A stretch of 64,000 nt of DNA from Phormidesmis priestleyi Ana (GTDB taxonomy: Bacteria > Cyanobacteriota > Cyanobacteriia > Phormidesmidales > Phormidesmidaceae), in the NCBI GenBank assembly GCA_001314865.1, contig LJZR01000015.1, positions 1 to 64,000 on the forward strand, written 5' to 3'. Numbering within the stretch: the stretch's first letter is position 1; each line of letters begins with the position of its first letter. This document shows positions 1-64,000 of this stretch, one piece after another. Below the pieces are notes generated by a model, which saw only the letters and a program-made list of their open reading frames with translations, was not told the origin of the DNA and searched no databases. Made by a program: the position numbers and the translations under genes.

Positions 1-2
1 TT

Positions 3-89
3 CCCAAGCCTAAATACGATAAAAAGAAGCCTCACGTCTCTACCGCTCGCCTGCTCGCCAAAGCTAAAGAAGACAAGAAAGCACCTTGA
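3..89 (+). CDS. C-terminal tail of an unidentified upstream protein (partial)
   Basis: Reading frame 3 is open from the left edge to TGA at 87-89. It gives a 28-residue lysine-rich tail (about one residue in three is Lys) with common codons such as CTC, CGC and GCC. It looks like a genuine C-terminus but is too short to identify. It ends only about 7 bases before recognisable GAF-domain coding sequence begins in another frame. This suggests that two unrelated genes have been joined here, for example by a deletion or an element insertion. The identity is unknown. Confidence 0.4.
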   Translation, partial: PKPKYDKKKPHVSTARLLAKAKEDKKAP

Positions 90-120
90 AAGGGCTGGTA
101 TTTTATACCTAGAGAATAAT

Positions 121-1131
121 TTGATGGAGGGGGCTTTTACACGCGATCGCATCGAAACCCTTCAGTTCCTCACGAGTCAAGCCGCTATCTCCATTGAAAA
201 TGCCCGGCTCTACCAGGAAACCGAAAACTACTCCCACAGCTTAGAGGCCGAAGTAACCAAAAAAACGCAAGCGCTCAATCAAAAAGTCAATGACTTAGAA
301 ACCACTCTCAAAAAGCTCAAAGAGACCCAATCTAGACTCATTCAATCTGAGAAAATGTCTTCACTAGGCCAGCTCGTCGCAGGTATCGCCCATGAGATCA
401 ACAATCCTGTTAACTTTATCTATGCCAATGTTAAGCATTTAGAAAACTACAACCAAAGATTGATTCGCCTTATTGGTGCCTACCAAAAAGATGCCGAGCC
501 ACCTGCCTCTGTACAGGCCCTTCTAGAAGATATCGACCTTGGGTTTTTAGTCAAAGACTCTACAGATTTGTTGAACTCACTGAGAAATGGAAGTAATCGC
601 ATCAAGCAAATTGTCCTTTCACTTCGCAACTTTTCGCGTTACGACGAATCGGAAAGCAAGCGCGTCAACATCCACGAAGGTATTGAGAGCACACTCAGTA
701 TTCTACATCACCGCTTTCAGGCAACTCCCGATTGCCCTGAAATATCTCTTATCTGCAACTATGGCGATTTGCCCTCGGTTGAATGCCAGCCCGGCGCACT
801 CAATCAGGTGATTATGAACTTGTTAAACAACGCCATTGACGCTCTTAAAAGTCATCCAAGAAAAGAGAAAATTATTCGCATTTGGACAGAATCTACAGGG
901 AATGATCGCATCGCCATTCACATTGCCGATAATGGGCCAGGCATTTCACAAGAGATACGATCTCATATTTTTGATCCCTTCTTCACAACCAAGCCGGTTG
1001 GCAAAGGCACCGGAATCGGGCTCTCGATCAGCTACCAAATCATCACCAAAGCCCACAAGGGCAAACTCTCCTGTCATTCAACAGTTGGTGAGGGCGCAGA
1101 GTTTGTCATTGAGCTGCCGGTCAAAGCCTGA
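121..1131 (+). CDS. Truncated GAF-histidine kinase (C-terminal part of a multi-domain sensor kinase)
   Basis: Residues 1-35 are the last part of a GAF domain, followed by a coiled coil (35-78). The HisKA domain has its H-box at about H91 (GIAHEINNPVNF). The HATPase_c domain has an N-box near 225-240, DNGPGIS near 272 and GKGTGIGLS near 300. In cyanobacteria this segment normally ends large GAF-sensor kinases, some also carrying a Ser/Thr kinase domain. Here the GAF similarity begins abruptly at about base 94 (AGILYLENN, read through the TTG at 121). The same frame stays open to the left edge, but its translation further left is charged and not GAF-like. The fragment keeps all catalytic kinase motifs but has lost its sensor. 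The start is uncertain (TTG 121 or ATG 124) and the ribosome site is weak. It could be a decayed remnant or a short soluble kinase. Confidence 0.75.
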   Translation: MMEGAFTRDRIETLQFLTSQAAISIENARLYQETENYSHSLEAEVTKKTQALNQKVNDLETTLKKLKETQSRLIQSEKMSSLGQLVAGIAHEINNPVNFIYANVKHLENYNQRLIRLIGAYQKDAEPPASVQALLEDIDLGFLVKDSTDLLNSLRNGSNRIKQIVLSLRNFSRYDESESKRVNIHEGIESTLSILHHRFQATPDCPEISLICNYGDLPSVECQPGALNQVIMNLLNNAIDALKSHPRKEKIIRIWTESTGNDRIAIHIADNGPGISQEIRSHIFDPFFTTKPVGKGTGIGLSISYQIITKAHKGKLSCHSTVGEGAEFVIELPVKA

Positions 1132-1182
1132 GGCAGCCCAATGACGGTAAGGTTTAAATTACCGCTGGACTTACCGCTTGAC

Positions 1183-2003
1183 TTACCTCGCGGTCGAGGT
1201 CAAACACAGCCGAGCTACAAAAAACTCCACCGTCTGCTGAGTCAGCCATCCATTGCGGACTAAAAGCTCTCCTAGTCGCAACGGCACCGTTTTTTGCTCT
1301 GCAAGCGCGTAATGCAACTGCACATCATTTACCAACCCCGCCTCAACAAGATGATCGCCCAGACGTTGTCTATCCATGGTTGCAGATGTCGCAGTAGCCG
1401 TTTTGACTGACGCATACATAGGCTCTTCAGCCCTTTTTAATGCACTCATTTCAGACATCAGCGCAGCAGAGACCTCTCCTGACAGCTGCTTTTGCACAAA
1501 GGCCACCAATGGCTCAATATGCACTGGCTCCGACCAGTCTGCCTCCAAGTCTTCAATGAAAAATGCTCTTTAGAAAAGTACTTAAGACGCTCGGTATAGC
1601 CTGCGCGGTTGAAAAAGTGATAGGCACGGCTAAAGAAAACATGACCTGCTGCTTCTAGTACCAACGGAATGACTAAGCGAATGCGGTCGTCAGAAGCACG
1701 GTAGATTTCAGCGGCGATCGCATAAGAAGTATCTCTCGTTTGTAGAAACTGCTCACCGAACAGCAGTGCCGCGTCGCAGTCTGCATCGAGCTTTTGAATA
1801 TCGTGCAAAAACCAAATGTCGTGCCCTAAATCCTCTTGACGATGATGCTGGGCAATTGGCAGCAACAAGCCGTCGGTAATCTGCGCTTCATTTATCCGTA
1901 GCATGTCTTGAAAAGCAAGGATAAAAAAGGCCGAACCCGAAACAAATGTGTTGGCATCTTCAATCCGGCTGCCCTGCTCTAAAAACTTAAAAAATGTATG
2001 CAT
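1183..2003 (-). pseudogene. Frameshifted protein: heme-oxygenase/ferritin-like helical domain plus MshEN-like C-terminal domain
   Basis: Two overlapping minus-strand frames make one protein interrupted by a one-base shift. The first runs from ATG 2003 and contains a helical domain with metal-ligand-like HHRQEDLGH and EAAGH motifs, resembling heme-oxygenase-like or iron-containing redox enzymes. It goes out of frame at the A5 run at 1559-1563. The other frame then continues to 1183 with a domain containing RLGDHLVEAGL and RLGELLVRNGW, the pattern seen in MshEN/GspE N-terminal modules. Adding one A to the run restores about 273 residues reading KEHFFIEDLEADW without a break. Either the gene has a real frameshift or the sequence has a homopolymer error. 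The substrate is unknown. The gene converges on the kinase fragment upstream. Confidence 0.6.
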
Positions 2004-2179
2004 TTAATGCATGAGGAAGCTCAGATCTGAGAAGATGGAATGCTTGGTAGCCTCGTGGCTCTTCCCCACATTTGTCTCGTAGATGTGTGTACAGGGATGC
2101 TTTACCTGAAAGCTTTAGTGCTTAAAGTATGTTGAGGAACACTGGGCTCCTGATGCCGACTCTGCTCGTTACTGCCGTT

Positions 2180-4081
2180 CTAGCTCATTATCCGGCCAGT
2201 GGGTATTTGTATCTCAAATTCAGTTCCTTGACCCACATTAGAAATACAGTGCAAGGTTCCTTGGTGTTTTTCGGTCACAATTTTATGACTAATAGATAGC
2301 CCCAACCCAGTCCCTTTGCCTACTGGCTTAGTAGTAAAAAATGGATTGAACAATTTATCGATAACATGCGCTGGCATTCCAGCGCCATTGTCTTGAATGC
2401 GGATTCTGACTTGTCGATTATCGACTACTTCTGTCTGAATACGAATTTGAGGTGGATTCGCTTGAATTTCTTCATCAGTCCGGTTTTTGTTAAAGTCTTC
2501 AAGGGCATCAATTGCGTTACTCAAAATATTCATAAATACTTGGTTTAGCTGACCTGCGTAGCATTCAACCTGAGGCAATGCACCATACGTCTTAATAACT
2601 TCAATCTCCGGATTTCGGCTGTTTGCCTTAAGCCGATGTGACAAAATGATCAGGGTGCTGTCAATGCCTTCGTGGATGTCTACACACTTAATGTCGGCTT
2701 CGTCGAGGCGAGAGAAATTCCGTAGCGACAGTACAATATCGCGAATCCTCTCGGTTCCATCTTTCATAGACTTTAAAATCTTGACAGAGTCTTGAACTAA
2801 AAAATCTATCTCTAAATCTTGGAGTTCCGCTTGCGCACTTTGGGGAAGTGAGGCGCTACATTGCTCATAAAGATTAAAGGCATAAGTAAAATCCTGCAAG
2901 TAGTTCTGAAGAGGCTGTAAATTGCCATAGATAAAGTTAACTGGGTTATTAATCTCATGGGCAACCCCAGCAACCATCTGGCCAAGCGCAGACATCTTCT
3001 CGCTTTGAATCAAGATTGACTGGGTTGATTGAATTTCGCAGAGCGCGTTTTCTAGAGACTTACTTTTTTCTTGTTCATGTTTTAACAGCTGTTTAACCTG
3101 AGCAATTAAGCGGTTTAAAACTGTAGAAAGCTTACCAACTTCATCTGTACTATTAACAGGTATTTGAAGATCAAAATTTGAGGTTTCAATCACTTGTTCA
3201 GCAATCTCGGCTGCTGTTTCAACGGAGGAAGAAATTGCTCTACTGAGGAGAACGAGCAGCAAAATGGTGATCCCCAACGAAGCAAGCGTACTACCAATGA
3301 CGACTTTCACTCGGAATATTTCTGCTTTGCGGAGCACTATTTTTGCTTCAGTGATTTGGATTTCAGAATTACTCCTAAGTTCTTGTACCAGGTCAAGAAA
3401 CTGATAAGCATCTTGTCTGACGGCTTCGTTATTAAATCGGGTGAGCCCGGTTTGAAAATCCCGGCGCTCCGATTCAGAGAGTTGCTTCAAATCCGCCTGA
3501 CTGAACTTAATAATCAGCTCATCTATATCTTTAGAAAATGCTATGTAGCTAGTCGTTAAATCTGCAATCAGCTCTCGTTCTCTTTTGTCATAGAGGGTAT
3601 CACCCTGTACTATATCGTGACTGTTTTTGTAGTCGTGCCAGGCTGACTCAAAGGCTTCCCTATCTTTTATGAATACCTTGTATACCTCGGCCCACTGTGA
3701 TAGATCGCCGAGGGTTAAAATTGTTCCTTTTTGATGTAAGTGCATGCTTAGCAAGCTGATTTTCAAATCGCTGAGCAGCTCTCGCTCTGTCTCATTATCT
3801 TTAATCTCATCCTTTGCGGTGCTAAGAGAGGATTCTGCAATGCTCCAACCAGTTGTGACACCAACGATGGCGACACTCACTGCCAAGCTAAAGCTCCAAA
3901 CAATTTTGTGTTGTAATTTGAGCCCGTTAGACCACTGTCTAACGGTGGCAATGGGTCGTAATGAAAGAGATTTGGATAAGTATGACTTAGGAACAGCGAA
4001 GTGAGGAAACATCATTGCAATTTGTCGAACGCCAAACGGCAACTGAACGCCGGTAGCATTAGGATTCCCGCGCTGAAACAT
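2180..4081 (-). CDS. Membrane sensor histidine kinase (helical sensor-HAMP-HisKA-HATPase)
   Basis: About 633 residues. TM1 is near residues 62-83. A roughly 170-residue helical extracytoplasmic sensor region follows, then TM2 near 262-284, a HAMP linker (about 285-340) and a coiled coil. The HisKA H-box is at about H375 (GVAHEINNPVNF). The HATPase_c domain has an N-box (NILSNAIDAL), DNGAGMP and GKGTGLGLSIS. The kinase core closely resembles the truncated kinase at the left edge, so the two are paralogues. No receiver or cognate regulator gene lies next to it. The signal sensed is unknown. The start is uncertain: ATG at 4081 is preferred, GTG at 4090 is also in frame, and there is no clear ribosome site. 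Confidence 0.85.
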   Translation of the reverse strand: MFQRGNPNATGVQLPFGVRQIAMMFPHFAVPKSYLSKSLSLRPIATVRQWSNGLKLQHKIVWSFSLAVSVAIVGVTTGWSIAESSLSTAKDEIKDNETERELLSDLKISLLSMHLHQKGTILTLGDLSQWAEVYKVFIKDREAFESAWHDYKNSHDIVQGDTLYDKRERELIADLTTSYIAFSKDIDELIIKFSQADLKQLSESERRDFQTGLTRFNNEAVRQDAYQFLDLVQELRSNSEIQITEAKIVLRKAEIFRVKVVIGSTLASLGITILLLVLLSRAISSSVETAAEIAEQVIETSNFDLQIPVNSTDEVGKLSTVLNRLIAQVKQLLKHEQEKSKSLENALCEIQSTQSILIQSEKMSALGQMVAGVAHEINNPVNFIYGNLQPLQNYLQDFTYAFNLYEQCSASLPQSAQAELQDLEIDFLVQDSVKILKSMKDGTERIRDIVLSLRNFSRLDEADIKCVDIHEGIDSTLIILSHRLKANSRNPEIEVIKTYGALPQVECYAGQLNQVFMNILSNAIDALEDFNKNRTDEEIQANPPQIRIQTEVVDNRQVRIRIQDNGAGMPAHVIDKLFNPFFTTKPVGKGTGLGLSISHKIVTEKHQGTLHCISNVGQGTEFEIQIPTGRIMS

Positions 4082-4314
4082 GACTTTCACTTGATCTAAA
4101 GTTTCACTTACCTAAAGATGGACTGCTCAGAAAAGCTACCGCCATAAGGGATGTGCGCTTAATGCCGCTTAGTACAAATACGGCTGATAGTCAGAACTTA
4201 CTCATTGCTTTTTCCGAGTTTTTTAGCGCAAAAGTTAACAGACAAGCTGTCACAAGCCACCTAGTAAGGCAGAGTGCTACCATCGGACTTGCCCCTTAGC
4301 GCCGCAAAGCCGGT

Positions 4315-5526
4315 ATGCTCGACCTTTTACTTATGACCAGCCTAGGCTTCCTAGGCAGTTTTGGACACTGTTTGGGCATGTGTGGCCCCATTACAGTTGC
4401 CTTTTCACTGTCTCAGTCTGCAACTGCACCGAGTCGCTGGCAGCAGATTGAGTTTAACCTGCTGCTAAACCTGGGGCGGCTCATTAGCTATGCCCTGGTG
4501 GGTCTCACGATTGGGGCATTAGGGTCAGTGCTAGTGGCTAGTGGGCACATGGCAGGTCTCGGCAGTCCGCTGCGGCAGGGAGTTGCTCTAGTCACCGGGC
4601 TGCTGCTGATTTGGTTTGGGCTAGCGCAAATTAACCCCGCTCAGATGCCTAAAGTCCCCTTTCTCAATCCCATGGTTCAGGCGAGCTGGCACGATCGGCT
4701 CAACCGAGCTATGCAGGCCCTTTCTCTGAATCCCCAGCGGTGGACGCCGTTGCTGCTGGGCTTAGCTTGGGGTTTGATGCCTTGCGGTTTTTTGTATGCA
4801 GCGCAGCTAAAAGCCGCAGAAACTACGGATCTCTGGCGGGGTGGGGCGACTATGCTGGCTTTTGGAATCGGCACGTTGCCAATAATGCTAGGGGTTGGGG
4901 TATCTACGGCCTGGGTCAGTGCTGATCGTCGGGGGCAGCTGTTTCGCCTCGGCGGCTGGATTACCCTATTGATTGGTTTAATAACGTTGTTCAGAAACAG
5001 CGATATGGTCGATTTCACCGGCCATGGGGCTTTGGCTTGCCTGCTCTTGGCCTTGGTCGCTCGCCCTCTTAGCCGCCTGTGGTCACCCCTGCTTGTATAC
5101 CGTCGAACCTGGGGAGTAGCGGCTTTTGTGCTCTCGGTGGCCCATGTTGCTCATATGTTAACCATGGGGTGGAACCTAGCTGCACTACCGTTTCTTTTGC
5201 CGAGTTTACAAGTGGGCGGTTGGGCAGGCATTGTCGCGCTGGGGTTGATGATGCCTCTGGCTCTGACTAGTTTTAATAGGGCTCAAAACCGCTTGGGTCA
5301 TTACTGGCGACGAATCCATCTGCTCAACATCCCCATTTTTGTGTTGGCAGTGGCCCATGCGTTGCTTTTGGGTTCGAGCTATTTGGGCAGTTTTGAGCGC
5401 TCTACTCAGCACTGGCTGGGGGCAATTGCCCTAATCAGTGTCGCATTGCTGGCGCTGTTGCTGCGCTGGCGGCGGTTTTGGACCCTGTTGTCTTTGGAGA
5501 AGTACTATGCGCCAGCCAAGCCTTAG
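4315..5526 (+). CDS. UreH/TauE-SafE-like transporter domain fused to a ferric-reductase-like transmembrane domain
   Basis: A 403-residue polytopic membrane protein. The first half (about 1-225) is a sulfite-exporter TauE/SafE (UreH-like) domain with the diagnostic N-terminal GHCLGMCGP (C19, C23) and a second motif GLMPCGF. The second half (about 250-395) has helices carrying histidines (VAHVAHML, HYWRRIH, AVAHALLL), as in ferric-reductase-like heme-binding membrane domains. Proteins with the N-terminal domain are linked to metal or thiol handling, so a metal export or reduction role is inferred, not shown. It overlaps the next gene by 20 bp, indicating one transcription unit. Confidence 0.8.
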   Translation: MLDLLLMTSLGFLGSFGHCLGMCGPITVAFSLSQSATAPSRWQQIEFNLLLNLGRLISYALVGLTIGALGSVLVASGHMAGLGSPLRQGVALVTGLLLIWFGLAQINPAQMPKVPFLNPMVQASWHDRLNRAMQALSLNPQRWTPLLLGLAWGLMPCGFLYAAQLKAAETTDLWRGGATMLAFGIGTLPIMLGVGVSTAWVSADRRGQLFRLGGWITLLIGLITLFRNSDMVDFTGHGALACLLLALVARPLSRLWSPLLVYRRTWGVAAFVLSVAHVAHMLTMGWNLAALPFLLPSLQVGGWAGIVALGLMMPLALTSFNRAQNRLGHYWRRIHLLNIPIFVLAVAHALLLGSSYLGSFERSTQHWLGAIALISVALLALLLRWRRFWTLLSLEKYYAPAKP

Positions 5527-6130
5527 CCTGATGTCAGCACTACTGCTAGGGAGCCTAGCAATGTTGCCTGCTCAGGCTCATAAAACCGAGGTATCAGGCG
5601 ATGTTGCGGGCACCTGGCACCTGGAACCCAACCACAGCCCCAAGGCGGGAGAACCTGCGCGGGTGTGGGTGGCGCTTACCCAGCAGGGCGGCCAGGTGAT
5701 TCCTTTAGAACAGTGCGACTGCGCCCTCGCTATCTATGCCACCAACCAGCCGGGGGCTGATCCGGTTATGCAGCCACCCCTAGAAGCGATATCCCCTGAG
5801 CGGTTTCAAAATATTCCTGGTGCAAATATCACGTTTCCTGCCGTGGGTGAATACCGCATTGCACTCACAGGCCGCCCCAAGGGCGAGGCTACGTTTACTC
5901 CGTTTGAGCTGAGCTATACCACTGTGGTTGCTATAGGCAATGCGGCGGCTCCCCAATCCGAGAGCACCGCCCCAGTTACCCCAACAGACAATGCATTAGA
6001 ATCTCCAACCGCCTTACCGCCCAATCAATCAACAGGATCAGGGACTCAACGCATAGCCATTGGAGCAGCGGTACTGGGCGTGGTGGGTTTTGCGATCGCA
6101 ATAGCGGCCTCTCGACTGCGCACTCGCTGA
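5507..6130 (+). CDS. Secreted, C-terminally anchored protein with YtkA/FixH-like beta domain
   Basis: 207 residues from ATG 5507. This start is chosen because GGAGAAG lies just upstream and a signal peptide (residues 1-24, ending AQAHK) follows directly. Starting further upstream would bury that signal. The mature part (about 25-140) is a single extracytoplasmic beta-sandwich-like domain similar to YtkA/FixH proteins, with an unusual CDC motif (EQCDCALAIY). A Pro/Thr-rich stalk and a C-terminal membrane helix (about 183-202) ending in Arg residues follow. The start codon lies inside the preceding membrane-protein gene, so translation is probably coupled and the two products may act together, perhaps on a metal. 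Function is not established. Confidence 0.75.
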   Translation: MRQPSLSLMSALLLGSLAMLPAQAHKTEVSGDVAGTWHLEPNHSPKAGEPARVWVALTQQGGQVIPLEQCDCALAIYATNQPGADPVMQPPLEAISPERFQNIPGANITFPAVGEYRIALTGRPKGEATFTPFELSYTTVVAIGNAAAPQSESTAPVTPTDNALESPTALPPNQSTGSGTQRIAIGAAVLGVVGFAIAIAASRLRTR

Positions 6131-6303
6131 GTATCGTCAGCGGGTTCCACATTACATAATAAGCATCGGAGGTCTTGCGTTTTCGGTGCAGTAAACAGTT
6201 CTCCCGTATTGCCTGAGACGAGAGGGCGTCTTAGCCTATATGAAGAGATAAAGAGGTTCGGTTACCACTAATAAGCTTAGTTTGCAATAATTGTAAATAA
6301 AGT

Positions 6304-6332
6304 GTTACATTGACGTTACACAAGTTTACAGA
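6304..6332 (+). promoter_or_regulatory. HLR1-like direct repeats (candidate RpaB site)
   Basis: GTTACATT, GTTACACA and TTTACAGA start at 6304, 6315 and 6325. The last two have the 10-bp period and 2-bp spacer of the HLR1 element, (G/T)TTACA(T/A)(T/A)-NN repeated, which RpaB binds upstream of hli and other high-light genes. The final two positions of each repeat are imperfect. The element ends 11 bp before the start codon of a light-harvesting-like gene, which fits a repressor position. Confidence 0.5.
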
Positions 6333-6342
6333 GATTCTTTTT

Positions 6343-6672
6343 ATGTCTTACGCAGCTAGCATCACTTCCGGCTTTTCCTTAATCAACCAAAAGTCAGAAA
6401 ATAAAACATCTAGTTTCAGCGATGGTAGCGAGTTGATTCCGGCTGAGGTTCGTTCACAGTTACAGCGTGAGGGAGTTAGCGTCTTTAGCCGCCCTGCCAT
6501 TAACGGCGCCACGGTTGATCGTGAAGGCCTGACCAACAACTATGCGGTTGAGCCTGAAATGTACTTTTCTAGTTTCCCGTCACCTGTGCAGGCACGTCAG
6601 TATGTGTATCAAGGCTGTGCTGCGATCGCGCTAGTAGCGGGCCTGATTTTAACATCTGCGATTGTGAGCTAA
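6343..6672 (+). CDS. Ssl1498-type light-harvesting-like (HLIP-related) protein
   Basis: 109 residues from ATG 6343, preferred over an upstream in-frame TTG at 6310 that lies inside the HLR1-like repeats. The N-terminal 50 residues are polar with a PAEVRSQLQREGV segment. The C-terminal part, DREGLTNNYAVEPEMY followed by one hydrophobic helix (about 87-108), is the Ssl1498-family pattern, a cyanobacterial group related to high-light-inducible one-helix proteins of the thylakoid membrane. Family members are thought to bind pigment or assist photosystem assembly. The long N-terminal extension is larger than in the short family members. A hairpin at 6691-6734 follows the stop. Confidence 0.75.
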   Translation: MSYAASITSGFSLINQKSENKTSSFSDGSELIPAEVRSQLQREGVSVFSRPAINGATVDREGLTNNYAVEPEMYFSSFPSPVQARQYVYQGCAAIALVAGLILTSAIVS

Positions 6673-6690
6673 GGCTTGAAGAAGATTGGC

Positions 6691-6734
6691 CAAAGCAGAT
6701 TTCTGGGTTTTAGATCAGTCTAAATCTGCCTTTG
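6691..6734 (+). terminator. Hairpin after the light-harvesting-like gene
   Basis: Arms 6691-6702 and 6722-6734 pair over 12 bp with one bulged C (core GCAGATTT/AAATCTGC). The downstream sequence is only moderately T-rich, so this is a probable but not perfect terminator separating this gene from nblA. Confidence 0.5.
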
Positions 6735-6803
6735 CCTCGTTTGCTTTCTAGGCTTTACGGGGTTGAAAATATGTCTGAAAGATTCATAAATATGTAGGAC
6801 ACT

Positions 6804-7019
6804 ATGGATATCTATCAAGAGTTATCGTTAGAGCAACAGTTTGAACTCAAGGTTTTTGAAGAGTCGGTTCGACAGCTTCCACTACATGACGCGCAAGCGT
6901 TACTGATTGAATTGAGAGGAAGCATGATGCATCAAGCAACGGCGTTTCGCGAAATTTTAAAAGATTCGTGGGGAATTGGCAAAGAGATTGAAATTACTCA
7001 AGATCGTTTCGAAAACTAA
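6804..7019 (+). CDS. nblA: Phycobilisome degradation protein NblA
   Basis: 71 residues, the usual size for NblA. The family pattern is clear: LSLEQQFELKVFEESV at residues 7-22, an LxxxLxxxMM segment in the second helix, then FREILKDSWGI near residues 49-59. NblA forms helical dimers that bridge phycobiliproteins and the Clp protease during nitrogen or sulfur starvation. AGGA sits 7-8 bases before the ATG. I found no GTA-N8-TAC NtcA site in the 130 bp upstream. A compact C-terminal extension (about 10 residues) follows the core. Confidence 0.85.
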   Translation: MDIYQELSLEQQFELKVFEESVRQLPLHDAQALLIELRGSMMHQATAFREILKDSWGIGKEIEITQDRFEN

Positions 7020-7190
7020 TTTTTTAAGTAAGGGAATCAATCAATAAAGACATCACCTCAGCAAATGGCCCAGCAAGTTTACCTGCCTGGGGCAAGAGGT
7101 TATTGAATTGCGGCTCCCAAGCAGGCGTGACAAATGAATTGGGAGTCATATTTTTTTAACGCTTGTTCTTCAAAAGCTTCTCTCTTTTTC

Positions 7191-7230
7191 CTTAAACACT
7201 TTTCTCCTTTTTGTTAAAGCTTTCATAATC
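7191..7230 (+). promoter_or_regulatory. Degenerate Pho-box-like repeats upstream of phoX
   Basis: CTTAAACA at 7191 and GTTAAAGC at 7213 are 22 bp apart (two 11-bp periods), with a poorer copy between and a TTCATAAT-type copy after. Cyanobacterial PhoB/SphR boxes are 8-bp CTTAACCT-like repeats at 11-bp spacing. A TGATAATATG stretch (7238-7247) could be the -10. The match is weak and supported mainly by the phoX context. Confidence 0.35.
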
Positions 7231-7287
7231 TTTGCTTGATAATATGCTGCGGTTGACTGAACAAGTGACTTCAACCTAAGGCTGGCT

Positions 7288-9516
7288 ATGATTAAAAAAC
7301 CTGGTGCTCGTGCTGTTATCAAAAAGGCGCTCAGTTCTGATGAGGCAGTGTGTAACGCTTCTGCCAACGACTCCTTTGATCAGGTTTTGGCTCGGGCCCG
7401 TTTTGGGCGGCGGGGGTTTTTAAAGGGGAGTTCGTCTCTGGCGGCGGCATCTATGCTGGGGATGGGACTGGCGTTTTTAACGGATTCGGTTCAGAAAAAT
7501 GGCAAAGCAGCCATGGCCGCTGACCTGAGTTTTAACTTTAAGCCCGTTACCAAAAATATTACAGATACGCTCACTGTGCCAGAAGGCTACAGCGCTCGGG
7601 TATTGCTGGCCACCGGTGACCCGATTAAGCGCGGTGTTACACCTTATAAAAACAATGGCACCGATAACGACTTTGAAGTGCGAGCGGGCGATCACCACGA
7701 TGCCATGCAGTACTTTGGCATGGACGCAGCGGGCACCGCTTGGGACCCTAGTAGCAGCGATCGCGCACTGCTGTGCATCAACCACGAAGTCTGTGAAGAC
7801 TTGGGTTTTGTACATCCCAATGGCCCTACGGAATATGGCCCAGAAAGTACCGCTGCGCGTCCTCAAGTAGAGGTCGATAAAGAAGTCGCGGCCCATGGCG
7901 TCACCATTGTAGAACTCGCCAAGCAGGGATCTGCCTACGACATTAACCCCGATTCTCGCTACAACCGTCGCGTTACGGCAACCACCGTTTTTGACATTCA
8001 GGGCCCTGCTCGCGGGAGTGCCATGATGGCCACGGCCTTTTCGCCTAGCGGTGAACAAACCCGAGGGACTTTGAACAACTGCGGTCATGGATACACACCT
8101 TGGGGCACCTACCTCAGCGGCGAAGAAAACTGGGCTGGCTATTTTCACCGGCGTGAAGACGATGCCGTACGAACGGCCAAAGAAGTGACTGCGTTTGACC
8201 GCTACGGAATCAAAAGCGAAACCTCTGGGCGCTACAACTGGTCTCGCTTTGGCGCTGCTGGCAATACCGACCTCTACAGCCGCTGGAGTGTAAACAAAGT
8301 GGCGGCTAGTGCCGATCAGGATTTCCGCAATGCGGCCAATACCTTTGGCTGGGTGGTCGAGATTGATCCGTTTAAGCCCAATGCCACGCCGAAGAAGCGC
8401 ACTGGCCTGGGTCGCATGGCCCACGAGGGCTGCTGGACAGCCAAAGTCACCCCTGGTGAACCGCTAGTGCTCTATACCGGCGATGATGCTCGCAATGAGT
8501 ACATCTACAAGTTTGTTTCTGATGCTAAGTGGGACCCCAAAGATGCTACGGGTGGTTTGGCAGCGGGCAATAAGTACCTAGATGCAGGCACCCTGTATGC
8601 GGCCAAGTTTAACGATGACGGCACGGGCGAATGGTTGCCCTTAACGATGCGCAATCCGGCGATCGTTAACTATGCTGACTATGCCTTTGCCGATGATGTT
8701 GATGTGTTGATCAATGCTCGCCTAGCCGCTGATGCCGCTGGGGCTACCAAAATGGATCGCCCGGAATGGGGCGGCGTGAATCCGACCAATGGGGAAGTGT
8801 ACTTTACCCTCACCAACAGTGTATCGGGCAGCAGCGGTCGCGGCACCCAGACCCCGCTAGACGCCGCCAACCCACGCTTTTATGCCGATGCCAAAGGCGA
8901 CAAAATCAGCCAGGGAAATGTCAATGGTCACATTATTCGCTGGCGCGAGGCGGGCAACATGCCTGCGGCCAAAGTCTTTGAGTGGGATGTGTATCTGTTT
9001 GGAGCGAAGGCCGACGCCGATGCTAGCGTCAATTTGTCGGGGCTGACAGGCGAAAACGATTTCTCCAGCCCAGATGGTCTTTGGTTTAGCGAAGCCACCC
9101 CCGGTTTGCTGTGGATTCAGACGGATGATGGCTACTACACCGATGTCACCAACTGCATGATGTTGGCGGCCCTGCCGGGTGCGGTCGGCGATGGAGAAGC
9201 CAAAATGGTGACCAATCAGGCCGTCCCTGTGAATGGAGACAGCGACCAGACGGTGCAAACCTATGCCGGGAAAACCGCTAGCCCGACTCTGTTAAGTCGT
9301 TTTTTGGTAGGGCCACGAGACTGCGAAATTACCGGTATTACCGAGTCTCCTGATGGCAAGGCTGTGTTTGTGAATATCCAACACCCAGGTGAAAACAGCG
9401 AATCAGCCACCGACCCGACTCAGTTCACAAGCCACTGGCCTGATGGTGGCAATGCTCGCCCCCGCTCGGCCACGGTGATTATCACCCGTAATGATGGCGG
9501 TAAAGTGGCTGTTTAG
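7288..9516 (+). CDS. phoX: PhoX-family alkaline phosphatase (Tat-exported)
   Basis: 742 residues. A Tat signal with RR at 41-42 (GRRGFLKG) is followed by a hydrophobic Ala/Leu/Met stretch to about residue 65, so the enzyme is exported folded. The rest is a DUF839/PhoX beta-propeller with conserved segments such as CINHEVCEDLGF, GTLNNCGHGYTPWGTYLSGEE, GRMAHEGC, DRPEWGGVNP and FSSPDGLWF. These match the Ca/Fe-binding cores of PhoX enzymes that release phosphate from organic phosphomonoesters. The 30 residues before the twin-arginine are longer than usual. It is monocistronic with a strong shared terminator downstream, and probably phosphate-regulated. Confidence 0.92.
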   Translation: MIKKPGARAVIKKALSSDEAVCNASANDSFDQVLARARFGRRGFLKGSSSLAAASMLGMGLAFLTDSVQKNGKAAMAADLSFNFKPVTKNITDTLTVPEGYSARVLLATGDPIKRGVTPYKNNGTDNDFEVRAGDHHDAMQYFGMDAAGTAWDPSSSDRALLCINHEVCEDLGFVHPNGPTEYGPESTAARPQVEVDKEVAAHGVTIVELAKQGSAYDINPDSRYNRRVTATTVFDIQGPARGSAMMATAFSPSGEQTRGTLNNCGHGYTPWGTYLSGEENWAGYFHRREDDAVRTAKEVTAFDRYGIKSETSGRYNWSRFGAAGNTDLYSRWSVNKVAASADQDFRNAANTFGWVVEIDPFKPNATPKKRTGLGRMAHEGCWTAKVTPGEPLVLYTGDDARNEYIYKFVSDAKWDPKDATGGLAAGNKYLDAGTLYAAKFNDDGTGEWLPLTMRNPAIVNYADYAFADDVDVLINARLAADAAGATKMDRPEWGGVNPTNGEVYFTLTNSVSGSSGRGTQTPLDAANPRFYADAKGDKISQGNVNGHIIRWREAGNMPAAKVFEWDVYLFGAKADADASVNLSGLTGENDFSSPDGLWFSEATPGLLWIQTDDGYYTDVTNCMMLAALPGAVGDGEAKMVTNQAVPVNGDSDQTVQTYAGKTASPTLLSRFLVGPRDCEITGITESPDGKAVFVNIQHPGENSESATDPTQFTSHWPDGGNARPRSATVIITRNDGGKVAV

Positions 9517-9534
9517 TCACCCCGATCACATTCC

Positions 9535-9580
9535 CTAATCCCCCTCAAGTGCAACCACAATCGCGCTTGAGGGGGATTAG
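9535..9580. terminator. Bidirectional terminator between phoX and cupS
   Basis: A perfect 15-bp stem (9535-9549 with 9566-9580, core CCCCCTCAAG/CTTGAGGGGG) with a 16-base loop lies between the convergent phoX and cupS genes. There is no long T-run, but the stem is very stable and could stop transcription from both sides. Confidence 0.75.
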
Positions 9581-9606
9581 TAATTTGTTGGTGCCTTAAA
9601 TATGGC

Positions 9607-10008
9607 CTAGCCCATCAAAATAACGTTATCAATGACATGGATAATGCCATTGTCTGCTTCAATATCTGCGGCCAAGACAGTGGCATTTTTCACCTCAAAA
9701 ATAGGACTCACTCGAATCGGAATCGGTGAACTTTCGAGAGAGTTAAGCTCATGTTGAGTCATGAGGTCATCTTTTTTCCAGCAACCTGCAACCACGTGAA
9801 ACTTTAAAATGCGGGCTAGCTGCGGTGGGTTATCCACCAGAGTTTGTACCGTGCCGGGGGGGAGCTTGGCAAATGCATCATCTGTTGGTGCAAAGACCGT
9901 AAATGGGCCACCCGTCGCTAGCACCTCGACCAAGCCTGCGGCTTGTACAGCGGCCACCAACGTCGAAAAACCTTCGGTTTGAACAGCGATATCAACAATG
10001 CTGGGCAT
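9607..10008 (-). CDS. cupS: CupS, fasciclin-domain subunit of the NDH-1MS CO2-uptake complex
   Basis: 133 residues forming one FAS1 domain: H1-like [14 protein letters not shown] (about 37-50), the FHV segment near residue 70, and the C-terminal [13 protein letters not shown]. There is no signal peptide, so it is cytoplasmic, unlike adhesive fasciclin proteins. It is the last gene of ndhF3-ndhD3-cupA-cupS, 43 bp after cupA. In Thermosynechococcus and Synechocystis the small CupS subunit of NDH-1MS has a fasciclin fold and the same gene position. The name rests on that combination of fold and context. Confidence 0.85.
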
Positions 10009-10051
10009 GATAAATCCTTAGAGTTTGGCCTATTAAAAGTTTTCCTAAAAA

Positions 10052-11353
10052 CTAGCGATAGTTTTGAGATTGAATATCGCGCAGTCGGGCTTCAGGTCTT
10101 TTAAAGCGATCCATTTGTTGCTCAAAAAACGCCCGGTTCGCCCGCAAATGATCCAAATTAGAATCATCTAAGGGATAAAGCAGAGCCGTTCTAAGCGCCT
10201 GAATGACCGCAGAGGTTACGTTGTACATAGACCGCTGAAAGGTAATGCCGAGCTGTACGAGCATGTCGTCTTCCCCGCGCCCATGCTGCTGGTACAGCTC
10301 AATGAGGTAGTCAGGCAAAAAATGCAGCATGTCTTGCATTAGCAAAGTGGGTGGAATGCCCGCACTGCCGACCGGAAACACATCTGCGTAAAGAATGCCG
10401 TAGTGAAAGTCTTTTTGGTCGGCGGGTACTTGCCCAGCCTGCGCATTGTAAGACTTGGTCCCTCGAAACGGCGCAGTGCGATAAAACACGGCTTCTACAT
10501 AGGGCAAAGCCGCTTCGTAGAGCCAGGTAAAGCCTTGAGACTTGGGAATAATCTCGTAGCATTCACCATCGATATACACATGGTGATAAATTGGGCGACC
10601 GGCCACTGCAAAAATTCCGTTGACCAAAAAGTCCATCGCTTCGGGCACGGTGGTCATTTTACCTTCGTCGTAAAGGTCGCTCATTTCAAAAAATACCGGG
10701 GCCATTACCTCCCAAAACAAGCCCAGGTTGGCATAGTAGGAGAGCCGCCTCACCTGCTCTAAAAACATGTCAGGAAACAGCTTGTAAAGACCTAGCATGA
10801 CGGGATTGCCTTTGAAATAGGCACGGATGGCGCGATCGCTATTCGCTCTATACTCATCGGTCTCTAAATAGGCATTGAACGTCGGGTTAATATCTTCATG
10901 CCAAAACATCGCCAGCATGCAGGCTTCAGCAAATTCCATATTGACCCGGTCGTGCCACAGATGGTGAAACAGCCTGGGCAGCTTTCGTTTCCTCTCGCCT
11001 TGAGCCATAAATTCCCGCAGCTCTGGATGTGCATCGGCTTCGCCGCGCCAAATTCGCAGGTCGGCATTATCGCCAGCATAGGCGTTGGGTCGATTGAGAT
11101 ATTTTTCAGAAATAAAGTACTTAAAAGCGGGCAAAGGATTGAGAAAAACATGCTCAGCGATATAGAGCAAATCTCGCCAGTAAAAATCCATCGGCACCGC
11201 ATAAGCCTTATAAATGCCAATGATTTGTTTGAGATTCTCGGGATTATCAGGCAGCATAGAACCACCGGCCTCTAGCCGATGAACCACCTCGGCAAATTCG
11301 TGATTGGAAGGCGGCAGCGAAGTGGTTGCCTGTTTATCAGCAGTTGTGATCAT
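10052..11353 (-). CDS. cupA: CO2 hydration protein CupA/ChpY of NDH-1MS
   Basis: 433 residues, the full length of the ChpX/ChpY family. Conserved stretches include VFLNPLPAFKYF, LPRLFHHLWHDRVNMEFAEA and PVGSAGIPPTLLMQDMLHFL. The protein binds the NdhD3/NdhF3 membrane arm of the specialised NDH-1 complex and hydrates CO2 to bicarbonate on the cytoplasmic side, driven by proton pumping. It is assigned to CupA (low-CO2-inducible) rather than CupB because ndhF, ndhD and the fasciclin CupS are its operon partners. A 221-bp spacer with two tandem repeat arrays separates it from ndhD3. Confidence 0.92.
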   Translation of the reverse strand: MITTADKQATTSLPPSNHEFAEVVHRLEAGGSMLPDNPENLKQIIGIYKAYAVPMDFYWRDLLYIAEHVFLNPLPAFKYFISEKYLNRPNAYAGDNADLRIWRGEADAHPELREFMAQGERKRKLPRLFHHLWHDRVNMEFAEACMLAMFWHEDINPTFNAYLETDEYRANSDRAIRAYFKGNPVMLGLYKLFPDMFLEQVRRLSYYANLGLFWEVMAPVFFEMSDLYDEGKMTTVPEAMDFLVNGIFAVAGRPIYHHVYIDGECYEIIPKSQGFTWLYEAALPYVEAVFYRTAPFRGTKSYNAQAGQVPADQKDFHYGILYADVFPVGSAGIPPTLLMQDMLHFLPDYLIELYQQHGRGEDDMLVQLGITFQRSMYNVTSAVIQALRTALLYPLDDSNLDHLRANRAFFEQQMDRFKRPEARLRDIQSQNYR

Positions 11354-11380
11354 AGCGGTTACTTCGGAGAATTAGTGTGA

Positions 11381-11577
11381 AGAGTGAGCGTGGAGAGTGA
11401 GCGTGGAGAGTGAGTGTGGAGAGTGAGTGTGGAATAAATGAGCAATGAGCAAGACGCGATTGAGAAGGCGATTGAGGAGGCGATTGAGGCGCTTAAGAAG
11501 TGCTTTACCAGAAGTGTTTTACCAGAAGTGTTTTACCAGAACTGTTTTACCAGAACTGTTTTGCCAGAAGTGTTTTA
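11381..11577. repeat. Tandem repeats in the ndhD3-cupA spacer
   Basis: 11381-11432 holds four 13-bp copies of AGAGTGAGYGTGG. About 11457-11490 repeats GGCGATTGAG. About 11497-11577 holds about five 15-bp copies of the form ACCAGAAGTGTTTT(T). The last copy runs into the ndhD3 stop codon. The repeats lie inside a transcribed operon spacer and have no obvious hairpin or coding role. Confidence 0.85.
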
Positions 11578-13086
11578 GTCGAGCCTGCCAAGGTCAGCCT
11601 GAAGCGCAATCCGCACATCTTGAGCCATCGGCACCGCCGCCACTAAAGACCGCGAAGTGGTTTCACTCCAATGCACCAGCCAGTTGGGCTGAAGCCCCAA
11701 AACAACCACCAGCGCGGCTAGCACTAACGCCGGAGCACGCTCATTGCCGGTGACTTTGTCGTAATAAGCCCTTTCGTTATCTAATTTGCCAAAACAGGTG
11801 CGATTGATCAAAATCACAAAATAGACTGCTGTGAGGCCTGTTCCAACCACACACAGCAGCGTTTGGATCGGAAACACACTGTAACTGCCTTGAAACACCA
11901 AAAATTCAGTAATAAATCCCACCAGGCCAGGAATGCCCGCACTCGCCATGCCACTGAGCACCAGCAAAGCACTCATCATCGGCAGCCCGCGCAAAGGATT
12001 CATTAGGCCATTGAGCTGATCGAGCTGCCGGGTTCCTACCTTGGTTTCTACCACGCCCACGAGATGAAACAACAGCGCCAAAATTAAGCCGTGAGAAACC
12101 ATTTGAGAGATGGCACCCACGATGCTCAGCTCGGTAAAGGCCGCACCGCCCAGCATGACATAGCCCATATGGCCAATTGAGCTGTAGGCCACCATCCGCT
12201 TAATGTCTTTTTGGGCGATCGCAGTAATTGCCCCATACATGACACTCGCCGCCGCCCACACAGCCAAAAAAGGAGAAATCAGTGACCAAGCTTCGGGAAA
12301 CAACCCCAACCCAAAGCGAAAAATACCGTAAGTGCCCAGCTTGGCCAACACACCCCCCAGTAAAATCGCAATTGGCGGAGAGGCCGACACATAGGTATCA
12401 GGCAGCCAAGTATGAAACGGAATCAGCGGAATTTTAATCCCAAAGCCCACCAGTAAAATGCTGAGCAAAACCACCTGCGCCGAGATCGGCAGCTGAGCGC
12501 TGAGCGCCTGCTCGTAAGAAAAGTCGAGTGTGCCGCCTAGCCATACAGTCCCGACAAAAGCCGCAAAAATTAAGATGCCTGCGATCGCTGTATACAGCAA
12601 AAACTTAGTAGCGGCATATTCTCGCTTGGTTCCCCCCCAAATCGAGATTAAAAGATAAAAAGGCACCAGCTCGATTTCAAAGAGTAAGAAAAACAACAGC
12701 AGGTTTTGCGCCAGAAAAGCACCTGCCACCCCGCCGCTCACCAACAGTATCAGCGAATAGAAAAACCGAGGTCTCGCCGTTGTTTTGGCACTGCTGTAAA
12801 TGGCAATCCAAGTGAGCAAACTGTTGAGCGCAATCATCATGAGCGATAGCCCATCTACCGCTACATCGTAGTTGAGCCCTAGCATGGGGAGCCAAGGCAT
12901 AAACTCACGCATTTGAAACCCAGCAAGGCTTAGGTCAAACTGAGTAAACAGGCCAATTGTCCACAGTACCACCGCACCTGAGATGGCCAGGGCAACCCCT
13001 CTCACCTGGGCAGTATTGAGCTTAGCGGGCAAACAGGCCATGAGTAACGCGCCTGCTATTGGAAACCAAATGAGTGGGCTTAGCAT
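11575..13086 (-). CDS. ndhD3: NAD(P)H dehydrogenase subunit NdhD3
   Basis: 503 residues with about 14 membrane helices, belonging to the NuoM/NdhD proton-pumping antiporter-like family. Family motifs are visible: FFLLFEIELVPFYLLISIWGG, IKIPLIPFHTWLPDTYVSASPP and KDIKRMVAYSSIGHMGYV, with the conserved Glu and Lys of the proton channel. It couples electron transport to CO2 hydration by CupA in NDH-1MS. It follows ndhF3 by 48 bp. The D3 class is assigned from operon context (cupA and cupS downstream) rather than from residues specific to the class. Confidence 0.93.
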   Translation of the reverse strand: MLSPLIWFPIAGALLMACLPAKLNTAQVRGVALAISGAVVLWTIGLFTQFDLSLAGFQMREFMPWLPMLGLNYDVAVDGLSLMMIALNSLLTWIAIYSSAKTTARPRFFYSLILLVSGGVAGAFLAQNLLLFFLLFEIELVPFYLLISIWGGTKREYAATKFLLYTAIAGILIFAAFVGTVWLGGTLDFSYEQALSAQLPISAQVVLLSILLVGFGIKIPLIPFHTWLPDTYVSASPPIAILLGGVLAKLGTYGIFRFGLGLFPEAWSLISPFLAVWAAASVMYGAITAIAQKDIKRMVAYSSIGHMGYVMLGGAAFTELSIVGAISQMVSHGLILALLFHLVGVVETKVGTRQLDQLNGLMNPLRGLPMMSALLVLSGMASAGIPGLVGFITEFLVFQGSYSVFPIQTLLCVVGTGLTAVYFVILINRTCFGKLDNERAYYDKVTGNERAPALVLAALVVVLGLQPNWLVHWSETTSRSLVAAVPMAQDVRIALQADLGRLD

Positions 13087-13134
13087 GGTGTTTTAAAAAA
13101 GAAAGAAGGAAGGAAAGAAAAAAGAACTGGCAAA

Positions 13135-15045
13135 CTAAACAGGCAGCTTAGGCAAAAAGTACAGACTCATATATAGGCCCAGCGCCAAACTCACAGCCGC
13201 CATCACAAAAACATAAAACTGCATTCTGCCGGTGTTGATATATTTCAGCGATTCTCCACCGAACAACGAAACGGAGCCAACTAGGTTTACCAAGCCATCG
13301 ACCACATAAATATCTAGCCAGTCCGTGAGCTGAGAGAGCTTATCTACTAGCGCAATCACCGTAAACTGATAGACCTTTGGTGTGTAAAAGTCGTAAGCCA
13401 GCAAACGGTTGAGCAGCGGCGGTAGCAGCTTTTCAGGACGAGTAATGCGTTCGAGAATATAGAAGGCGATCGCCACTCCAAGCCCTAGCGCACTAGAAGC
13501 CAACAGGCCTATTGCCATAGGTGAAACCAGTGAGAGGTTGTTAGGCAGCAGTTCTGCTTGTTTCATGACCAAAGGCAAATGCAAAGTAAAGCCCGCCATC
13601 GCAACCATTGGCAGAACCATGAGCCAGAGCGGCTCGGCAGCGCGAGTGGTCGAAGGCGTGACCTTGCCCGCAAAGGCCAGACCAAACATTCGCATGAGGG
13701 CAAACCCAGCCACTGCGTTAGTTACCATGACCACTGCGACCAGCCACCACTGCCCAGAATCTACCAAGTCATTGAGCAAGTTCAACAATGCCCAAAACCC
13801 GCCAAACGGCGGTAGCGCCACCAGCCCTGCAATCCCCACTAAAAAAGAAAGTCCGGTGATCGGACGACGGCTCCACAGCCCGCCCATTTGCGTTAAGTCC
13901 TGCGTGACCACGTTTAAAATCAAAGATCCAACGGCCATGAGCAGTAGCGCAGTTGCGATCGCATGTGTGAGCACCAACATTAGCGCCGTCTCTGGCTGAG
14001 CTGACCCAACCGCTACAAAAATCAGGCCCATGTAGGCACTCGCTAGGTAAGACATCACCCGCTTAATATCGATTTGAGCCGCAGCAATCAGGCTGCCTCC
14101 CAGAGCCGAAACACTCCCAATGACCACGACCATTCCGGTTGCAACTGGCGAGAGCAAAATCACAGGCGCTAGTTTTACGAGTACCCAAGCCCCTGTCGCA
14201 ACCACGACCGAATTTCGCAAAATGGTCGTTGGTAACGGCCCCTCCATGGCCTCATCTAGCCATAAATGCAAAGGGAACTGAGCGCACTTACTCACTGGCC
14301 CCCATACCAGCGCTACACCAATGAGAGAAAGGGTGAGTGGCGCGATCGCGTCATTGGCCGGAACAGTTTCGGCCCATAGCGCCAGCTCGCTAAAGTTCCA
14401 AGTACCCGCCAGCGGATAGAGCGCCAGTACGCCCATTAACAAAATTAAATCGCCAATGCGCTTGGTTAAAAAAGCATCCCGAGCCCCCGTCACCACCAGC
14501 GACTGATTAAACCAAAAGCCAACGATTAAATAGGTTCCTAGGGTTAAAATTTCGAGCAAAATATAGCTAAAGAACAGCGAGTCGCATAGCACTAGCGCCG
14601 TTAGCCCCGCCTCAAACAAAGCCAGCAGCGAATACAGCCGCCCCCAGCCCCAGTCCATTTCTAGGTAACCTATTGCATACACTTGCACCAGCAAGTTGAG
14701 CACTGTGACAACAACACTCGCCCCTAGCGTCAGCGCTGAAAGCTCTAGCGGTAGCGTGAGATTTAAGTCGGCAACCTGAAGCCAGGAGAGCTGCAAAAAC
14801 TGTGGCGGCTGATGCCACATCGCAACAAACGCTAAACTGCTGTGAGTTAGCGCGACTACAGTCATCAACAGATTCAAATATCCGACCGGACGCGGTCCGC
14901 TGCGACGAATCAGCGCAGGCGACCAAAAAATTGAAAAAGCTGCCCCTAACATCGGATAGCAGGGAATCAACCAGCTGGTCTGAGCAAAAAAGCCAGTCAA
15001 AGAACCAGTTAAAGAATTAGGGGCGAAAATATCAGCGCCAACCAT
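13135..15045 (-). CDS. ndhF3: NAD(P)H dehydrogenase subunit NdhF3
   Basis: 636 residues and about 16 membrane helices, of the NuoL/NdhF family. Recognisable parts are YILLEILTLGTYLIVGFWFN, KCAQFPLHLWLDEAMEGPLP, DIKRVMSYLASAYMGLIFVAVG and a long C-terminal region with FYTPKVYQFTVIALVDKLSQLTDWLD typical of F3/F4-type subunits. It is the first gene of ndhF3-ndhD3-cupA-cupS, the low-CO2-inducible high-affinity CO2-uptake complex of thylakoids. In relatives the operon is repressed by the LysR-type CcmR/NdhR. No such regulator gene is in this window, but an 18-bp palindrome lies 104 bp upstream of the start. Confidence 0.93.
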   Translation of the reverse strand: MVGADIFAPNSLTGSLTGFFAQTSWLIPCYPMLGAAFSIFWSPALIRRSGPRPVGYLNLLMTVVALTHSSLAFVAMWHQPPQFLQLSWLQVADLNLTLPLELSALTLGASVVVTVLNLLVQVYAIGYLEMDWGWGRLYSLLALFEAGLTALVLCDSLFFSYILLEILTLGTYLIVGFWFNQSLVVTGARDAFLTKRIGDLILLMGVLALYPLAGTWNFSELALWAETVPANDAIAPLTLSLIGVALVWGPVSKCAQFPLHLWLDEAMEGPLPTTILRNSVVVATGAWVLVKLAPVILLSPVATGMVVVIGSVSALGGSLIAAAQIDIKRVMSYLASAYMGLIFVAVGSAQPETALMLVLTHAIATALLLMAVGSLILNVVTQDLTQMGGLWSRRPITGLSFLVGIAGLVALPPFGGFWALLNLLNDLVDSGQWWLVAVVMVTNAVAGFALMRMFGLAFAGKVTPSTTRAAEPLWLMVLPMVAMAGFTLHLPLVMKQAELLPNNLSLVSPMAIGLLASSALGLGVAIAFYILERITRPEKLLPPLLNRLLAYDFYTPKVYQFTVIALVDKLSQLTDWLDIYVVDGLVNLVGSVSLFGGESLKYINTGRMQFYVFVMAAVSLALGLYMSLYFLPKLPV

Positions 15046-15148
15046 AGTCGTAAGCAGTAAAGGACATTTTCGTCAGCTCCACTAAAAAACCTTTCCCACA
15101 GCGTCTTTTACAAGCCAAAATGCTGCCGAATACACACTGCCGAATACG

Positions 15149-15166
15149 CATAGACATTAGTCTATG
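15149..15166. promoter_or_regulatory. Palindrome upstream of ndhF3 (candidate LysR-type operator)
   Basis: CATAGAC-ATTA-GTCTATG is a perfect 7-bp inverted repeat with a 4-bp spacer, centred about 112 bp upstream of the ndhF3 start. LysR-type regulators bind T-N11-A palindromes, and ndhF3 operons are CcmR/NdhR targets. It does not match the published NdhR sequence closely, so the assignment is inference. Confidence 0.4.
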
Positions 15167-15338
15167 GCGAATAAATTTGAATGCGGAGAAACTCAATACT
15201 TAGAATATAGCATTGTCTTTGTCTATTTAAGGCGCGATCAGATTGGATAATCTTAATACTTTACTCGTATTTCCTTATAGCAAGGACTTAATGGAAACGC
15301 CAGCACGACAAAACCACTGAACCTAATGCATAAAAAAA

Positions 15339-15366
15339 CGCTCTCCTGAAGGAAAAAAGGAGAGCG
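15339..15366 (-). terminator. Intrinsic terminator in the ndhF3 upstream region
   Basis: CGCTCTCC (15339-15346) pairs with GGAGAGCG (15359-15366). On the minus strand the stem is followed directly by seven Ts (A-run 15332-15338). It stops minus-strand transcription about 290 bp before ndhF3, although no minus-strand protein gene ends nearby. Confidence 0.75.
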
Positions 15367-15514
15367 CAGTTGACGCAAGCTTGTAAATCGGCATCACAGC
15401 AGATGGACTGCTGATTGACGGCTCAGCCGCTGATAGCCAAACCACAAATCTATGAATGCAATTACCTTCAGAAGCCCAAAAGGTTGAGAAACGTTTTAGA
15501 GCAACAGAGATAGC

Positions 15515-15631
15515 CTTAAAAACAACGATTGACTTGAGCCAATCGTTTTCTGACCTCTCATAAACTCAAGTCTATCTCAAAACGATTCTAAAAACCGCCA
15601 GAGTGGATAGAAAGTAGAACAAATTTTCAAA
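15515..15631 (-). ncRNA. Candidate small RNA or attenuator leader upstream of the NDH-1MS operon
   Basis: A minus-strand sigma70-type promoter is present: -35 ATGACA (15660-15665), 17-bp spacer, -10 TATACT (15637-15642). A transcript from about 15630 would reach an 8-bp hairpin, AACGATTG/CAATCGTT (15524-15531 with 15540-15547), followed by a T-rich run, giving an RNA of about 115 nt. Upstream in the same RNA an 8-base segment (15565-15572) is exactly complementary to the terminator's loop and inner stem (15531-15538), so an alternative pairing could block the terminator. No ORF of note lies inside. It matches no small RNA I recognise. It may be an independent sRNA or a regulated leader. Confidence 0.45.
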
Positions 15632-15730
15632 TCTGGAGTATAAGTAAAGCTTTTGTATTTGTCATTTGGCCATATCTTAAGTTGATGTTTGTAGTTCAGT
15701 CTTTTTAGAATTCAGCACTCTCTAAACCGT

Positions 15731-15793
15731 TCACAACTCACAACTCACAACTCACAACTCACAACTCACAACTCACAACTCACAACTCACAAC
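15731..15793. repeat. Nine tandem copies of the heptamer TCACAAC
   Basis: 63 bp made of nine perfect head-to-tail copies of TCACAAC, the type of short tandemly repeated repetitive sequence (STRR) known from filamentous cyanobacteria. It lies between the gene at 16005-16763 and the small-RNA promoter. Confidence 0.95.
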
Positions 15794-15856
15794 AGTAGGC
15801 TAGCGCGGTAGGCTAGCGCTCAACTCTAATAGGATCTTGTAGGATCTTGTAGGCTT

Positions 15857-15956
15857 CAGTCATGCGAGAGAGGTCATGCAAGAAAGGGGTCATTCAAGAG
15901 AGGAAGTCATTCAAGAAAGAGGTCATTCAAGAGAGAAGTCATTCAAGAGATAGATT
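15857..15956. repeat. Degenerate 15-18 bp tandem repeat
   Basis: About six copies of a GTCATTCAAGAGAG-like unit lie head to tail, preceded by two copies of GGTAGGCTAGCGC and two of AGGATCTTGT (15795-15855). With the heptamer array these fill most of the stretch between 15730 and 16004, which holds no gene. Confidence 0.85.
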
Positions 15957-16004
15957 TCGAGCCATCCATATTAAGGCAGGGTGATTCGAGGCAGGGTTTA
16001 GGAC

Positions 16005-16763
16005 TCAGGTTCTTTCTCTACTGAGTTCGTGATGAACACTAGTGCCAATTTGAATGGCTTCGTTGAGTAGGCGGCCATAGTCACTGGCTGCATCGTTCAC
16101 CTGTAGCTGCTGAAGCGTTGCTAAGTTTCTTTCAATGTTAGAGAACATTTGCTGACGCCGAGCCATCAATCGCTGGTGTTTGCGCATCACTCGTTCGGTC
16201 ATCAATCCGCACACTAAGCTTTCTCGGGTGAGATGCAGCGCTTCTAGCACGTCTTCTTTGTTTTCTAGGTTCAATTGGCTGTTTTGAGTAGATCCTAATT
16301 CTTCTAAAATTTCGACAGCGGCGACCATTTCATTAAAGCGATCAATTTCGTCGAGTAAATGGCTCAGGATAATCAGACGCTGACCAGCCTGCCAGCGATA
16401 GCCTGTCCAAAAGGTGGTGAGCGCGATCGCACCGACCCCGCCGACTGGCAACCAACGCCACACCGCCTGAACATTATCGCCACTCAAAGAGCGAGACAGT
16501 AGTAGCGTAATCGGTAGGCAAAATATCAGCGCGACCCCAACCGTCAGGAGTTGCTCGCTTAGCCATGTTAGCCGTCGCTGGGGCGAAAAAGCCGTCTGCC
16601 GATAGGCCCAGCCCATCGTAACGTCGCTAATGTCCAAATCGGTTAATTTATCTTGTTCTTGCTGGCTAATTCTGAGATTGTCCAGATTAGAGATAGGGCT
16701 TGAGCGCAGATAACTTGGCTCAGTGCTACTGTTTTGGGATGCTTGATTGGTCTCTTCGGACAT
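16005..16763 (-). CDS. Conserved two-TM membrane protein of unknown function
   Basis: 252 residues. The N-terminal 65 residues are soluble and polar. Two membrane helices follow (about 72-90 and 102-120), then a long cytoplasmic helical region (about 125-250) rich in Leu, Glu and Arg with coiled-coil character. No enzymatic motif is recognised. It is the third gene of a minus-strand cluster after two paralogous membrane proteins (66 bp gap), so a shared membrane function is possible. The start is ATG 16763. Confidence 0.75.
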   Translation of the reverse strand: MSEETNQASQNSSTEPSYLRSSPISNLDNLRISQQEQDKLTDLDISDVTMGWAYRQTAFSPQRRLTWLSEQLLTVGVALIFCLPITLLLSRSLSGDNVQAVWRWLPVGGVGAIALTTFWTGYRWQAGQRLIILSHLLDEIDRFNEMVAAVEILEELGSTQNSQLNLENKEDVLEALHLTRESLVCGLMTERVMRKHQRLMARRQQMFSNIERNLATLQQLQVNDAASDYGRLLNEAIQIGTSVHHELSRERT

Positions 16764-16829
16764 GACGGCTGCCTAATTGAGCGTATTGGCCAAATTTAAG
16801 GGGGGTTTGTTGTGGCTATCAGCGAAACC

Positions 16830-17513
16830 CTAAAAGCCCAGCATGGTAGCGACAGATTCTAAAACTTTGGCATAGAAGTTACCGCTAATTTCGGGTCTAA
16901 AGATTTGAAAGGCTTGACCTTCAGCGCCGAAAAAGGGACGAAGCGTCCAACCGAGCTGCGAGCCCACTAGGGCATAAAGAAAAACCCAGCCCTGTAGCAG
17001 CTTTTTGCGCATGTCTTTTTCTGGGGCTTCTGGCCCACTGACCATATCGCGCATTCCTTTATAAAAGAGCTTGATGCCGACGCCGCCCGTAATGGCCATA
17101 ATCAGCACATTGAGTAGCAAAAAGAAGTCGTAGCCCTTGACTGAAATTAAAAAGAAGAGAACAACCGGGGCAAAACTAAATAAAAGAACGCTAATGACGG
17201 AGACAGCGGTAAGCGCCAGGGTGACATACTGCTTAAAATCGAGCTTGGAACCAAAGAGAATATCAAAGAAATACAGCGTGGGAATGCAGATAATCAGCGT
17301 AAGCAAATAGAGTGCAGGCAGCTTGATAGCGGAGGAAATGATTTGCAAGCCCCCGCCATATGCGCCGATAATTGCGCCGTAAACGGCAAAGAAAAAGCTG
17401 CTAGAAATGAGCAGTGAGGCAATTTTAGTCTCTAGCTTAACGCTGTTACGGACATCTTCTAAAAAGGTTTTGCGATCGCGCAATAGCGTAATCAACACCG
17501 AAAAATGATTCAT
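16830..17513 (-). CDS. Multi-pass membrane protein, paralogue 2 of a tandem pair (Yip1-like)
   Basis: 227 residues beginning MNHFSVLITLLRDRKTFLED, then about five to six membrane helices. It is very similar along its whole length to the next upstream gene: ETKIASLL, SSAIKLPALYLLTL, PTLYFFDILFGS, FYKGMRD, GSQLGWTLRPF and FRPEISGNFY are shared. The layout resembles Yip1-like integral membrane proteins, and databases often give these cyanobacterial proteins uninformative labels. No function is known to me. The pair looks like a local duplication, followed by divergence mainly in the loop near residues 165-175. Confidence 0.8.
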   Translation of the reverse strand: MNHFSVLITLLRDRKTFLEDVRNSVKLETKIASLLISSSFFFAVYGAIIGAYGGGLQIISSAIKLPALYLLTLIICIPTLYFFDILFGSKLDFKQYVTLALTAVSVISVLLFSFAPVVLFFLISVKGYDFFLLLNVLIMAITGGVGIKLFYKGMRDMVSGPEAPEKDMRKKLLQGWVFLYALVGSQLGWTLRPFFGAEGQAFQIFRPEISGNFYAKVLESVATMLGF

Positions 17514-17618
17514 GGGTCTCTTAGTGAAAAAAATAGGCTAGTGAAAAAAATAGGCAAAAAATAGTTTCAACAAAATAGGTTTCAAAGCAACTTTGCGCCT
17601 TGAAACCAGCTACCGCTT

Positions 17619-18317
17619 TTAGTTCCAGCCGAGAAAAATGCCGATAGATCGGGCAATTTGCGTATAGAAGTTGCCCTCAATTTCGGGCCGAAACATTTGA
17701 AACGGCTCGCCGTCAAAGCCGAGGAATGGCCTCAGTGTCCAGCCGAGCTGTGAGCCCACCAGTCCGTATAGAATGACCCAGCCTTGCAGCAAGTAGCGAC
17801 GCGACTTTTGAGAAACAACTGGTGAAACAATATCAGGCGTGCTGGTAATATCGCGCATTCCTTTGTAAAAGAGCCTGACGCCGATGCTGCCGGTAATGGC
17901 CATAATCAACACATTCAGCAGTAAAAAGAAGAAATAGTCTTTCACTGAAATGAGGAAAAAGAGGATAACGGGCGCGAAGCTAAAGAGTAAAACGCTAATG
18001 ACCGCAACCGCAGTGAGGGCCATGGTGATGTACTGCTTAAAGTTAAGCCTGGAGCCAAAGAGAATATCAAAGAAGTAAAGGGTCGGCAGGCAAATTAAAA
18101 GCGTTAGCAGATATAAGGCTGGGAGTTTTATCGCTGAGGACAGGGTTTGTAAAAAACCGCTGTAAGCGCCAATAATGGCCCCGTAGATGGCAAAAAATAG
18201 ACTGCTGGAAACCAACAGTGAGGCAATTTTGGTTTCTAGCTTTTCATTGTTGCGAACTTCGTCTAAAAACTTTCGGCGATCGCGGAGCAGTCGAATAAGC
18301 GTATCAAAGTGATTCAT
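17619..18317 (-). CDS. Multi-pass membrane protein, paralogue 1 of a tandem pair (Yip1-like)
   Basis: 232 residues and about five to six membrane helices. It is the upstream member of a tandem duplicate pair in one orientation, 105 bp before the second copy. It shares the N-terminal MNHF-LI-LLRDR segment, the PALYLLTLLICLPTLYFFD helix and a C-terminal GSQLGWTLRPFLGF motif with that copy. It carries a slightly longer loop (about 160-178) than its partner. Probable first gene of the three-gene unit 18317-16005. The role is unknown. Confidence 0.8.
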   Translation of the reverse strand: MNHFDTLIRLLRDRRKFLDEVRNNEKLETKIASLLVSSSLFFAIYGAIIGAYSGFLQTLSSAIKLPALYLLTLLICLPTLYFFDILFGSRLNFKQYITMALTAVAVISVLLFSFAPVILFFLISVKDYFFFLLLNVLIMAITGSIGVRLFYKGMRDITSTPDIVSPVVSQKSRRYLLQGWVILYGLVGSQLGWTLRPFLGFDGEPFQMFRPEIEGNFYTQIARSIGIFLGWN

Positions 18318-18642
18318 GACGACTTCAATTCTATTTTCAGTTTTTTATCGGTAAGTTTTCCAAGTCAACAGTTGTTGATTTGTGCGCTCGTCTGTTGATT
18401 TGTGCGCTCGTCAGTGCCCCTCTGTCTAGAATGCTACAAAAAAGAGCGATCGCATTCCGTATCGCGTCGGAAAAAGTCGGCAAAAAAGTCGGCAGAAAAG
18501 TCTGATTGACTGCCTAATGATTGACTACCTAATGATTAACTGCCTAATGATCTAATTGCCCAAAAAGCTACAGGCGCAAGATGCGCGGTAAGCTAGATCC
18601 ATAAAAATACGCCTCGAACTTTAGCGCTACCTGTGTTCATTT
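18318..18642. other. Intergenic region with local duplications
   Basis: No gene is seen. A perfect 20-bp direct duplication (18373-18392 and 18393-18412, containing GATTTGTGCGCTCG) and three copies of a CTGCCTAATGATT-like unit (about 18510-18550) fill part of the divergent spacer between the membrane-protein cluster and glcF. Promoters for both directions should lie here but no clear one stands out. Confidence 0.7.
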
Positions 18643-20037
18643 ATGACGACATCAACTGGCCCGCTCAAGTTAGATACCAGCTTAAATAGCAGCTTAGATA
18701 GCAGCTTGGGCGCTTCCCCCCCAACCCCCCAATCCACAGGGTTTGATCCCGTCAACGCGCCAGAACAGTCGTTAATAGATGCCTGCGTTCACTGTGGCTT
18801 TTGTTTGCCGACCTGTCCGAGCTATCGGGTCATCGGTAAAGAAAACGACTCTCCAAGAGGTCGAATTTACCTCATGGACGCGATTAATAAAGGCGAAGTC
18901 CCGCTGTCGCCCGCCGCTGTGCAGCATTTTGATACCTGCCTGGGTTGTTTGGCCTGCACCACAGCCTGCCCGTCAGGCGTACAGTACGACAAACTCATCG
19001 CCAGCACGCGCCCGCAAATTCAGCGAAACCACTCCCGCCCTTGGCCGCAACAGGCCCTTCGCCAGCTTATTTTTTCTCTATTCCCCTACCCCGATCGCAT
19101 TCGGCTACTGCTCACCCCTTTAGCCCTGTATCAACGATTAGGACTATCCAAACTGATGCAGGCCAGTGGGTTACTCAATCGGCTCTCACCCAATTTGGCC
19201 GCGATGGAAAGCTTGCTGCCACCCGTAACCGCTAGCTGCTTTGCAGACAATTTGCCTGAGCTGATTCCGGCGCAAACCCCGCAAAAGCGCTATCGAGTTG
19301 GCATGATTTTAGGCTGCGTTCAGCGGGTCTTTTTTACCGGGGTGAATGAGGCAACCGCTCGGGTGCTCAGTGCTAATGGCTGTGAAATTGTCGTGCCCAG
19401 AAGCCAGGGCTGCTGTTCTGCGTTGCCTGAGCATCAGGGCGAAACAGCACAGGCACAGGCACTCGCCCGCCAAATGATCGACAGCTTTGAGGGCACAGAT
19501 GTTGACTATGTCATTATCAATGCGGCGGGCTGCGGCCATACGCTCAAAGAGTACGGTCATATTTTGGCAGACGATGCGGCCTATGCTGAGCGCGCTCAAG
19601 CCTTTGCGGCCAAGGTTCGGGACGTTCAAGAGTTTTTGGCTGAAGCCGGATTGGTTAGCGAGCTACATCCTTTGCAGGATGAGCCTTTGGTTACCGTCTA
19701 TCAAGATGCTTGCCATTTGCTACATGGGCAAAAAATTAGCCGTCAGCCCCGCGAACTGCTTGAAAAAATTCCAGGGCTTACCCTCCGTGAGCCTTTAGAT
19801 GCAGCGCTGTGTTGCGGTAGCGCAGGCGTATACAACATGCTTCAGCCAGAGATTGCCACTGAGCTAGGGCAAATGAAAGCAACAAATCTGACGAATACGG
19901 GGGCAACGCTGATTGCCTCATCCAATCCGGGTTGTTCGTTACAAATAAAGCAGGCTTTAGAGAAGCAAGGCAAAAAGATTAATCTGCTACATCCTATGCA
20001 GCTGTTGGATATGTCTATTAGAGGCGAGAAGCTGTGA
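18643..20037 (+). CDS. glcF: Glycolate oxidase/dehydrogenase iron-sulfur subunit GlcF
   Basis: 464 residues. Two [4Fe-4S] motifs are present: C48-x2-C51-x2-C54-x3-C58 and C99-x2-C102-x2-C105-x3-C109. Two CCG domains follow, the first with GCVQRVFF and GCCSALPEHQGE, the second with DACHLLHGQKI and CCGSAGVYNM. This is the electron-transfer subunit of the flavin glycolate dehydrogenase that feeds photorespiratory glycolate oxidation. The FAD subunit glcD is not in the window. The N-terminal 30 residues are a low-complexity Ser/Leu run (NSSLDSSLGAS), another of the in-frame repeats of this region. Confidence 0.92.
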   Translation: MTTSTGPLKLDTSLNSSLDSSLGASPPTPQSTGFDPVNAPEQSLIDACVHCGFCLPTCPSYRVIGKENDSPRGRIYLMDAINKGEVPLSPAAVQHFDTCLGCLACTTACPSGVQYDKLIASTRPQIQRNHSRPWPQQALRQLIFSLFPYPDRIRLLLTPLALYQRLGLSKLMQASGLLNRLSPNLAAMESLLPPVTASCFADNLPELIPAQTPQKRYRVGMILGCVQRVFFTGVNEATARVLSANGCEIVVPRSQGCCSALPEHQGETAQAQALARQMIDSFEGTDVDYVIINAAGCGHTLKEYGHILADDAAYAERAQAFAAKVRDVQEFLAEAGLVSELHPLQDEPLVTVYQDACHLLHGQKISRQPRELLEKIPGLTLREPLDAALCCGSAGVYNMLQPEIATELGQMKATNLTNTGATLIASSNPGCSLQIKQALEKQGKKINLLHPMQLLDMSIRGEKL

Positions 20038-20115
20038 AAGAGACGCTGTGAAAGAGACGGAAACTTTCATCCTTATGACTTCATTCTTCATCCTTATAAC
20101 TTCATCCTTAAAAAA

Positions 20116-20140
20116 AAGCCTCCAAATGATATGGAGGCTT
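20116..20140 (-). terminator. Intrinsic terminator of the 118-residue gene
   Basis: AAGCCTCC (20116-20123) pairs with GGAGGCTT (20133-20140) over a 9-base loop, with a run of Ts on the minus strand immediately after. It lies 93 bp past the stop of the minus-strand gene at 20233 and sits between convergent genes. Confidence 0.8.
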
Positions 20141-20232
20141 ACATAAACCATGCACTATTGTTTATATTTTAAAGCGGAATATTAAAGTGGAATATTAAAG
20201 AGGAAGAACAACGCTCCTAGCCCAGCCAATCG

Positions 20233-20589
20233 CTAAGCAGTTACCGTTGTTGGCTTGCGTGGACGCTTACGCTCACTCTTTCTTACCCCGCCCGCTTTTT
20301 CATACTCATAGCTATTTTTTCCATACCGAGCAGCCACTCCAAGCAATATTTGCTCAGAAAAATCAGCCAAATCCTTTTCTGCCGCATCAATTTGCGATCG
20401 CAGCTCATCGACAGATGAAAGCGTCTGATTATAGGCGCTGATTTTTTGCTGTAGGTACGAAATCTTTTGCTGATAGCCCTTCGCAGAAAGACCCGTACCC
20501 AAGTCTAAGTTGGCGTCAACTGCCCGAATACCGTCTAAACGGGCCTTAGCTTTATTAAGAACACGGCAGATGATTTTCTTTTTAAACAT
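20233..20589 (-). CDS. Small conserved cyanobacterial protein, coiled coil with basic tail
   Basis: 118 residues. A basic N-terminus is followed by a helical coiled-coil region (about 35-85, ISYLQQKISAYNQTL and QIDAAEKDLADF). It ends with GKNSYEYEKAGGVRKSERKR, a motif I associate with a widespread uncharacterised cyanobacterial family, and a basic Thr/Pro tail. No catalytic motif is visible. It has its own terminator and stands alone. The function is unknown. Confidence 0.75.
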   Translation of the reverse strand: MFKKKIICRVLNKAKARLDGIRAVDANLDLGTGLSAKGYQQKISYLQQKISAYNQTLSSVDELRSQIDAAEKDLADFSEQILLGVAARYGKNSYEYEKAGGVRKSERKRPRKPTTVTA

Positions 20590-20775
20590 GTAAACCCTGT
20601 TGAAATAAACAAAATGTTCTGCTTTTCAGAAGCAGGCTTAGAGTGGTCTGTTTTAGCACCGGACTATCTCCGTGAACCTATTGAAATTGAAGCGGCCTTT
20701 GTGATGGGTGCGATCACTCTGACTGTATTCTTTGGGAAACTGCTCGCTTGCTATAGATACCGGCTGGCGAGCTTT

Positions 20776-20979
20776 CACTAGGTAGTGTCAAGCTTTCAGT
20801 AGGTAGCGTCAAGCTTTCACTAGGTAGCGTCAAGCTTTCAGCAGGTAGTGTCGAGCTTTCACTAGGTAGCGTCAAGCTTTCAGCAGGTAGTGTCAAGCTT
20901 GCACTGGGTAGCGTCAAGCTTGCAGTCGGTAGTGTCAAGCTTTCAGCAGGTAGTGTCAAGCTTGCAGTGGGTGCTGTAT
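20776..20979. repeat. Ten-copy 21-bp tandem repeat array
   Basis: Ten imperfect 21-bp units of the form AGCTTTCASYAGGTAGYGTCA lie head to tail. Because 21 is divisible by three, the minus strand stays open and would encode a heptapeptide repeat LTLP-[AST]-[EA]-S. The only start codon is a TTG inside the array (20959) with no ribosome site, so I do not call a protein. The units differ by scattered point changes, as in an old, still-evolving minisatellite. The rest of 20590-21257 shows no gene. Confidence 0.9.
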
Positions 20980-21257
20980 CAATGGCAGTTGATAGCTCCG
21001 CCGAGCTATAAACCTAATAAACCTAAATAAACCCAACTAAATAAACCCAGATAGAAGAGGGCTCAGATAGAGGGCTCAGAGAAGTGCGCCTTAATAATGT
21101 CCTAGCCGCTGTCATGGCCGAAGCCCTTATCTATTGTTGTTACAGTGGGCCTTTTGCTAAATTGTCTTTTTAAATTGTTACCTTAGACTGATAAAAGGTC
21201 TGAGGTAAACAAAGAAGATATGAGCTGTTATTTGCCTTGGCCCCAAGGCAACGCATC

Positions 21258-21896
21258 ATGACGACTCTATTTCGCAACCGCATAGCCGCTGGACAACAAC
21301 TTGCCACTGAACTGGAAGCCTATGCCAACCAAGCGGATGTGATTGTGCTTGCCCTACCCCGAGGCGGGGTGCCGGTAGCATATGAAGTGGCTCAGGCTTT
21401 GAATTTGCCCCTGGATATTTGTTTGGTGCGAAAACTAGGGCTACCTGGGCAGAAAGAATTTGCGATGGGCGCGATCGCCTCAGGCGGGGTGCGCCTGGTC
21501 AATGAGGAATTGATCCATACCCTTGCGATTCCGCAAAAGACCATTGCGGAGGTGGAGGCGTTGGAGTTGAAAGAATTAGAGCGACGCGATCGCGTTTATC
21601 GGGGCGATCGCCCGTTGCCCCTATTGCAAAATCGCACCGTCATTTTAATTGATGATGGCCTAGCAACAGGCGCGACCATGCGAGCAGCGATCGCAGTGGT
21701 TAAATCGCAGCACGCCAAACAAATTGTAGTTGCTGTCCCCGTTGCTCCCGAATCGGCCTGCAAAGAGTTAACCGCACAGGTTGATCAGGTCATATGCCTG
21801 CTAAAGCCAACGCCTTTTCATGCCATCGGGTCGTGGTACGAAAACTTTGATCAAATTTCAGATGATGAGGTTACCCGCCTCTTAGCCCAGTCCTAG
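21258..21896 (+). CDS. Type I phosphoribosyltransferase-domain protein
   Basis: 212 residues from ATG 21258 (a TTG at 21237 is also in frame). The PRPP-binding loop VILIDDGLATGATMRAA lies near residues 121-137, and the N-terminal half contains VLALPRGGVPVAYEVA and FAMGAIASGG. This is the family of stand-alone phosphoribosyltransferase-like proteins common in cyanobacteria. The base substrate is not known and some members may be hydrolytic or regulatory. The TAG stop overlaps by 4 bp the stop end of the convergent DUF1816 gene. Confidence 0.85.
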   Translation: MTTLFRNRIAAGQQLATELEAYANQADVIVLALPRGGVPVAYEVAQALNLPLDICLVRKLGLPGQKEFAMGAIASGGVRLVNEELIHTLAIPQKTIAEVEALELKELERRDRVYRGDRPLPLLQNRTVILIDDGLATGATMRAAIAVVKSQHAKQIVVAVPVAPESACKELTAQVDQVICLLKPTPFHAIGSWYENFDQISDDEVTRLLAQS

Positions 21897-22183
21897 GCCA
21901 GCAAGCATTCGTCTAGTCTGCCAGTTTCATAGTCAACGATACAGCTCGTTAGCTGTTTAGGTGGGGTATTTTCAATCGCGAACTGAACGTCTGTCGCACC
22001 TTCCTCAATCAGATCTTCGATATAGCCTGTTTGAGAAGATTTGGCCTCTTGCTCGGTGTCAAAAGGCCCAAAATAATAAGTGCAATTGGGTACTTGAGTA
22101 TGTACCTTAAGCCACCAAGGTGAATTTGCAGAATGCTGGGCAGTAGTGGGCGGCGTAGAGAAAAAACGCTTTAGGAAATTCAT
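21893..22183 (-). CDS. DUF1816 domain protein
   Basis: 96 residues. The core SPWWLKVHTQVPNCTYYFGPFD followed by TEQEAKSSQTGYIEDLIEEGA (about 20-65) is the DUF1816 signature, a small cyanobacterial family that is sometimes fused to or near phycobilisome-linker-type proteins. Its function is not established. No signal peptide or membrane helix. It converges on the phosphoribosyltransferase gene with a 4-bp overlap. Confidence 0.8.
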   Translation of the reverse strand: MNFLKRFFSTPPTTAQHSANSPWWLKVHTQVPNCTYYFGPFDTEQEAKSSQTGYIEDLIEEGATDVQFAIENTPPKQLTSCIVDYETGRLDECLLA

Positions 22184-22661
22184 CGGCTTGCCTGAAAGAT
22201 TAGTATAAGAATTGTAGCGAGGAAGTATGAAGAAATTATGAATATGACAACATTTGATTAATTAATGATCAGCAATGACCCTAAGAGGCATGTTCTATTA
22301 GAAAGATATGTGTTAATAAAAATTTACTTCGTCTGCTTCTAGGATGTAGATTAAGAATTTCGACATACATCCCAACCTATTAAAAATCCCGACATTAAAA
22401 ATCCCGACTTTAAGAATTTCAACATTAAGAATCTAGGCTGCACAATTCCTAATCCCTATCCCTCTTTTGCTTCTCCCCCTGCTTTGGCAACGAGAAAGAA
22501 ACCAAATCACCCTCTCTCTCACCTCTTGGAGGAAACGGGAGAAAAACAAAGCTTAGTGGGAGAGGACCCTAGTAAGGCATGGTAAGAGCGGCGAAAATAT
22601 AAATAAGTAGCCACTTCGGTTAATTCGCGTTCCTCAGTAAAAAGTTCGCTCTTGTGCTCAA
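22184..22661. other. Intergenic region, no gene recognised
   Basis: AT-rich divergent spacer. About 22378-22436 holds three copies of a CGACATTAAAAATCC-like unit. About 22500-22565 has a purine-rich stretch partly complementary to the preceding CTCTCTCTCACC run. No gene, tRNA or clear terminator is seen. Confidence 0.5.
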
Positions 22662-24878
22662 ATGCCCGATTCTAAAATCAGAATGATGATCGTCAGCAGT
22701 GACTTGACGGTTACGCGCAACCTTCAGGCTTGGCTTTCGAGCCATCCGCTTGAAGCAGCTCGCTATGAGATAGATCCGGTCGCAAACCCACAAGCTAATG
22801 TACAAATTAGTTCACAAACTAGTTCACAAACTAGTTCACAAACTAGTTTACAAAAGGCCACTTCGACTCAATATGACCTCATCGTAATTGAGTTTTCTGC
22901 CGCCGATTCAGACAGCATGAGTCTATGTCGGCAACTGCGTGCGCAAAATTGTCACACACCCATTTTGCTGCTGCTAGAACCCGAAAATAGGCACCCAGGA
23001 ATAGTCGCCCTAGATGCTGGTGCGCATGATTATGTCGTAAAGCCTTTCGATGCCGAGACGCTGATGATGCGGGTAGAGTTTTTACTACACCGCGTTTCAC
23101 CGGCAGTAATGCCAGTTACACCAAATGTCACACCAAATGTCACATCAGAGGTTACGCCAGAAGCCAAACTTCAGCGACAGCTAGCACTCGCCCAACTCAC
23201 CACCCAAATCCTAGACGCTATCCGCCAAACGCTAGATTTAGACCAGATTTTGCAGACAGCAGTTGAGCAGGTACGGCATTTTCTCCAAACAGATCGCGTC
23301 ATTGTTTTCCGCTTTGAACCCAACTGGCAGGGCATTGTAGATGCCGAATCAGTCGCGCCAGGATGGATTCAAACCCTGGGTATGCACATTCGGGACTCAT
23401 GCTTTGGTGAGCTGTATGAAACTAGCTATCGTCAAGGGCGCGTCAGCACGATTCCAGATGTAGAGACGGCCACAGTTGATCCTTGTTATATAGAACTGCT
23501 CAATACTTTTCAGGTTCAAGCAAATTTGGTAGTGCCCATTCTCCAAGGCGAAAAGCTGTGGGGGCTACTGATTGCCCATCACTGCTGCGCCCCTCGCCAG
23601 TGGAAGCCCGAAAGCACTCAGCTACTACAGCAGGTGGCTACCCAAATGGGCATCGCCCTTCGGCAAGCCGAGATGTACCAACAAATCCGTCAGCAAGCTG
23701 CCCTGATTAACATCGCCTCAGATGCTATTTTTGTCCGCAATTTAAGCGACAGTCGAATTGTTTTTTGGAGCAAGGGCGCTGAAAAACTCTATGGCTGGAA
23801 GGCTGATGAAGCCATCGGAGAAACGGCAAGCCAGCTTTTTCAACAGGATTTTGCTGAAATTGCAGACCCTTTAGAGATCACGCTAAAACAAGGCGTGTGG
23901 CAAGGAGAGCTAAAGCAAACCACAAAAGCGGGAGACCAAATTTTGGTTTCTAGCCGATGGACGCTGATCACCGATGACCTCGGCGGCCCGCAATCGTTAC
24001 TCACGGTGAATACTGACATCACCGACAAAAAGCAGCTCGAAGCTCAGTTTTACCAGGCCCAACGGCTCGAAAGTTTAGGTCAATTAGCAGGCGGTATTGC
24101 CCATGATCTTGGCAATGTGTTGACGCCTATTTTGGGCATTGCTCAGCTGCTTAAGCTCACCCATAAAAACGCTGATAGCGTCACTCAAGAACAGCTTGAG
24201 ATTTTAGAAAAGAGTGCTAAACGCGGCGCTACGATGGTCAAGCAAATTCTGACGTTTGCCCAAGGCAGTGAGGAAAACAAGACGGCTGTAGATGTTAGCG
24301 ACTTACTGCAAGAGGTGGTTGATATTGTCAGGCAGGGCTTTCCCAGCTCGATTGAAATTCGCCAGACCAGTTCAGCGGCCAATTCAGTGACCAGTTCAGC
24401 GGCCAGTTCAGCGACCAGTTCAGCGGCCAGTTCAGCGGCTGGCGGTGCGCAGAAAAGGGCCTCTAACCCACCACCAAAACTGGTCAATGTTGATTCTACT
24501 CATCTGCATCAGATGTTTATGAATTTGTGCATTAATGCTCGCGATGCCATGCCCGATGGTGGCGTTTTGACCCTTTCTATAGAGACTTGCTTTATTGATG
24601 AAAGATTGGCTAGCAAGCATTTAGGGGCGTTGGTGGGTGACTATGTGGTGGTGACCGTTGCAGACACCGGGATAGGAATTCCGCCGGAAATTCGCGATCG
24701 CATTTTCGATCCCTTTTTTACGACCAAAGCGCCAGATAAGGGAACCGGTTTAGGGCTCGCCACGGTATCTGGCATTGTCAAAAAAATCGGCGGGTTTGTG
24801 ACCGTCGATAGCGAGGTGGGTCGAGGCACCCAAATCAAAGTGTATCTGCCAGCCTTAGCCTCCCGTCGTCACCCATAA
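22662..24878 (+). CDS. Receiver-GAF-PAS hybrid histidine kinase with DXCF cyanobacteriochrome signature
   Basis: 738 residues. The receiver-like domain (about 5-145) has Glu77 where the phosphoacceptor Asp is expected (LIVIEFS) but keeps the VKPFD lysine, so it may be a pseudo-receiver. The GAF domain (about 185-345) contains D245-S-C247-F and, exactly 28 residues later, C275 in DPCYIELL, then [20 protein letters not shown]. This is the dual-cysteine DXCF arrangement of blue/green-type cyanobacteriochromes, with the same spacing as TePixJ. A PAS domain (about 350-460) follows, then HisKA with [16 protein letters not shown] and HATPase with [10 protein letters not shown] and [11 protein letters not shown]. 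Four SSQT repeats interrupt the receiver and an SSAA/SSAT repeat interrupts the kinase core. It is a candidate light sensor; bilin binding is inferred. Confidence 0.85.
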
Positions 24879-24880
24879 GA

Positions 24881-24955
24881 TAAAAAAGAACCAGCTAAAA
24901 AAGAACCAGCTAAAAAAGAACCAGCTAAAAAAGAACCGGCTAAAAAAGAACCGGC
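24881..24955. repeat. Five 15-bp tandem repeats just after the kinase stop
   Basis: Five copies of TAAAAAAGAACCRGC start 2 bp after the TAA of the kinase. Read in the kinase frame past that stop, they encode D-(KKEPA)5-EYL before a TGA at 24966-24968. Confidence 0.9.
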
Positions 24956-24985
24956 TGAATATCTATGACGAACAACTGTTAGAAA

Positions 24986-25609
24986 CTAGCTCATATTAAT
25001 GACCGTAACCATTCCAAAAAAGATGAACAGAGCACCGCTAACACTGACTAATAAGCGCTCTGAAATGCGTCCGACCAGCAACTTGCCGCAGGCCACTGCA
25101 ATGGCCGCACAAATGGCGTGTCCTAGCGTAGCGCCAACAACCACACCCAGGGGATGATTAGCGGCGGCTAGTGTAATCGTAGCGAGCTGAGTGCGATCGC
25201 CCCACTCCCCCACAAACACCAGCGTAAACGCTTCTAACACAACCGCTCTGACCGACCAAACCATCACCCCTTTTTCTCTTTGCTCAACTTCTTTTTGAGC
25301 ATCGGCCTGTTCATGAGCGAGCTTATGCCCTCCCGACATTTTCAGCGCGTCGTACAGTAGCTTTAGCCCCAGCCCAATAAACAGCGCAGCAGCAACGCTT
25401 TCTACATACCGCTGAGGGAACACTGCCACTACCTGCCCTAACAGCACCGATAGAACAGTCATTGTAAACAAGGCCGCAGAAGCGCCTACAAAAACCCATC
25501 GTCGAGGATGACGCATCGCCAAAATAGCGGTAATAAAGAAAGTTTTGTCACCGAGTTCTGATAGCGTAATCAACAACAGTCCGGCGGTGAATCCAGTCAA
25601 TAAGCTCAT
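24986..25609 (-). CDS. mnx: UPF0016/GDT1-family manganese exporter Mnx
   Basis: 207 residues from ATG 25609, chosen because GGAG lies 8 bp upstream. A GTG at 25666 would add an unlikely N-terminus. Six or seven membrane helices carry the two family hallmarks, SELGDKTFF (about 16-24) and GEWGDRTQLA (about 134-143), whose acidic residues form the cation site. A charged cytoplasmic loop (about 85-110) separates the halves. In Synechocystis the homologue exports Mn2+ from the cytoplasm and protects from Mn toxicity. The Mn2+ riboswitch directly upstream strongly supports the manganese role here. Confidence 0.93.
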   Translation of the reverse strand: MSLLTGFTAGLLLITLSELGDKTFFITAILAMRHPRRWVFVGASAALFTMTVLSVLLGQVVAVFPQRYVESVAAALFIGLGLKLLYDALKMSGGHKLAHEQADAQKEVEQREKGVMVWSVRAVVLEAFTLVFVGEWGDRTQLATITLAAANHPLGVVVGATLGHAICAAIAVACGKLLVGRISERLLVSVSGALFIFFGMVTVINMS

Positions 25610-25700
25610 GCCTGTGCTCCAATCATGTATCGGCTCAGAGCAGGCATGATAAAGGGTTGAGAGCACACTTCACCAAGCCCACTTGAACCGTGAACTTAGT

Positions 25701-25878
25701 GAAGGTCTTGCTTGCAAACCAGTGATTTCTTTAAATTAAACTGTTTAAAGTTAAATTACAATTAAACAGTTTAAAGAAATCACCTTTAGCTTGCCGTCCG
25801 AACCAGGCTCATCGCCAGTATGTTGACTCGGACAAGGGACTCTCCAAAAAATAGAAAGCCTTAAAGCTACTCCCCTTC
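25701..25878 (-). promoter_or_regulatory. yybP-ykoY Mn2+ riboswitch in the mnx leader
   Basis: On the minus strand the conserved core elements occur in order: GGGGAGTAGC (25866-25875), GTCAACATAC (25818-25827) and GCAAGACCTT ending near 25702. P1 forms between GAAGG (25874-25878) and CCTTC (25701-25705). A very long hairpin (25722-25748 with 25762-25783, 22 pairs and a 5-base bulge) is inserted between the core and the 3-prime P1 strand. The gene downstream is a UPF0016 Mn exporter, a known target class of this riboswitch, which turns expression on when Mn2+ is high. Confidence 0.92.
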
Positions 25879-25923
25879 ATTAGCTAAAAGAATATCATGA
25901 CGCTGTAGCTAGCGTCGATAATT

Positions 25924-26673
25924 TTAGCGCCCTTTTCGGCCTCCTCGGCCTTCGCGCCCTTCGGAGCGTTGCTGCCGCTGTTCGTTGGTTAATACCGCAT
26001 CAATTTGCGCGTGAGAGGCCTCATGAATAGTCTGCATTTGCTCACGCTGTTCGTCAGTTAAATCCAGCGATTTCCAAGCCCTCCGGCCCGTCATACCATT
26101 GCCCGATTCACTATTTTCCAAAGTGGCTCGTTGTTCAGCCGTTAGTAGGGCTGCCATTTGGCTTCTCGCTTCCGTCCGAATGGCCTCAATTTGGGTTGAC
26201 TGTGCCGCTGTCAGATTCAGTGCCTCAAGGCGATCCCCTCGCTCTTGTCCGCCCGATCCATGCTTACTGCGCCCACGCCCACGCCCCTCAGAACGCGTTT
26301 CTATGAGCGTCTGACGCTGTTCTTCAGTGAGTATCGCGCTCATTTGCTCACGCGAGTCTTCTCTAATAGTACGGATTTGACTGCGCTGCTCATCTGTGAG
26401 GTCAAGCGATCGCAATCCCCTTGGCCCCATCTCGCTGCTTTCAAAAGCAGATCGCTGCTCAGGCGTTAGCAATGCTTCAATTTGGCTGCGAGTTTCGGCG
26501 CGAACAGCGGCGATTTGAGAAGCCTGCGCCTCGGTCAGATCAAACTGCTCAAAGTTCGCGCCTCTATGGGAACGGGCATCATCGGCCTCCGCAGATTTTG
26601 TTACCACGAGCGGTGTCGCTAACAGAGCTACCGTCAAAAAACCGAAAGAGAGAGTTTTCAAATTGAGTTTCAT
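25924..26673 (-). CDS. Spy/CpxP-like periplasmic repeat protein
   Basis: 249 residues. Signal peptide at about 1-30 (ending EADDARS). The mature protein has four repeats of a helical unit of the form LT-x-[AE]Q-xx-QI-xx-[IV]R-x5-Q[IM]-xx-[LIV]LT-x-EQR. The first pair and the second pair are separated by a Gly/Arg-rich linker near residue 135, and the tail is Arg/Gly-rich. The LTxxQ pattern is that of Spy/CpxP-type proteins, which bind unfolded clients or metals in the periplasm. The doubling suggests internal duplication. It lies upstream of the Mn riboswitch in the same direction; the function is inferred from the motif only. Confidence 0.8.
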   Translation of the reverse strand: MKLNLKTLSFGFLTVALLATPLVVTKSAEADDARSHRGANFEQFDLTEAQASQIAAVRAETRSQIEALLTPEQRSAFESSEMGPRGLRSLDLTDEQRSQIRTIREDSREQMSAILTEEQRQTLIETRSEGRGRGRSKHGSGGQERGDRLEALNLTAAQSTQIEAIRTEARSQMAALLTAEQRATLENSESGNGMTGRRAWKSLDLTDEQREQMQTIHEASHAQIDAVLTNEQRQQRSEGREGRGGRKGR

Positions 26674-26974
26674 AGAACCGTTAATAGGGTGAATGAGAGC
26701 GATTAAGCTAAGCCATCAAAGGAGCTATAAATAACGTCGCGATTATTCGCTCAGCACTAATATTCGCTCAGCACTAGCGCCTTGATGTACTGCTCAAGCT
26801 TAAGCCAAACCTCTCTTTGCCCTAAATACCAAAGGTCATGCAATACCCATGACTTTAGTCACGATCTGCTCAATATATCGGCAAATATATCTGATTAGCT
26901 GTCCATATAGGAGAAATTCCCGGTCAGCATCTAGCAACATAGGGGCACAACATTTGTTGTGCCCTATATTTGAC
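26674..26974. other. Intergenic region with a hairpin and a 16-bp duplication
   Basis: A hairpin with arms 26943-26952 and 26955-26964 (GGGCACAACA/TGTTGTGCCC, flanked by ATA/TAT) lies just downstream of the minus-strand pentapeptide gene and may end it, though without a T-run. TATTCGCTCAGCACTA is duplicated at about 26743-26775. No gene is seen. Confidence 0.5.
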
Positions 26975-27511
26975 TTAGGTATGAGCGCCCCATGAAACCC
27001 AGTCAATTACACAAACTGACTGAGCCTCAATCCCTAACACCGTAATCAAGTCATCTAAAATAGCGCCTTCATAGTCGGTGTGTTCTAAATCGAGGGTATC
27101 GACACAAGCGCCAGTGAGATCAGCATTTTGTAGGTTGGCACCGCTCAATTTTGCCGCAGTTAGGTCAGCGCCGCGCAGGTCGGCATTACTGAGGTCAGTT
27201 GCTCGTAAGTCAGCGCCTGTAAGATTTGCACCTACCAGACTGGCCTCCCGAAGGTCGGCCCCAATAAAGTTAGCGCCTTGCAGGTTAGCTCCGCTTAAGT
27301 TGGTAACCATCAGCTCTGCATCAGTGAGGTTGGCCCCCGACAGGTTAGAGCGGCTTAAGTCGGTATAGCTGAGGTTGGCATTGCTAAAATCGCAGCGGCT
27401 ACAGTTGATGCCGACTAAGTAGGTTTTAGAGAGGGCCATACCGTGCAATGACATTTCAGAAAAGTTGCGATCGCCCCGGTTATAGTCGTGAAGCAATTGT
27501 CGAGAATTCAT
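26975..27511 (-). CDS. Pentapeptide repeat protein
   Basis: 178 residues from ATG 27511, selected because a GAGGCGAC ribosome-site-like stretch precedes it; the frame opens further upstream without a better start. From about residue 30 to 160 the sequence is an almost unbroken run of A(D/N)LxX pentapeptides (ANLSYTDLSRSNLSGANLTD and so on), which fold into a right-handed quadrilateral beta helix. Such proteins are abundant in cyanobacteria and mostly of unknown function. There is no signal peptide or kinase fusion. The last 30 residues (LDDLITVLGIEAQ) are outside the repeat. Confidence 0.85.
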   Translation of the reverse strand: MNSRQLLHDYNRGDRNFSEMSLHGMALSKTYLVGINCSRCDFSNANLSYTDLSRSNLSGANLTDAELMVTNLSGANLQGANFIGADLREASLVGANLTGADLRATDLSNADLRGADLTAAKLSGANLQNADLTGACVDTLDLEHTDYEGAILDDLITVLGIEAQSVCVIDWVSWGAHT

Positions 27512-27886
27512 AAGAGTCGCCTCTAAAATATACGACCTGAATCTAAATTCACCCTGGCCGCGTAATGTTTTTAAAAAGTATCCAAACAATGTGAGGAAAT
27601 TATGACGTGAGACGGGTGAGAAAGGTAAGGTTATAGACCCCTCAATTCTGCCAATCTGACGATTGCCTACCAGTGCTTACCAGTGCTTACCAGGCGTTGA
27701 AGCCATTATTTTATGAGGCTTATTTTGGGGTGCTCTCTTCATAACTTCCTCAACCTTTTAAGTCATAACTAAAGTTGAAAAGATAGTTGAAAAGATACAT
27801 CATCAGCCAGCTTCGGATGAGTGCGCTATCAGGTGCCTTATCTTATGGGCTATCTATTTTCATCTACCTACCTCAGGAGATTGATC
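27512..27886. other. Intergenic region, no gene recognised
   Basis: Divergent promoter region of the pentapeptide and CBS genes. It holds short duplications (CCAGTGCTTA near 27669-27690 and AAAGTTGAAAAGATA near 27772-27797) but nothing else I can identify. Confidence 0.5.
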
Positions 27887-28402
27887 ATGCTAACAGTTGC
27901 TAACATTATGACCACTGAAGTGTTTACCATTCGTAGTTCTGCGAAGGTAACCCAGGCGATCGCGCTGATGCAAGAAAAGCAGGTGCGATCGCTCATTGTA
28001 GAGCGAGAAGTAAAAGGCGGTGCCTACGGCATCGTCACCGAGCGAGATATTGTTTATGGCGTCACCGCAAAGTCTGCGGACCCCACAAAAGTCATGGTTT
28101 GCGAAATCATGAAAAAGCCCTGTGTAACCGTAGAACCTGATTTGAGCATTTCTGCTGTGGCTAATCGGTTTTTAGAAGCAGGCATTCAAAGAGCCCCCGT
28201 TGTACAAGCAGACCAGTTACTCGGGATTGTTTCTATCACCGATATCATCATGAAGAGCAATATAGAGACCGTTCAACTACCCTCTGACTTGTTTGAGCAA
28301 ATTGAGGTAGCCCTGCGCCACAATCGGCTGAGTTGGAACAAAGATAATCAGCTAGAACAAGAAAGCAAAATTGCGTTGGAAGTACTCAAAGAACTGCGGT
28401 AA
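27887..28402 (+). CDS. CBS-domain pair protein
   Basis: 171 residues from ATG 27887, with AGGAGA 8 bp upstream. Two CBS domains: about 3-60 (NIMTTEVFTIRSSAKVTQAI, GIVTERDIVYGV) and about 72-128 (EIMKKPCVTVEPDLSISAVA, LLGIVSITDII). A helical tail follows. CBS pairs bind adenosine nucleotides and act as energy sensors. This one is free-standing with no attached enzyme. The gene at 28418 starts 15 bp after its stop, so the two are probably cotranscribed and may work together. Confidence 0.85.
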   Translation: MLTVANIMTTEVFTIRSSAKVTQAIALMQEKQVRSLIVEREVKGGAYGIVTERDIVYGVTAKSADPTKVMVCEIMKKPCVTVEPDLSISAVANRFLEAGIQRAPVVQADQLLGIVSITDIIMKSNIETVQLPSDLFEQIEVALRHNRLSWNKDNQLEQESKIALEVLKELR

Positions 28403-28417
28403 GGAACAGACCCTAAA

Positions 28418-28810
28418 ATGACGCTTTTTTATCGCTTCGCAAACGCTAGCTTAACGCGGCGAGTACTGTGCTACTTAAGGAACAATCTCCAAGCGCATAT
28501 TGACCATGTCACGGTTATTTTTCTCAATGACTTTTGGGTCATTCAGCTCAAGCTAAAGCCCAGCATTAATGCCCATTTCGCCAAAAACTGTCAGGCATTT
28601 TTAAGTGAAAATGGCTTTCCCTATCAAGGAGAGTCAAAGATTCTTCTACAGACGCTGGAGAAGCTAGCTTCAGGCTGTGATCCAACGGCAGTGATGAAAC
28701 ACCATCGGATCGCCATTATTTCGCATGGGGCTCCGATGGTGGAAGAAGTGGAGCACTTTAGGGAACGGTTTGTGAGCGGACTCGGCTACTGTCCGCCCAG
28801 TTTGATTTAG
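28418..28810 (+). CDS. Uncharacterised protein cotranscribed with the CBS protein
   Basis: 130 residues, soluble, mixed alpha/beta by inspection, with VTVIFLNDFWVIQLKLKP (about 32-49) as a hydrophobic core strand pair and a C-terminal HHRIAIISHGAPMVEEVEHF. I do not recognise the family. It starts 15 bp after the CBS gene, implying an operon. No metal-site or catalytic motif is evident beyond several histidines near residues 94-103. Confidence 0.65.
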   Translation: MTLFYRFANASLTRRVLCYLRNNLQAHIDHVTVIFLNDFWVIQLKLKPSINAHFAKNCQAFLSENGFPYQGESKILLQTLEKLASGCDPTAVMKHHRIAIISHGAPMVEEVEHFRERFVSGLGYCPPSLI

Positions 28811-29205
28811 GTTCGATTTGCAATAACGCCAGAATTGAGAGGATATCCCCAAAAACTTCCTCACCCTGCTTGTTGAGCGCAATCATGACTGCGGTAGCCG
28901 GTTAATTACTGGTTACCGTCTTTGGAACCGTCTCTGCAACCATCTTTGGAACCGTCTTTGGAACCGTCTTTGGAACCGTCTTTGCAACCATCTTTGCAAT
29001 AGTGCCAAAGTAATAATGGCGAAGTGGCGAAATCAGGAGCCGCAAAATCAGGAGCCGCAAAATTAGGAGCAGTAAAATTAGGAGCAGTAAAGAAACGCCT
29101 GCGCTGCTAAGCATTTGATTTGGGCCTAGAAGGTCGAGATAAAGGTTCGACGGCCATTCGATTGCTATACTGATTTAACCTTGCGCTTGCAGCCCCTACT
29201 CTCCA
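28811..29205. repeat. Intergenic region with two tandem repeat arrays
   Basis: About 28915-28995 holds seven copies of a 12-bp unit (GTCTTTGGAACC and variants). About 29030-29092 holds four copies of a 15-bp unit (AAAATCAGGAGCCGC and variants). The clpB promoter must lie in the last 100 bp, but no CIRCE inverted repeat is seen. Confidence 0.8.
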
Positions 29206-29211
29206 TTGCCC

Positions 29212-32052
29212 ATGCAGCCTACTGATCCTGATAAATTTACCGCTAAAGCCTGGGACGCTATTGTCGAAGCCCAAGATGTCGCTCGCCGGTTTCGGCAGCA
29301 GTACCTAGAAGTTGAGCATGTAACGCTCGCTGCACTAGAGCGGGCTGGGCTAGTAGACGATATTTTAGTCAAAGCAGGGCTTTCGCCTGAGTTGATTTTG
29401 CAGGAGCTAGAGGTATTTGCCAAGCGGCAGGCCAAAGTGCGGGTTGCTGTAGACAATAATTTGTACTTGGGCCAAAGCCTGGATCGAATGCTGGATGCGG
29501 CAGACGGGGCCAGGGTAAACCTGCAAGACGAACTTATTTCAGTTGAGCATTTACTGATTGGCTTTGTTGAAGACGAACGCATTGGCCGGCGACTGCTGCG
29601 CGGCTTTAATGTAGATACGTCTCATATTATGAAGGCGATTTTGGCCTTGCGTGATAGCGGCAGCGAAAAGGCCGTTAGCGCTAGCCCTGTCGATGATCAG
29701 GAAGAATATCCCGCGCTACATCAGTATGGCCGCAACCTCACCGAAGAAGCTCGCAGCGGCAAGCTAGATCCCGTGATTGGCCGGGATGAAGAAATTCGAC
29801 GGGTCATTCATGTGCTTTCCCGCCGTACCAAAAACAATCCAGTGCTGATTGGTGAGCCGGGAGTGGGGAAAACGGCGATCGCCGAAGCCCTAGCCCAGCG
29901 CATCATCAATGGCGATGTGCCCGAATCGCTCAAAAACCGCACGCTGATTTCGCTGGATGTCGGTAGCCTGATTGCAGGGGCAAAGTATCGCGGCGAATTT
30001 GAAGATCGATTGCGGTCGGTGCTTAAAGAAGTCACTGAGTCCAATGGGCAGGTGGTGCTGTTTATTGATGAACTGCATACGGTGGTGGGCGCAGGCGCAG
30101 GCCAAAACAATGTTGATGCGGGCAATTTGCTCAAGCCCATGCTGGCGAGAGGCGGTTTGCGCTGTATTGGGGCAAGCACGCTAGATGAGTATCGCAAGTA
30201 CATTGAAAAAGACACTGCTCTTGAGCGGCGCTTTCAGCAGGTGTATGTCGATCAGCCCAGTGTAGAAGATGCGGTGTCAATTTTACGGGGTCTCAAAGAG
30301 CGCTATGAGGTTCATCATGGCGTGAGCATTTTAGACTCTGCGCTAGTGGCCGCTGCGACGCTCTCAGATCGCTATATTAGCGATCGCTTTTTGCCCGACA
30401 AAGCCATTGACCTCATAGACGAAGCTGCCGCCAAGCTTAAGATGGAGATAGACTCCAAGCCCGAAGATTTAGAAATTATCGACCGGCGGCTGATGCAGCT
30501 AGAAATGGAAAAACTCTCTTTAGAAAGTGAAGAGACGGGCGGCGCGGCTAATCGCACCTCTCGGCAGCGCCTCGCCAAACTCACTGAAGAAATTAAAAAC
30601 CTCTCGGCAGAACAAAAAACGCTCGATGCCCAGTGGCGCAGCGAAAAAGGAACACTCAGCGCCATTAGTGAACTCAAAGAAGAAGAAGAACGCACCCGGC
30701 TACGAATGAGCAAAGCCGAGCGAGCTAATGATTTGGAGCGGGCCGCACAGCTCAAGTATGGCCGCTTAGAAGAGATTCAGCGTGAGTTAGAAGAATACGA
30801 TATTAAGCTGCAAGAGATGCAGGCTAAGGGTACAACCATGCTCAGAGAGCAGGTAACCGAGTCAGACATTGCCGAAATTGTCGCCCGCTGGACTGGTATT
30901 CCGGTTAACCGGCTCATGGCTTCTGAACGGCAAAAGCTACTACAGCTCGAAAGCCATTTGCATCAAAGGGTGATTGGTCAAAGTGAGGCGGTAACGGCAG
31001 TATCAGCAGCCATTCGTCGCGCTCGCGCGGGTATGAAAGATCCGGGTAGACCCATTGGCTCCTTTCTCTTTATGGGGCCGACTGGCGTGGGTAAAACTGA
31101 GCTAGCTCGGGCGCTGGCCTCATTTTTATTCGATACCGAAGAAGCGTTAATCCGCTTGGATATGTCGGAGTATATGGAGAAAAACTCCGTCTCTCGCTTG
31201 GTAGGTGCGCCCCCTGGCTATGTGGGCTATGAGGAAGGTGGTCAACTCTCTGAGGCAGTGCGGCGTCGGCCCTATTCAGTTGTGCTGCTAGATGAAGTTG
31301 AAAAAGCCCATGCTGATGTTTTCAATATTTTGTTGCAGGTGTTAGACGACGGGCGCATTACCGACTCTCAGGGGCGCACGGTGGACTTTAGAAACACCGT
31401 GATTGTCATGACCAGCAATATTGGGAGTGAGCATATTTTAGATGTTTCGGGCGATGATGCTAAGTTTTCAGAAATGGAAACCCTGGTGATGGCGGCCTTG
31501 CGATCGCACTTTCGCCCTGAGTTCCTCAACCGAATTGACGACACCATTCTCTTCCACGCCCTCAGCAAAAAAGAACTGCGCAGCATTATCACCATTCAGC
31601 TCAAGCGTATTCATCAGCTACTGGCCGACCAGAAGATTAGCCTCCAAATGTCCGAAGCTGCGATTGATCATGTGGCCAATGTTGGCTACGATCCCACCTA
31701 TGGCGCGCGTCCATTGAAGCGGGCCATTCAGCGTGAACTCGAAAATCCGCTGGCAAACCTAATTTTAGAAGAGACCTTTCAAGAAGGCAGCACGGTAAAA
31801 ATTGGGGTGAATAAAGCGGGTGAACTCACCTTTAGGGCTAAAGCGCCAGTGCCTGAAGCCGTAGAGGCGAGGGTAGAAGATCCGTTAGAGGAGGCGCTTC
31901 TGACGCCAGAAGGATTGGCAGAAGAATCGACAGAAGGATTGGCAGAAGAATTGGCAGAAGGATCTGTCGCAGAACCTGAAGAAACAGAAACAGTGATTGA
32001 AGAACCCACAGAAGAAACAGAACAGAAAGAAGCCGTTACGATGGCGGAATAA
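29212..32052 (+). CDS. clpB: ATP-dependent chaperone ClpB
   Basis: 946 residues from ATG 29212. An N-terminal Clp_N domain (about 5-145) is followed by NBD1 with Walker A GEPGVGKT (about 215) and Walker [11 protein letters not shown], a coiled M-domain (about 410-540), and NBD2 with [14 protein letters not shown] (about 622-635) and [13 protein letters not shown]-terminal D2-small domain follows. ClpB is a hexameric disaggregase acting with DnaK. The protein is about 70 residues longer than typical ClpB because of an acidic repetitive tail ([16 protein letters not shown] and EETE repeats, about 890-946). Cyanobacteria often have two ClpBs; which one this is cannot be told from here. Confidence 0.95.
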
Positions 32053-32117
32053 GGAAACCACTTAGGGAGCCGCAATTCACTCACCCACCCTCCGCTAACC
32101 CACTCTCCGCTAACCTA

Positions 32118-33155
32118 ATGGCCCCCATTCGCATTGACCTTAGAAGCGACACGATCACTCAGCCCAGCTTGGCCATGCGAGAGGCGATCGCGCAAGCCCC
32201 AGTGGGTGACGATGTACTCGGTGATGACCCTACCGTCAAAGCACTAGAAGCTTATACCGCCGAGCTGTTAGGCAAAGAAGCCGCTGTGTTTATGCCTTCA
32301 GGCACTATGACCAACCAAGTGGCACTGCGAGCCCATACCGAGCCAGGCGATGAGATTGTATTAGAGTCGCAGGCGCATATTTACTACTATGAAGGGGGCG
32401 GCCCAGCGGCACTGTCGGGGGTGATGTGTCGGCTCATTTCGGGCGATCGCGGCATTTTTACCGCCGCTGATCTCAAACAATCTTTGCGGCCTGTAGACTT
32501 TCATTTTCCTCGTACTAAGCTAGTTTGTTTAGAGAACACCCACAATCGCGGAGGCGGTCGAATTTATCCGCTAGCTGAGATTAAGGCGATCGCCCAAGTT
32601 TGCCAAGAAAACAATCTCAAGCTCCATTTAGATGGCGCTAGATTTTGGAATGCCTGCGTTGCAACGGGTATTTCTGAAGCTGACTACGCCCAAGACTTCG
32701 ATTCGATCAGCGTTTGTTTTTCAAAGGGGTTGGGTGCGCCAGTGGGTTCAGCATTGGTGGGATCGAGAGAGTTTGTGGCGCGATCGCGCCGATTCCGCAA
32801 AATGTTTGGCGGCGGCATGCGTCAGTCGGGCATGATGGCCGCCGGTGCGCTATACGGCCTAAAGCACAACCGAGAAAGGCTAAAAGACGATCACCACAAC
32901 GCGCAGCTGCTAGCAAAAGCGCTCGGCCAAATTGATGGGGTCAGCATTGACCTAGACGCGGTTGAAACCAATTTGGTTTACTTTCATACCCCAACGCCTG
33001 CCGCCGAGATTGTGGATCGACTCGCTAAAGAGGGGATCGCGGTACTCGCAACAGGCCCTAATACTATTCGAGCAGTTACAAACCTAATGGTTGATCGTGA
33101 GCAAATTCAGCAGGTGCCAGCGCTGGTCGCAGCGGCAATAAAAGCTGCACAATAA
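32118..33155 (+). CDS. ltaE: Low-specificity L-threonine aldolase
   Basis: 345 residues, full length for this PLP-dependent fold-type I enzyme. The N-terminal [18 protein letters not shown], the [15 protein letters not shown] motif, [16 protein letters not shown] and the PLP-lysine motif [16 protein letters not shown] (Lys at about 201) are all present. It cleaves L-threonine or allo-threonine to glycine and acetaldehyde. It lies 65 bp after clpB in the same direction and converges on arsB. Confidence 0.92.
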
Positions 33156-33248
33156 AAGCTGTACCTTCTAAAGGAGAGAGTTCTAAAGGAGGGCGTTCTA
33201 AAGGAAGAAGTTCTAAAACTCCTTTTAGATAGACTCTTAGAGAACAGG
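33156..33248. repeat. Repeat-derived hairpin between ltaE and arsB
   Basis: Four copies of GTTCTAAAGGAG-like units (about 33166-33215) are followed by the complementary ACTCCTTTTAGA (33218-33229), so the repeats can form a hairpin that may act as a terminator for the convergent genes. Confidence 0.5.
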
Positions 33249-34409
33249 CTAAAGCTTGCTTAAACAGCGGGGGTCGCGCAGGGTTGCTTTTTCGGGATCT
33301 CGGGGAAACCAAAAGGCTGTTCGTTTGCAAAACTCAACCAGCATGAGCATAAGCGGCACTTCAATTAATACGCCCACAACTGTGGCCAGCGCTGCACCCG
33401 AGTTTAGGCCAAAGAGAGTGATTGCCGTTGCGATCGCGACTTCAAAATGATTACTCGCCCCAATTAACGCAGCCGGAGCCGCATCTTCGTACACCATGCC
33501 TAGCTTTTGCGCAGCCACGTAAGTAATCAAAAAGATGAAATTAGTTTGTAGGAACAAAGGCACTGCAATCAATAAAATATGCAGCGGATTACGTACAATC
33601 AGTTCGCCCTTAAAAGCAAACAACAGCACTAAGGTCGTCAGCAGCGCAATTACTGAAAGCGGGCTCAAATACTTTAAAAATACCTGGTCAAACCAGGTTT
33701 TGCCCTTGTTTCTTAAAATCCAAGTGCGCGAGATAGCACCGGCCAGTAACGGCAGTCCTACATACACCAGCACCGAGAGCACAATCGTTTCCCAAGGCAC
33801 GCTGAGATTATTTGCAGCTAGTAACCATCGCCCTAACGGCGCGTACAAAAATAGCATTGCTAAGCTATTGATCGCCACCATCACCAGCGTATGACCCTGA
33901 TTGCTAAAAGAAAGATAGCCCCACATGAGGACCATCGCCGTACAGGGCGCGATTCCTAATAAAATAGTGCCTGCAATATAAGCGTCGGCTAATGCCACCG
34001 GCACACCTCTGATTAGCTCAGTCGTCTGGAGCCAATCTCGAAACAACCAGCCCAAAAATATTTGCGAAAACGCCACCATAGTCAACGGCTTGATCAGCCA
34101 ATTGACAACCAGTGTGAGCAGCACAGGCTTTGGCATTTGCGCCGCTCTTTTGGCTTGCCCAAAGTCAATTTTTACCATGATGGGGTACATCATAAAAAAG
34201 AGACAGACCGCAATCGGAATAGAGACCTGATAGAGACTCATGGCATCTAGCGTTACGGCTACGGTAGGGAAAAAGCGTCCTAACAAAATGCCTGCCACAA
34301 TGCAAAGGGCGACCCACAGCGTTAGGTAGCGTTCAAATAAATTGAGCTGGCCACCTGCCTGCACAGCGGTCGCGGGCTGATGTGGGAGCTGAGAGCGATC
34401 GCTACTCAT
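33249..34409 (-). CDS. arsB: ACR3-type arsenite efflux permease
   Basis: 386 residues with ten membrane helices. ACR3-family features include the N-terminal FERYLTLWVALCIVAGILLG, MYPIMVKIDF, the conserved Cys in LLGIAPCTAMVLMW (about C155, needed for transport in this family) and ALIGASNHFEVAIATAITLFG. It exports As(OH)3/arsenite. In Synechocystis the equivalent arsB heads arsBHC under ArsR. Here it stands alone with no arsH, arsC or arsR beside it. An ArsR-type operator lies in its promoter. Confidence 0.92.
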   Translation of the reverse strand: MSSDRSQLPHQPATAVQAGGQLNLFERYLTLWVALCIVAGILLGRFFPTVAVTLDAMSLYQVSIPIAVCLFFMMYPIMVKIDFGQAKRAAQMPKPVLLTLVVNWLIKPLTMVAFSQIFLGWLFRDWLQTTELIRGVPVALADAYIAGTILLGIAPCTAMVLMWGYLSFSNQGHTLVMVAINSLAMLFLYAPLGRWLLAANNLSVPWETIVLSVLVYVGLPLLAGAISRTWILRNKGKTWFDQVFLKYLSPLSVIALLTTLVLLFAFKGELIVRNPLHILLIAVPLFLQTNFIFLITYVAAQKLGMVYEDAAPAALIGASNHFEVAIATAITLFGLNSGAALATVVGVLIEVPLMLMLVEFCKRTAFWFPRDPEKATLRDPRCLSKL

Positions 34410-34443
34410 AAAAGTTCCTAGAATCTGTCATTGCAACTTGCCA

Positions 34444-34461
34444 TTTCAATATAAATTGAAA
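34444..34461 (-). promoter_or_regulatory. ArsR-type operator upstream of arsB
   Basis: TTTCAAT-ATAA-ATTGAAA is a perfect inverted repeat containing TCAA-N6-TTGA, very close to the ATCAA-N6-TTGAT operator described for Synechocystis ArsR. It ends 35 bp upstream of the start codon and contains TATATT, a plausible -10, so a bound repressor would block the promoter. Confidence 0.65.
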
Positions 34462-34557
34462 CGTCAGTGACGACTCACATTGTTCACCAGAAGGCCCTTC
34501 AGCTTCGAATATTTCAGGTCATGATGGCAGCGAGAAGATGGTTAAGACGCACTGCCC

Positions 34558-35100
34558 TTACCGCTCACAGGCGAGCAAAATAGGCAAAAAATGTTCTAGC
34601 TCAGGCGTGCTGAGATTAGGATCTTTGGCTAAATCATCCCATATGCGTAGCTGCACCGCATCTTTGGCGTAGGGCTGAGCGATAAATATGCGAGATTCTG
34701 CTTCTGAAAAAATGCCGCCTTGCAACTCTAAGCTCCGCTTTGAGACGGGAGAAAGGCCATACCAATAGTCTTCGTCTATCGCGCACAGATAGCGCTTGGC
34801 ATTTACATGTAGCCGAATAGGCTCGGTGACTGCCTCCGAAAAAAGTTTCGTAAGATAGGGCAGTGCGCATTCTTCGTGGCGATTGTTGATGCCTCTGGCG
34901 ATCGCACTTTCACCTAGGGCATGAACCAAATGGCCCAAGTCGTGAAAGAGACAGGCTGTAATCAGCCGAGGTGAAGCCTGTGCATTTTCTGCCAGAGTGG
35001 CACATTGAAGTGCATGTTGTTCTTGGGTGACAGCCTCCGAGCCATAACGCGCCTGACCCTGTGTTTGCAGCACGTTAAAAAGTGCCTGAATAGATGGCAT
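34558..35100 (-). CDS. PhnZ-like HD-domain oxygenase family protein
   Basis: 180 residues from ATG 35100 with AGGAG upstream. HD-domain motifs FHDLGHLVH (about 49-57), RHEECALPYL and VTEPIRLHVNAKRYLCA match the phosphonate-degradation-associated HD family whose member PhnZ is a mixed-valent diiron oxygenase that cleaves C-P bonds. The C-terminal LQGG segment is also typical. No PhnY, phosphonate transporter or C-P lyase gene is near, so the substrate is uncertain. It may act on an aminophosphonate or another hydroxylated compound. It lies about 150 bp upstream of arsB on the same strand, beyond arsB's own operator. Confidence 0.8.
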   Translation of the reverse strand: MPSIQALFNVLQTQGQARYGSEAVTQEQHALQCATLAENAQASPRLITACLFHDLGHLVHALGESAIARGINNRHEECALPYLTKLFSEAVTEPIRLHVNAKRYLCAIDEDYWYGLSPVSKRSLELQGGIFSEAESRIFIAQPYAKDAVQLRIWDDLAKDPNLSTPELEHFLPILLACER

Positions 35101-35461
35101 GAATGAGATGCTCCTGATCACTGCAAAAATAGACCTAAACCAAAGATTGAATGGCTAAGGAAGTATCATGCGTGATAAAGGTTAAGATTTGGTTACATTT
35201 TTGACAACTTCAGGTGTTTAGCGCCAAAAATCTATTAAAAAATCGACCGATCCTTTGCCTACAGTCAGTTCAGCGACGTTAATGACTCTATCGTTAAGGC
35301 AAGGAATTTTTGATGTTAAATCGTCCAGAGGGTGGAGTATTTGCAAAAACACGCCCAGGCTTAGCAATAAAAAACACAGCTAAAACACAGTTGAAAGTTG
35401 CGTTTTAGCCGTGCTTTAGCCGTGCTTTAGCCGTGCTTTAGGCAGATATGCTTATGACTCG
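35101..35461. other. Intergenic region with the usp terminator
   Basis: The left part (35101-35340) is AT-rich upstream sequence of the PhnZ-like gene. About 35404-35441 carries three to four 11-bp copies of TAGCCGTGCTT. No gene is seen. Confidence 0.6.
35371..35417 (-). terminator. Intrinsic terminator of the usp gene
   Basis: On the minus strand GCACGGCTAAAACGC pairs, with several G-U wobbles, with a TGTTTTAGCTGTG arm and is followed by TTTTTTATT. One arm is the first unit of the TAGCCGTGCTT tandem repeat. It lies 45 bp past the usp stop. Confidence 0.6.
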
Positions 35462-36001
35462 CTAAGCTCTACCCGCAGAGACCAACCTTGAATCTTCTGT
35501 TTGAGAGAAGTCTGCTTGGCCAGCTTTTGGATGAATAACGGTTACCGAGCAGGGGGCATGATGCACTAAGTAGTTACTCACGCTGCCGTTATCGAGATCT
35601 TTTTGGTTGGTGCGGTCATGGTTGCCGACAACAATTAAATCAATGTTATTGACCTTTGCAATTTCACAAATTGCTCGGCCTGGAATGCCTTGCGTTTGCA
35701 CATAGGTGGAGGTTACGCCAACGGCTTCAGCATCGCTTTGCTTTTGCTTTAGCAAAGTGTCGTAGCGATTGGTAAACTGCTGCCACTCTTGTTCGTACGC
35801 TTGTTGGGCAGGACCCTCTGTATCCATAGAAAAGCTCTCTACCAGCAGCGAAGGATGCTTGGGGCTAGTTGGCGAAAACGCATCTAGCACATGCACCAAA
35901 AGTAGGCTCGCTTCAAGGGATTTGGCCATTTCTAACGCGGTTTCAAACGCCCAATCGCTGGCGGCTGAATCGTCAATGGCAACTAAAATTTTGTTCAACA
36001 T
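35462..36001 (-). CDS. Universal stress protein (UspA family)
   Basis: 179 residues from ATG 36001; the frame extends 7 codons upstream without a better start. The Usp fold shows KILVAIDDSAASDWAFETAL at the N-terminus, LLLVHVLDAF, and the ATP-binding signature IDLIVVGNHDRTNQKDLDNGSVSNYLVHHAPCSVTVI near 125-160 (G-x2-H-x9-G-[ST] pattern). An insertion of about 35 residues (about 45-85) enlarges the first loop. Such proteins bind ATP and modulate stress tolerance. It is monocistronic. Confidence 0.88.
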   Translation of the reverse strand: MLNKILVAIDDSAASDWAFETALEMAKSLEASLLLVHVLDAFSPTSPKHPSLLVESFSMDTEGPAQQAYEQEWQQFTNRYDTLLKQKQSDAEAVGVTSTYVQTQGIPGRAICEIAKVNNIDLIVVGNHDRTNQKDLDNGSVSNYLVHHAPCSVTVIHPKAGQADFSQTEDSRLVSAGRA

Positions 36002-36071
36002 TATAAAACTCCGTGATTTCAAAAAAAACCTTCATGCTTTTCTTCTACATGAATTTTGGCTACCTAGAACC

Positions 36072-36368
36072 CTAGTCAATCCAGTCTCCTAATAGCATTT
36101 CGCTGGGCCGCGCTTCTCTATGACTGTATTCATCAGAAGATGCACTGCGGAGCGCTATCCACATATCGCTTTCAGGCTGAAAAGCATTGCCTTTGACAGA
36201 CTGTTTGGCAGAAAAACAGATTGCAGAGAACCGTGTAGAAGAGAACCGTGTAGAAGAAAACCGCTCAGTGGAAAACTGCACCGAAGACAACCGCTCAGCA
36301 GCAGCAGTCATTGGCACAGCATTTACGTTAACAGATAGGCGATTGGATATCAGTACATCAGTAGACAT
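36072..36368 (-). CDS. Small protein with RFSST repeats, unknown
   Basis: 98 residues from ATG 36368, chosen because GGAGATAT precedes it; a start at 36479 would overlap the nuclease gene. The middle (about 25-50) is a tandem repeat FSTERFSSTRFSSTRF from a 15-bp DNA repeat. The C-terminal 40 residues are non-repetitive (PESDMWIALRSASSDEY, ARPSEMLLGDWID). It is downstream of and close to the nuclease gene on the same strand. I do not recognise it; it may be a real small protein or a chance frame over the repeat. Confidence 0.4.
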   Translation of the reverse strand: MSTDVLISNRLSVNVNAVPMTAAAERLSSVQFSTERFSSTRFSSTRFSAICFSAKQSVKGNAFQPESDMWIALRSASSDEYSHREARPSEMLLGDWID

Positions 36369-36475
36369 ATATCTCCACTTTGATGGGTTTCTGTAGCCTA
36401 TGTTACAGAAATTATGTGGAGACTGTAGGTTTTGTCTTAAAAGTTTAAAAAAACGCCTGCTGATGCGCGATCGCA

Positions 36476-37795
36476 TCAATTAGGGTCCAAGCGCCCCTCC
36501 TGACGAGAATTAAACACAATGGGTACGCCCTTACGACTCGCCTGTGCTTGCGTATAGCTCACTCGGTCAATGCGTCGCCCCTTATTGAATTGTTCACTGG
36601 GCGGATCGTAAAGCGCAATCACCCCGCTGTTATTAGAGAGCATCATCGGGGCTACTGGCTGAACTCTGACCGCTTGCCCCGGCAACAGTAAGCGCTTGTC
36701 TTGAGTTAGCGCTTTGCTGAGGTTCAAGCGAGGGCGTCGCATGTCCGATAGCGTCCACCCGGTTAAATCAACCTCACGATTAGACAGATTGATAATCGAA
36801 ATCCATTCGCCCACCCGATCATTCCCCGTGGCATTTACCATCGCCGCTGCAATAAAAATGGGCACTTCTCGATCAACCGAAAAGTCTCGAACCTCTTCTT
36901 CAGAGATCATCTCTTCAGGGACATCTACCTCAATTCGCTCAGGGAATTCCGGAATATTTAATCTTTTCTGCTTCTCTTCATTTTCATTGAACAGTAGCGG
37001 ATTTTTCTCATAAATTTTGTCGTCAAAATCCAACCCCGTCAGTATCTCAATTTCAGAGACAGTCACCTGATATCGCTGAAAGTTAAACAGTCGATTGCCG
37101 TTTTTGTCTGCCAAAGCTTCTCGATCTTGAAACAAGATAAAGGCTCGTACATCTAGCTCTTTTGTTTCTTTGCTAACAAAGCAAACTACTTTAAAAAATG
37201 CTGCGGGCGTCTCAGCAGGAGGTCTACCCGATGGGCTAATCATACGGCCAAATTCGCCGTAAATCGGCCCAGTAAACTCAGTGATCTTGCCATCTTCACC
37301 CAGCGTCAGATTTTTCACCCAGTTCTCTAGAGCGAGCCACTCATCCTGATTAAAGTTCTCATGCTGAAGCGTCGCATTCGAGAAAAAGAACGTCATATCA
37401 GAGGCTTTTTTGGCCTCACGAGCAGTTGCTCCCCAAGAAATGGTAGACCGCCTAGCCAAATGGCCTCTATCCCAAGGATTTGCTGCGTAATAGTCATTGT
37501 TGAGCTGAAACTCTGCGCCAATGCGTGTGTCTAGATCCCACCCTCTTTTGCGAGCGCTACTTTTGAGCATGGTTTGATCGATATTGAGGGCTGCAAAAAT
37601 AGGCGATCGCCTGACCTGATTCATCACCAGCGTGTAGTTCACATAATCAGCGTAAATACCGTCTCGCAGCTCTAACCTATTGAGGACATTGCCAATGAGC
37701 GCAGGTGAAAAACTGGGCATCGGGAGAGGAATATCTTTCCCCAAAAAATCAGGATCGTAACCATTCATCGCATCCAACTCCTCGCAATAGGTCAT
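36476..37795 (-). CDS. NUC1-family DNA/RNA non-specific endonuclease fused to a lamin-tail (LTD) domain
   Basis: 439 residues. The nuclease domain (about 25-270) has the catalytic motif DRGHLARRST (His at about 110), an upstream FQLNNDYY segment and downstream FFFSNATLQHENFNQDEW, as in Serratia/NucA-type beta-beta-alpha-Me nucleases that cut DNA and RNA with Mg2+. A linker with an acidic segment leads to an LTD domain (about 305-415: EWISIINLSNREVDLTGWTLSD) typical of secreted or nucleic-acid-associated proteins. I see no N-terminal signal peptide, unlike exported NucA. Either the start is wrong, export is non-classical, or it works inside the cell. It may share a transcript with the small repeat protein downstream. 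Confidence 0.85.
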   Translation of the reverse strand: MTYCEELDAMNGYDPDFLGKDIPLPMPSFSPALIGNVLNRLELRDGIYADYVNYTLVMNQVRRSPIFAALNIDQTMLKSSARKRGWDLDTRIGAEFQLNNDYYAANPWDRGHLARRSTISWGATAREAKKASDMTFFFSNATLQHENFNQDEWLALENWVKNLTLGEDGKITEFTGPIYGEFGRMISPSGRPPAETPAAFFKVVCFVSKETKELDVRAFILFQDREALADKNGNRLFNFQRYQVTVSEIEILTGLDFDDKIYEKNPLLFNENEEKQKRLNIPEFPERIEVDVPEEMISEEEVRDFSVDREVPIFIAAAMVNATGNDRVGEWISIINLSNREVDLTGWTLSDMRRPRLNLSKALTQDKRLLLPGQAVRVQPVAPMMLSNNSGVIALYDPPSEQFNKGRRIDRVSYTQAQASRKGVPIVFNSRQEGRLDPN

Positions 37796-38333
37796 GGCCT
37801 ATGAATTCTTGGCCGGTAGATAGCTTTTGTCAATACACATTTCACCATACAAGCCGCGATACAAACTACGATGCAAATCACAATGCAAAATACATTTCAC
37901 CATATCGGCTGCATTTACGCTGTGAGCTAGGCTGTGAACCCGTCGCAGAAATCGTTTTGCAATATGCACAACACCTGTTACTGTGCTTGATTTCCCTGAT
38001 GGAGCATACGCCGGGACAAAGAAAAGACAGTTCGTCAAGCCTGATAAGTTTCGTGAATACTGCGTGAATACTATATGAGTAAGCATGGCGTTAGCGAAGC
38101 TGAAATCGATAGCTTTATAAAAGAGAGATTAGAAGCCCAAAAAGAACATGCTCAAAAAAATAGAACAGCCTCGTTAAAATGGCCGCTGAACATCGATTGT
38201 CAATGGCCAGCCATGACGACGCGACCATAGAACATGTTTATCTTTGCCGCTATCTATCTTTAGCTAGTTTCAAGAATGCGCCCTCTCGTGTAAGCTCTGG
38301 CCATTATTACAATCACTATTACACTCAAGTGAG
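37796..38333. other. Spacer, mostly without recognised genes
   Basis: Apart from the 51-codon frame at 38075, no convincing gene is seen. Minus and plus frames of about 95-120 codons exist in 37705-38086 but have no family features. The stretch 37840-37905 repeats CGATACAAACTACGATGCAA-like units. Confidence 0.5.
38075..38230 (+). CDS. Possible small protein (51 residues)
   Basis: ATG at 38075 opens a 51-codon frame with a helical, charged N-terminal part (EAEIDSFIKERLEAQKEHAQ) and a C-terminal LNIDCQWPAM segment. The composition is protein-like, but the ribosome site is weak and I do not recognise it. It could be a genuine small protein or a remnant. Confidence 0.35.
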   Translation: MSKHGVSEAEIDSFIKERLEAQKEHAQKNRTASLKWPLNIDCQWPAMTTRP

Positions 38334-39740
38334 ATGGGCCTGATATTCAACATTCTCCATTGGCTGCTGATTGCCTTTCTAATTTTCGTCGCTATTATTT
38401 TGCTGAGCCTTTATATTCGTGGGGCGTTTCGCTGGCGACCGTTGTTTAAGATTAAGCGAGCGATCGCGCCTCAGTCGCCCCATTTTTTAACCGCAGTAAA
38501 AGGCATCACAGGCTCATTAGAAACCACCGGCCAGGTCACTGACTTTTGGTCAACTGCCGACGATATCCAAAAGGCTCGACTTGCGGCAATTGGCAGTGCC
38601 CGCCACCGCATTTTGTTTGAAACCTTTATGATGACGCCGGGGCGAAGGGCGAATGACTTTGCCGATGCGATCGCTCAAAAAGCGATAGAAGGTGTTGAGA
38701 TACAAATGCTCGTAGATGTTTGGGGTGCGCGATCGCTCAGTGATAAATACTGGCAGCGGTTGCGTTCTGTCGGCGTGCAAATTGCCTTTTTCAATCCGTT
38801 TGACTGGCGCGCGCCTGCTAACTTTGCCGGACGGACGCATCGAAAGCTGTTGGTGATAGATGGCGATCGCGCTTTAGTCGGAGGCGCAGGCGTTTCTAAT
38901 TTGTGGGACGGAACCGAGAAATCAGACGATAAAAAATCCTGGCTAGATATTGAAGCGGCCTTTGAAGGCGATATTGTTCATGTGTTGGCTGCCGTTTTTC
39001 AATCGCATTGGCAAGGCTACCGGCAACAAAGTAAAACAGGACGTAACCTAACGACCGACATTGACATGGGTGCGATTTATCCAGCGGTGGACAACAACCC
39101 GCTAACAGAATCAGAGCCTAGACCTGTGGATAGCGATCGCGCACAAGCGTCCGAAAAAGCGTCCGAAAAAACGTCCGAAAAAACGGCTGCAATGTTAGTC
39201 ACTCTCGGCACTAAACCGAGCTACCGTGATTCTTCCATTGAAACGCTCAAGCAAACGCTCATTGCCTGCGCCAAAAAGCGAGTTTGGATATCAAGTCCAT
39301 ACCTGCTGCCCAACCACAGCACACGCAATTTGCTCATTACCGCGCAGCAGTCGGGAGTAGATGTCCGCATTTTAACCACGAGCACCGCAAGCGATAAAAA
39401 GCCCGTTTACTATGCTTCCGTTGAACAATATGGATCTTTGCTAAAAGCTGGCATCAAAATTTTAGAGTATCAACCCAGCATGCTCCATGCCAAAATGCTC
39501 ATTATTGACGACGACTGGGCAAATATTGGCAGCGCTAACTTTGACTATCGCAGCTTTTTGCACAACGATGAGCTAGATATTGTGACCAATAGCCACAAAC
39601 TCATCCGGCAGGTAGAACAAGTGTTTGAATCCGGATTTGCCCAGAGCGAGCAAATTTGCATTCAACCCTGGCAGCAACGCTCTTGGCTGAAGTATCGCGT
39701 TTTAGGCAACTTGGTTCGGCTGATACAGTGGCAGCTTTAA
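38334..39740 (+). CDS. Cardiolipin synthase / phospholipase D-like protein
   Basis: 468 residues. One N-terminal membrane helix (about 6-27). Two HKD motifs: HRKLLVIDGDRALVGG (His at about 168) and HAKMLIIDDDWANIGSANFDYRSF (His at about 383). The second domain ends with NDELDI, typical of bacterial cardiolipin synthases that condense two phosphatidylglycerols. The linker between the domains (about 245-285) holds a four-copy 12-bp repeat (ASEKASEKTSEKT). The exact substrate cannot be told from other PLD-superfamily members by eye. It is monocistronic. Confidence 0.85.
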   Translation: MGLIFNILHWLLIAFLIFVAIILLSLYIRGAFRWRPLFKIKRAIAPQSPHFLTAVKGITGSLETTGQVTDFWSTADDIQKARLAAIGSARHRILFETFMMTPGRRANDFADAIAQKAIEGVEIQMLVDVWGARSLSDKYWQRLRSVGVQIAFFNPFDWRAPANFAGRTHRKLLVIDGDRALVGGAGVSNLWDGTEKSDDKKSWLDIEAAFEGDIVHVLAAVFQSHWQGYRQQSKTGRNLTTDIDMGAIYPAVDNNPLTESEPRPVDSDRAQASEKASEKTSEKTAAMLVTLGTKPSYRDSSIETLKQTLIACAKKRVWISSPYLLPNHSTRNLLITAQQSGVDVRILTTSTASDKKPVYYASVEQYGSLLKAGIKILEYQPSMLHAKMLIIDDDWANIGSANFDYRSFLHNDELDIVTNSHKLIRQVEQVFESGFAQSEQICIQPWQQRSWLKYRVLGNLVRLIQWQL

Positions 39741-39788
39741 GTTTGTAAGGCTTTATCAGCCGCTTTATTGGCAGCTTTATTTGAAATT

Positions 39789-40073
39789 TTACTTGCGGAA
39801 TGGCCCGACCCAAAAGGCCGCGCCAGTGAGTAATGGGATGAGGGCAAAGATGCCGCCAAAAACCAAGGGATAGTCGCGAGCCGCAGGAACAGTCAGCAAA
39901 GTGCCAATAGTAATGGCGCAATAGAGCAGTGCTGCAAAGGGAACCAGACAAATGAGGATAATCATGAGATTATCGTTAGATTCGAGGGGAGCCATAGGTG
40001 AAGGAGATTGAGTGCGCAAGAATAGAGAGGCGTAAGGCTGTAGGCGTATCAGAAAATCGCTAGTATGAGTCAT
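39789..40073 (-). CDS. Small two-TM membrane protein
   Basis: 94 residues from ATG 40073 (an upstream in-frame start at 40094 is possible). The N-terminal 33 residues are polar. Two hydrophobic helices follow (about 37-58, IILICLVPFAALLYCAITIG, and 70-88, VFGGIFALIPLLTGAAFWVG) and a short basic end. No family is recognised. It converges on the cardiolipin synthase gene. Confidence 0.6.
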   Translation of the reverse strand: MTHTSDFLIRLQPYASLFLRTQSPSPMAPLESNDNLMIILICLVPFAALLYCAITIGTLLTVPAARDYPLVFGGIFALIPLLTGAAFWVGPFRK

Positions 40074-40157
40074 GTTAGCCGATACTGATCGCAACCATTG
40101 GGCAGCCGTAGTCCATAACCTCAGTCGATAGTCCTCCTTTACGTAGCGTTTAGTCCC

Positions 40158-40958
40158 TTGTTTTTATTTCGATTGGTTCAAAAACCCTCTAGCAAAAAGT
40201 CGGCTACATCCGCCAAAAGCGAAAAGGCTTTTAGTAAAACAAGGCAGGCTAAAACAAAGCAAGCTAAAGCAAAGCCTCTCTCCGGCAGGAGATCAGGGCT
40301 AGATGAACTTGGCCCTATTGTGCTGACGATGGTGATGTTTTTGAGTGTGGCTTTAACGCTGCATTATGGGTTGCCTGAGTCTAATCAGTCGTCAGAACTG
40401 CTAGGCCCGACTGACTATGTGGCTTCGCCGCTACCGCTGGAAATGGTCGGCGGCGATCCTTACTTGCGATCGCTCATGCGAACCATTTCAGCGGCTGAGT
40501 CCAATACAAAAGACCCCTATCGTCTCCTATACGGTGGTCAGCGGGTGAAAGACTTGAGCGCGCATCCTGATAAATGTGTGCGAATTGTGAATGGGCCAAA
40601 TGTCGATGACTGCACCACAGCCGCCGGTCGGTATCAGTTTTTGACGACGACCTGGGAGTCAGAGGCAAGAAAGTATCATCCCGATCGGCCTGCATGGTAT
40701 GAGATGTGGCAGCAGATTAGCTTTGAGCCCGTGTATCAAGACGAAGTGGTGTACGGCTGGCTGGCAGATACGACAGTGTGGGGAACCGATATTTCGCAGT
40801 TGCTGCGCGAAGGCGAGGTGACGCAGGTGCTAAAACTGCTTTCGGGCACTTGGACCAGTCTGGGCTATGGCATTGAAGATAACAGTATGTCGGCACTCCT
40901 GCCGCAAATTTATGAGGAGATGCTGGCAGAGGAGCTAGCCAATGTCGCGCCAGAATAG
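40158..40958 (+). CDS. Lambda-lysozyme-like muramidase (GH104/GH24-like) with N-terminal anchor
   Basis: 266 residues if the TTG at 40158 is used; no ATG precedes the membrane segment. Residues 1-48 are Lys/Ser-rich with KTKQAKAK repeats. One membrane helix (about 52-72) is followed by a periplasmic domain (about 98-260): LMRTISAAESNTKDPYRLLYGGQRVKDLSAHPDK, then TTAAGRYQFLTTTWE, the pattern of phage-type muramidases that cut peptidoglycan. The Glu of AAES is the likely catalytic acid. It is a housekeeping-type cyanobacterial protein, not evidence of a prophage by itself. Confidence 0.8.
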   Translation: MFLFRLVQKPSSKKSATSAKSEKAFSKTRQAKTKQAKAKPLSGRRSGLDELGPIVLTMVMFLSVALTLHYGLPESNQSSELLGPTDYVASPLPLEMVGGDPYLRSLMRTISAAESNTKDPYRLLYGGQRVKDLSAHPDKCVRIVNGPNVDDCTTAAGRYQFLTTTWESEARKYHPDRPAWYEMWQQISFEPVYQDEVVYGWLADTTVWGTDISQLLREGEVTQVLKLLSGTWTSLGYGIEDNSMSALLPQIYEEMLAEELANVAPE

Positions 40959-41124
40959 CTAGATAGAGTAGCTAATTGAAAGGATTTGTAAGTAGATTTT
41001 TTAAGCTTGGCCGTAGGTTAAACCGGAAATGAGCAGCGATCGATACCATGAGCAAACCCCTATTGAATAATTTGCTTTTATCCCTGATTAATTTTGGCTG
41101 CATAAGGTTCACCGGTAATTTTTC

Positions 41125-41613
41125 ATGTCAACGCATCGAACTGTGATATTAGAAGCGCATGACGGTAGCCAATGGCGATCGCTCTCTGAACTTCCTACTG
41201 GCAAAGGCTCTGACCTCAACAAGCCGTTGCTATGGGCAAATCCTATGCTCTCGCCTAGTCCACGCGAGGCCAAAGACTTTCCGCCCTTGCCCGATGACTG
41301 TAGCGAAAGGGTTCAGTTACGCCTAAAAGGAGTTGCCTATTGGGTGGCGACCTGCTTTGATCTGCCGCAGTTTAAAGCGGGGATTGAAAACGCGATTCGC
41401 CATACTAAAAATCAGGCCAAAAGTCAGGCCAAGGATCAGACCAAAAGTCAGGCCAAGGATCAGGCTAAAAGTCAGGCTAAAAATCCCCTGAAGGAGCCAA
41501 CGAACAGCGATAGCGTTCAGGCAATGACAGAGATGAAGGGTGCGATCGCCATGGCAGAAGTGCTGACGCAAGGCAATATTCCAGTGCGCTTCATTATCTT
41601 TTTAGATCACTAG
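41125..41613 (+). CDS. Conserved hypothetical protein with QAKSQAKD repeat insertion
   Basis: 162 residues. The N-terminal 90 residues (VILEAHDGSQWRSLSELPT, RVQLRLKGVAYWVATCFDLP) and the C-terminal 35 (TEMKGAIAMAEVLTQGNIPVRFIIF) look like one folded unit. It is split by a Lys/Gln-rich stretch (about 91-122) built from 12-bp repeats encoding NQAK-SQAK-DQTK. I do not recognise the family. No membrane helix or signal peptide. Confidence 0.6.
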   Translation: MSTHRTVILEAHDGSQWRSLSELPTGKGSDLNKPLLWANPMLSPSPREAKDFPPLPDDCSERVQLRLKGVAYWVATCFDLPQFKAGIENAIRHTKNQAKSQAKDQTKSQAKDQAKSQAKNPLKEPTNSDSVQAMTEMKGAIAMAEVLTQGNIPVRFIIFLDH

Positions 41614-41722
41614 TTTTTAGATCACTAGTTTTTAGATCACTAGTTTTTAGATCACTCGCCTAACTCAACAAGGCTTCTTCTAGCTTTTAGCTTCTAGCTT
41701 TTAGCTTCTAGCTTTTAGCTTC
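41587..41722. repeat. Tandem repeats after the 162-residue gene
   Basis: Four 15-bp copies of CACTAGTTTTTAGAT (41608-41657 region, starting within the stop codon) are followed by about four copies of TAGCTTCTAGCTTT (41680-41722). Confidence 0.85.
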
Positions 41723-41729
41723 CAACTTC

Positions 41730-42929
41730 TCAGGTTGAGCTAAACGCTTCCATAGCCGCTTTTATCTCCGCCATCTTGCTAGCGACCCTGCCCGATTCCA
41801 GACAGTCCTGCCCCAATTCAAAACCTGCCTCTAAGCTGTTGACCCGTCCTGCTCGCCAGAGGTAAAATCCGCTATTCCAAACCGCTGAACGGCTGATTTC
41901 ATTGCTGTGTCCAGCGATCGCGCCCTGATAGCATTCAATTAGCGCTGGCAACGCAAGAAAAGCAGGATCGGTGCCGTCAAAGCCGTAGTCGCGCGGGTGG
42001 AGCAGCAGCCGTTCGGTTTCTAGGGTGCCGTTTTTGAGCTGGTTGAGGCAAATAATGCCGGTGCGATCGCGCGAAATATCACAGCTACCTTCCAGTCCTT
42101 TGACCGTGGTAAAAAATGACGTACCGCGCTGAGTAAAGGTCTCTTGAGTACGGCCTTCGGTCGGCGGATGTACATAGCCGCTCACCACATTGCTATGGCC
42201 TCGGTAGGGAGACCACATAATTTCAACCGTGGCAAAGGTGGGCCGCTTGCCGATTTGTTCTCGGTAGGGCACCATCGCTTCGGCCTGTGGAAAGTGCTTC
42301 GGCTGGTAGAGAATTGCTAGGCCAGTACTGGCAAGCAGCGATTGAACTTGGGAGAGGCTCAAGCCCCGCCAGTCGAGGCCAAGCGCCTGAAAAACTTCGA
42401 TAGTGGGCAAGCCCATTTTAGTCGGCATCCGATCGCCACCGGGGATAATCGCTGGCGTGTCAGCGCTGGCCATAATTAAAGCAGTCAGCGGATTAATCGG
42501 TGCGGTGCGCGATCGCCCGTCGTAAGGATTGCAAAAAACCGTAACTGGATAGGGGCTATTAATCGGGGTGAGGGCTGGGCCGAGCAGATCGTAGGTATCG
42601 AGCATACCGGCTAGCTCGGTAGGCGTGGGCCGACGAATACGGTGGGCAATCATAAATGCGCCGATTTGGGCCGGGGTAGCGGCTTCGGTGAGCATGAGCT
42701 GAGTGGCGATCGCAGCCTCCTGGCGACTGAGCGCTTTGGATGTATGCGTACCGCTCCCAACTTTTTTGAGCAAGTCTCTAAATTGCTGAACAGATGACTG
42801 CCTAGCCGATGCCTCAGAGGGCAATCCGGACAATGCGCTAGTAGATTGGGCTAATGGCGAGATTGTGGGTTGATTAGAAACCATCGATTGGGCGGGCGGG
42901 CTAGAAGATGCGTTTGAAAATTGGCTCAT
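41730..42929 (-). CDS. cnaT: Anthranilate-phosphoribosyltransferase-like protein, CnaT-type
   Basis: 399 residues from ATG 42929; a TTG 27 bp upstream is also possible. The core (about 60-395) is a TrpD-fold glycosyl/phosphoribosyl transferase: ALSRQEAAIATQLMLTEAATPAQIGAFMIAHRIR in the helical domain, NPYDGRSRTAPINPLTALI and PGGDRMPTKMGLPTIEVFQ in the alpha/beta domain. The canonical TrpD GTGG loop is replaced by NPYDGR, arguing against tryptophan synthesis. In Anabaena such a gene, cnaT, adjacent to ntcB, is required for expression of the nir operon. The same arrangement (ntcB then this gene) here supports that assignment. The biochemical reaction is unknown. Confidence 0.75.
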   Translation of the reverse strand: MSQFSNASSSPPAQSMVSNQPTISPLAQSTSALSGLPSEASARQSSVQQFRDLLKKVGSGTHTSKALSRQEAAIATQLMLTEAATPAQIGAFMIAHRIRRPTPTELAGMLDTYDLLGPALTPINSPYPVTVFCNPYDGRSRTAPINPLTALIMASADTPAIIPGGDRMPTKMGLPTIEVFQALGLDWRGLSLSQVQSLLASTGLAILYQPKHFPQAEAMVPYREQIGKRPTFATVEIMWSPYRGHSNVVSGYVHPPTEGRTQETFTQRGTSFFTTVKGLEGSCDISRDRTGIICLNQLKNGTLETERLLLHPRDYGFDGTDPAFLALPALIECYQGAIAGHSNEISRSAVWNSGFYLWRAGRVNSLEAGFELGQDCLESGRVASKMAEIKAAMEAFSST

Positions 42930-43007
42930 AGGAATGAGAATAAAGCTGCTAGGCAAAGAAATGGCTGACTCTACTGCGCCATAAACTAGATTAAGTCAGA
43001 AAACTCA

Positions 43008-43949
43008 CTAACTGGCAGTCGGCAGATGAGAGAGGGTCAGGGTAGTTTGGTTTAAATAGTGACCGGCCTGCGCTTGAACCAGCTCACAAAATTGCCGAAT
43101 AGGCGGAATCAGCAGTCGATCATGAGTAGTCACCATGACTACCTTGCGCATGAGCACAGGTTCAGCGGTTGCTCGCACCGCCAAAGCCATATCACGACGA
43201 CTTTCAGTCAGGGCTGAGCGCGGCAAAAGCGCCACCATATTCCCTTGGCGAACGACACCCCGAAAGGCATCCAGCGTATTGAGTTCTAGCGCCACTTTAA
43301 ACTCGGTCTCCTGCCCTTGAAACTGGTTTTGAACAATGCGCTGCATGCCGTAGCCGTCTTTAAATACAACCTGAGGGTAGCGAGCAATGTCGGCCCAGGG
43401 CACACAGTCGTACTGGGTGAGCGGATGGTCTGCGGCCATCAGCACCTCTACTGGCTCCTCATATAGAGGCGTCACGACCATTTCCTGATTGCTGGTCAGC
43501 AGCGGATTGTGCATGACAATAGACACATCGACTAAGCCATCTCGCAGCACTTTTAAAGAGCGATCGCTCCCCAGCGCTGTCACCCGTAGCTGAACGTCAG
43601 GATTCCGCTGGCAAAACTCGGTAACAATGGGTGGCAGCAGGTAAGCACATACCGAATGAATCCCCGAAATGCACAGCTCTGTTTGCTTGCCGTTGATTAA
43701 GTCGCTGATGTCCTTTTGGGCCTGCTCCCACTCTTTACAAATGCGGGTTGCCCGAGGTAGCAGCGTGCTGCCAGCCAGTGTCAGCTTCGCTTGCGTGGTG
43801 CGATGAAACAACGCCACCCCCAAGTCATCCTCTACAGACCGCACCTGACGACTAATGGTCGATTGGGTGACTCCGCACTGACGAGCCGCCGACTGAAAGC
43901 TGCCGGTCTCTGCTACTGATAAAAAAGCCTGTAACTGCTCTAGGCGCAT
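43008..43949 (-). CDS. ntcB: LysR-type regulator NtcB of nitrate assimilation
   Basis: 313 residues. An N-terminal winged HTH (about 1-62: MRLEQLQAFLSVAETGSFQS, GVTQSTISRQVRSVEDDLGV) is followed by the two-lobed periplasmic-binding-like effector domain. NtcB enhances nirA-operon transcription in response to nitrite, together with NtcA. The name rests on position: it sits between the cnaT-like gene and the nirB-like gene, divergent from nirA-nrtP-narB. A CbbR/CmpR-type regulator would be the alternative. No exact GTA-N8-TAC site was seen directly upstream. Confidence 0.8.
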   Translation of the reverse strand: MRLEQLQAFLSVAETGSFQSAARQCGVTQSTISRQVRSVEDDLGVALFHRTTQAKLTLAGSTLLPRATRICKEWEQAQKDISDLINGKQTELCISGIHSVCAYLLPPIVTEFCQRNPDVQLRVTALGSDRSLKVLRDGLVDVSIVMHNPLLTSNQEMVVTPLYEEPVEVLMAADHPLTQYDCVPWADIARYPQVVFKDGYGMQRIVQNQFQGQETEFKVALELNTLDAFRGVVRQGNMVALLPRSALTESRRDMALAVRATAEPVLMRKVVMVTTHDRLLIPPIRQFCELVQAQAGHYLNQTTLTLSHLPTAS

Positions 43950-44074
43950 TGATTATTTGCGTAGTTGATAGTGTATTTATTTTTATAGTCGCTACTTACA
44001 TAAATGTAGTGCCCAGCTAGGGCTTATTTTGTAAGGATTGCTACGACAGCGCATCTAGATATGTAATCAGCATA

Positions 44075-44140
44075 GATGTCACTAGGAGATGTCACTAGGA
44101 GATGTCACGAGATATGCAGCCAAATATGTAGCTAGACATG
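44075..44140. repeat. Short duplications upstream of ntcB
   Basis: AGATGTCACTAGG occurs at 44074-44100 in tandem, followed by diverged copies (GAGATGTCACGAGATATG, ACATGACACGAGATA). No other feature is seen in the 276-bp spacer. Confidence 0.7.
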
Positions 44141-44225
44141 ACACGAGATAAGCAAAATAAGCGCCAAACTCTCTTGCAAATCCCTGTAAAGACCCGCAAA
44201 CCCCTGTAAATTCACTACAATTGCG

Positions 44226-45761
44226 CTACCAAGCCGTTAAACTGTCGATAATTCTCTCTTTTTGCGCAGCTGATAAATTGGCTGTGAGTAAATAGTGTTG
44301 CACTTTCGCCTGTCCTGTTTTCGGCTCTATTTGCTTGAGAGCGCTGAGGGCATGCATTCTCACGCGGTCGTCGGGGTCGCCCATGAATCCAATTACGCTT
44401 TGGGTCGCGCTAGAATCGCTCAGCCTAGCCACCGCTGAGAGCACCGTTTGCTTTAGCGCCAGATTTATCTCCAGATTTAACCCTCGATTTAGCCCTTGAT
44501 TTAGCCCCTGATTTAGCCCCAGATCTGAACCTGCCAATGTTAAATCTGATAGTGTTTGCTGATCTGCTTGACTAGCGGTTTGTAACCAGCTGACTAAGGG
44601 CGCTGCTGCAACGGGTTTGAGGGCTGCTGAACGGGTTTGGCCGAGCGATCGCGCAATTTCCTGCTTCACTTCATCAGTCACGATGGGAAAAGGATAGCCA
44701 AAGGCAGCGGTCAAATAATCAGTAGCCGCAGGGCTATCGATCCAGCCGAGCGCCCGCACCGCAGTGACTTTTACCTCGCTGGGTGCGGGCTGAATAATAA
44801 ACTTCCCTAAAGCATCAACAGCAGCCCTAGGTTGATTGCCTTGGGCAGCCAATCGACCCAGGGCGATCGCACTTTCTTTGGCCATATCCTTGTCAGCCGC
44901 TGTTAAACAATGCTGTAGCTGCGCAATGATATCGGTTGAACTGAGCAGGTCTGACCGGCGACCCAAGGCTCGAATGGCTTCAATCGCGACGGACGGGCGA
45001 TCGCGCAGAGCCTGCGTTAAAACAGGCGTAACCCGATCATCATGAAAGCTTCCCAACGCCTCGGTTGCCACTATTCGCAGCTGTTCGTGAGGATCATTGG
45101 CAACGCTTATCAGCGGAGCAATCACCGCGCTACGGCGAATTTTAGCGAGCACGCGAGCCGCTAAAATTCTTTGCTCAACCGCTGGGCTGCCAATGAGGTC
45201 AGTGAGGAGCGCGATCGCACTACTGCCCAGGCCGGTGAGAGATTTAATCGCCTCTGTTTGCAGCGCTTCAACCGGCGTGGTCATCAAAAAGTTGGCGAGC
45301 GCCTCTACCACTGTTGGATGGTTAAAATGGCCGAGTGTGCGAACCAAAAACCACTGGTTCTCAGTGTCTTGGCTGTTTTGCAAATGGTGAATTAAAAGGG
45401 CCACTGGACGATCGGCGCAATGCTCAAACCGCTTGGCAAACTGCTTAGCAAAATCCCACTTACTGTGAAAATCACCGCTGGTGAGTTGTGCGATCGCCCG
45501 TGTGACTTCTTGTTCAACATTTTCTATTTTCAGATCTTCTGCTTTCAGATCTTTTGTTTTCAGATCTTCTGTTTTCAGATCTTCTGTTTCTGGCTCTTTT
45601 GCTTCCAGATCTTTTGTTTCTAGCTCTCTTTCCGCTGCATTGAGGAGAGAATCCTCCTCTAATGTATTTTCTGATTGATTTTCTGACGCAGCTGCATTCC
45701 GTATTGTCTGGTTCACTATGGCCCTAGCCGATGTCGCAAAAATAGAGTTTGCAGCCGACAT
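44226..45761 (-). CDS. HEAT-repeat protein in the nirB position
   Basis: 511 residues. From about 85 to the end it is a run of HEAT/PBS-lyase-type repeats (HHLQNSQDTENQWFLVRTLG, VVEALANFLM, LRIVATEALGSFHDDRV, VRMHALSALKQI), forming a protein-binding solenoid. The N-terminal 80 residues contain an acidic 5-residue repeat (EDLKT-EDLKT-KDLKA) and the C-terminal part an LNQG repeat (about 405-425), both from DNA tandem repeats. It lies between ntcB and the divergent nirA, the place of nirB in Synechococcus, where nirB is needed for full nitrite reductase activity. Equivalence to NirB is inferred from position; the sequence shows only HEAT repeats. Confidence 0.75.
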   Translation of the reverse strand: MSAANSIFATSARAIVNQTIRNAAASENQSENTLEEDSLLNAAERELETKDLEAKEPETEDLKTEDLKTKDLKAEDLKIENVEQEVTRAIAQLTSGDFHSKWDFAKQFAKRFEHCADRPVALLIHHLQNSQDTENQWFLVRTLGHFNHPTVVEALANFLMTTPVEALQTEAIKSLTGLGSSAIALLTDLIGSPAVEQRILAARVLAKIRRSAVIAPLISVANDPHEQLRIVATEALGSFHDDRVTPVLTQALRDRPSVAIEAIRALGRRSDLLSSTDIIAQLQHCLTAADKDMAKESAIALGRLAAQGNQPRAAVDALGKFIIQPAPSEVKVTAVRALGWIDSPAATDYLTAAFGYPFPIVTDEVKQEIARSLGQTRSAALKPVAAAPLVSWLQTASQADQQTLSDLTLAGSDLGLNQGLNQGLNRGLNLEINLALKQTVLSAVARLSDSSATQSVIGFMGDPDDRVRMHALSALKQIEPKTGQAKVQHYLLTANLSAAQKERIIDSLTAW

Positions 45762-46002
45762 ATCTTTCCCAAAGCTCCAGAGTAATCAATGAATAAGGAT
45801 TAAAAGCAGAAAGCAAAAACAGTCTTCGATTTTGACCGGTTCTAACGAACTAAACTGTAATTACAGCTTTCAAGTACGCTTGCGATGAAGCCAGCTTACG
45901 ATCTCACGCGGCGTCTCCTTTCACCTGTTTTGCACTGTTTTGCAAAAACAACATAGGCAACATGTCAAGATTGCAATACATACCCCCGATCAGCCCAAAA
46001 CC

Positions 46003-46044
46003 GTATCGATTAATACAAAATCATAGGGAGATCTTCCATACTGT
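46003..46044 (+). promoter_or_regulatory. NtcA-activated promoter of the nirA operon
   Basis: GTA-TCGATTAA-TAC (46003-46016) is a perfect NtcA site (GTA-N8-TAC). Exactly 22 bp later comes TACTGT (46039-46044), a TAN3T -10 box. This is the canonical class II NtcA promoter spacing. It lies about 170 bp upstream of the nirA start codon. Confidence 0.88.
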
Positions 46045-46127
46045 GATGTCAACTCAATCAGCAGATGAGTTAGACGAAACCCTAAAACGGTTCCTTATAA
46101 GCGTGGTCGGTAGATACTTGTCTCTTA

Positions 46128-46167
46128 TGCTTTCACTGCAAGGCTTTTGTGCTTTCACTGCAAGGCT
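46128..46167. repeat. 18-bp direct repeat in the nirA leader
   Basis: TGCTTTCACTGCAAGGCT occurs at 46128-46145 and again at 46150-46167 (period 22 bp), inside the nirA 5-prime leader between the -10 box and the start codon. A duplicated regulatory site is possible but unproved. Confidence 0.8.
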
Positions 46168-46212
46168 CAAACGGGTATCTACCCCCTTCTTCTCAAATTT
46201 CTAAGGGTTCAA

Positions 46213-47772
46213 ATGTCTACACCACCAAGCATTGTTGAAAAGGTAGAAAAGAAAAATAAATTTGAAAAGTACAAGGAAGAAAAAGATGGTCTAGCGGTAA
46301 AAGATGAGCTAGACATGTTTGCCCAAATGGGTTGGGAAGCCATCGATAAAACAGACCTAACTGGCAGGCTAAAGTGGCTAGGCGTTTTTTATCGTGAGGT
46401 CACACCCGGCAAGTTTATGCTTCGCCTGCGGATGCCCAACGGCGTGCTCTCTAGCCATAAATTGCGCATTCTCGCTGAGATTGTTCAACAGTATGGCGAC
46501 GATGGCTGCGCCGACATTACCACTCGCCAAAACTTACAGCTGCGCGGCGTTCGGTTAGAAGATATTCCTGAGATTTTCAACCGCTTTAAGCAGGCAGGTC
46601 TCACCTCTATCCAGTCGGGCATGGACAATGTGAGAAACATCACGGGCTCCCCAGTAGCAGGCATTGCGGTTAACGAGCTAATCGACACACAAGGTCTGGT
46701 TCGCAAAGTTCAAGACATGATTACCAACAACAGCGAAGGCAACTACGATTTCACCAATTTGCCTCGCAAGTTCAACATTGCAATAGAAGGTAGCCGAGAA
46801 GATTCCATTCATTCAGAAATTAATGACATTGCTTTTATTCCTGCCTTTAAAGATGGAACAGAAGATTCGGAATTAGGCTTTAATGTGATTGTTGGCGGCT
46901 TTTTCTCGGCACGTCGCTGTGATTCGGCCATTCCGCTAGATGCTTGGGTGCCTGCCGACGATACCGTGGTTGAACTTTGCCGCGCTATTTTGATCGTGTT
47001 TCGAGACAATGGGTCTCGGGGCAACCGCCAGCAAACCCGGTTGATGTGGCTAATTGAGGCCATGGGTCTACCAGCCTTTCGCTCGGCAGTAGAAGCACAA
47101 ATGGGAAAGGCCTTAGCCCTAGCTGCGCCAGTAGATGCCATCACTGAAGAGAGTAAGAGCGATCATTTGGGCGTTCACCCACAAAAGCAGCCCGGATTGA
47201 ACTATGTCGGACTGCATGTGCCAGTCGGCCATATTTACGCTGAGGATATGTTTGAATTTGCTCGACTTGCCGAAGTGTACGGCAACGGTGAGATTCGGCT
47301 AACGGTTGAGCAAAACGTCATTATTCCAAATATTGCAGATTCTCGGCTAGCAACATTTTTGCAGGAGGAGCCGGTGCAGCGGTTTAGTATTAATCCTTCG
47401 CCCTTGGTGCGCAGTTCGGTTTCCTGCACGGGCTCGCGGTTCTGCAACTTTGCTCTCATCGAAACCAAGCAGCGAGCCCATACGCTGGCCCAAAGGCTAG
47501 ACGCCGCGCTTACGATCAATCAGCCCGTGCGAATGCATTGGACAGGCTGTCCCAACTCCTGCGGACAGCCCCAGGTTGCCGATATTGGCTTCTTGGGCAC
47601 CAAAGCTCGTAAAGATGGCAAATCTGTAGAAGCAGTAGACATTTATATGGGCGGCAAGGTTGGTAAACATGCTCAGCTAGGTGAGCGGGTCATGCAAGCT
47701 GTCCCCTGCGAAGACTTAGAGACAGTTGTTTCTGAGCTGCTAAAAGAGAAATTTGGTGCGACTGTCAAATAG
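46213..47772 (+). CDS. nirA: Ferredoxin-nitrite reductase NirA
   Basis: 519 residues from ATG 46213, the length of cyanobacterial NirA. Upstream in-frame codons to 46147 are not needed. The siroheme/[4Fe-4S] ligands C405, C411, C446 and C450 sit in SCTGSRFCNFALIETK and TGCPNSCGQPQVADIG. The N-terminal half has TTRQNLQLRG and ITGSPVAGI, typical of the nitrite/sulfite reductase ferredoxin-like domain. It reduces nitrite to ammonium using six electrons from ferredoxin. It is first gene of nirA-nrtP-narB under the NtcA promoter upstream. Confidence 0.95.
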   Translation: MSTPPSIVEKVEKKNKFEKYKEEKDGLAVKDELDMFAQMGWEAIDKTDLTGRLKWLGVFYREVTPGKFMLRLRMPNGVLSSHKLRILAEIVQQYGDDGCADITTRQNLQLRGVRLEDIPEIFNRFKQAGLTSIQSGMDNVRNITGSPVAGIAVNELIDTQGLVRKVQDMITNNSEGNYDFTNLPRKFNIAIEGSREDSIHSEINDIAFIPAFKDGTEDSELGFNVIVGGFFSARRCDSAIPLDAWVPADDTVVELCRAILIVFRDNGSRGNRQQTRLMWLIEAMGLPAFRSAVEAQMGKALALAAPVDAITEESKSDHLGVHPQKQPGLNYVGLHVPVGHIYAEDMFEFARLAEVYGNGEIRLTVEQNVIIPNIADSRLATFLQEEPVQRFSINPSPLVRSSVSCTGSRFCNFALIETKQRAHTLAQRLDAALTINQPVRMHWTGCPNSCGQPQVADIGFLGTKARKDGKSVEAVDIYMGGKVGKHAQLGERVMQAVPCEDLETVVSELLKEKFGATVK

Positions 47773-48019
47773 CTGTCTAAGTGACTGTCAGATAGCTGCT
47801 CAATAAACTGTCTAATAACTGCTCAATAAGTGGTTTTTAATCTGTTTTTCCTGGTCTGAATATCTGTTCTTTTAGGATTTAGATATTCGGGCCACCTAAA
47901 AAAGACCCAGAGGCAGTAACCTCTAGGCCTTTTATCAACGCGCTTTGCCCATTGGTTTACCCGTTCAGCAAAGCGCTATCCATACGCTATTCATATGCAT
48001 ACATAGGAGCTAGCTCAAG

Positions 48020-49660
48020 ATGATCAAAGAGTTGTTTACCCAAGCAACTCAGGGCAGGTATAGAATTCTTCACCTGACCTGGTTTGCCTTTTTCTTAACG
48101 TTTGTGGTGTGGTTTAACTTTCCACCTTTTGCCACGACGATTGTTCAAGAATTTGGCCTCACGCCCGCTCAAGCTGGGACGATTGGCCTTTGTAATGTTG
48201 CCTTGACGGTGCCTGCGCGCATTGTTATCGGCATGCTGCTAGATAAATATGGCCCTCGTCTCACTTACTCAGTATTGTTAATTTACGCGGCGGTTCCCTG
48301 CTTAATCTTTGCCACTGCGCCTGCCGAAGGAGGCTTCAATCAGCTGGTGGTGGGTCGTTTATTGATGGGTATTGTCGGCGCGGGTTTTGTGATCGGTATT
48401 CGTATGACCGCAGAGTGGTTTCCGCCTAAAGATGTGGGAACAGCTGAGGGCATCTATGGTGGTTGGGGCAATTTTGGCTCTGCGTTCTCTGCTTTTACGA
48501 TGGTGGTTATCGCGATGGGTCTAAGCTTTTTACCCGGTTCTTTCCAGTTCCCTGAGTCGCAAACTTTTGATGTTTTGGGTATTGCTTTTTCGAGTGATGT
48601 GCTGAACTGGAGAGCTGCGATCGCAGGATCGGGTATTATCGCTGCGCTCTACGGTGTCTTTTACTACTTTAATGTTGCCGATACGCCACCTGGCAAAGTT
48701 TATGTTAAGCCTAAGAGCGCTCGTGGCATTGAGGTGACAACCGTTCGCGACTTCTGGTTCTTGATGGTGATGAACATTCCTCTCACCGCTATTTTGATGG
48801 TGCTGGTTTGGCGCTTGCAAAAGGTGGCTTTTTTATCTACTGGGGCAATGTACATTGGCTGGATAGCCCTATTGGGTCTCTACGCCTTTCAGTCTTACAA
48901 CTGCTGGGTTGTCAATAAAGATTTGCTCTCAGGCCGTAAGCAGTACACCGCTGAAGATCGCTACCGCTTTAAGCAGGTCGCCATTTTAGAACTCACCTAT
49001 ATTGTGAACTTTGGCTCTGAGCTGGCCGTTGTGACCATGTTGCCTGCTTTCTTTGAGGGCACCTTTTCGCTGCCCAAGGCGATCGCGGGTATGATTGCCG
49101 CTAGCTACGCGTTTATGAACCTGGCTTCTCGTCCGGGCGGCGGCATTATCTCCGACTCTGTGGGTAGCCGCAAGTGGACGATGACGGTGCTGCTCTTTGG
49201 AATGGGCATTGGCTATTTGCTCTTTGGCATGGTCAATAGCAGCTGGCCGCTGATCGGTGCAGTGTTGTTGGTGATGCTCTGTTCGTTCTTTGTGCAGGCA
49301 GCAGAAGGCGCAACCTTTGCGCTGGTTCCGCTGGTTAAGCCGCGCATTACAGGTCAAGTGGCGGGCAATGTGGGTGCCTACGGCAATGTGGGTGCGATCG
49401 CCTACCTCACCATTTTGCTATTGCTCACTCAAGCATTTGTACCCGCCGGGGAGGGGGTTGACCCGGCCCTAGTGGCAGCCGGAACCGCTCGGGCGAATGC
49501 GGCTTTCTTCCAGGTGTTAGGCGTAGCGGGTCTGATTGTCGCTTTCCTCTGTGCGTTTTTCCTCGACGAGCCGAAAAACTCTTTTGCCGATGCCCATGAA
49601 GGTGAAGAGTTTACGACTGCGCCTGCGACTTCTAGGGCAAGTCAGTCAGTTTTGAACTAG
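48020..49660 (+). CDS. nrtP: NrtP/NarK-type nitrate/nitrite transporter (MFS)
   Basis: 546 residues, 12 membrane helices, nitrate/nitrite porter family. Signature motifs: FFLTFVVWFNFPPFATTI in TM1, GxGFVIGIRMTAEWFPPKDVGTAEG in the first half, and AIAGMIAASYAFMNLASRPGGG in the second. It imports nitrate and nitrite with high affinity. Cyanobacteria use either this single permease or the NrtABCD ABC system; here it is the permease. A 247-bp spacer follows nirA, containing a weak AGAGG/CCTCT hairpin near 47915-47930 that could attenuate transcription between the two genes. Confidence 0.93.
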   Translation: MIKELFTQATQGRYRILHLTWFAFFLTFVVWFNFPPFATTIVQEFGLTPAQAGTIGLCNVALTVPARIVIGMLLDKYGPRLTYSVLLIYAAVPCLIFATAPAEGGFNQLVVGRLLMGIVGAGFVIGIRMTAEWFPPKDVGTAEGIYGGWGNFGSAFSAFTMVVIAMGLSFLPGSFQFPESQTFDVLGIAFSSDVLNWRAAIAGSGIIAALYGVFYYFNVADTPPGKVYVKPKSARGIEVTTVRDFWFLMVMNIPLTAILMVLVWRLQKVAFLSTGAMYIGWIALLGLYAFQSYNCWVVNKDLLSGRKQYTAEDRYRFKQVAILELTYIVNFGSELAVVTMLPAFFEGTFSLPKAIAGMIAASYAFMNLASRPGGGIISDSVGSRKWTMTVLLFGMGIGYLLFGMVNSSWPLIGAVLLVMLCSFFVQAAEGATFALVPLVKPRITGQVAGNVGAYGNVGAIAYLTILLLLTQAFVPAGEGVDPALVAAGTARANAAFFQVLGVAGLIVAFLCAFFLDEPKNSFADAHEGEEFTTAPATSRASQSVLN

Positions 49661-49784
49661 AGAAAAAGTAAGCATCGACACTGTGGTACTGGCTAATTCT
49701 CGCTAAACCGGTAGGGAGCGCACTGTCGTTCTCTGCCGGTTGCGTCTATTAGGCTGTTGGGTATTTATTTAGGAAGGTTTTGAA

Positions 49785-52148
49785 GTGTCACTTTTAGAGA
49801 AAAAAGCACCCTCTACCAAAGCACTGTCTGCCAAAACGCTGTGCCCTTACTGCGGCGTAGGCTGTGGCTTAGAGGTTTTTCCGCCTGCTCGTGCGGGCCG
49901 AGGCATTACACGCGACCCCGATGGCAAGCCCGTGTGGCAGGCAGTGGGCGATCGCGCGCATCCTTCTAGCAAAGGGCAGGTTTGTATTAAGGGCGCTTCA
50001 ATTGGCTCCGCGTTAGATCGAGACCGGCTCAAGGTGCCGATGATGCGTGAATCGTTAGACCAGCCGTTTCAAGCCGTGAGTTGGGAAGAGGCATTTAGCC
50101 GAATTACCGCCGAAATTCAACAGGCGATCGCGCAGCGCGGCCCCAACAGCATTTGTATGTATGGTTCTGGTCAGTTTCAAACCGAAGACTATTACATCGC
50201 CCAAAAGCTGATGAAAGGCTGCATTGGCACCAACAACTTTGATGCCAACTCACGCTTGTGCATGTCATCAGCAGTCGCTGGCTATATCCAAAGCTTTGGT
50301 TCTGACGGCCCGCCCTGCTGCTACGACGACTTAGAAGAAACAGACTGCGCCTTTTTAATTGGCACCAACACAGCTGAGTGCCATCCAATCGTATTCAACC
50401 GGCTAAAAAAGCATCACAAAAAGAACAAAAACGTCAAGCTTATTGTGGTCGATCCAAGGCGGACGCAAACAGCCAAAGATGCCGACTTACATTTGGCCAT
50501 TAAGCCCGGCAGTGACATTGCTTTGCTCCACGGCATGGCTTACCTGATTCTGCGAGCCAATAAACACGATGCAATGTTTATTGACTACTGCACCGACGGC
50601 TTTGCAAGCTACGTGCAAATCGTCAACCAATACCCACCTGAGCGCGTCGCCCAAATGTGCGGCATTCCTCAAGCTGACATAGAAAAAGCAGCCCAAATGT
50701 GGATGGACTCAAAGCGAGTTTTGTCGCTGTGGTCTATGGGTATCAACCAATCGACAGAAGGCACCGCAAAATGTCGCACCATTATTAACCTGCATTTAAT
50801 GACGGGGCAAATCGGCCATCCCGGCGCAGGCCCGTTTTCCTTGACCGGCCAGCCAAACGCGATGGGCGGACGGGAAGCAGGCGGGCTGGCCCACATACTG
50901 CCGGGATATCGTCTGGTAAAAAATCCTGACCATCGGCGGGTTATCGAAAAAGTATGGCAGCTGCCAGAAGGGAGCATTTCACCTGAACCGGGGCTAGCCG
51001 CCTGGGATATGATGCTGGCACTTGAGCGAGAAGCGGTGGGCGTTATGTGGATTGCCGCGACCAATCCGGCAGTGAGTATGCCAGATATTAAGCGCACCCA
51101 GGCGGCGCTGCTAAAGTCGCCTTTTACCATTTGCCAGGATGCTTACTATCCCACTGAGACCGCCGCTTATGCCCATGTCGTTTTGCCTGCGGCTCAGTGG
51201 GGCGAGGCCACAGGCGTAATGACCAACTCTGAGCGGGTAGTGACCCTATGTCCAGCTTTTCGCGCTCCGGTGGGTAAGGCTAAGGCCGACTGGGAAATTT
51301 TTGCTGAAGTGGGGCGGCGGCTGGGTTTTGAGCAGCAGTTTAATTTTAAGAACAGTGCTGAGGTGTATGACGAGTTTGTGGGACTAACGGCAGATCGACT
51401 GTGCGATATGAGCGGGCTGAGCCATGAGCGGCTAGCGCAGGCTGGGCCGATTCAGTGGCCAATTCCAGTGTGTGAAACGGCTGAAACGGCGGCAACTAAG
51501 TTTGATAAGCGGCTATATACCGACCATCAGTTTTTGACTGACAATGGTCGGGCTCAGTTTGCAACCTTTCATGCGAAGGGGCTGGCGGAGCCACCGGATG
51601 ATGATTTCCCAATGGTGATGACCACCGGGCGACTGCTGGGCCACTGGCATACGCAAACGCGCACTGGTCGGATTGAGAAGATTGCAAAGAAGTATGTGCA
51701 GCCTGTACTGGAAGTAAATCCGAAGGATGCACAGCGGTTACAGGTACAGTCAGGAGATTGGGTAGAGGTGCGATCGCGCCGAGGTTTTGCCAATCTCCCC
51801 ATCTTAGTGACCCAAAACATCAGCCGAGGCACGGTTTTCATGCCCATGCACTGGGGCTTTTTATGGGGCAACAACGCCGAAGTGAATGCGCTCACTCACC
51901 CGGAGGTTTGCCCGATTTCCCTAGAGCCCGAACTCAAAGCCTGCGCCGTACAGCTCACGCCCATTGCGCCGCAACCTGCCACCACAGCACTGAGCACCGT
52001 CCAACAAATGATGGCGATGGTGCAGCCTACTGCGGCGATCGCCCCTCACTTACCTAATCCAACAGAGTCAACAGAGTCAACAGAGTCAACAGAGCTAACA
52101 GATCCGACAGTCGTGATCTCAGCCAAGCAGTACAGCGTCAAGGCTTAG
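49785..52148 (+). CDS. narB: Ferredoxin-nitrate reductase NarB
   Basis: 787 residues starting at GTG 49785 with AGGAAGG upstream. The N-terminal [4Fe-4S] ligands C20, C23, C27 and C67 (CPYCGVGC and GQVCIKG) are followed by a molybdopterin-guanine-dinucleotide oxidoreductase fold with [13 protein letters not shown], whose Cys is the likely Mo ligand (about C157), and [14 protein letters not shown]. The molydopterin-binding C-terminal domain is near 610-725. It reduces nitrate to nitrite with ferredoxin. The last 30 residues hold four EST repeats from a 9-bp DNA repeat, absent from typical NarB. It is the third gene of the operon. Confidence 0.95.
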
Positions 52149-52367
52149 TTGCGCTCTCTTTTGGCCCAAAAATAGACTGGCCCACTCAAAACTGTTTACT
52201 CAAGACCGTCTGCTCAAGACCGTCTGCTCAAGACCGCCTGCTTAAGACCCAATGAGCAAGGATTAGCCTCTGCCGTTGCTCAGCCTTCCCCGTTTAAGCT
52301 GAGTCAATGGCAGCGTAACAATCTGTCTTAACTAGCTGAGGACAAAGCGCTCTATGATGAGTTTGAT
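52149..52367. repeat. Spacer with four 14-bp tandem repeats
   Basis: Four copies of CTCAAGACCGTCTG-like units (about 52198-52248) lie after narB. The rest (52249-52367) has no recognised element. Confidence 0.75.
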
Positions 52368-52841
52368 TTGAGCAGCGGTGGAATTAGCGTGAAGCAGCGG
52401 TTGAACAGAATGATTCGTCAGCACTTTAGCGACGAGGGTTTTTTAAGGAATATCGGTCGATTTGAGGGCTGGGTTTCTAAATTGCTCTCCATTGCGATGG
52501 TGGCCGTAATCGTGGTCATCATGTTTGACTTAAGCATTTATTTGATCCAGTCCCTGTTTAATTCCGAACCCTTCATTTTTTTAGGAAGGACACTGCTAGA
52601 TATCTTTGGTTTGTTCTTAAGCGTATTGATTGCGCTGGAAATTTTAGAGAACATTACCGCCTATCTGCGAAAGCATGTCGTGCAGGTAGAATTGGTGATT
52701 GTGACATCGCTAACAGCTGTAGCGCGAAAGATTATTATTTTGGATCTAGAAAAGATCACAGGCGTGAGTTTAATTGGATTGGCGATCGCAATCCTCTCCC
52801 TTTCTATCAGCTACTTTATCGTCAAAAGCGTTCGCCAGTAA
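52368..52841 (+). CDS. PsiE-like (phosphate-starvation-inducible) membrane protein
   Basis: About 150 residues. The start is uncertain: TTG 52368 or GTG 52389, both with GGTGGA-like sites nearby. Four membrane helices (about 36-58, 70-90, 110-125, 134-153), with the GRTLLDIFGLFLSVLIALEILENITAYL segment and a charged VELVIVTSLTAVARKIIILDLEK. This is the PsiE family pattern. Its role is unknown beyond phosphate-starvation regulation in E. coli. No Pho box was recognised upstream. Confidence 0.75.
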   Translation: MSSGGISVKQRLNRMIRQHFSDEGFLRNIGRFEGWVSKLLSIAMVAVIVVIMFDLSIYLIQSLFNSEPFIFLGRTLLDIFGLFLSVLIALEILENITAYLRKHVVQVELVIVTSLTAVARKIIILDLEKITGVSLIGLAIAILSLSISYFIVKSVRQ

Positions 52842-52961
52842 GCTGCCAAACCGGTAAATCTACAGGGCACAGGAATAACTAAAATCTACCGTACGGAGGG
52901 TGATTTGGTGTAGCTAAATAGCCTTGAATAACAGCCATACGAGTGACTTTTGAGGTTTTAT

Positions 52962-53864
52962 ATGGCTGGGATAAATCAGCTAAAGACGCTGCTGCTACTG
53001 GCGCTGCTGAGTGGGTTAATTGTACTAGCTGGCTATTTGCTCGTCGGAGATGAACAAGGCCTATACTACGGCTTAGGCTTTGCGGCTTTGGGCAGCTTTG
53101 GGTCTTGGTATTATTCCGACCGAGCAGCGCTGTCTGCTTTTAAGGCGCAGCCGACCTCACGGGCAGAGGCGCCTGAACTGTTTGATCGCATTCAAACGCT
53201 GAGCGATCGCGCAGCGGTTCCTAATCCCACGCTTTACATCGTGCCGTCAGAGTCGCCTAATGCTTTCGCCACTGGTCGCGATCCTAATCATGCCGCGATC
53301 GCACTCACCAAAGGCATCATTGATCTCTTACCGCCCGATGAACTAGATGCTGTCATTGCTCACGAGCTGACCCATGTGCGCAACCGCGACACGCTAACTC
53401 AGGCAGTTGCAGGCACCTTAGCCGGTTCATTAACCTATTTAGGCCGTATTTTAACCTTTGGTGCTTTATACTTTCCGGTCGCTCGTGTAGGACGGCGAGG
53501 CAACAATCCGATTGCCATTTTGTTTTTGCTAGTGGTCGGCCCTTTGAGCGCAGGACTGTTGCGCATGGCCATTTCCAGAACCCGAGAATATGCTGCCGAT
53601 GCAGGCGCTGCCGAAATTACCCAAAATCCCCTGGCACTAGTCCGCGCCCTTGAAAAACTAGACGCCATAGGCCAAGAAGTTCCTATTCATGGCAATCCTG
53701 CCTTTACGCCCCTGTTCATTGTCAATCCACTCTCTAAAAAAGGTTTAATGGCGCTGTTTCTCACCCATCCGCCCACAGAAGATCGCATTGAGCGTCTAAA
53801 ATTGCTAGCCCAAAAGCAAGAGACTTCTGTCGAAATCCCCCAGGCGCTGAGCCCTGTTGTTTAG
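52962..53864 (+). CDS. M48-family zinc metalloprotease (HtpX-like)
   Basis: 300 residues from ATG 52962 with GAGG 6 bp upstream. Two N-terminal membrane helices (about 8-27 and 33-50) are followed by the catalytic motif VIAHELTHVRNRD (His at about 134 and 138), two further hydrophobic segments, and the third zinc ligand Glu in SRTREYAADAGAAEI. HtpX-like proteases degrade misfolded membrane proteins. The substrate here is unknown. The stop region overlaps a short TTGTTTAGATT tandem duplication (53860-53890), so the last codons lie in repeat sequence. Confidence 0.88.
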   Translation: MAGINQLKTLLLLALLSGLIVLAGYLLVGDEQGLYYGLGFAALGSFGSWYYSDRAALSAFKAQPTSRAEAPELFDRIQTLSDRAAVPNPTLYIVPSESPNAFATGRDPNHAAIALTKGIIDLLPPDELDAVIAHELTHVRNRDTLTQAVAGTLAGSLTYLGRILTFGALYFPVARVGRRGNNPIAILFLLVVGPLSAGLLRMAISRTREYAADAGAAEITQNPLALVRALEKLDAIGQEVPIHGNPAFTPLFIVNPLSKKGLMALFLTHPPTEDRIERLKLLAQKQETSVEIPQALSPVV

Positions 53865-53893
53865 ATTTGTTGTTTAGATTTGTTGTTTAAGAT

Positions 53894-54553
53894 CTAGTCG
53901 ATCTCTGTCTCGGTAGGCGCAAACCCTTCTATTTCATAGGCTTCTGTCGTCCACCTTGCGATGGGCAGGCTAGCGCCTGTTAACCCGCGTATAATTCTCT
54001 CTTCTCGGGATTTATCACTGGCTGATTGTTCATCTCCAGCCGCGAGTACAACAAAAAGGGGATGCGGCGTTTCTGTTCCTTCTGCGAGCAAATGTTTGTG
54101 CTTGCGAGGCATCAGCCACTCTACGCCTTGTCCTAGCTCTATTTGAGTTTGTCGCCAGCGATTAAGTAAGTCAGATAAATCCTCCCCTGGCCGTTGAATA
54201 AACAGCACAATCTCAATGCCCGTTTTAATCTTCCATTCTGGATCGCACATTATCACAGCAACATCGCAGGGCAGCTGACGAATACGATAGCTAGTATCGA
54301 TAATGCCGCCAGTTTCTAAAACCTCTCGACTGCGCACATTGGGCAACGGAATCGCAACCATACTTTCTGAAGGTCGCCGCACACTTGGCAGAGCCTCAAA
54401 GTACGGACGATGTTGCATCAGTATCGAGAGCAGGCCGTCATAGTGGCAGCAGTTGGCTAGCAGCGTTTCATAGGCGGTTCGAGCGTTGTCATAGGCTGCA
54501 TCGCCCGTTTCTAATAATTCTAATAAATTGCTGTTTGGGGTCGATGCTGCCAA
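53894..54553 (-). CDS. Conserved hypothetical soluble protein
   Basis: 219 residues from TTG 54553 with an AGGCAGGG stretch upstream. A helical N-terminal part (about 8-60) is followed by an alpha/beta region (VAVIMCDPEWKIKTGIEIVLFIQ, LFVVLAAGDEQ). It has no membrane helix and no catalytic motif I recognise. It is convergent with the M48 protease gene. Confidence 0.6.
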   Translation of the reverse strand: MAASTPNSNLLELLETGDAAYDNARTAYETLLANCCHYDGLLSILMQHRPYFEALPSVRRPSESMVAIPLPNVRSREVLETGGIIDTSYRIRQLPCDVAVIMCDPEWKIKTGIEIVLFIQRPGEDLSDLLNRWRQTQIELGQGVEWLMPRKHKHLLAEGTETPHPLFVVLAAGDEQSASDKSREERIIRGLTGASLPIARWTTEAYEIEGFAPTETEID

Positions 54554-54623
54554 TGGTGATGCCCTGCCTTATGCTTAAGCCGTGATTAAAGCGTTGATAG
54601 TGCTAGTTTTCCCAGCGAGTTGC

Positions 54624-54670
54624 ATCAGCTACGGTCAGGAACTACGGTCAGGAACTACGGTCAGATTGGC
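54624..54670. repeat. 14-bp duplications near the end of fmt
   Basis: CTACGGTCAGGAA is repeated three times (the last partial) between the fmt stop codon and the start of the neighbouring gene. Confidence 0.75.
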
Positions 54671-55702
54671 CTACGCGATGAGTGCTGAGGCTGAAACACT
54701 CTCACCGACTTCCACGCGGCTACCGTTAACAAATTCCCAGCCGGAAAGTGCCTTTTTCCCTGCGGGTTTTACCTCATAAAGCAATAGGTGACCGCTGCCT
54801 GTTTGCACCACAGGGCCATAGTTTTTTAACATGGCGATCAGGGTGCCGGGGGGCGCATCTGATGAATTTAAAGAAAGATTAGCGGCTTCGTAGCGCGATC
54901 GCACCGCAGCGAGTTCGCCAGACAGCTTTTCCCAATAGGGCGATCCTAAGGGTACGGTGGCGCTCACCTTAAGCAAGCTATTGCGAAACTGAGTCGTACA
55001 GTTAGGATAAAACCCTCGCACCTGATCATGCAGGGCTTTAGCACTTTTCGTCCAGTCTAGTTCATAGTCTGCCTTGCCAATCAGCGGCGCGTAGGTGGCC
55101 CGGTCATCATCTTGAGGTGTCGGGCGAATCATTTGCTGCTGAAGCTTTTGCAGCGTGATCGGAATCATCTCAGCACTGAGGTCTGCAAGTTTTTCAGCAA
55201 CCTGCCACGCGTTATCTAATAAGGCAATCGGCAGTGCTTCTGTCATCAGCATAGGGCCAGTGTCCATGCCCGCATCCATCAGCATGGTGGTAACCCCCGT
55301 TTCGTATTCGCCATTATGCAGGCACCATTGAATCGGCGCCGCGCCACGATATTCCGGCAAAATTGACCCGTGAGCATTAATACAGCCCAGCCGGGGCATA
55401 TCTAATATTTCCTGCGAGAGAATTTGGCCATAGGCAATTACGACAAAAGCATCAGCGTTGAGGGCCGCGAGGGCAGTGAGGGTCTCGGCATCTTTTTTGA
55501 TACGAGCAGGCTGCCAAATGGGGCAGTTCGGCGCGGCTACTTGCGCCATCGCTTTGACTGGCGAAGGTGTAACTTTACTGCCTCTGCCGCGCTTTTTGTC
55601 TGGCTGAGTGACAACAGCGAGAACTTCAAAGTCGGGCTGGCTGAGCAGTCGTTTGAGGCTAGGCACTGCAAACTCGGGTGTGCCAAAGAAGACAATTTTC
55701 AT
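54671..55702 (-). CDS. fmt: Methionyl-tRNA formyltransferase
   Basis: 343 residues. The formyl-transferase N-terminal domain has MKIVFFGTPEFAVPSL, PDKKRGRGSK and the catalytic HGSILPEYRGAAPIQW segment (family HxSLLPxYRGAAPI). TTMLMDAGMDTGPML follows, and then the C-terminal tRNA-binding domain (about 215-335). It formylates initiator Met-tRNA using 10-formyl-THF. The substitution of the usual Ser in the HxSLLP motif by the sequence HGSILP is conservative. It is a housekeeping gene with no def (deformylase) neighbour. Confidence 0.95.
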   Translation of the reverse strand: MKIVFFGTPEFAVPSLKRLLSQPDFEVLAVVTQPDKKRGRGSKVTPSPVKAMAQVAAPNCPIWQPARIKKDAETLTALAALNADAFVVIAYGQILSQEILDMPRLGCINAHGSILPEYRGAAPIQWCLHNGEYETGVTTMLMDAGMDTGPMLMTEALPIALLDNAWQVAEKLADLSAEMIPITLQKLQQQMIRPTPQDDDRATYAPLIGKADYELDWTKSAKALHDQVRGFYPNCTTQFRNSLLKVSATVPLGSPYWEKLSGELAAVRSRYEAANLSLNSSDAPPGTLIAMLKNYGPVVQTGSGHLLLYEVKPAGKKALSGWEFVNGSRVEVGESVSASALIA

Positions 55703-55744
55703 GGGTAGAAAGGGAGAAAGAGCGGCAGGTAAGATCGCAATTTT

Positions 55745-55797
55745 AGGGGCGAGGGCTAGGAACGAGGACTAGGAGCGAGGGCTAGGAGCGAGGGCGG
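55745..55797. repeat. GAGGGCTAGGAGC tandem repeat
   Basis: About four copies of GCGAGGGCTAGGA-like 13-bp units lie between fmt and the OmpA-like gene and reach its stop codon. Confidence 0.8.
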
Positions 55798-57245
55798 GTG
55801 TCAACCAGAATTTCGATGCGGCGGTTGCGCTGGCGTCCCGTTTCTTGATCGTTGCTCACAAGAGGTTGGGTTTGGCCGCCGCCGATAGCTACCCAGCGGT
55901 AGCCTGTGGGCAAAGCCGCCTGAAGATAATTTCCAAGGGTATTGGCCTGAGCGAGTGTGTATTCGCGAGTGAGAGGGGCTTTGGCCTGATTGTCACTGTA
56001 GCTTTGAATGACAACGGTGGCGCGTGGATAGTTGATGAGTTGATCGAGCACCTGATTGAGCACCTGATCTTGAATGGGGGTATTTTTGAGATCGCTTTGG
56101 CCGGGGCTAAACAGAGCATCGCTGGGAAGGACAATTTTAAGCTTGGCAACTTCTAGCAGCTGCTCAGTGGGGTCTAAGGGGGTGGGCTCGTAGCGATCGC
56201 CCTCAGTCGGAGCTTCGGCAGCGGCGCGAACGGGCGGCGCAACGGCTGTTCGCAGGGTCGCTAGGCGACTTTCCACATCCGCACCTTGGTAGGGCGGCTT
56301 GCCCAATCGATCTTCTATGGCTCGCACTCGTCTATCTAGCGTAATGATTTCGGTTTCAATGTCATTGAGTTCGTCTATTAGCGGCTGTCGTTCAATGGGC
56401 GGTAGGCTCACAGGCGCTAAAACGGGGCCAGTTTCAGGCAGTGGAATCGCTTCAATGCGGGTTTCGGCAATAGGCGTTTGCGACAGCCGAGGCAGCTGTC
56501 CGATGCGGCGAGCAATGCGGCTAGACTGGCGCAACAGGGTTTCTTGCAGGGGAGGACGGCTAAAGCGCCCAGGCAGAACCTGGGCAACTAAAAGGCCAAA
56601 GAGCCAAGCGAGCGTGACCGTTCCACCAATGGCAAGGGTGTGGGCGATCGCATCATAAGGCTGTTTTTCCCACCAGGCTTTGGGTTTTGGCGTCGCCGGA
56701 ACAAAGAGGGCACTGCCATCAAGCGGATTGATAATATATTGCCCAGCCGCTGCTTCTGCTGGCTTTGCGCCCTCCTTTGGCTTCATTAGGCCAAACAATC
56801 GTTTCTTTGGTGGGGCAGGTGCTGCTACCGGAAGGGGCGTAGCCTTTTGCTGCGAGGGCACAGGGCTATAGCCAACTGCCAAGTCAGCATTGGGATGGGG
56901 AGAGTCTTTTAAAGAAACTGGTTGCTGAGCGAAGGCAGAAGCCTGTGACGATGCGTAAATTTCTTCTTCAGCGCGGCTGATTGCATCATAGGCATTTATC
57001 CCACGATATAGCCCGGTAAACTGCTCTGCGCCAGCGGCGCGCGGCGACGAGTCAAATGGGTTTGCCCAAGCAGGAGCGTTTGACTGAGTGGGTAAATCTT
57101 GAGCTGACTTTGGCTCGGTTACTTCTGGCCGGTTTGCTTTTAGCTGGTTTGCTTTTGGCCCGTTTGCGGGCAGCTCATCACTGCTCAGCGAATTCCCGCT
57201 TAGCTCATTTGATGCCGACCCGTTTAATTCCGGCTCGTTTGCCAC
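55782..57245 (-). CDS. OmpA/MotB-domain membrane protein
   Basis: 487 residues starting at GTG 57245 with GGGAG upstream. The N-terminus is a repetitive Asn/Pro/Lys stretch (ANGPKANQLKANRPEV, about 20-45) from a DNA repeat. A single membrane helix lies at about 206-228, followed by a coiled periplasmic region (about 270-335). A C-terminal OmpA-like peptidoglycan-binding domain spans about 370-485 (SDALFSPGQSDL, VVIQSYSDNQ, LAQANTLGNYL, GRQRNRRIEI). It probably links the cytoplasmic membrane to the wall. It lies 116 bp after the DUF4335 gene in the same direction. Confidence 0.8.
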   Translation of the reverse strand: MANEPELNGSASNELSGNSLSSDELPANGPKANQLKANRPEVTEPKSAQDLPTQSNAPAWANPFDSSPRAAGAEQFTGLYRGINAYDAISRAEEEIYASSQASAFAQQPVSLKDSPHPNADLAVGYSPVPSQQKATPLPVAAPAPPKKRLFGLMKPKEGAKPAEAAAGQYIINPLDGSALFVPATPKPKAWWEKQPYDAIAHTLAIGGTVTLAWLFGLLVAQVLPGRFSRPPLQETLLRQSSRIARRIGQLPRLSQTPIAETRIEAIPLPETGPVLAPVSLPPIERQPLIDELNDIETEIITLDRRVRAIEDRLGKPPYQGADVESRLATLRTAVAPPVRAAAEAPTEGDRYEPTPLDPTEQLLEVAKLKIVLPSDALFSPGQSDLKNTPIQDQVLNQVLDQLINYPRATVVIQSYSDNQAKAPLTREYTLAQANTLGNYLQAALPTGYRWVAIGGGQTQPLVSNDQETGRQRNRRIEILVDTRPRS

Positions 57246-57361
57246 TGCTCAGCTCCCGTATATGCCTATCGGCCAATCGTCTGTCGGCTGCGGTCGGCAG
57301 ATCTCATTACTGCTTGCCGGAACCGCCTGCCAGACAATGTGGAGTGCTTACGAGCCCTCTT

Positions 57362-58843
57362 TTACTCATAGAAGCTCCAGCCCCACCATGGACTCACCTC
57401 TACAACGCCGCGCTCCGTAAACACCACTCGATAATCTACCGATGGGGTTTCCTCTGGCGCAGATTCTAACAGATCGGGCAGCGGGGTTTCACCTACTGCT
57501 TCAACGGCATCTTCGCCTACCGGTTGATAGCCAATCACGGTGCCATCGTCCTTAACGCGAACGCGGTAAATAGCTGGGCTTTCGCCCACCCTGGGCTGCT
57601 CGCGATTTTCTACGATGGTGCTTTTCAGTTGATTGTTCAAGCTTTCAATCTCTGCGAGGCTGCTCACCGTTGTTGGTGGCTCGTTCGTGAAGTTAGCGCT
57701 GGTACTGTTAGCTTGTGCCCTTGGGTTCGGTTTTGTTTCTGTAGGCTCTGCAACGGTTGTTTCTGTTTCGGCTTCTGCTTCAGGCAGCGCGGCAACAGCG
57801 GTTGTTTCAGGTAAAACTTCTATACCATCAGCGCTAAAGGCGACGTTATACTCAGCGATCGCATTTTCTTCTAGCCCTTCTGCTGCGGCATTGGCTCTAG
57901 CCAAACGAGGCAACGGCGTTTTATCGACATCTCGCAGTGCTGCGTCGTTGTCAAACTGGTAGCCAACGACTTCTCCGGCCTCATTGACTGCCACTTTGTA
58001 GGCCAGCGGATCGACAAAGTTAGCGTCCGAGTCAACCGCTTCGTCTAGCTGAGTTTGCAGCTCTGTTTGCAGGGTGGCTAATGTTCTTTCGTCGGTAATT
58101 CTGGGGGCCTCTTCCCACAGCGCGCTAGCGGTATTCGCCGCAGCAATGCCATCGGCTGCGGGTTCGCTGCCATCACCCGTAGGAGGGGTTGCCTCTGCCG
58201 TATCTGCGGTTTGAACCTCCGCTGAATTGTCTGCACCATCGACTAAACCAGCAACAGACGGATCGCGGACTTCGGGCAGGGGTAAAACGCTGATTGCCAT
58301 TGTGGCGGCAACCAGCCCGCCAAAGCCCAGAATAGCGGGCAAAGCGCGATCGCTCAGGGCTTCATCAGTCCGTACAAACCGTCGAGGTAGTGGAGATAGC
58401 TCAGACTGTAGCTCAGGCAGGGTACTTCGGTCGTCAAAAAACTGATCGACTGCTTCGGTCAGATCAAAGAGCTGTACAGAAGAAAGCTTGATGTCAATGG
58501 CACGGCCATCGCCAGAGTCGCCTAAATCGGCAATTTCGGGCTGAATCACCAAGTGGTGATAGGGGCCATCACCCGGATTGATATGAACCAGCAGTGGTTC
58601 GCCCTCAGTCACCTGAGGATGGGCAAAGCCGCTGAGGACTTCTTGGGTGTACTGACTGACTGCTCGTACAAGCGCTGCAAAAAAGTTATAGCCGCCATTG
58701 AGCGATCGCTCTAGCCCGCTGATCCGGCACTCCGCATTGACCAAGAGCGACATCATCTCTTCATTTCCCGGCTCCGGGTCAATACTCAGCCCGTCTAAAA
58801 TTAGGCTGCAATTAGGCAGCTGGTACTGTCTGCGAATGGTCAT
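57362..58843 (-). CDS. DUF4335 domain protein
   Basis: 493 residues. The N-terminal about 160 residues (RRQYQLPNCSLILDGLSID, SLNGGYNFFAALVRAVSQYTQ) are the cyanobacterial DUF4335 domain. A hydrophobic segment follows (about 186-203, PAILGFGGLVAATMAISVLP), suggesting a single membrane anchor, then a long Ala/Glu/Thr-rich region with three similar VxYQFD/VIGYQP segments (about 240-490). The start overlaps the end of the upstream DUF3038 gene by 4 bp (ATG within it), so the pair is translationally coupled. The function is unknown. Confidence 0.85.
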   Translation of the reverse strand: MTIRRQYQLPNCSLILDGLSIDPEPGNEEMMSLLVNAECRISGLERSLNGGYNFFAALVRAVSQYTQEVLSGFAHPQVTEGEPLLVHINPGDGPYHHLVIQPEIADLGDSGDGRAIDIKLSSVQLFDLTEAVDQFFDDRSTLPELQSELSPLPRRFVRTDEALSDRALPAILGFGGLVAATMAISVLPLPEVRDPSVAGLVDGADNSAEVQTADTAEATPPTGDGSEPAADGIAAANTASALWEEAPRITDERTLATLQTELQTQLDEAVDSDANFVDPLAYKVAVNEAGEVVGYQFDNDAALRDVDKTPLPRLARANAAAEGLEENAIAEYNVAFSADGIEVLPETTAVAALPEAEAETETTVAEPTETKPNPRAQANSTSANFTNEPPTTVSSLAEIESLNNQLKSTIVENREQPRVGESPAIYRVRVKDDGTVIGYQPVGEDAVEAVGETPLPDLLESAPEETPSVDYRVVFTERGVVEVSPWWGWSFYE

Positions 58844-59469
58844 GACACTTCTCCATCAAAAAGGCTCATCCAAAGGCGGTCAGCGCCGTTAGTACCCGTG
58901 CAAAATAACAGTTTGGTCAGCAGCTCAATCGCGAGTTCGTTGAGCTTTTCATCTGAGCTGTAGGCAATCACCGCCGAGCGCTTAGCGTTCATCCGAGCCC
59001 GGAAGTGAGAGCGAAAACGAGCTAAATAATCCGATAGCCTGAAGTGATGGTCAAGAGAGAGGCCCTGGTCTTCTAGCTGCTGATAGCCTAGCAGCAGCTG
59101 GCGAATGAGTACCGTCAGCCGCCGAGCCAAAAAGCAGGTAATCAGCACTAGCGCTTTGCCTTCGTCTTGCGACATTGGCTGCCGTTGGCTAAACCTTCGC
59201 AGCGGATTGCTGCTCCGCAGCAACCATAGATTGACCCGACCGCGAATGACCTCTTCTAAATCCAGCTCCTTGGCAGAGGCCAGCATGGCTTCTGCGCCGC
59301 CTAAATCTAGCGCCTCAATAGCCAGCAGCAGCAGATCAATTTGGGTTTTGGCCCGCCTAGAACACTCGCTGGGAATACCATCTGGTGTGCTTAGCTGATT
59401 GATCAACTGTAAGCGGTTGGATTGGGTGGCTGGGGGACTCTGTACTTGCATACGTTGACGACTATTCAC
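58840..59469 (-). CDS. DUF3038 domain protein
   Basis: 209 residues (GTG 59469; ATG 59451 also possible). All-helical, with the DUF3038 pattern PSECSRRAKTQIDLLLLAIEALDLGGAEAML (about 34-64) and GYQQLEDQGLSLDHHFRLSDYLARFRSHFRAR. The family is confined to cyanobacteria and, as here, is often followed directly by DUF4335. Presumably the two form a complex. No function is known. Confidence 0.85.
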   Translation of the reverse strand: MNSRQRMQVQSPPATQSNRLQLINQLSTPDGIPSECSRRAKTQIDLLLLAIEALDLGGAEAMLASAKELDLEEVIRGRVNLWLLRSSNPLRRFSQRQPMSQDEGKALVLITCFLARRLTVLIRQLLLGYQQLEDQGLSLDHHFRLSDYLARFRSHFRARMNAKRSAVIAYSSDEKLNELAIELLTKLLFCTGTNGADRLWMSLFDGEVS

Positions 59470-60188
59470 TCAGAGGTTTTATCAAAACATATTTAAGGAC
59501 AATTGAGGTATTTCCAACCTAATATATTTGGAGATAGATCTGGAGATACCTGTCCCTTCTAGAAGTTGCCCGAAACACTGGTGTGACATAACAACAACTA
59601 TTGATTTCAACACAAAGCTTCTTCAAATTAGCTTTTCAATTTAGCTTTTTCCAAATTAGCGGCTTTAAATTGAAGTGCTACAAGCTGAAGCGCTAAACAT
59701 ACATTTTCTGATCGCGGTCATCCCTCATTAAAGTACCTAGATTAAATCACCTAATGGAATGGTGTGTGAAATAGGGTGACAGATGAATCAATATCCTGTA
59801 GGAATTAATATCCGCCAACAAATCAGCCATAACATTATTAGTAGACGTGCACTTTACAAAAAGGATGCGATCGCAAAAATGTCCATTCAAAAACAAAGTT
59901 ATGGAATTACCTACTTTGATTATGTTTACTTTAATACCTTGCACTGAGATAGATCGTAAGAAATAGTACACAAACACACTTAAAACATACTTAGTTGATG
60001 TGATCAATTCAATACTATCCAGCTAAGCAAGGGTCTCTTAAGCATAAGCAGAGAGCAGCATAAGCAGAGGGCTTCTAATCAGAAGGCTTCTAATCAGTGG
60101 AGAGCGCTTCAGCAGAGAACGCTTTTTTCACAGGCCTCGCAGCGATCGCACCAGTGAATCGCACCAGTGAGTAGCTGAGCAAAGGCCG
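59470..60188. other. Long intergenic region, no gene supported
   Basis: AT-rich. An 86-codon minus-strand frame (59747-60007) has no family features or good ribosome site and is not called. Short duplications occur at about 59625-59665 (CAAATTAGCTTTT) and 60045-60100 (GCATAAGCAGAG and GCTTCTAATCAG). No tRNA is seen. Confidence 0.55.
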
Positions 60189-62594
60189 CTACTCAACATC
60201 CAAAATTAGCCAGCGATCGTTTTCTCGAATCAGGGTATAGGTATATACCGCAGAATCACTATAGGCCTCAGTACTCGCTCCATTTTCATAAATTGTAGCC
60301 GCCTCAGTAATCTCTGCTTCTACCGTCAGGCGATCCGCGCCCGTCGCATCCTCAGGGACTACGCTTAAAATCTTCGCAGGCTGATCATAGGTATATTCGG
60401 TATACACATTGCCGCGCTTAGCTTCTTCAATAATCTGCTGCGTATCGCTCAGCAACTGACCGGCCAGCACAGTTTCTAACCCGCTGGTGTCATACTCTGC
60501 TGCATAGGCCGCTTGCTTAACTTCTAACCACTGGCTAATCGTCGCATCAGCAATCCCCTGCGCGTCGTTTTCAGCGACCGTTTCAGCAGCGGGTTCCGCT
60601 TCTACCATTTCTATCGGTGGCTCATTAATCGTGATGTCTAACTGCTCACCTCTAAGCGTAGCGCCGTCACTGCCGCCCATTACGAGGCTAACCAAACTTC
60701 TGAGCAGAATCAGTCCCAAAACTAAAAAAGCGAGACCTGCTAACCCAACTAAGGCCAACCGCCCCCATTTGGGAGAGCTCCGCAGCGCACCCTGGGCTTC
60801 ACTTGGGCCTCCCCCCAAGGCTGCACCTCGGCGACCGCGCCGATCTCGGCCCACTCGTCCACCACGAGTCGATGGCGCAATGGTTTCTACGCTGCCCCCG
60901 GCTGGACGGCTCGGTAGGCTTCCAGTCGGGGTATTTGCTGAGCTGCCAAAGCGTCTACTGCCTAGCTGACCCGTCGGGGAGAGCTGTGAAATTTTAGCCG
61001 CGATACCCGAGGCCCCAGCAATCCCGGCTGCACCGATAGCGCTCGCAACACCCGCCGCCCCAAACCGCCCGCTACCCGAGGCTGCCCTGTCGCTGCTGAT
61101 AGAATCGCTGCCATAGCCGCTTCCTTCTGAGGAAAACCCCGAGCCAGCAAAGCCGGTCTGACTAGGTGCCTGTTCAGATAGCGATGTTTCAAATGAATTG
61201 CCCGTCGTAAATCCTTGCGCCTGAAGCAAGGCACTAGCGCCTTGACTTCGACTCTCTAAACCTGGGATTTCACCCTGATTTGTCCGGTAGCCAGCACTCG
61301 ATCTAGCAGACCAGCTGCTCTGGCGATTGTTGCGCTCGTTTTCTAGAGGCAGATTCTCTAAATAGCTCTGTACCGTGCTATCGGCAAAATAATCTTTGAG
61401 CGTCGCTGGTTCCTGATCAAGATCGCGGAAAAAAGGAAATACCTCTTGCTGAAGCCAGTTTTCCGCATATAGACACAGCCCTGGCAGCAGATCGGGAGAT
61501 CCCTGAGAATGCTCGCGAATAAAGGCCAGCGGATCATATTCTTGAGACAGTTCCAAGGCATGACTGGCTTCTTCGGTTTGACCTAGTAGCACAGCGCATA
61601 CTGCCTGCTCTAAATGCACATCCTGGCGGCCACTGAGTCGTAGCAGCATTTGCTTGGCCCGCTGAATTAAAGCAGGCTGATGCTGTGCAAACCCTCGGGC
61701 TAGGAGCGCATACACAGCCAAATAGGTGCCCACTGCCGAAGGTCTTTGAGCCTCTGCTTCAAACACTTCCTGCTGCTCGGCGGCAGTGAGGTAGCCTCGC
61801 AGCTGCTGCACAAATCGCAAAAAATCATCTACGCCGAGGCCCGAGAGGTCATCTTCTGCGCCATCAATGCCGCCTCGGTCTTGCAGCATTCCTCGCAGCA
61901 GATTCACGCCTTCTTGGCGCGATTGCTTTTGCTCTAACGGGCGAGCAATAAGCTCTAGGCAGCGATAGGGTCTAAGCTTGAAGAGATCGGCCTGGATTTC
62001 GGCTCTTAAGACTGGAAAGAGATCTTCTTTGAGCAGCAGCTCGCGTCCGGTCTCAAGGGATTCAGCAGCATGTTCGTAGTGATTTTGCTGCCATTCTTCA
62101 CGGCCTAGCTCCAAACAGGCCACAGCCAGCGTCAAAATAATGTCAGGTAGATCAGGCTGCGTTTTGATCTGCTGGCCTTCAGGGGAATGTACGTCGCGCT
62201 TGAGGTAAGGGCGCCCTAGCCTGAGGACTAGCTCATACTCACCGAGTTCTAGCAAAATCAGCAGCGCCCCTACGAGCTGCTGGTTTTCAATCTCGATGGT
62301 GGGCAGGCTGCTTTCTACAGCATCTTCTGAGTCTAGCGATAGACTATCTAGGCTGACCGTATCTGCATTTTTGGAAGCCGCTAAAAATGCCTGGTCGTAT
62401 TCAGTGCGGCGAAGGCTGTCGCTTAAAACTTCATAGGCTTTGTCAATCAGCTGACGACGCGCTTCAATCGCCAGCTCAGAATATTCTCGCCGAGGAACTT
62501 GCAAAATGCGATCGCGGTGCGATTGCTTAAGCTGCTCGGCAGTCGCCTGAATTGGCAGTCCTAGAATTCGGTAGTAGTCTAGCGGAATTCGCAC
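60189..62594 (-). CDS. ftn2: Cell division protein Ftn2/ZipN (ARC6 homologue)
   Basis: 801 residues starting at GTG 62594 with GGGGA upstream. The N-terminal degenerate J-domain (about 4-70: DYYRILGLPIQATAEQLKQS, YEVLSDSLRRTEYD) lacks the HPD motif usual in DnaJ. A long helical region (about 100-400) follows, then a Gly/Ser-rich linker (about 430-610), one membrane helix (about 615-637) and the C-terminal IMS domain (about 680-800: ISQWLEVKQAAYAAEYDTSGLE and YTYTLIRENDRWLILDVE). This protein tethers FtsZ to the membrane and is the cyanobacterial ancestor of plastid ARC6. The linker is unusually long. Confidence 0.93.
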   Translation of the reverse strand: MRIPLDYYRILGLPIQATAEQLKQSHRDRILQVPRREYSELAIEARRQLIDKAYEVLSDSLRRTEYDQAFLAASKNADTVSLDSLSLDSEDAVESSLPTIEIENQQLVGALLILLELGEYELVLRLGRPYLKRDVHSPEGQQIKTQPDLPDIILTLAVACLELGREEWQQNHYEHAAESLETGRELLLKEDLFPVLRAEIQADLFKLRPYRCLELIARPLEQKQSRQEGVNLLRGMLQDRGGIDGAEDDLSGLGVDDFLRFVQQLRGYLTAAEQQEVFEAEAQRPSAVGTYLAVYALLARGFAQHQPALIQRAKQMLLRLSGRQDVHLEQAVCAVLLGQTEEASHALELSQEYDPLAFIREHSQGSPDLLPGLCLYAENWLQQEVFPFFRDLDQEPATLKDYFADSTVQSYLENLPLENERNNRQSSWSARSSAGYRTNQGEIPGLESRSQGASALLQAQGFTTGNSFETSLSEQAPSQTGFAGSGFSSEGSGYGSDSISSDRAASGSGRFGAAGVASAIGAAGIAGASGIAAKISQLSPTGQLGSRRFGSSANTPTGSLPSRPAGGSVETIAPSTRGGRVGRDRRGRRGAALGGGPSEAQGALRSSPKWGRLALVGLAGLAFLVLGLILLRSLVSLVMGGSDGATLRGEQLDITINEPPIEMVEAEPAAETVAENDAQGIADATISQWLEVKQAAYAAEYDTSGLETVLAGQLLSDTQQIIEEAKRGNVYTEYTYDQPAKILSVVPEDATGADRLTVEAEITEAATIYENGASTEAYSDSAVYTYTLIRENDRWLILDVE

Positions 62595-63058
62595 TCTTTG
62601 TGTCCCCAGCCATTAAGCCAATCTTTTACTTAAACCCTTTACTTAGACCCTTACGCCTGCCCCGGTGCCACGGTCATTGTCCAACGACCGATTCTGAACC
62701 GATTGTCCAGCGACCAATTGCCCTCAAAAGTCACGCAAATCAAGCACCAACAAGCGTCAATGATTCAAAATCATATGATTCAAGACCCGATTAAACAACC
62801 CATGGAACGCTAATCGCTGATCCAATTACTATTTATTAATCATTAAATATAACTCTGGCATAGCTTTAAGCGCCGTGTGCCATTTGTCAAGCGACTGGTT
62901 AGAGATTGCTCAGTTTGTTTTCGCGTCAGGAACCTTTCTCAAGGGTAAAGAACCTACTATGATTAGACGGGCCTCGTTAAGTAAATCTTAAGGGGGCTTT
63001 TTCCACTAAGAAAATATAGCTGCTAAAGAACATACGGATACAAACCGGATACAAACCT
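62595..63058. other. Divergent spacer of ftn2 and pdhA
   Basis: No gene is seen. It contains a duplicated CGACCGATTCTGAACCGATTGTCC-like stretch at about 62685-62715 and AT-rich sequence near 62830-62860. Promoters for both genes should lie here but none stands out. Confidence 0.5.
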
Positions 63059-64000
63059 ATGGTTCAGGAAAGACCACTGCCGACATTTCAAGCGTCTGAG
63101 TCTCAGGTGACTCGTGATGAGGGCCATCTTATCTACGAAGACATGGTGCTGGGCCGCTATTTTGAAGACAAGTGTGCTGAGCTCTATCAGCGGGGTAAAG
63201 TCAAAGGGTTTGTTCACCTGTACAACGGCCAAGAAGCGGTTTGCTCAGGGGTTGTCAAAGCCATGCGGGCTGATGACTACGTATGTAGTACCTATCGTGA
63301 CCATGTGCATGCGCTAAGCGCGGGCGTGAGTGCTCGCGCGGTCATGGCTGAGCTATTTGGCAAAGAAACCGGATGCAGCAAAGGTCGCGGCGGTTCTATG
63401 CATATGTTTTCAAAAGAACATAATATGCTGGGCGGATTTGCTTTTATTGGTGAAGGCATTCCCGTGGCACTAGGCGCAGCTTTTCAGACTCGCTATCGAC
63501 ACGATGCGATGGGCGATACGAGTGCTGATCAGGTGACGGCTGCTTTCTTTGGCGATGGCACCACGAATAACGGTCAGTTTTTTGAATGCCTAAACATGGC
63601 GGCGCTGTGGAAGTTGCCGATCCTATTTGTGGTAGAAAACAATAAATGGGCAATTGGTATGGCGCACGAGCGGGCGTCATCTCAAGCAGAGATTTATAAA
63701 AAAGCCAGCGTTTTTGGGATGCCGGGGTATGAAGTTGATGGCATGAACGTGTTAGCCGTTCGCGAGGCTGCTAAAACGGCTGTAGAACGCGCTCGCGCAG
63801 GCGAGGGGCCGACGCTATTAGAATGCTTGACCTACCGCTATCGAGGGCATTCCGTGGCTGACCCCGATGAGCTGCGACCCGTTGATGAGAAAAAGTTTTG
63901 GCGCGATCGCGATCCCATCAAGCGCTTTGAAGCCTATCTCCTAGAGCAGGATCTTTCAACCGCCGCCGATCTCAAAGCTATCCGCGACAAAATTACCGAT
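63059..64000 (+). CDS. pdhA: Pyruvate dehydrogenase E1 component, alpha subunit (partial)
   Basis: The frame from ATG 63059 runs off the right edge after 314 residues, so about 20-30 C-terminal residues are missing. TPP-binding motif [20 protein letters not shown] is followed by IGMAHERA, and the substrate channel segment GGSMHMFS and [12 protein letters not shown] phosphorylation-loop-like region are present. With PdhB it decarboxylates pyruvate for the acetyl-CoA-forming complex. The length and motifs match cyanobacterial/plastid PdhA rather than acetoin dehydrogenase. AAAGAACATA precedes the start at some distance; no strong ribosome site. Confidence 0.94.

Follow-up and report, generated by a model that had tools for sequence, protein, structure and literature searches.

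Among the systems described so far, the closest to the DNA considered here include the cyanobacterial ndhF3 promoters controlled by NdhR (CcmR). The motif ATAG-N8-CTAT is given as the NdhR consensus in a review (PMC13249358, citing Klaehn et al. 2015). A gene set is assigned to the NdhR regulon here when an operator lies upstream of its first gene. Two classes of RNA are also relevant: transcription attenuators and pseudoknot riboswitches (e.g., the preQ1 family), in which mutually exclusive terminator and antiterminator pairings precede a regulated gene, and cyanobacterial intergenic small RNAs ending in intrinsic terminators. A leader of the NDH-1MS operon would be expected to form a continuous transcription unit into ndhF3 and to be conserved with the operon.

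We analyzed a window of 64,000 nucleotides from Phormidesmis priestleyi Ana (contig LJZR01000015.1). The element under study lies on the minus strand between a codirectional 252-aa gene and ndhF3 (Table 1). The sequence-only reading had placed it in front of the NDH-1MS operon, and the Pfam matches of the downstream genes (NdhF/NdhD-type subunits and ChpXY, i.e., CupA) agree: the order is ndhF3-ndhD3-cupA-fasciclin/cupS, with a fasciclin-domain protein (Pfam) in the cupS position. The 252-aa gene and ndhF3 were not neighbors in the six congeners examined. The intergenic region also carries approximately nine tandem heptamers (TCACAAC/GTTGTGA; 15731-15793) resembling cyanobacterial short tandem heptamer repeats and, between this array and the 252-aa gene, imperfect tandem units of ~16 nt containing CTTGAATGAC (15866-15950). 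Farther upstream, two adjacent minus-strand genes (16830-17513 and 17619-18317) encode clearly paralogous membrane proteins, the first of which has no Pfam match.

Table 1. Features of the region between the 252-aa gene and ndhF3, with positions in the window
Feature	Position	Strand	Remark
Upstream codirectional gene	16005..16763	-	252-aa conserved protein; no Pfam match
Sigma-70-like promoter ATGACA-17-TATACT	15637..15665	-	Consensus match only; inferred start ~15632-15630
Candidate RNA A, ~115 nt	15518..15632	-	Promoter to T-run of T1; predicted
S1 5' strand AATCGTTTT	15579..15587	-	Partner, 15549-15541
S2 5' strand GACTTGAG	15565..15572	-	Upstream segment of the sequence-only reading; reaches 15576 with one mismatch
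S1 3' strand AAAACGATT	15541..15549	-	Overlaps 5' arm of T1
S2 3' strand CTCAAGTC	15531..15538	-	T1 loop and inner stem
T1, intrinsic-terminator-like hairpin	15524..15547	-	Followed by GTTTTT
Region B, predicted three-way junction between T1 and T2	15376..15452	-	z = -2.9 without T2
T2, strong intrinsic terminator hairpin	15339..15366	-	Followed by T7
Conserved ndhF3 promoter block	15185..15265	-	75.6% over 82 nt to a congener
NdhR/CcmR operator motif ATAG-N8-CTAT, exact	15150..15165	-	Downstream of T2, upstream of ndhF3
ndhF3	13135..15045	-	First gene of NDH-1MS operon

The two elements of the promoter previously proposed for the minus strand, with a 17-bp spacing, are present: ATGACA (15665-15660) and TATACT (15642-15637) match the consensus at 10 of 12 positions. 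The intergenic minus strand contains one match of this quality (0.15 in shuffles), and four matches of at least 10/12 occur in the whole window on both strands; a looser scan (at least 9/12) returned 3 matches against 2.3 expected, which is not significant. The 10/12 score is suggestive of a real promoter, short of proof. Together with the terminator-like T1, this match outlines a candidate intergenic small-RNA unit. Candidate RNA A as a whole folded no better than shuffled sequences (z = -1.3) and its complementarity to the start region of ndhF3 was unremarkable (z = 0.03). Antisense action of RNA A on ndhF3, ndhD3, or their neighbors was rejected for want of notable complementarity, and an NdhR-like motif with one mismatch at 15575-15560, within RNA A, was set aside because the window holds 18 such sites (17.8 expected).

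T1 comprises 10 pairs with a T5 tail (-12.0 kcal/mol; z = -5.1 versus shuffles). Its loop had been reported to pair with an upstream 8-base segment, and the two strands of this pairing (S2) are indeed perfectly complementary over 8 bp. A further pairing absent from that account (S1) is perfect over 9 bp. Jointly, S1 and S2 would adopt the topology of an H-type pseudoknot with stems of 9 and 8 bp and loops of 6, 2, and 15 nt; because T1 would lose its 5' arm and loop to this pseudoknot, the terminator would be excluded. The locus thus possesses mutually exclusive pairings of the kind found in transcription attenuators. The regulated gene that should follow T1 was not found: the open reading frames and their translations include no gene-like frame between T1 and T2.

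To evaluate how often such pairings arise by chance, the 83 nt ahead of the terminator were shuffled 20,000 times with the terminator itself unchanged. A 9-mer pairing appeared in 0.2% of the shuffles, a value that is somewhat flattering because the 9-mer was spotted by eye before the test was designed, and an 8-mer in 0.8%, a post hoc figure for a segment chosen by the earlier reading. Both together never appeared (0/20,000), and 0.11% of the shuffles had pairings of at least 7 nt on each side, arranged as in the pseudoknot. A scan of 1.0 Mb of cyanobacterial loci gave 162 terminator-like hairpins, of which T1 alone had such an alternative, even at 7+7. In folds of the growing chain with the polymerase at 15531, the S2 hairpin was the optimum (-20.5). 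At full length, the T1 form was the optimum (-27.5; S2 forced, -21.8; S1 forced, -15.1), so T1 is the expected end state, which alternative folds could delay.

The second T-run terminator reported before ndhF3 was also recovered and proved more stable than T1 (T2; -14.4 kcal/mol; z = -5.0 versus shuffles; T7 tail). An almost identical hairpin occurs once in each of two congeners, in unrelated contexts (window, 15332-15378; L004/L039, 1501-1553; L005/L036, 1501-1546), and the GCGTCA a few bases ahead of the stem is also kept in these copies. One of them sits between an ABC-transporter ATPase gene and a glutaminase gene. Region B folded better than shuffles, and its complementarity to ndhD3 reached z = -2.2 among 18 tests.

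The sequence-only reading had tied its proposal to conservation in related genomes, and none was found. BLAST, covariance-model, and Rfam searches that covered six congeners, the family, and 388 class-level genomes detected no homologue of RNA A, and the element region is single copy in its own genome. The element was absent at ndhF3 of the six congeners, all of which keep the operator (in congener G004, ndhF3 is split over several matches, and only the whole-genome searches covered the DNA upstream of it). Nor was any conservation observed downstream of the orthologues of the 252-aa gene in congeners. Rfam 15 gave no match in the window at the gathering score; relaxed thresholds gave only sub-threshold chance matches in the region. 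Covariance-model matches to RNA A in 58 genomes were weak, mostly overlapped long open frames, and never included the T1/S1/S2 set, and the region B model returned, in two congeners, T2-like hairpins only and no homologue; each model had a single sequence, entered twice, as its input, so both are weak for distant relatives. The class-wide BLAST search (388 genomes) produced one 37-nt match in G061 (86%), a low-complexity TTTTGAGA repeat without the terminator or S2, which we discarded. Plasmid and phage collections gave no match. The NdhF3 proteins of congeners are mostly just 68 to 73% identical to that of the window, and a fast-evolving RNA could therefore be missed; yet the nearby operator is still recognizable at this distance.

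Upstream of ndhF3, the only stretch conserved in congeners is 15265-15161, which lies downstream of T2. The promoter block within it shows a -10-like TATATT (15209-15204) and what may be an RbcR-like box, and an exact NdhR motif lies at the downstream end of the stretch, so that an operator precedes the first gene of the operon as in the NdhR regulon. Across 102 ndhF3-like cyanobacterial loci, each with 350 nt of upstream DNA, the exact motif was present in 50 (1.1 in base shuffles) and a motif with at most one mismatch in 81 (21.8 in shuffles). A second exact copy in the window (37787-37802) overlaps the start of an unrelated ORF and was taken as chance. The position of the conserved block and the motif beyond T2 indicates that ndhF3 has its own control region, which T2 would insulate.

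These results bear directly on the earlier proposal of an sRNA or leader controlling CO2-uptake genes, which survives in part. A short RNA ending at T1 and a fold mutually exclusive with T1 are supported as possibilities; control of the CO2-uptake genes is not supported, as T2 intervenes and the conserved block and NdhR motif lie beyond it. Judged from the sequence, the RNA probably does not control CO2 uptake. We consider a terminator/antiterminator leader governing the NDH-1MS operon very unlikely: the element shares a strand with the operon and T1 does have a mutually exclusive fold, but a continuous transcription unit into ndhF3 appears to be interrupted by T2 with its T7 and by a separate promoter block with an exact NdhR motif, and the element is missing from congeners that retain the operator. 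Control of NDH-1MS here looks ordinary, via an NdhR site now placed precisely at 15165-15150, and the element would matter little for CO2 uptake.

The reading that we prefer, held at about even confidence, is a lineage-specific noncoding transcript ending at T1 (~115 nt), with a readthrough form extending to T2 (~300 nt). It is favored by the 10/12 promoter, the stable T1 and T2 with their T-runs, the rare S1/S2 alternative, the growing-chain folds, the absence of a gene-like frame between T1 and T2, and the separate control of ndhF3. It is weakened by the lack of a homologue in the genomes searched, the unremarkable fold of RNA A, a promoter that is a consensus match only, and the lack of complementarity to the ndhF3 start. 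The main alternative is a reading without any RNA gene, to which we assign an appreciable probability short of even: T1 and T2 would be ordinary terminators of the mRNA of the 252-aa gene, shielding ndhF3, and the promoter match and extra pairings would be chance. In favor of this reading, no intrinsic terminator was found on that strand between the gene and T1, the element is not conserved, RNA A reaches a z of only -1.3, and promoter matches of at least 9/12 are at chance level; however, ~460 nt separate T1 from the stop codon of the 252-aa gene, and neither the 10/12 promoter nor the 9+8-bp alternative pairing is common. The preferred reading also has a narrower form that gives the refolding a regulatory role, with T1 as a switch, sensing a ligand or protein, that would decide whether the 115-nt RNA is made or a 300-nt one that includes the structured region B. 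The competing segments stand in the classic order and region B is more stable than its shuffles (z = -2.9), but there is no conserved aptamer or Rfam match, no regulated gene in the T1-T2 interval, and no homologue among the genomes searched, and we regard this form as improbable. Equally doubtful is its evolutionary version, an RNA switch of recent origin: competition between an H-type pseudoknot and an intrinsic terminator would set the ratio of short to long noncoding RNA, with no protein-coding target downstream.

According to the preferred reading, the intergenic region would hold a small transcription unit of its own, distinct from the ndhF3 operon. Polymerase initiating near 15630 would yield RNA A, ending at T1. 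With the polymerase near 15531, the S2 hairpin would be the best fold and the S1+S2 pseudoknot would also be possible; once the 3' arm of T1 emerged, T1 would become more stable, making termination there the default, which the alternative pairing would at most delay or tune. A minority of polymerases may pass T1 and continue to T2, which would halt this readthrough and insulate ndhF3, a gene whose expression presumably starts at its own promoter and is controlled by NdhR. The analysis establishes the sequence elements and how they pair, their predicted energies, the lack of homologues in the genomes searched, and where the conserved operator lies; we infer promoter firing, termination at T1 and T2, and any function of the RNA.

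Compared with NdhR/CcmR-controlled ndhF3 promoters, the window has the same operon order and the exact motif beside a conserved block, and it differs in that this ordinary control region lies downstream of T2, outside the reported element. Terminator/antiterminator attenuators and preQ1-type riboswitches share with the element the opposition of a terminator and an upstream H-type pseudoknot pairing, whereas the element has no Rfam match, conserved ligand-binding core, gene directly downstream, or phylogenetic support. In its short promoter-terminator distance and free-standing position between genes, it resembles the cyanobacterial intergenic small RNAs with intrinsic terminators, but it matches no described family by sequence or model and was detected in a single species. 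Should it be transcribed, the element would count as an orphan small RNA at the species level whose alternative terminator fold is unusually well built, and it would offer a case for how regulatory RNAs arise.
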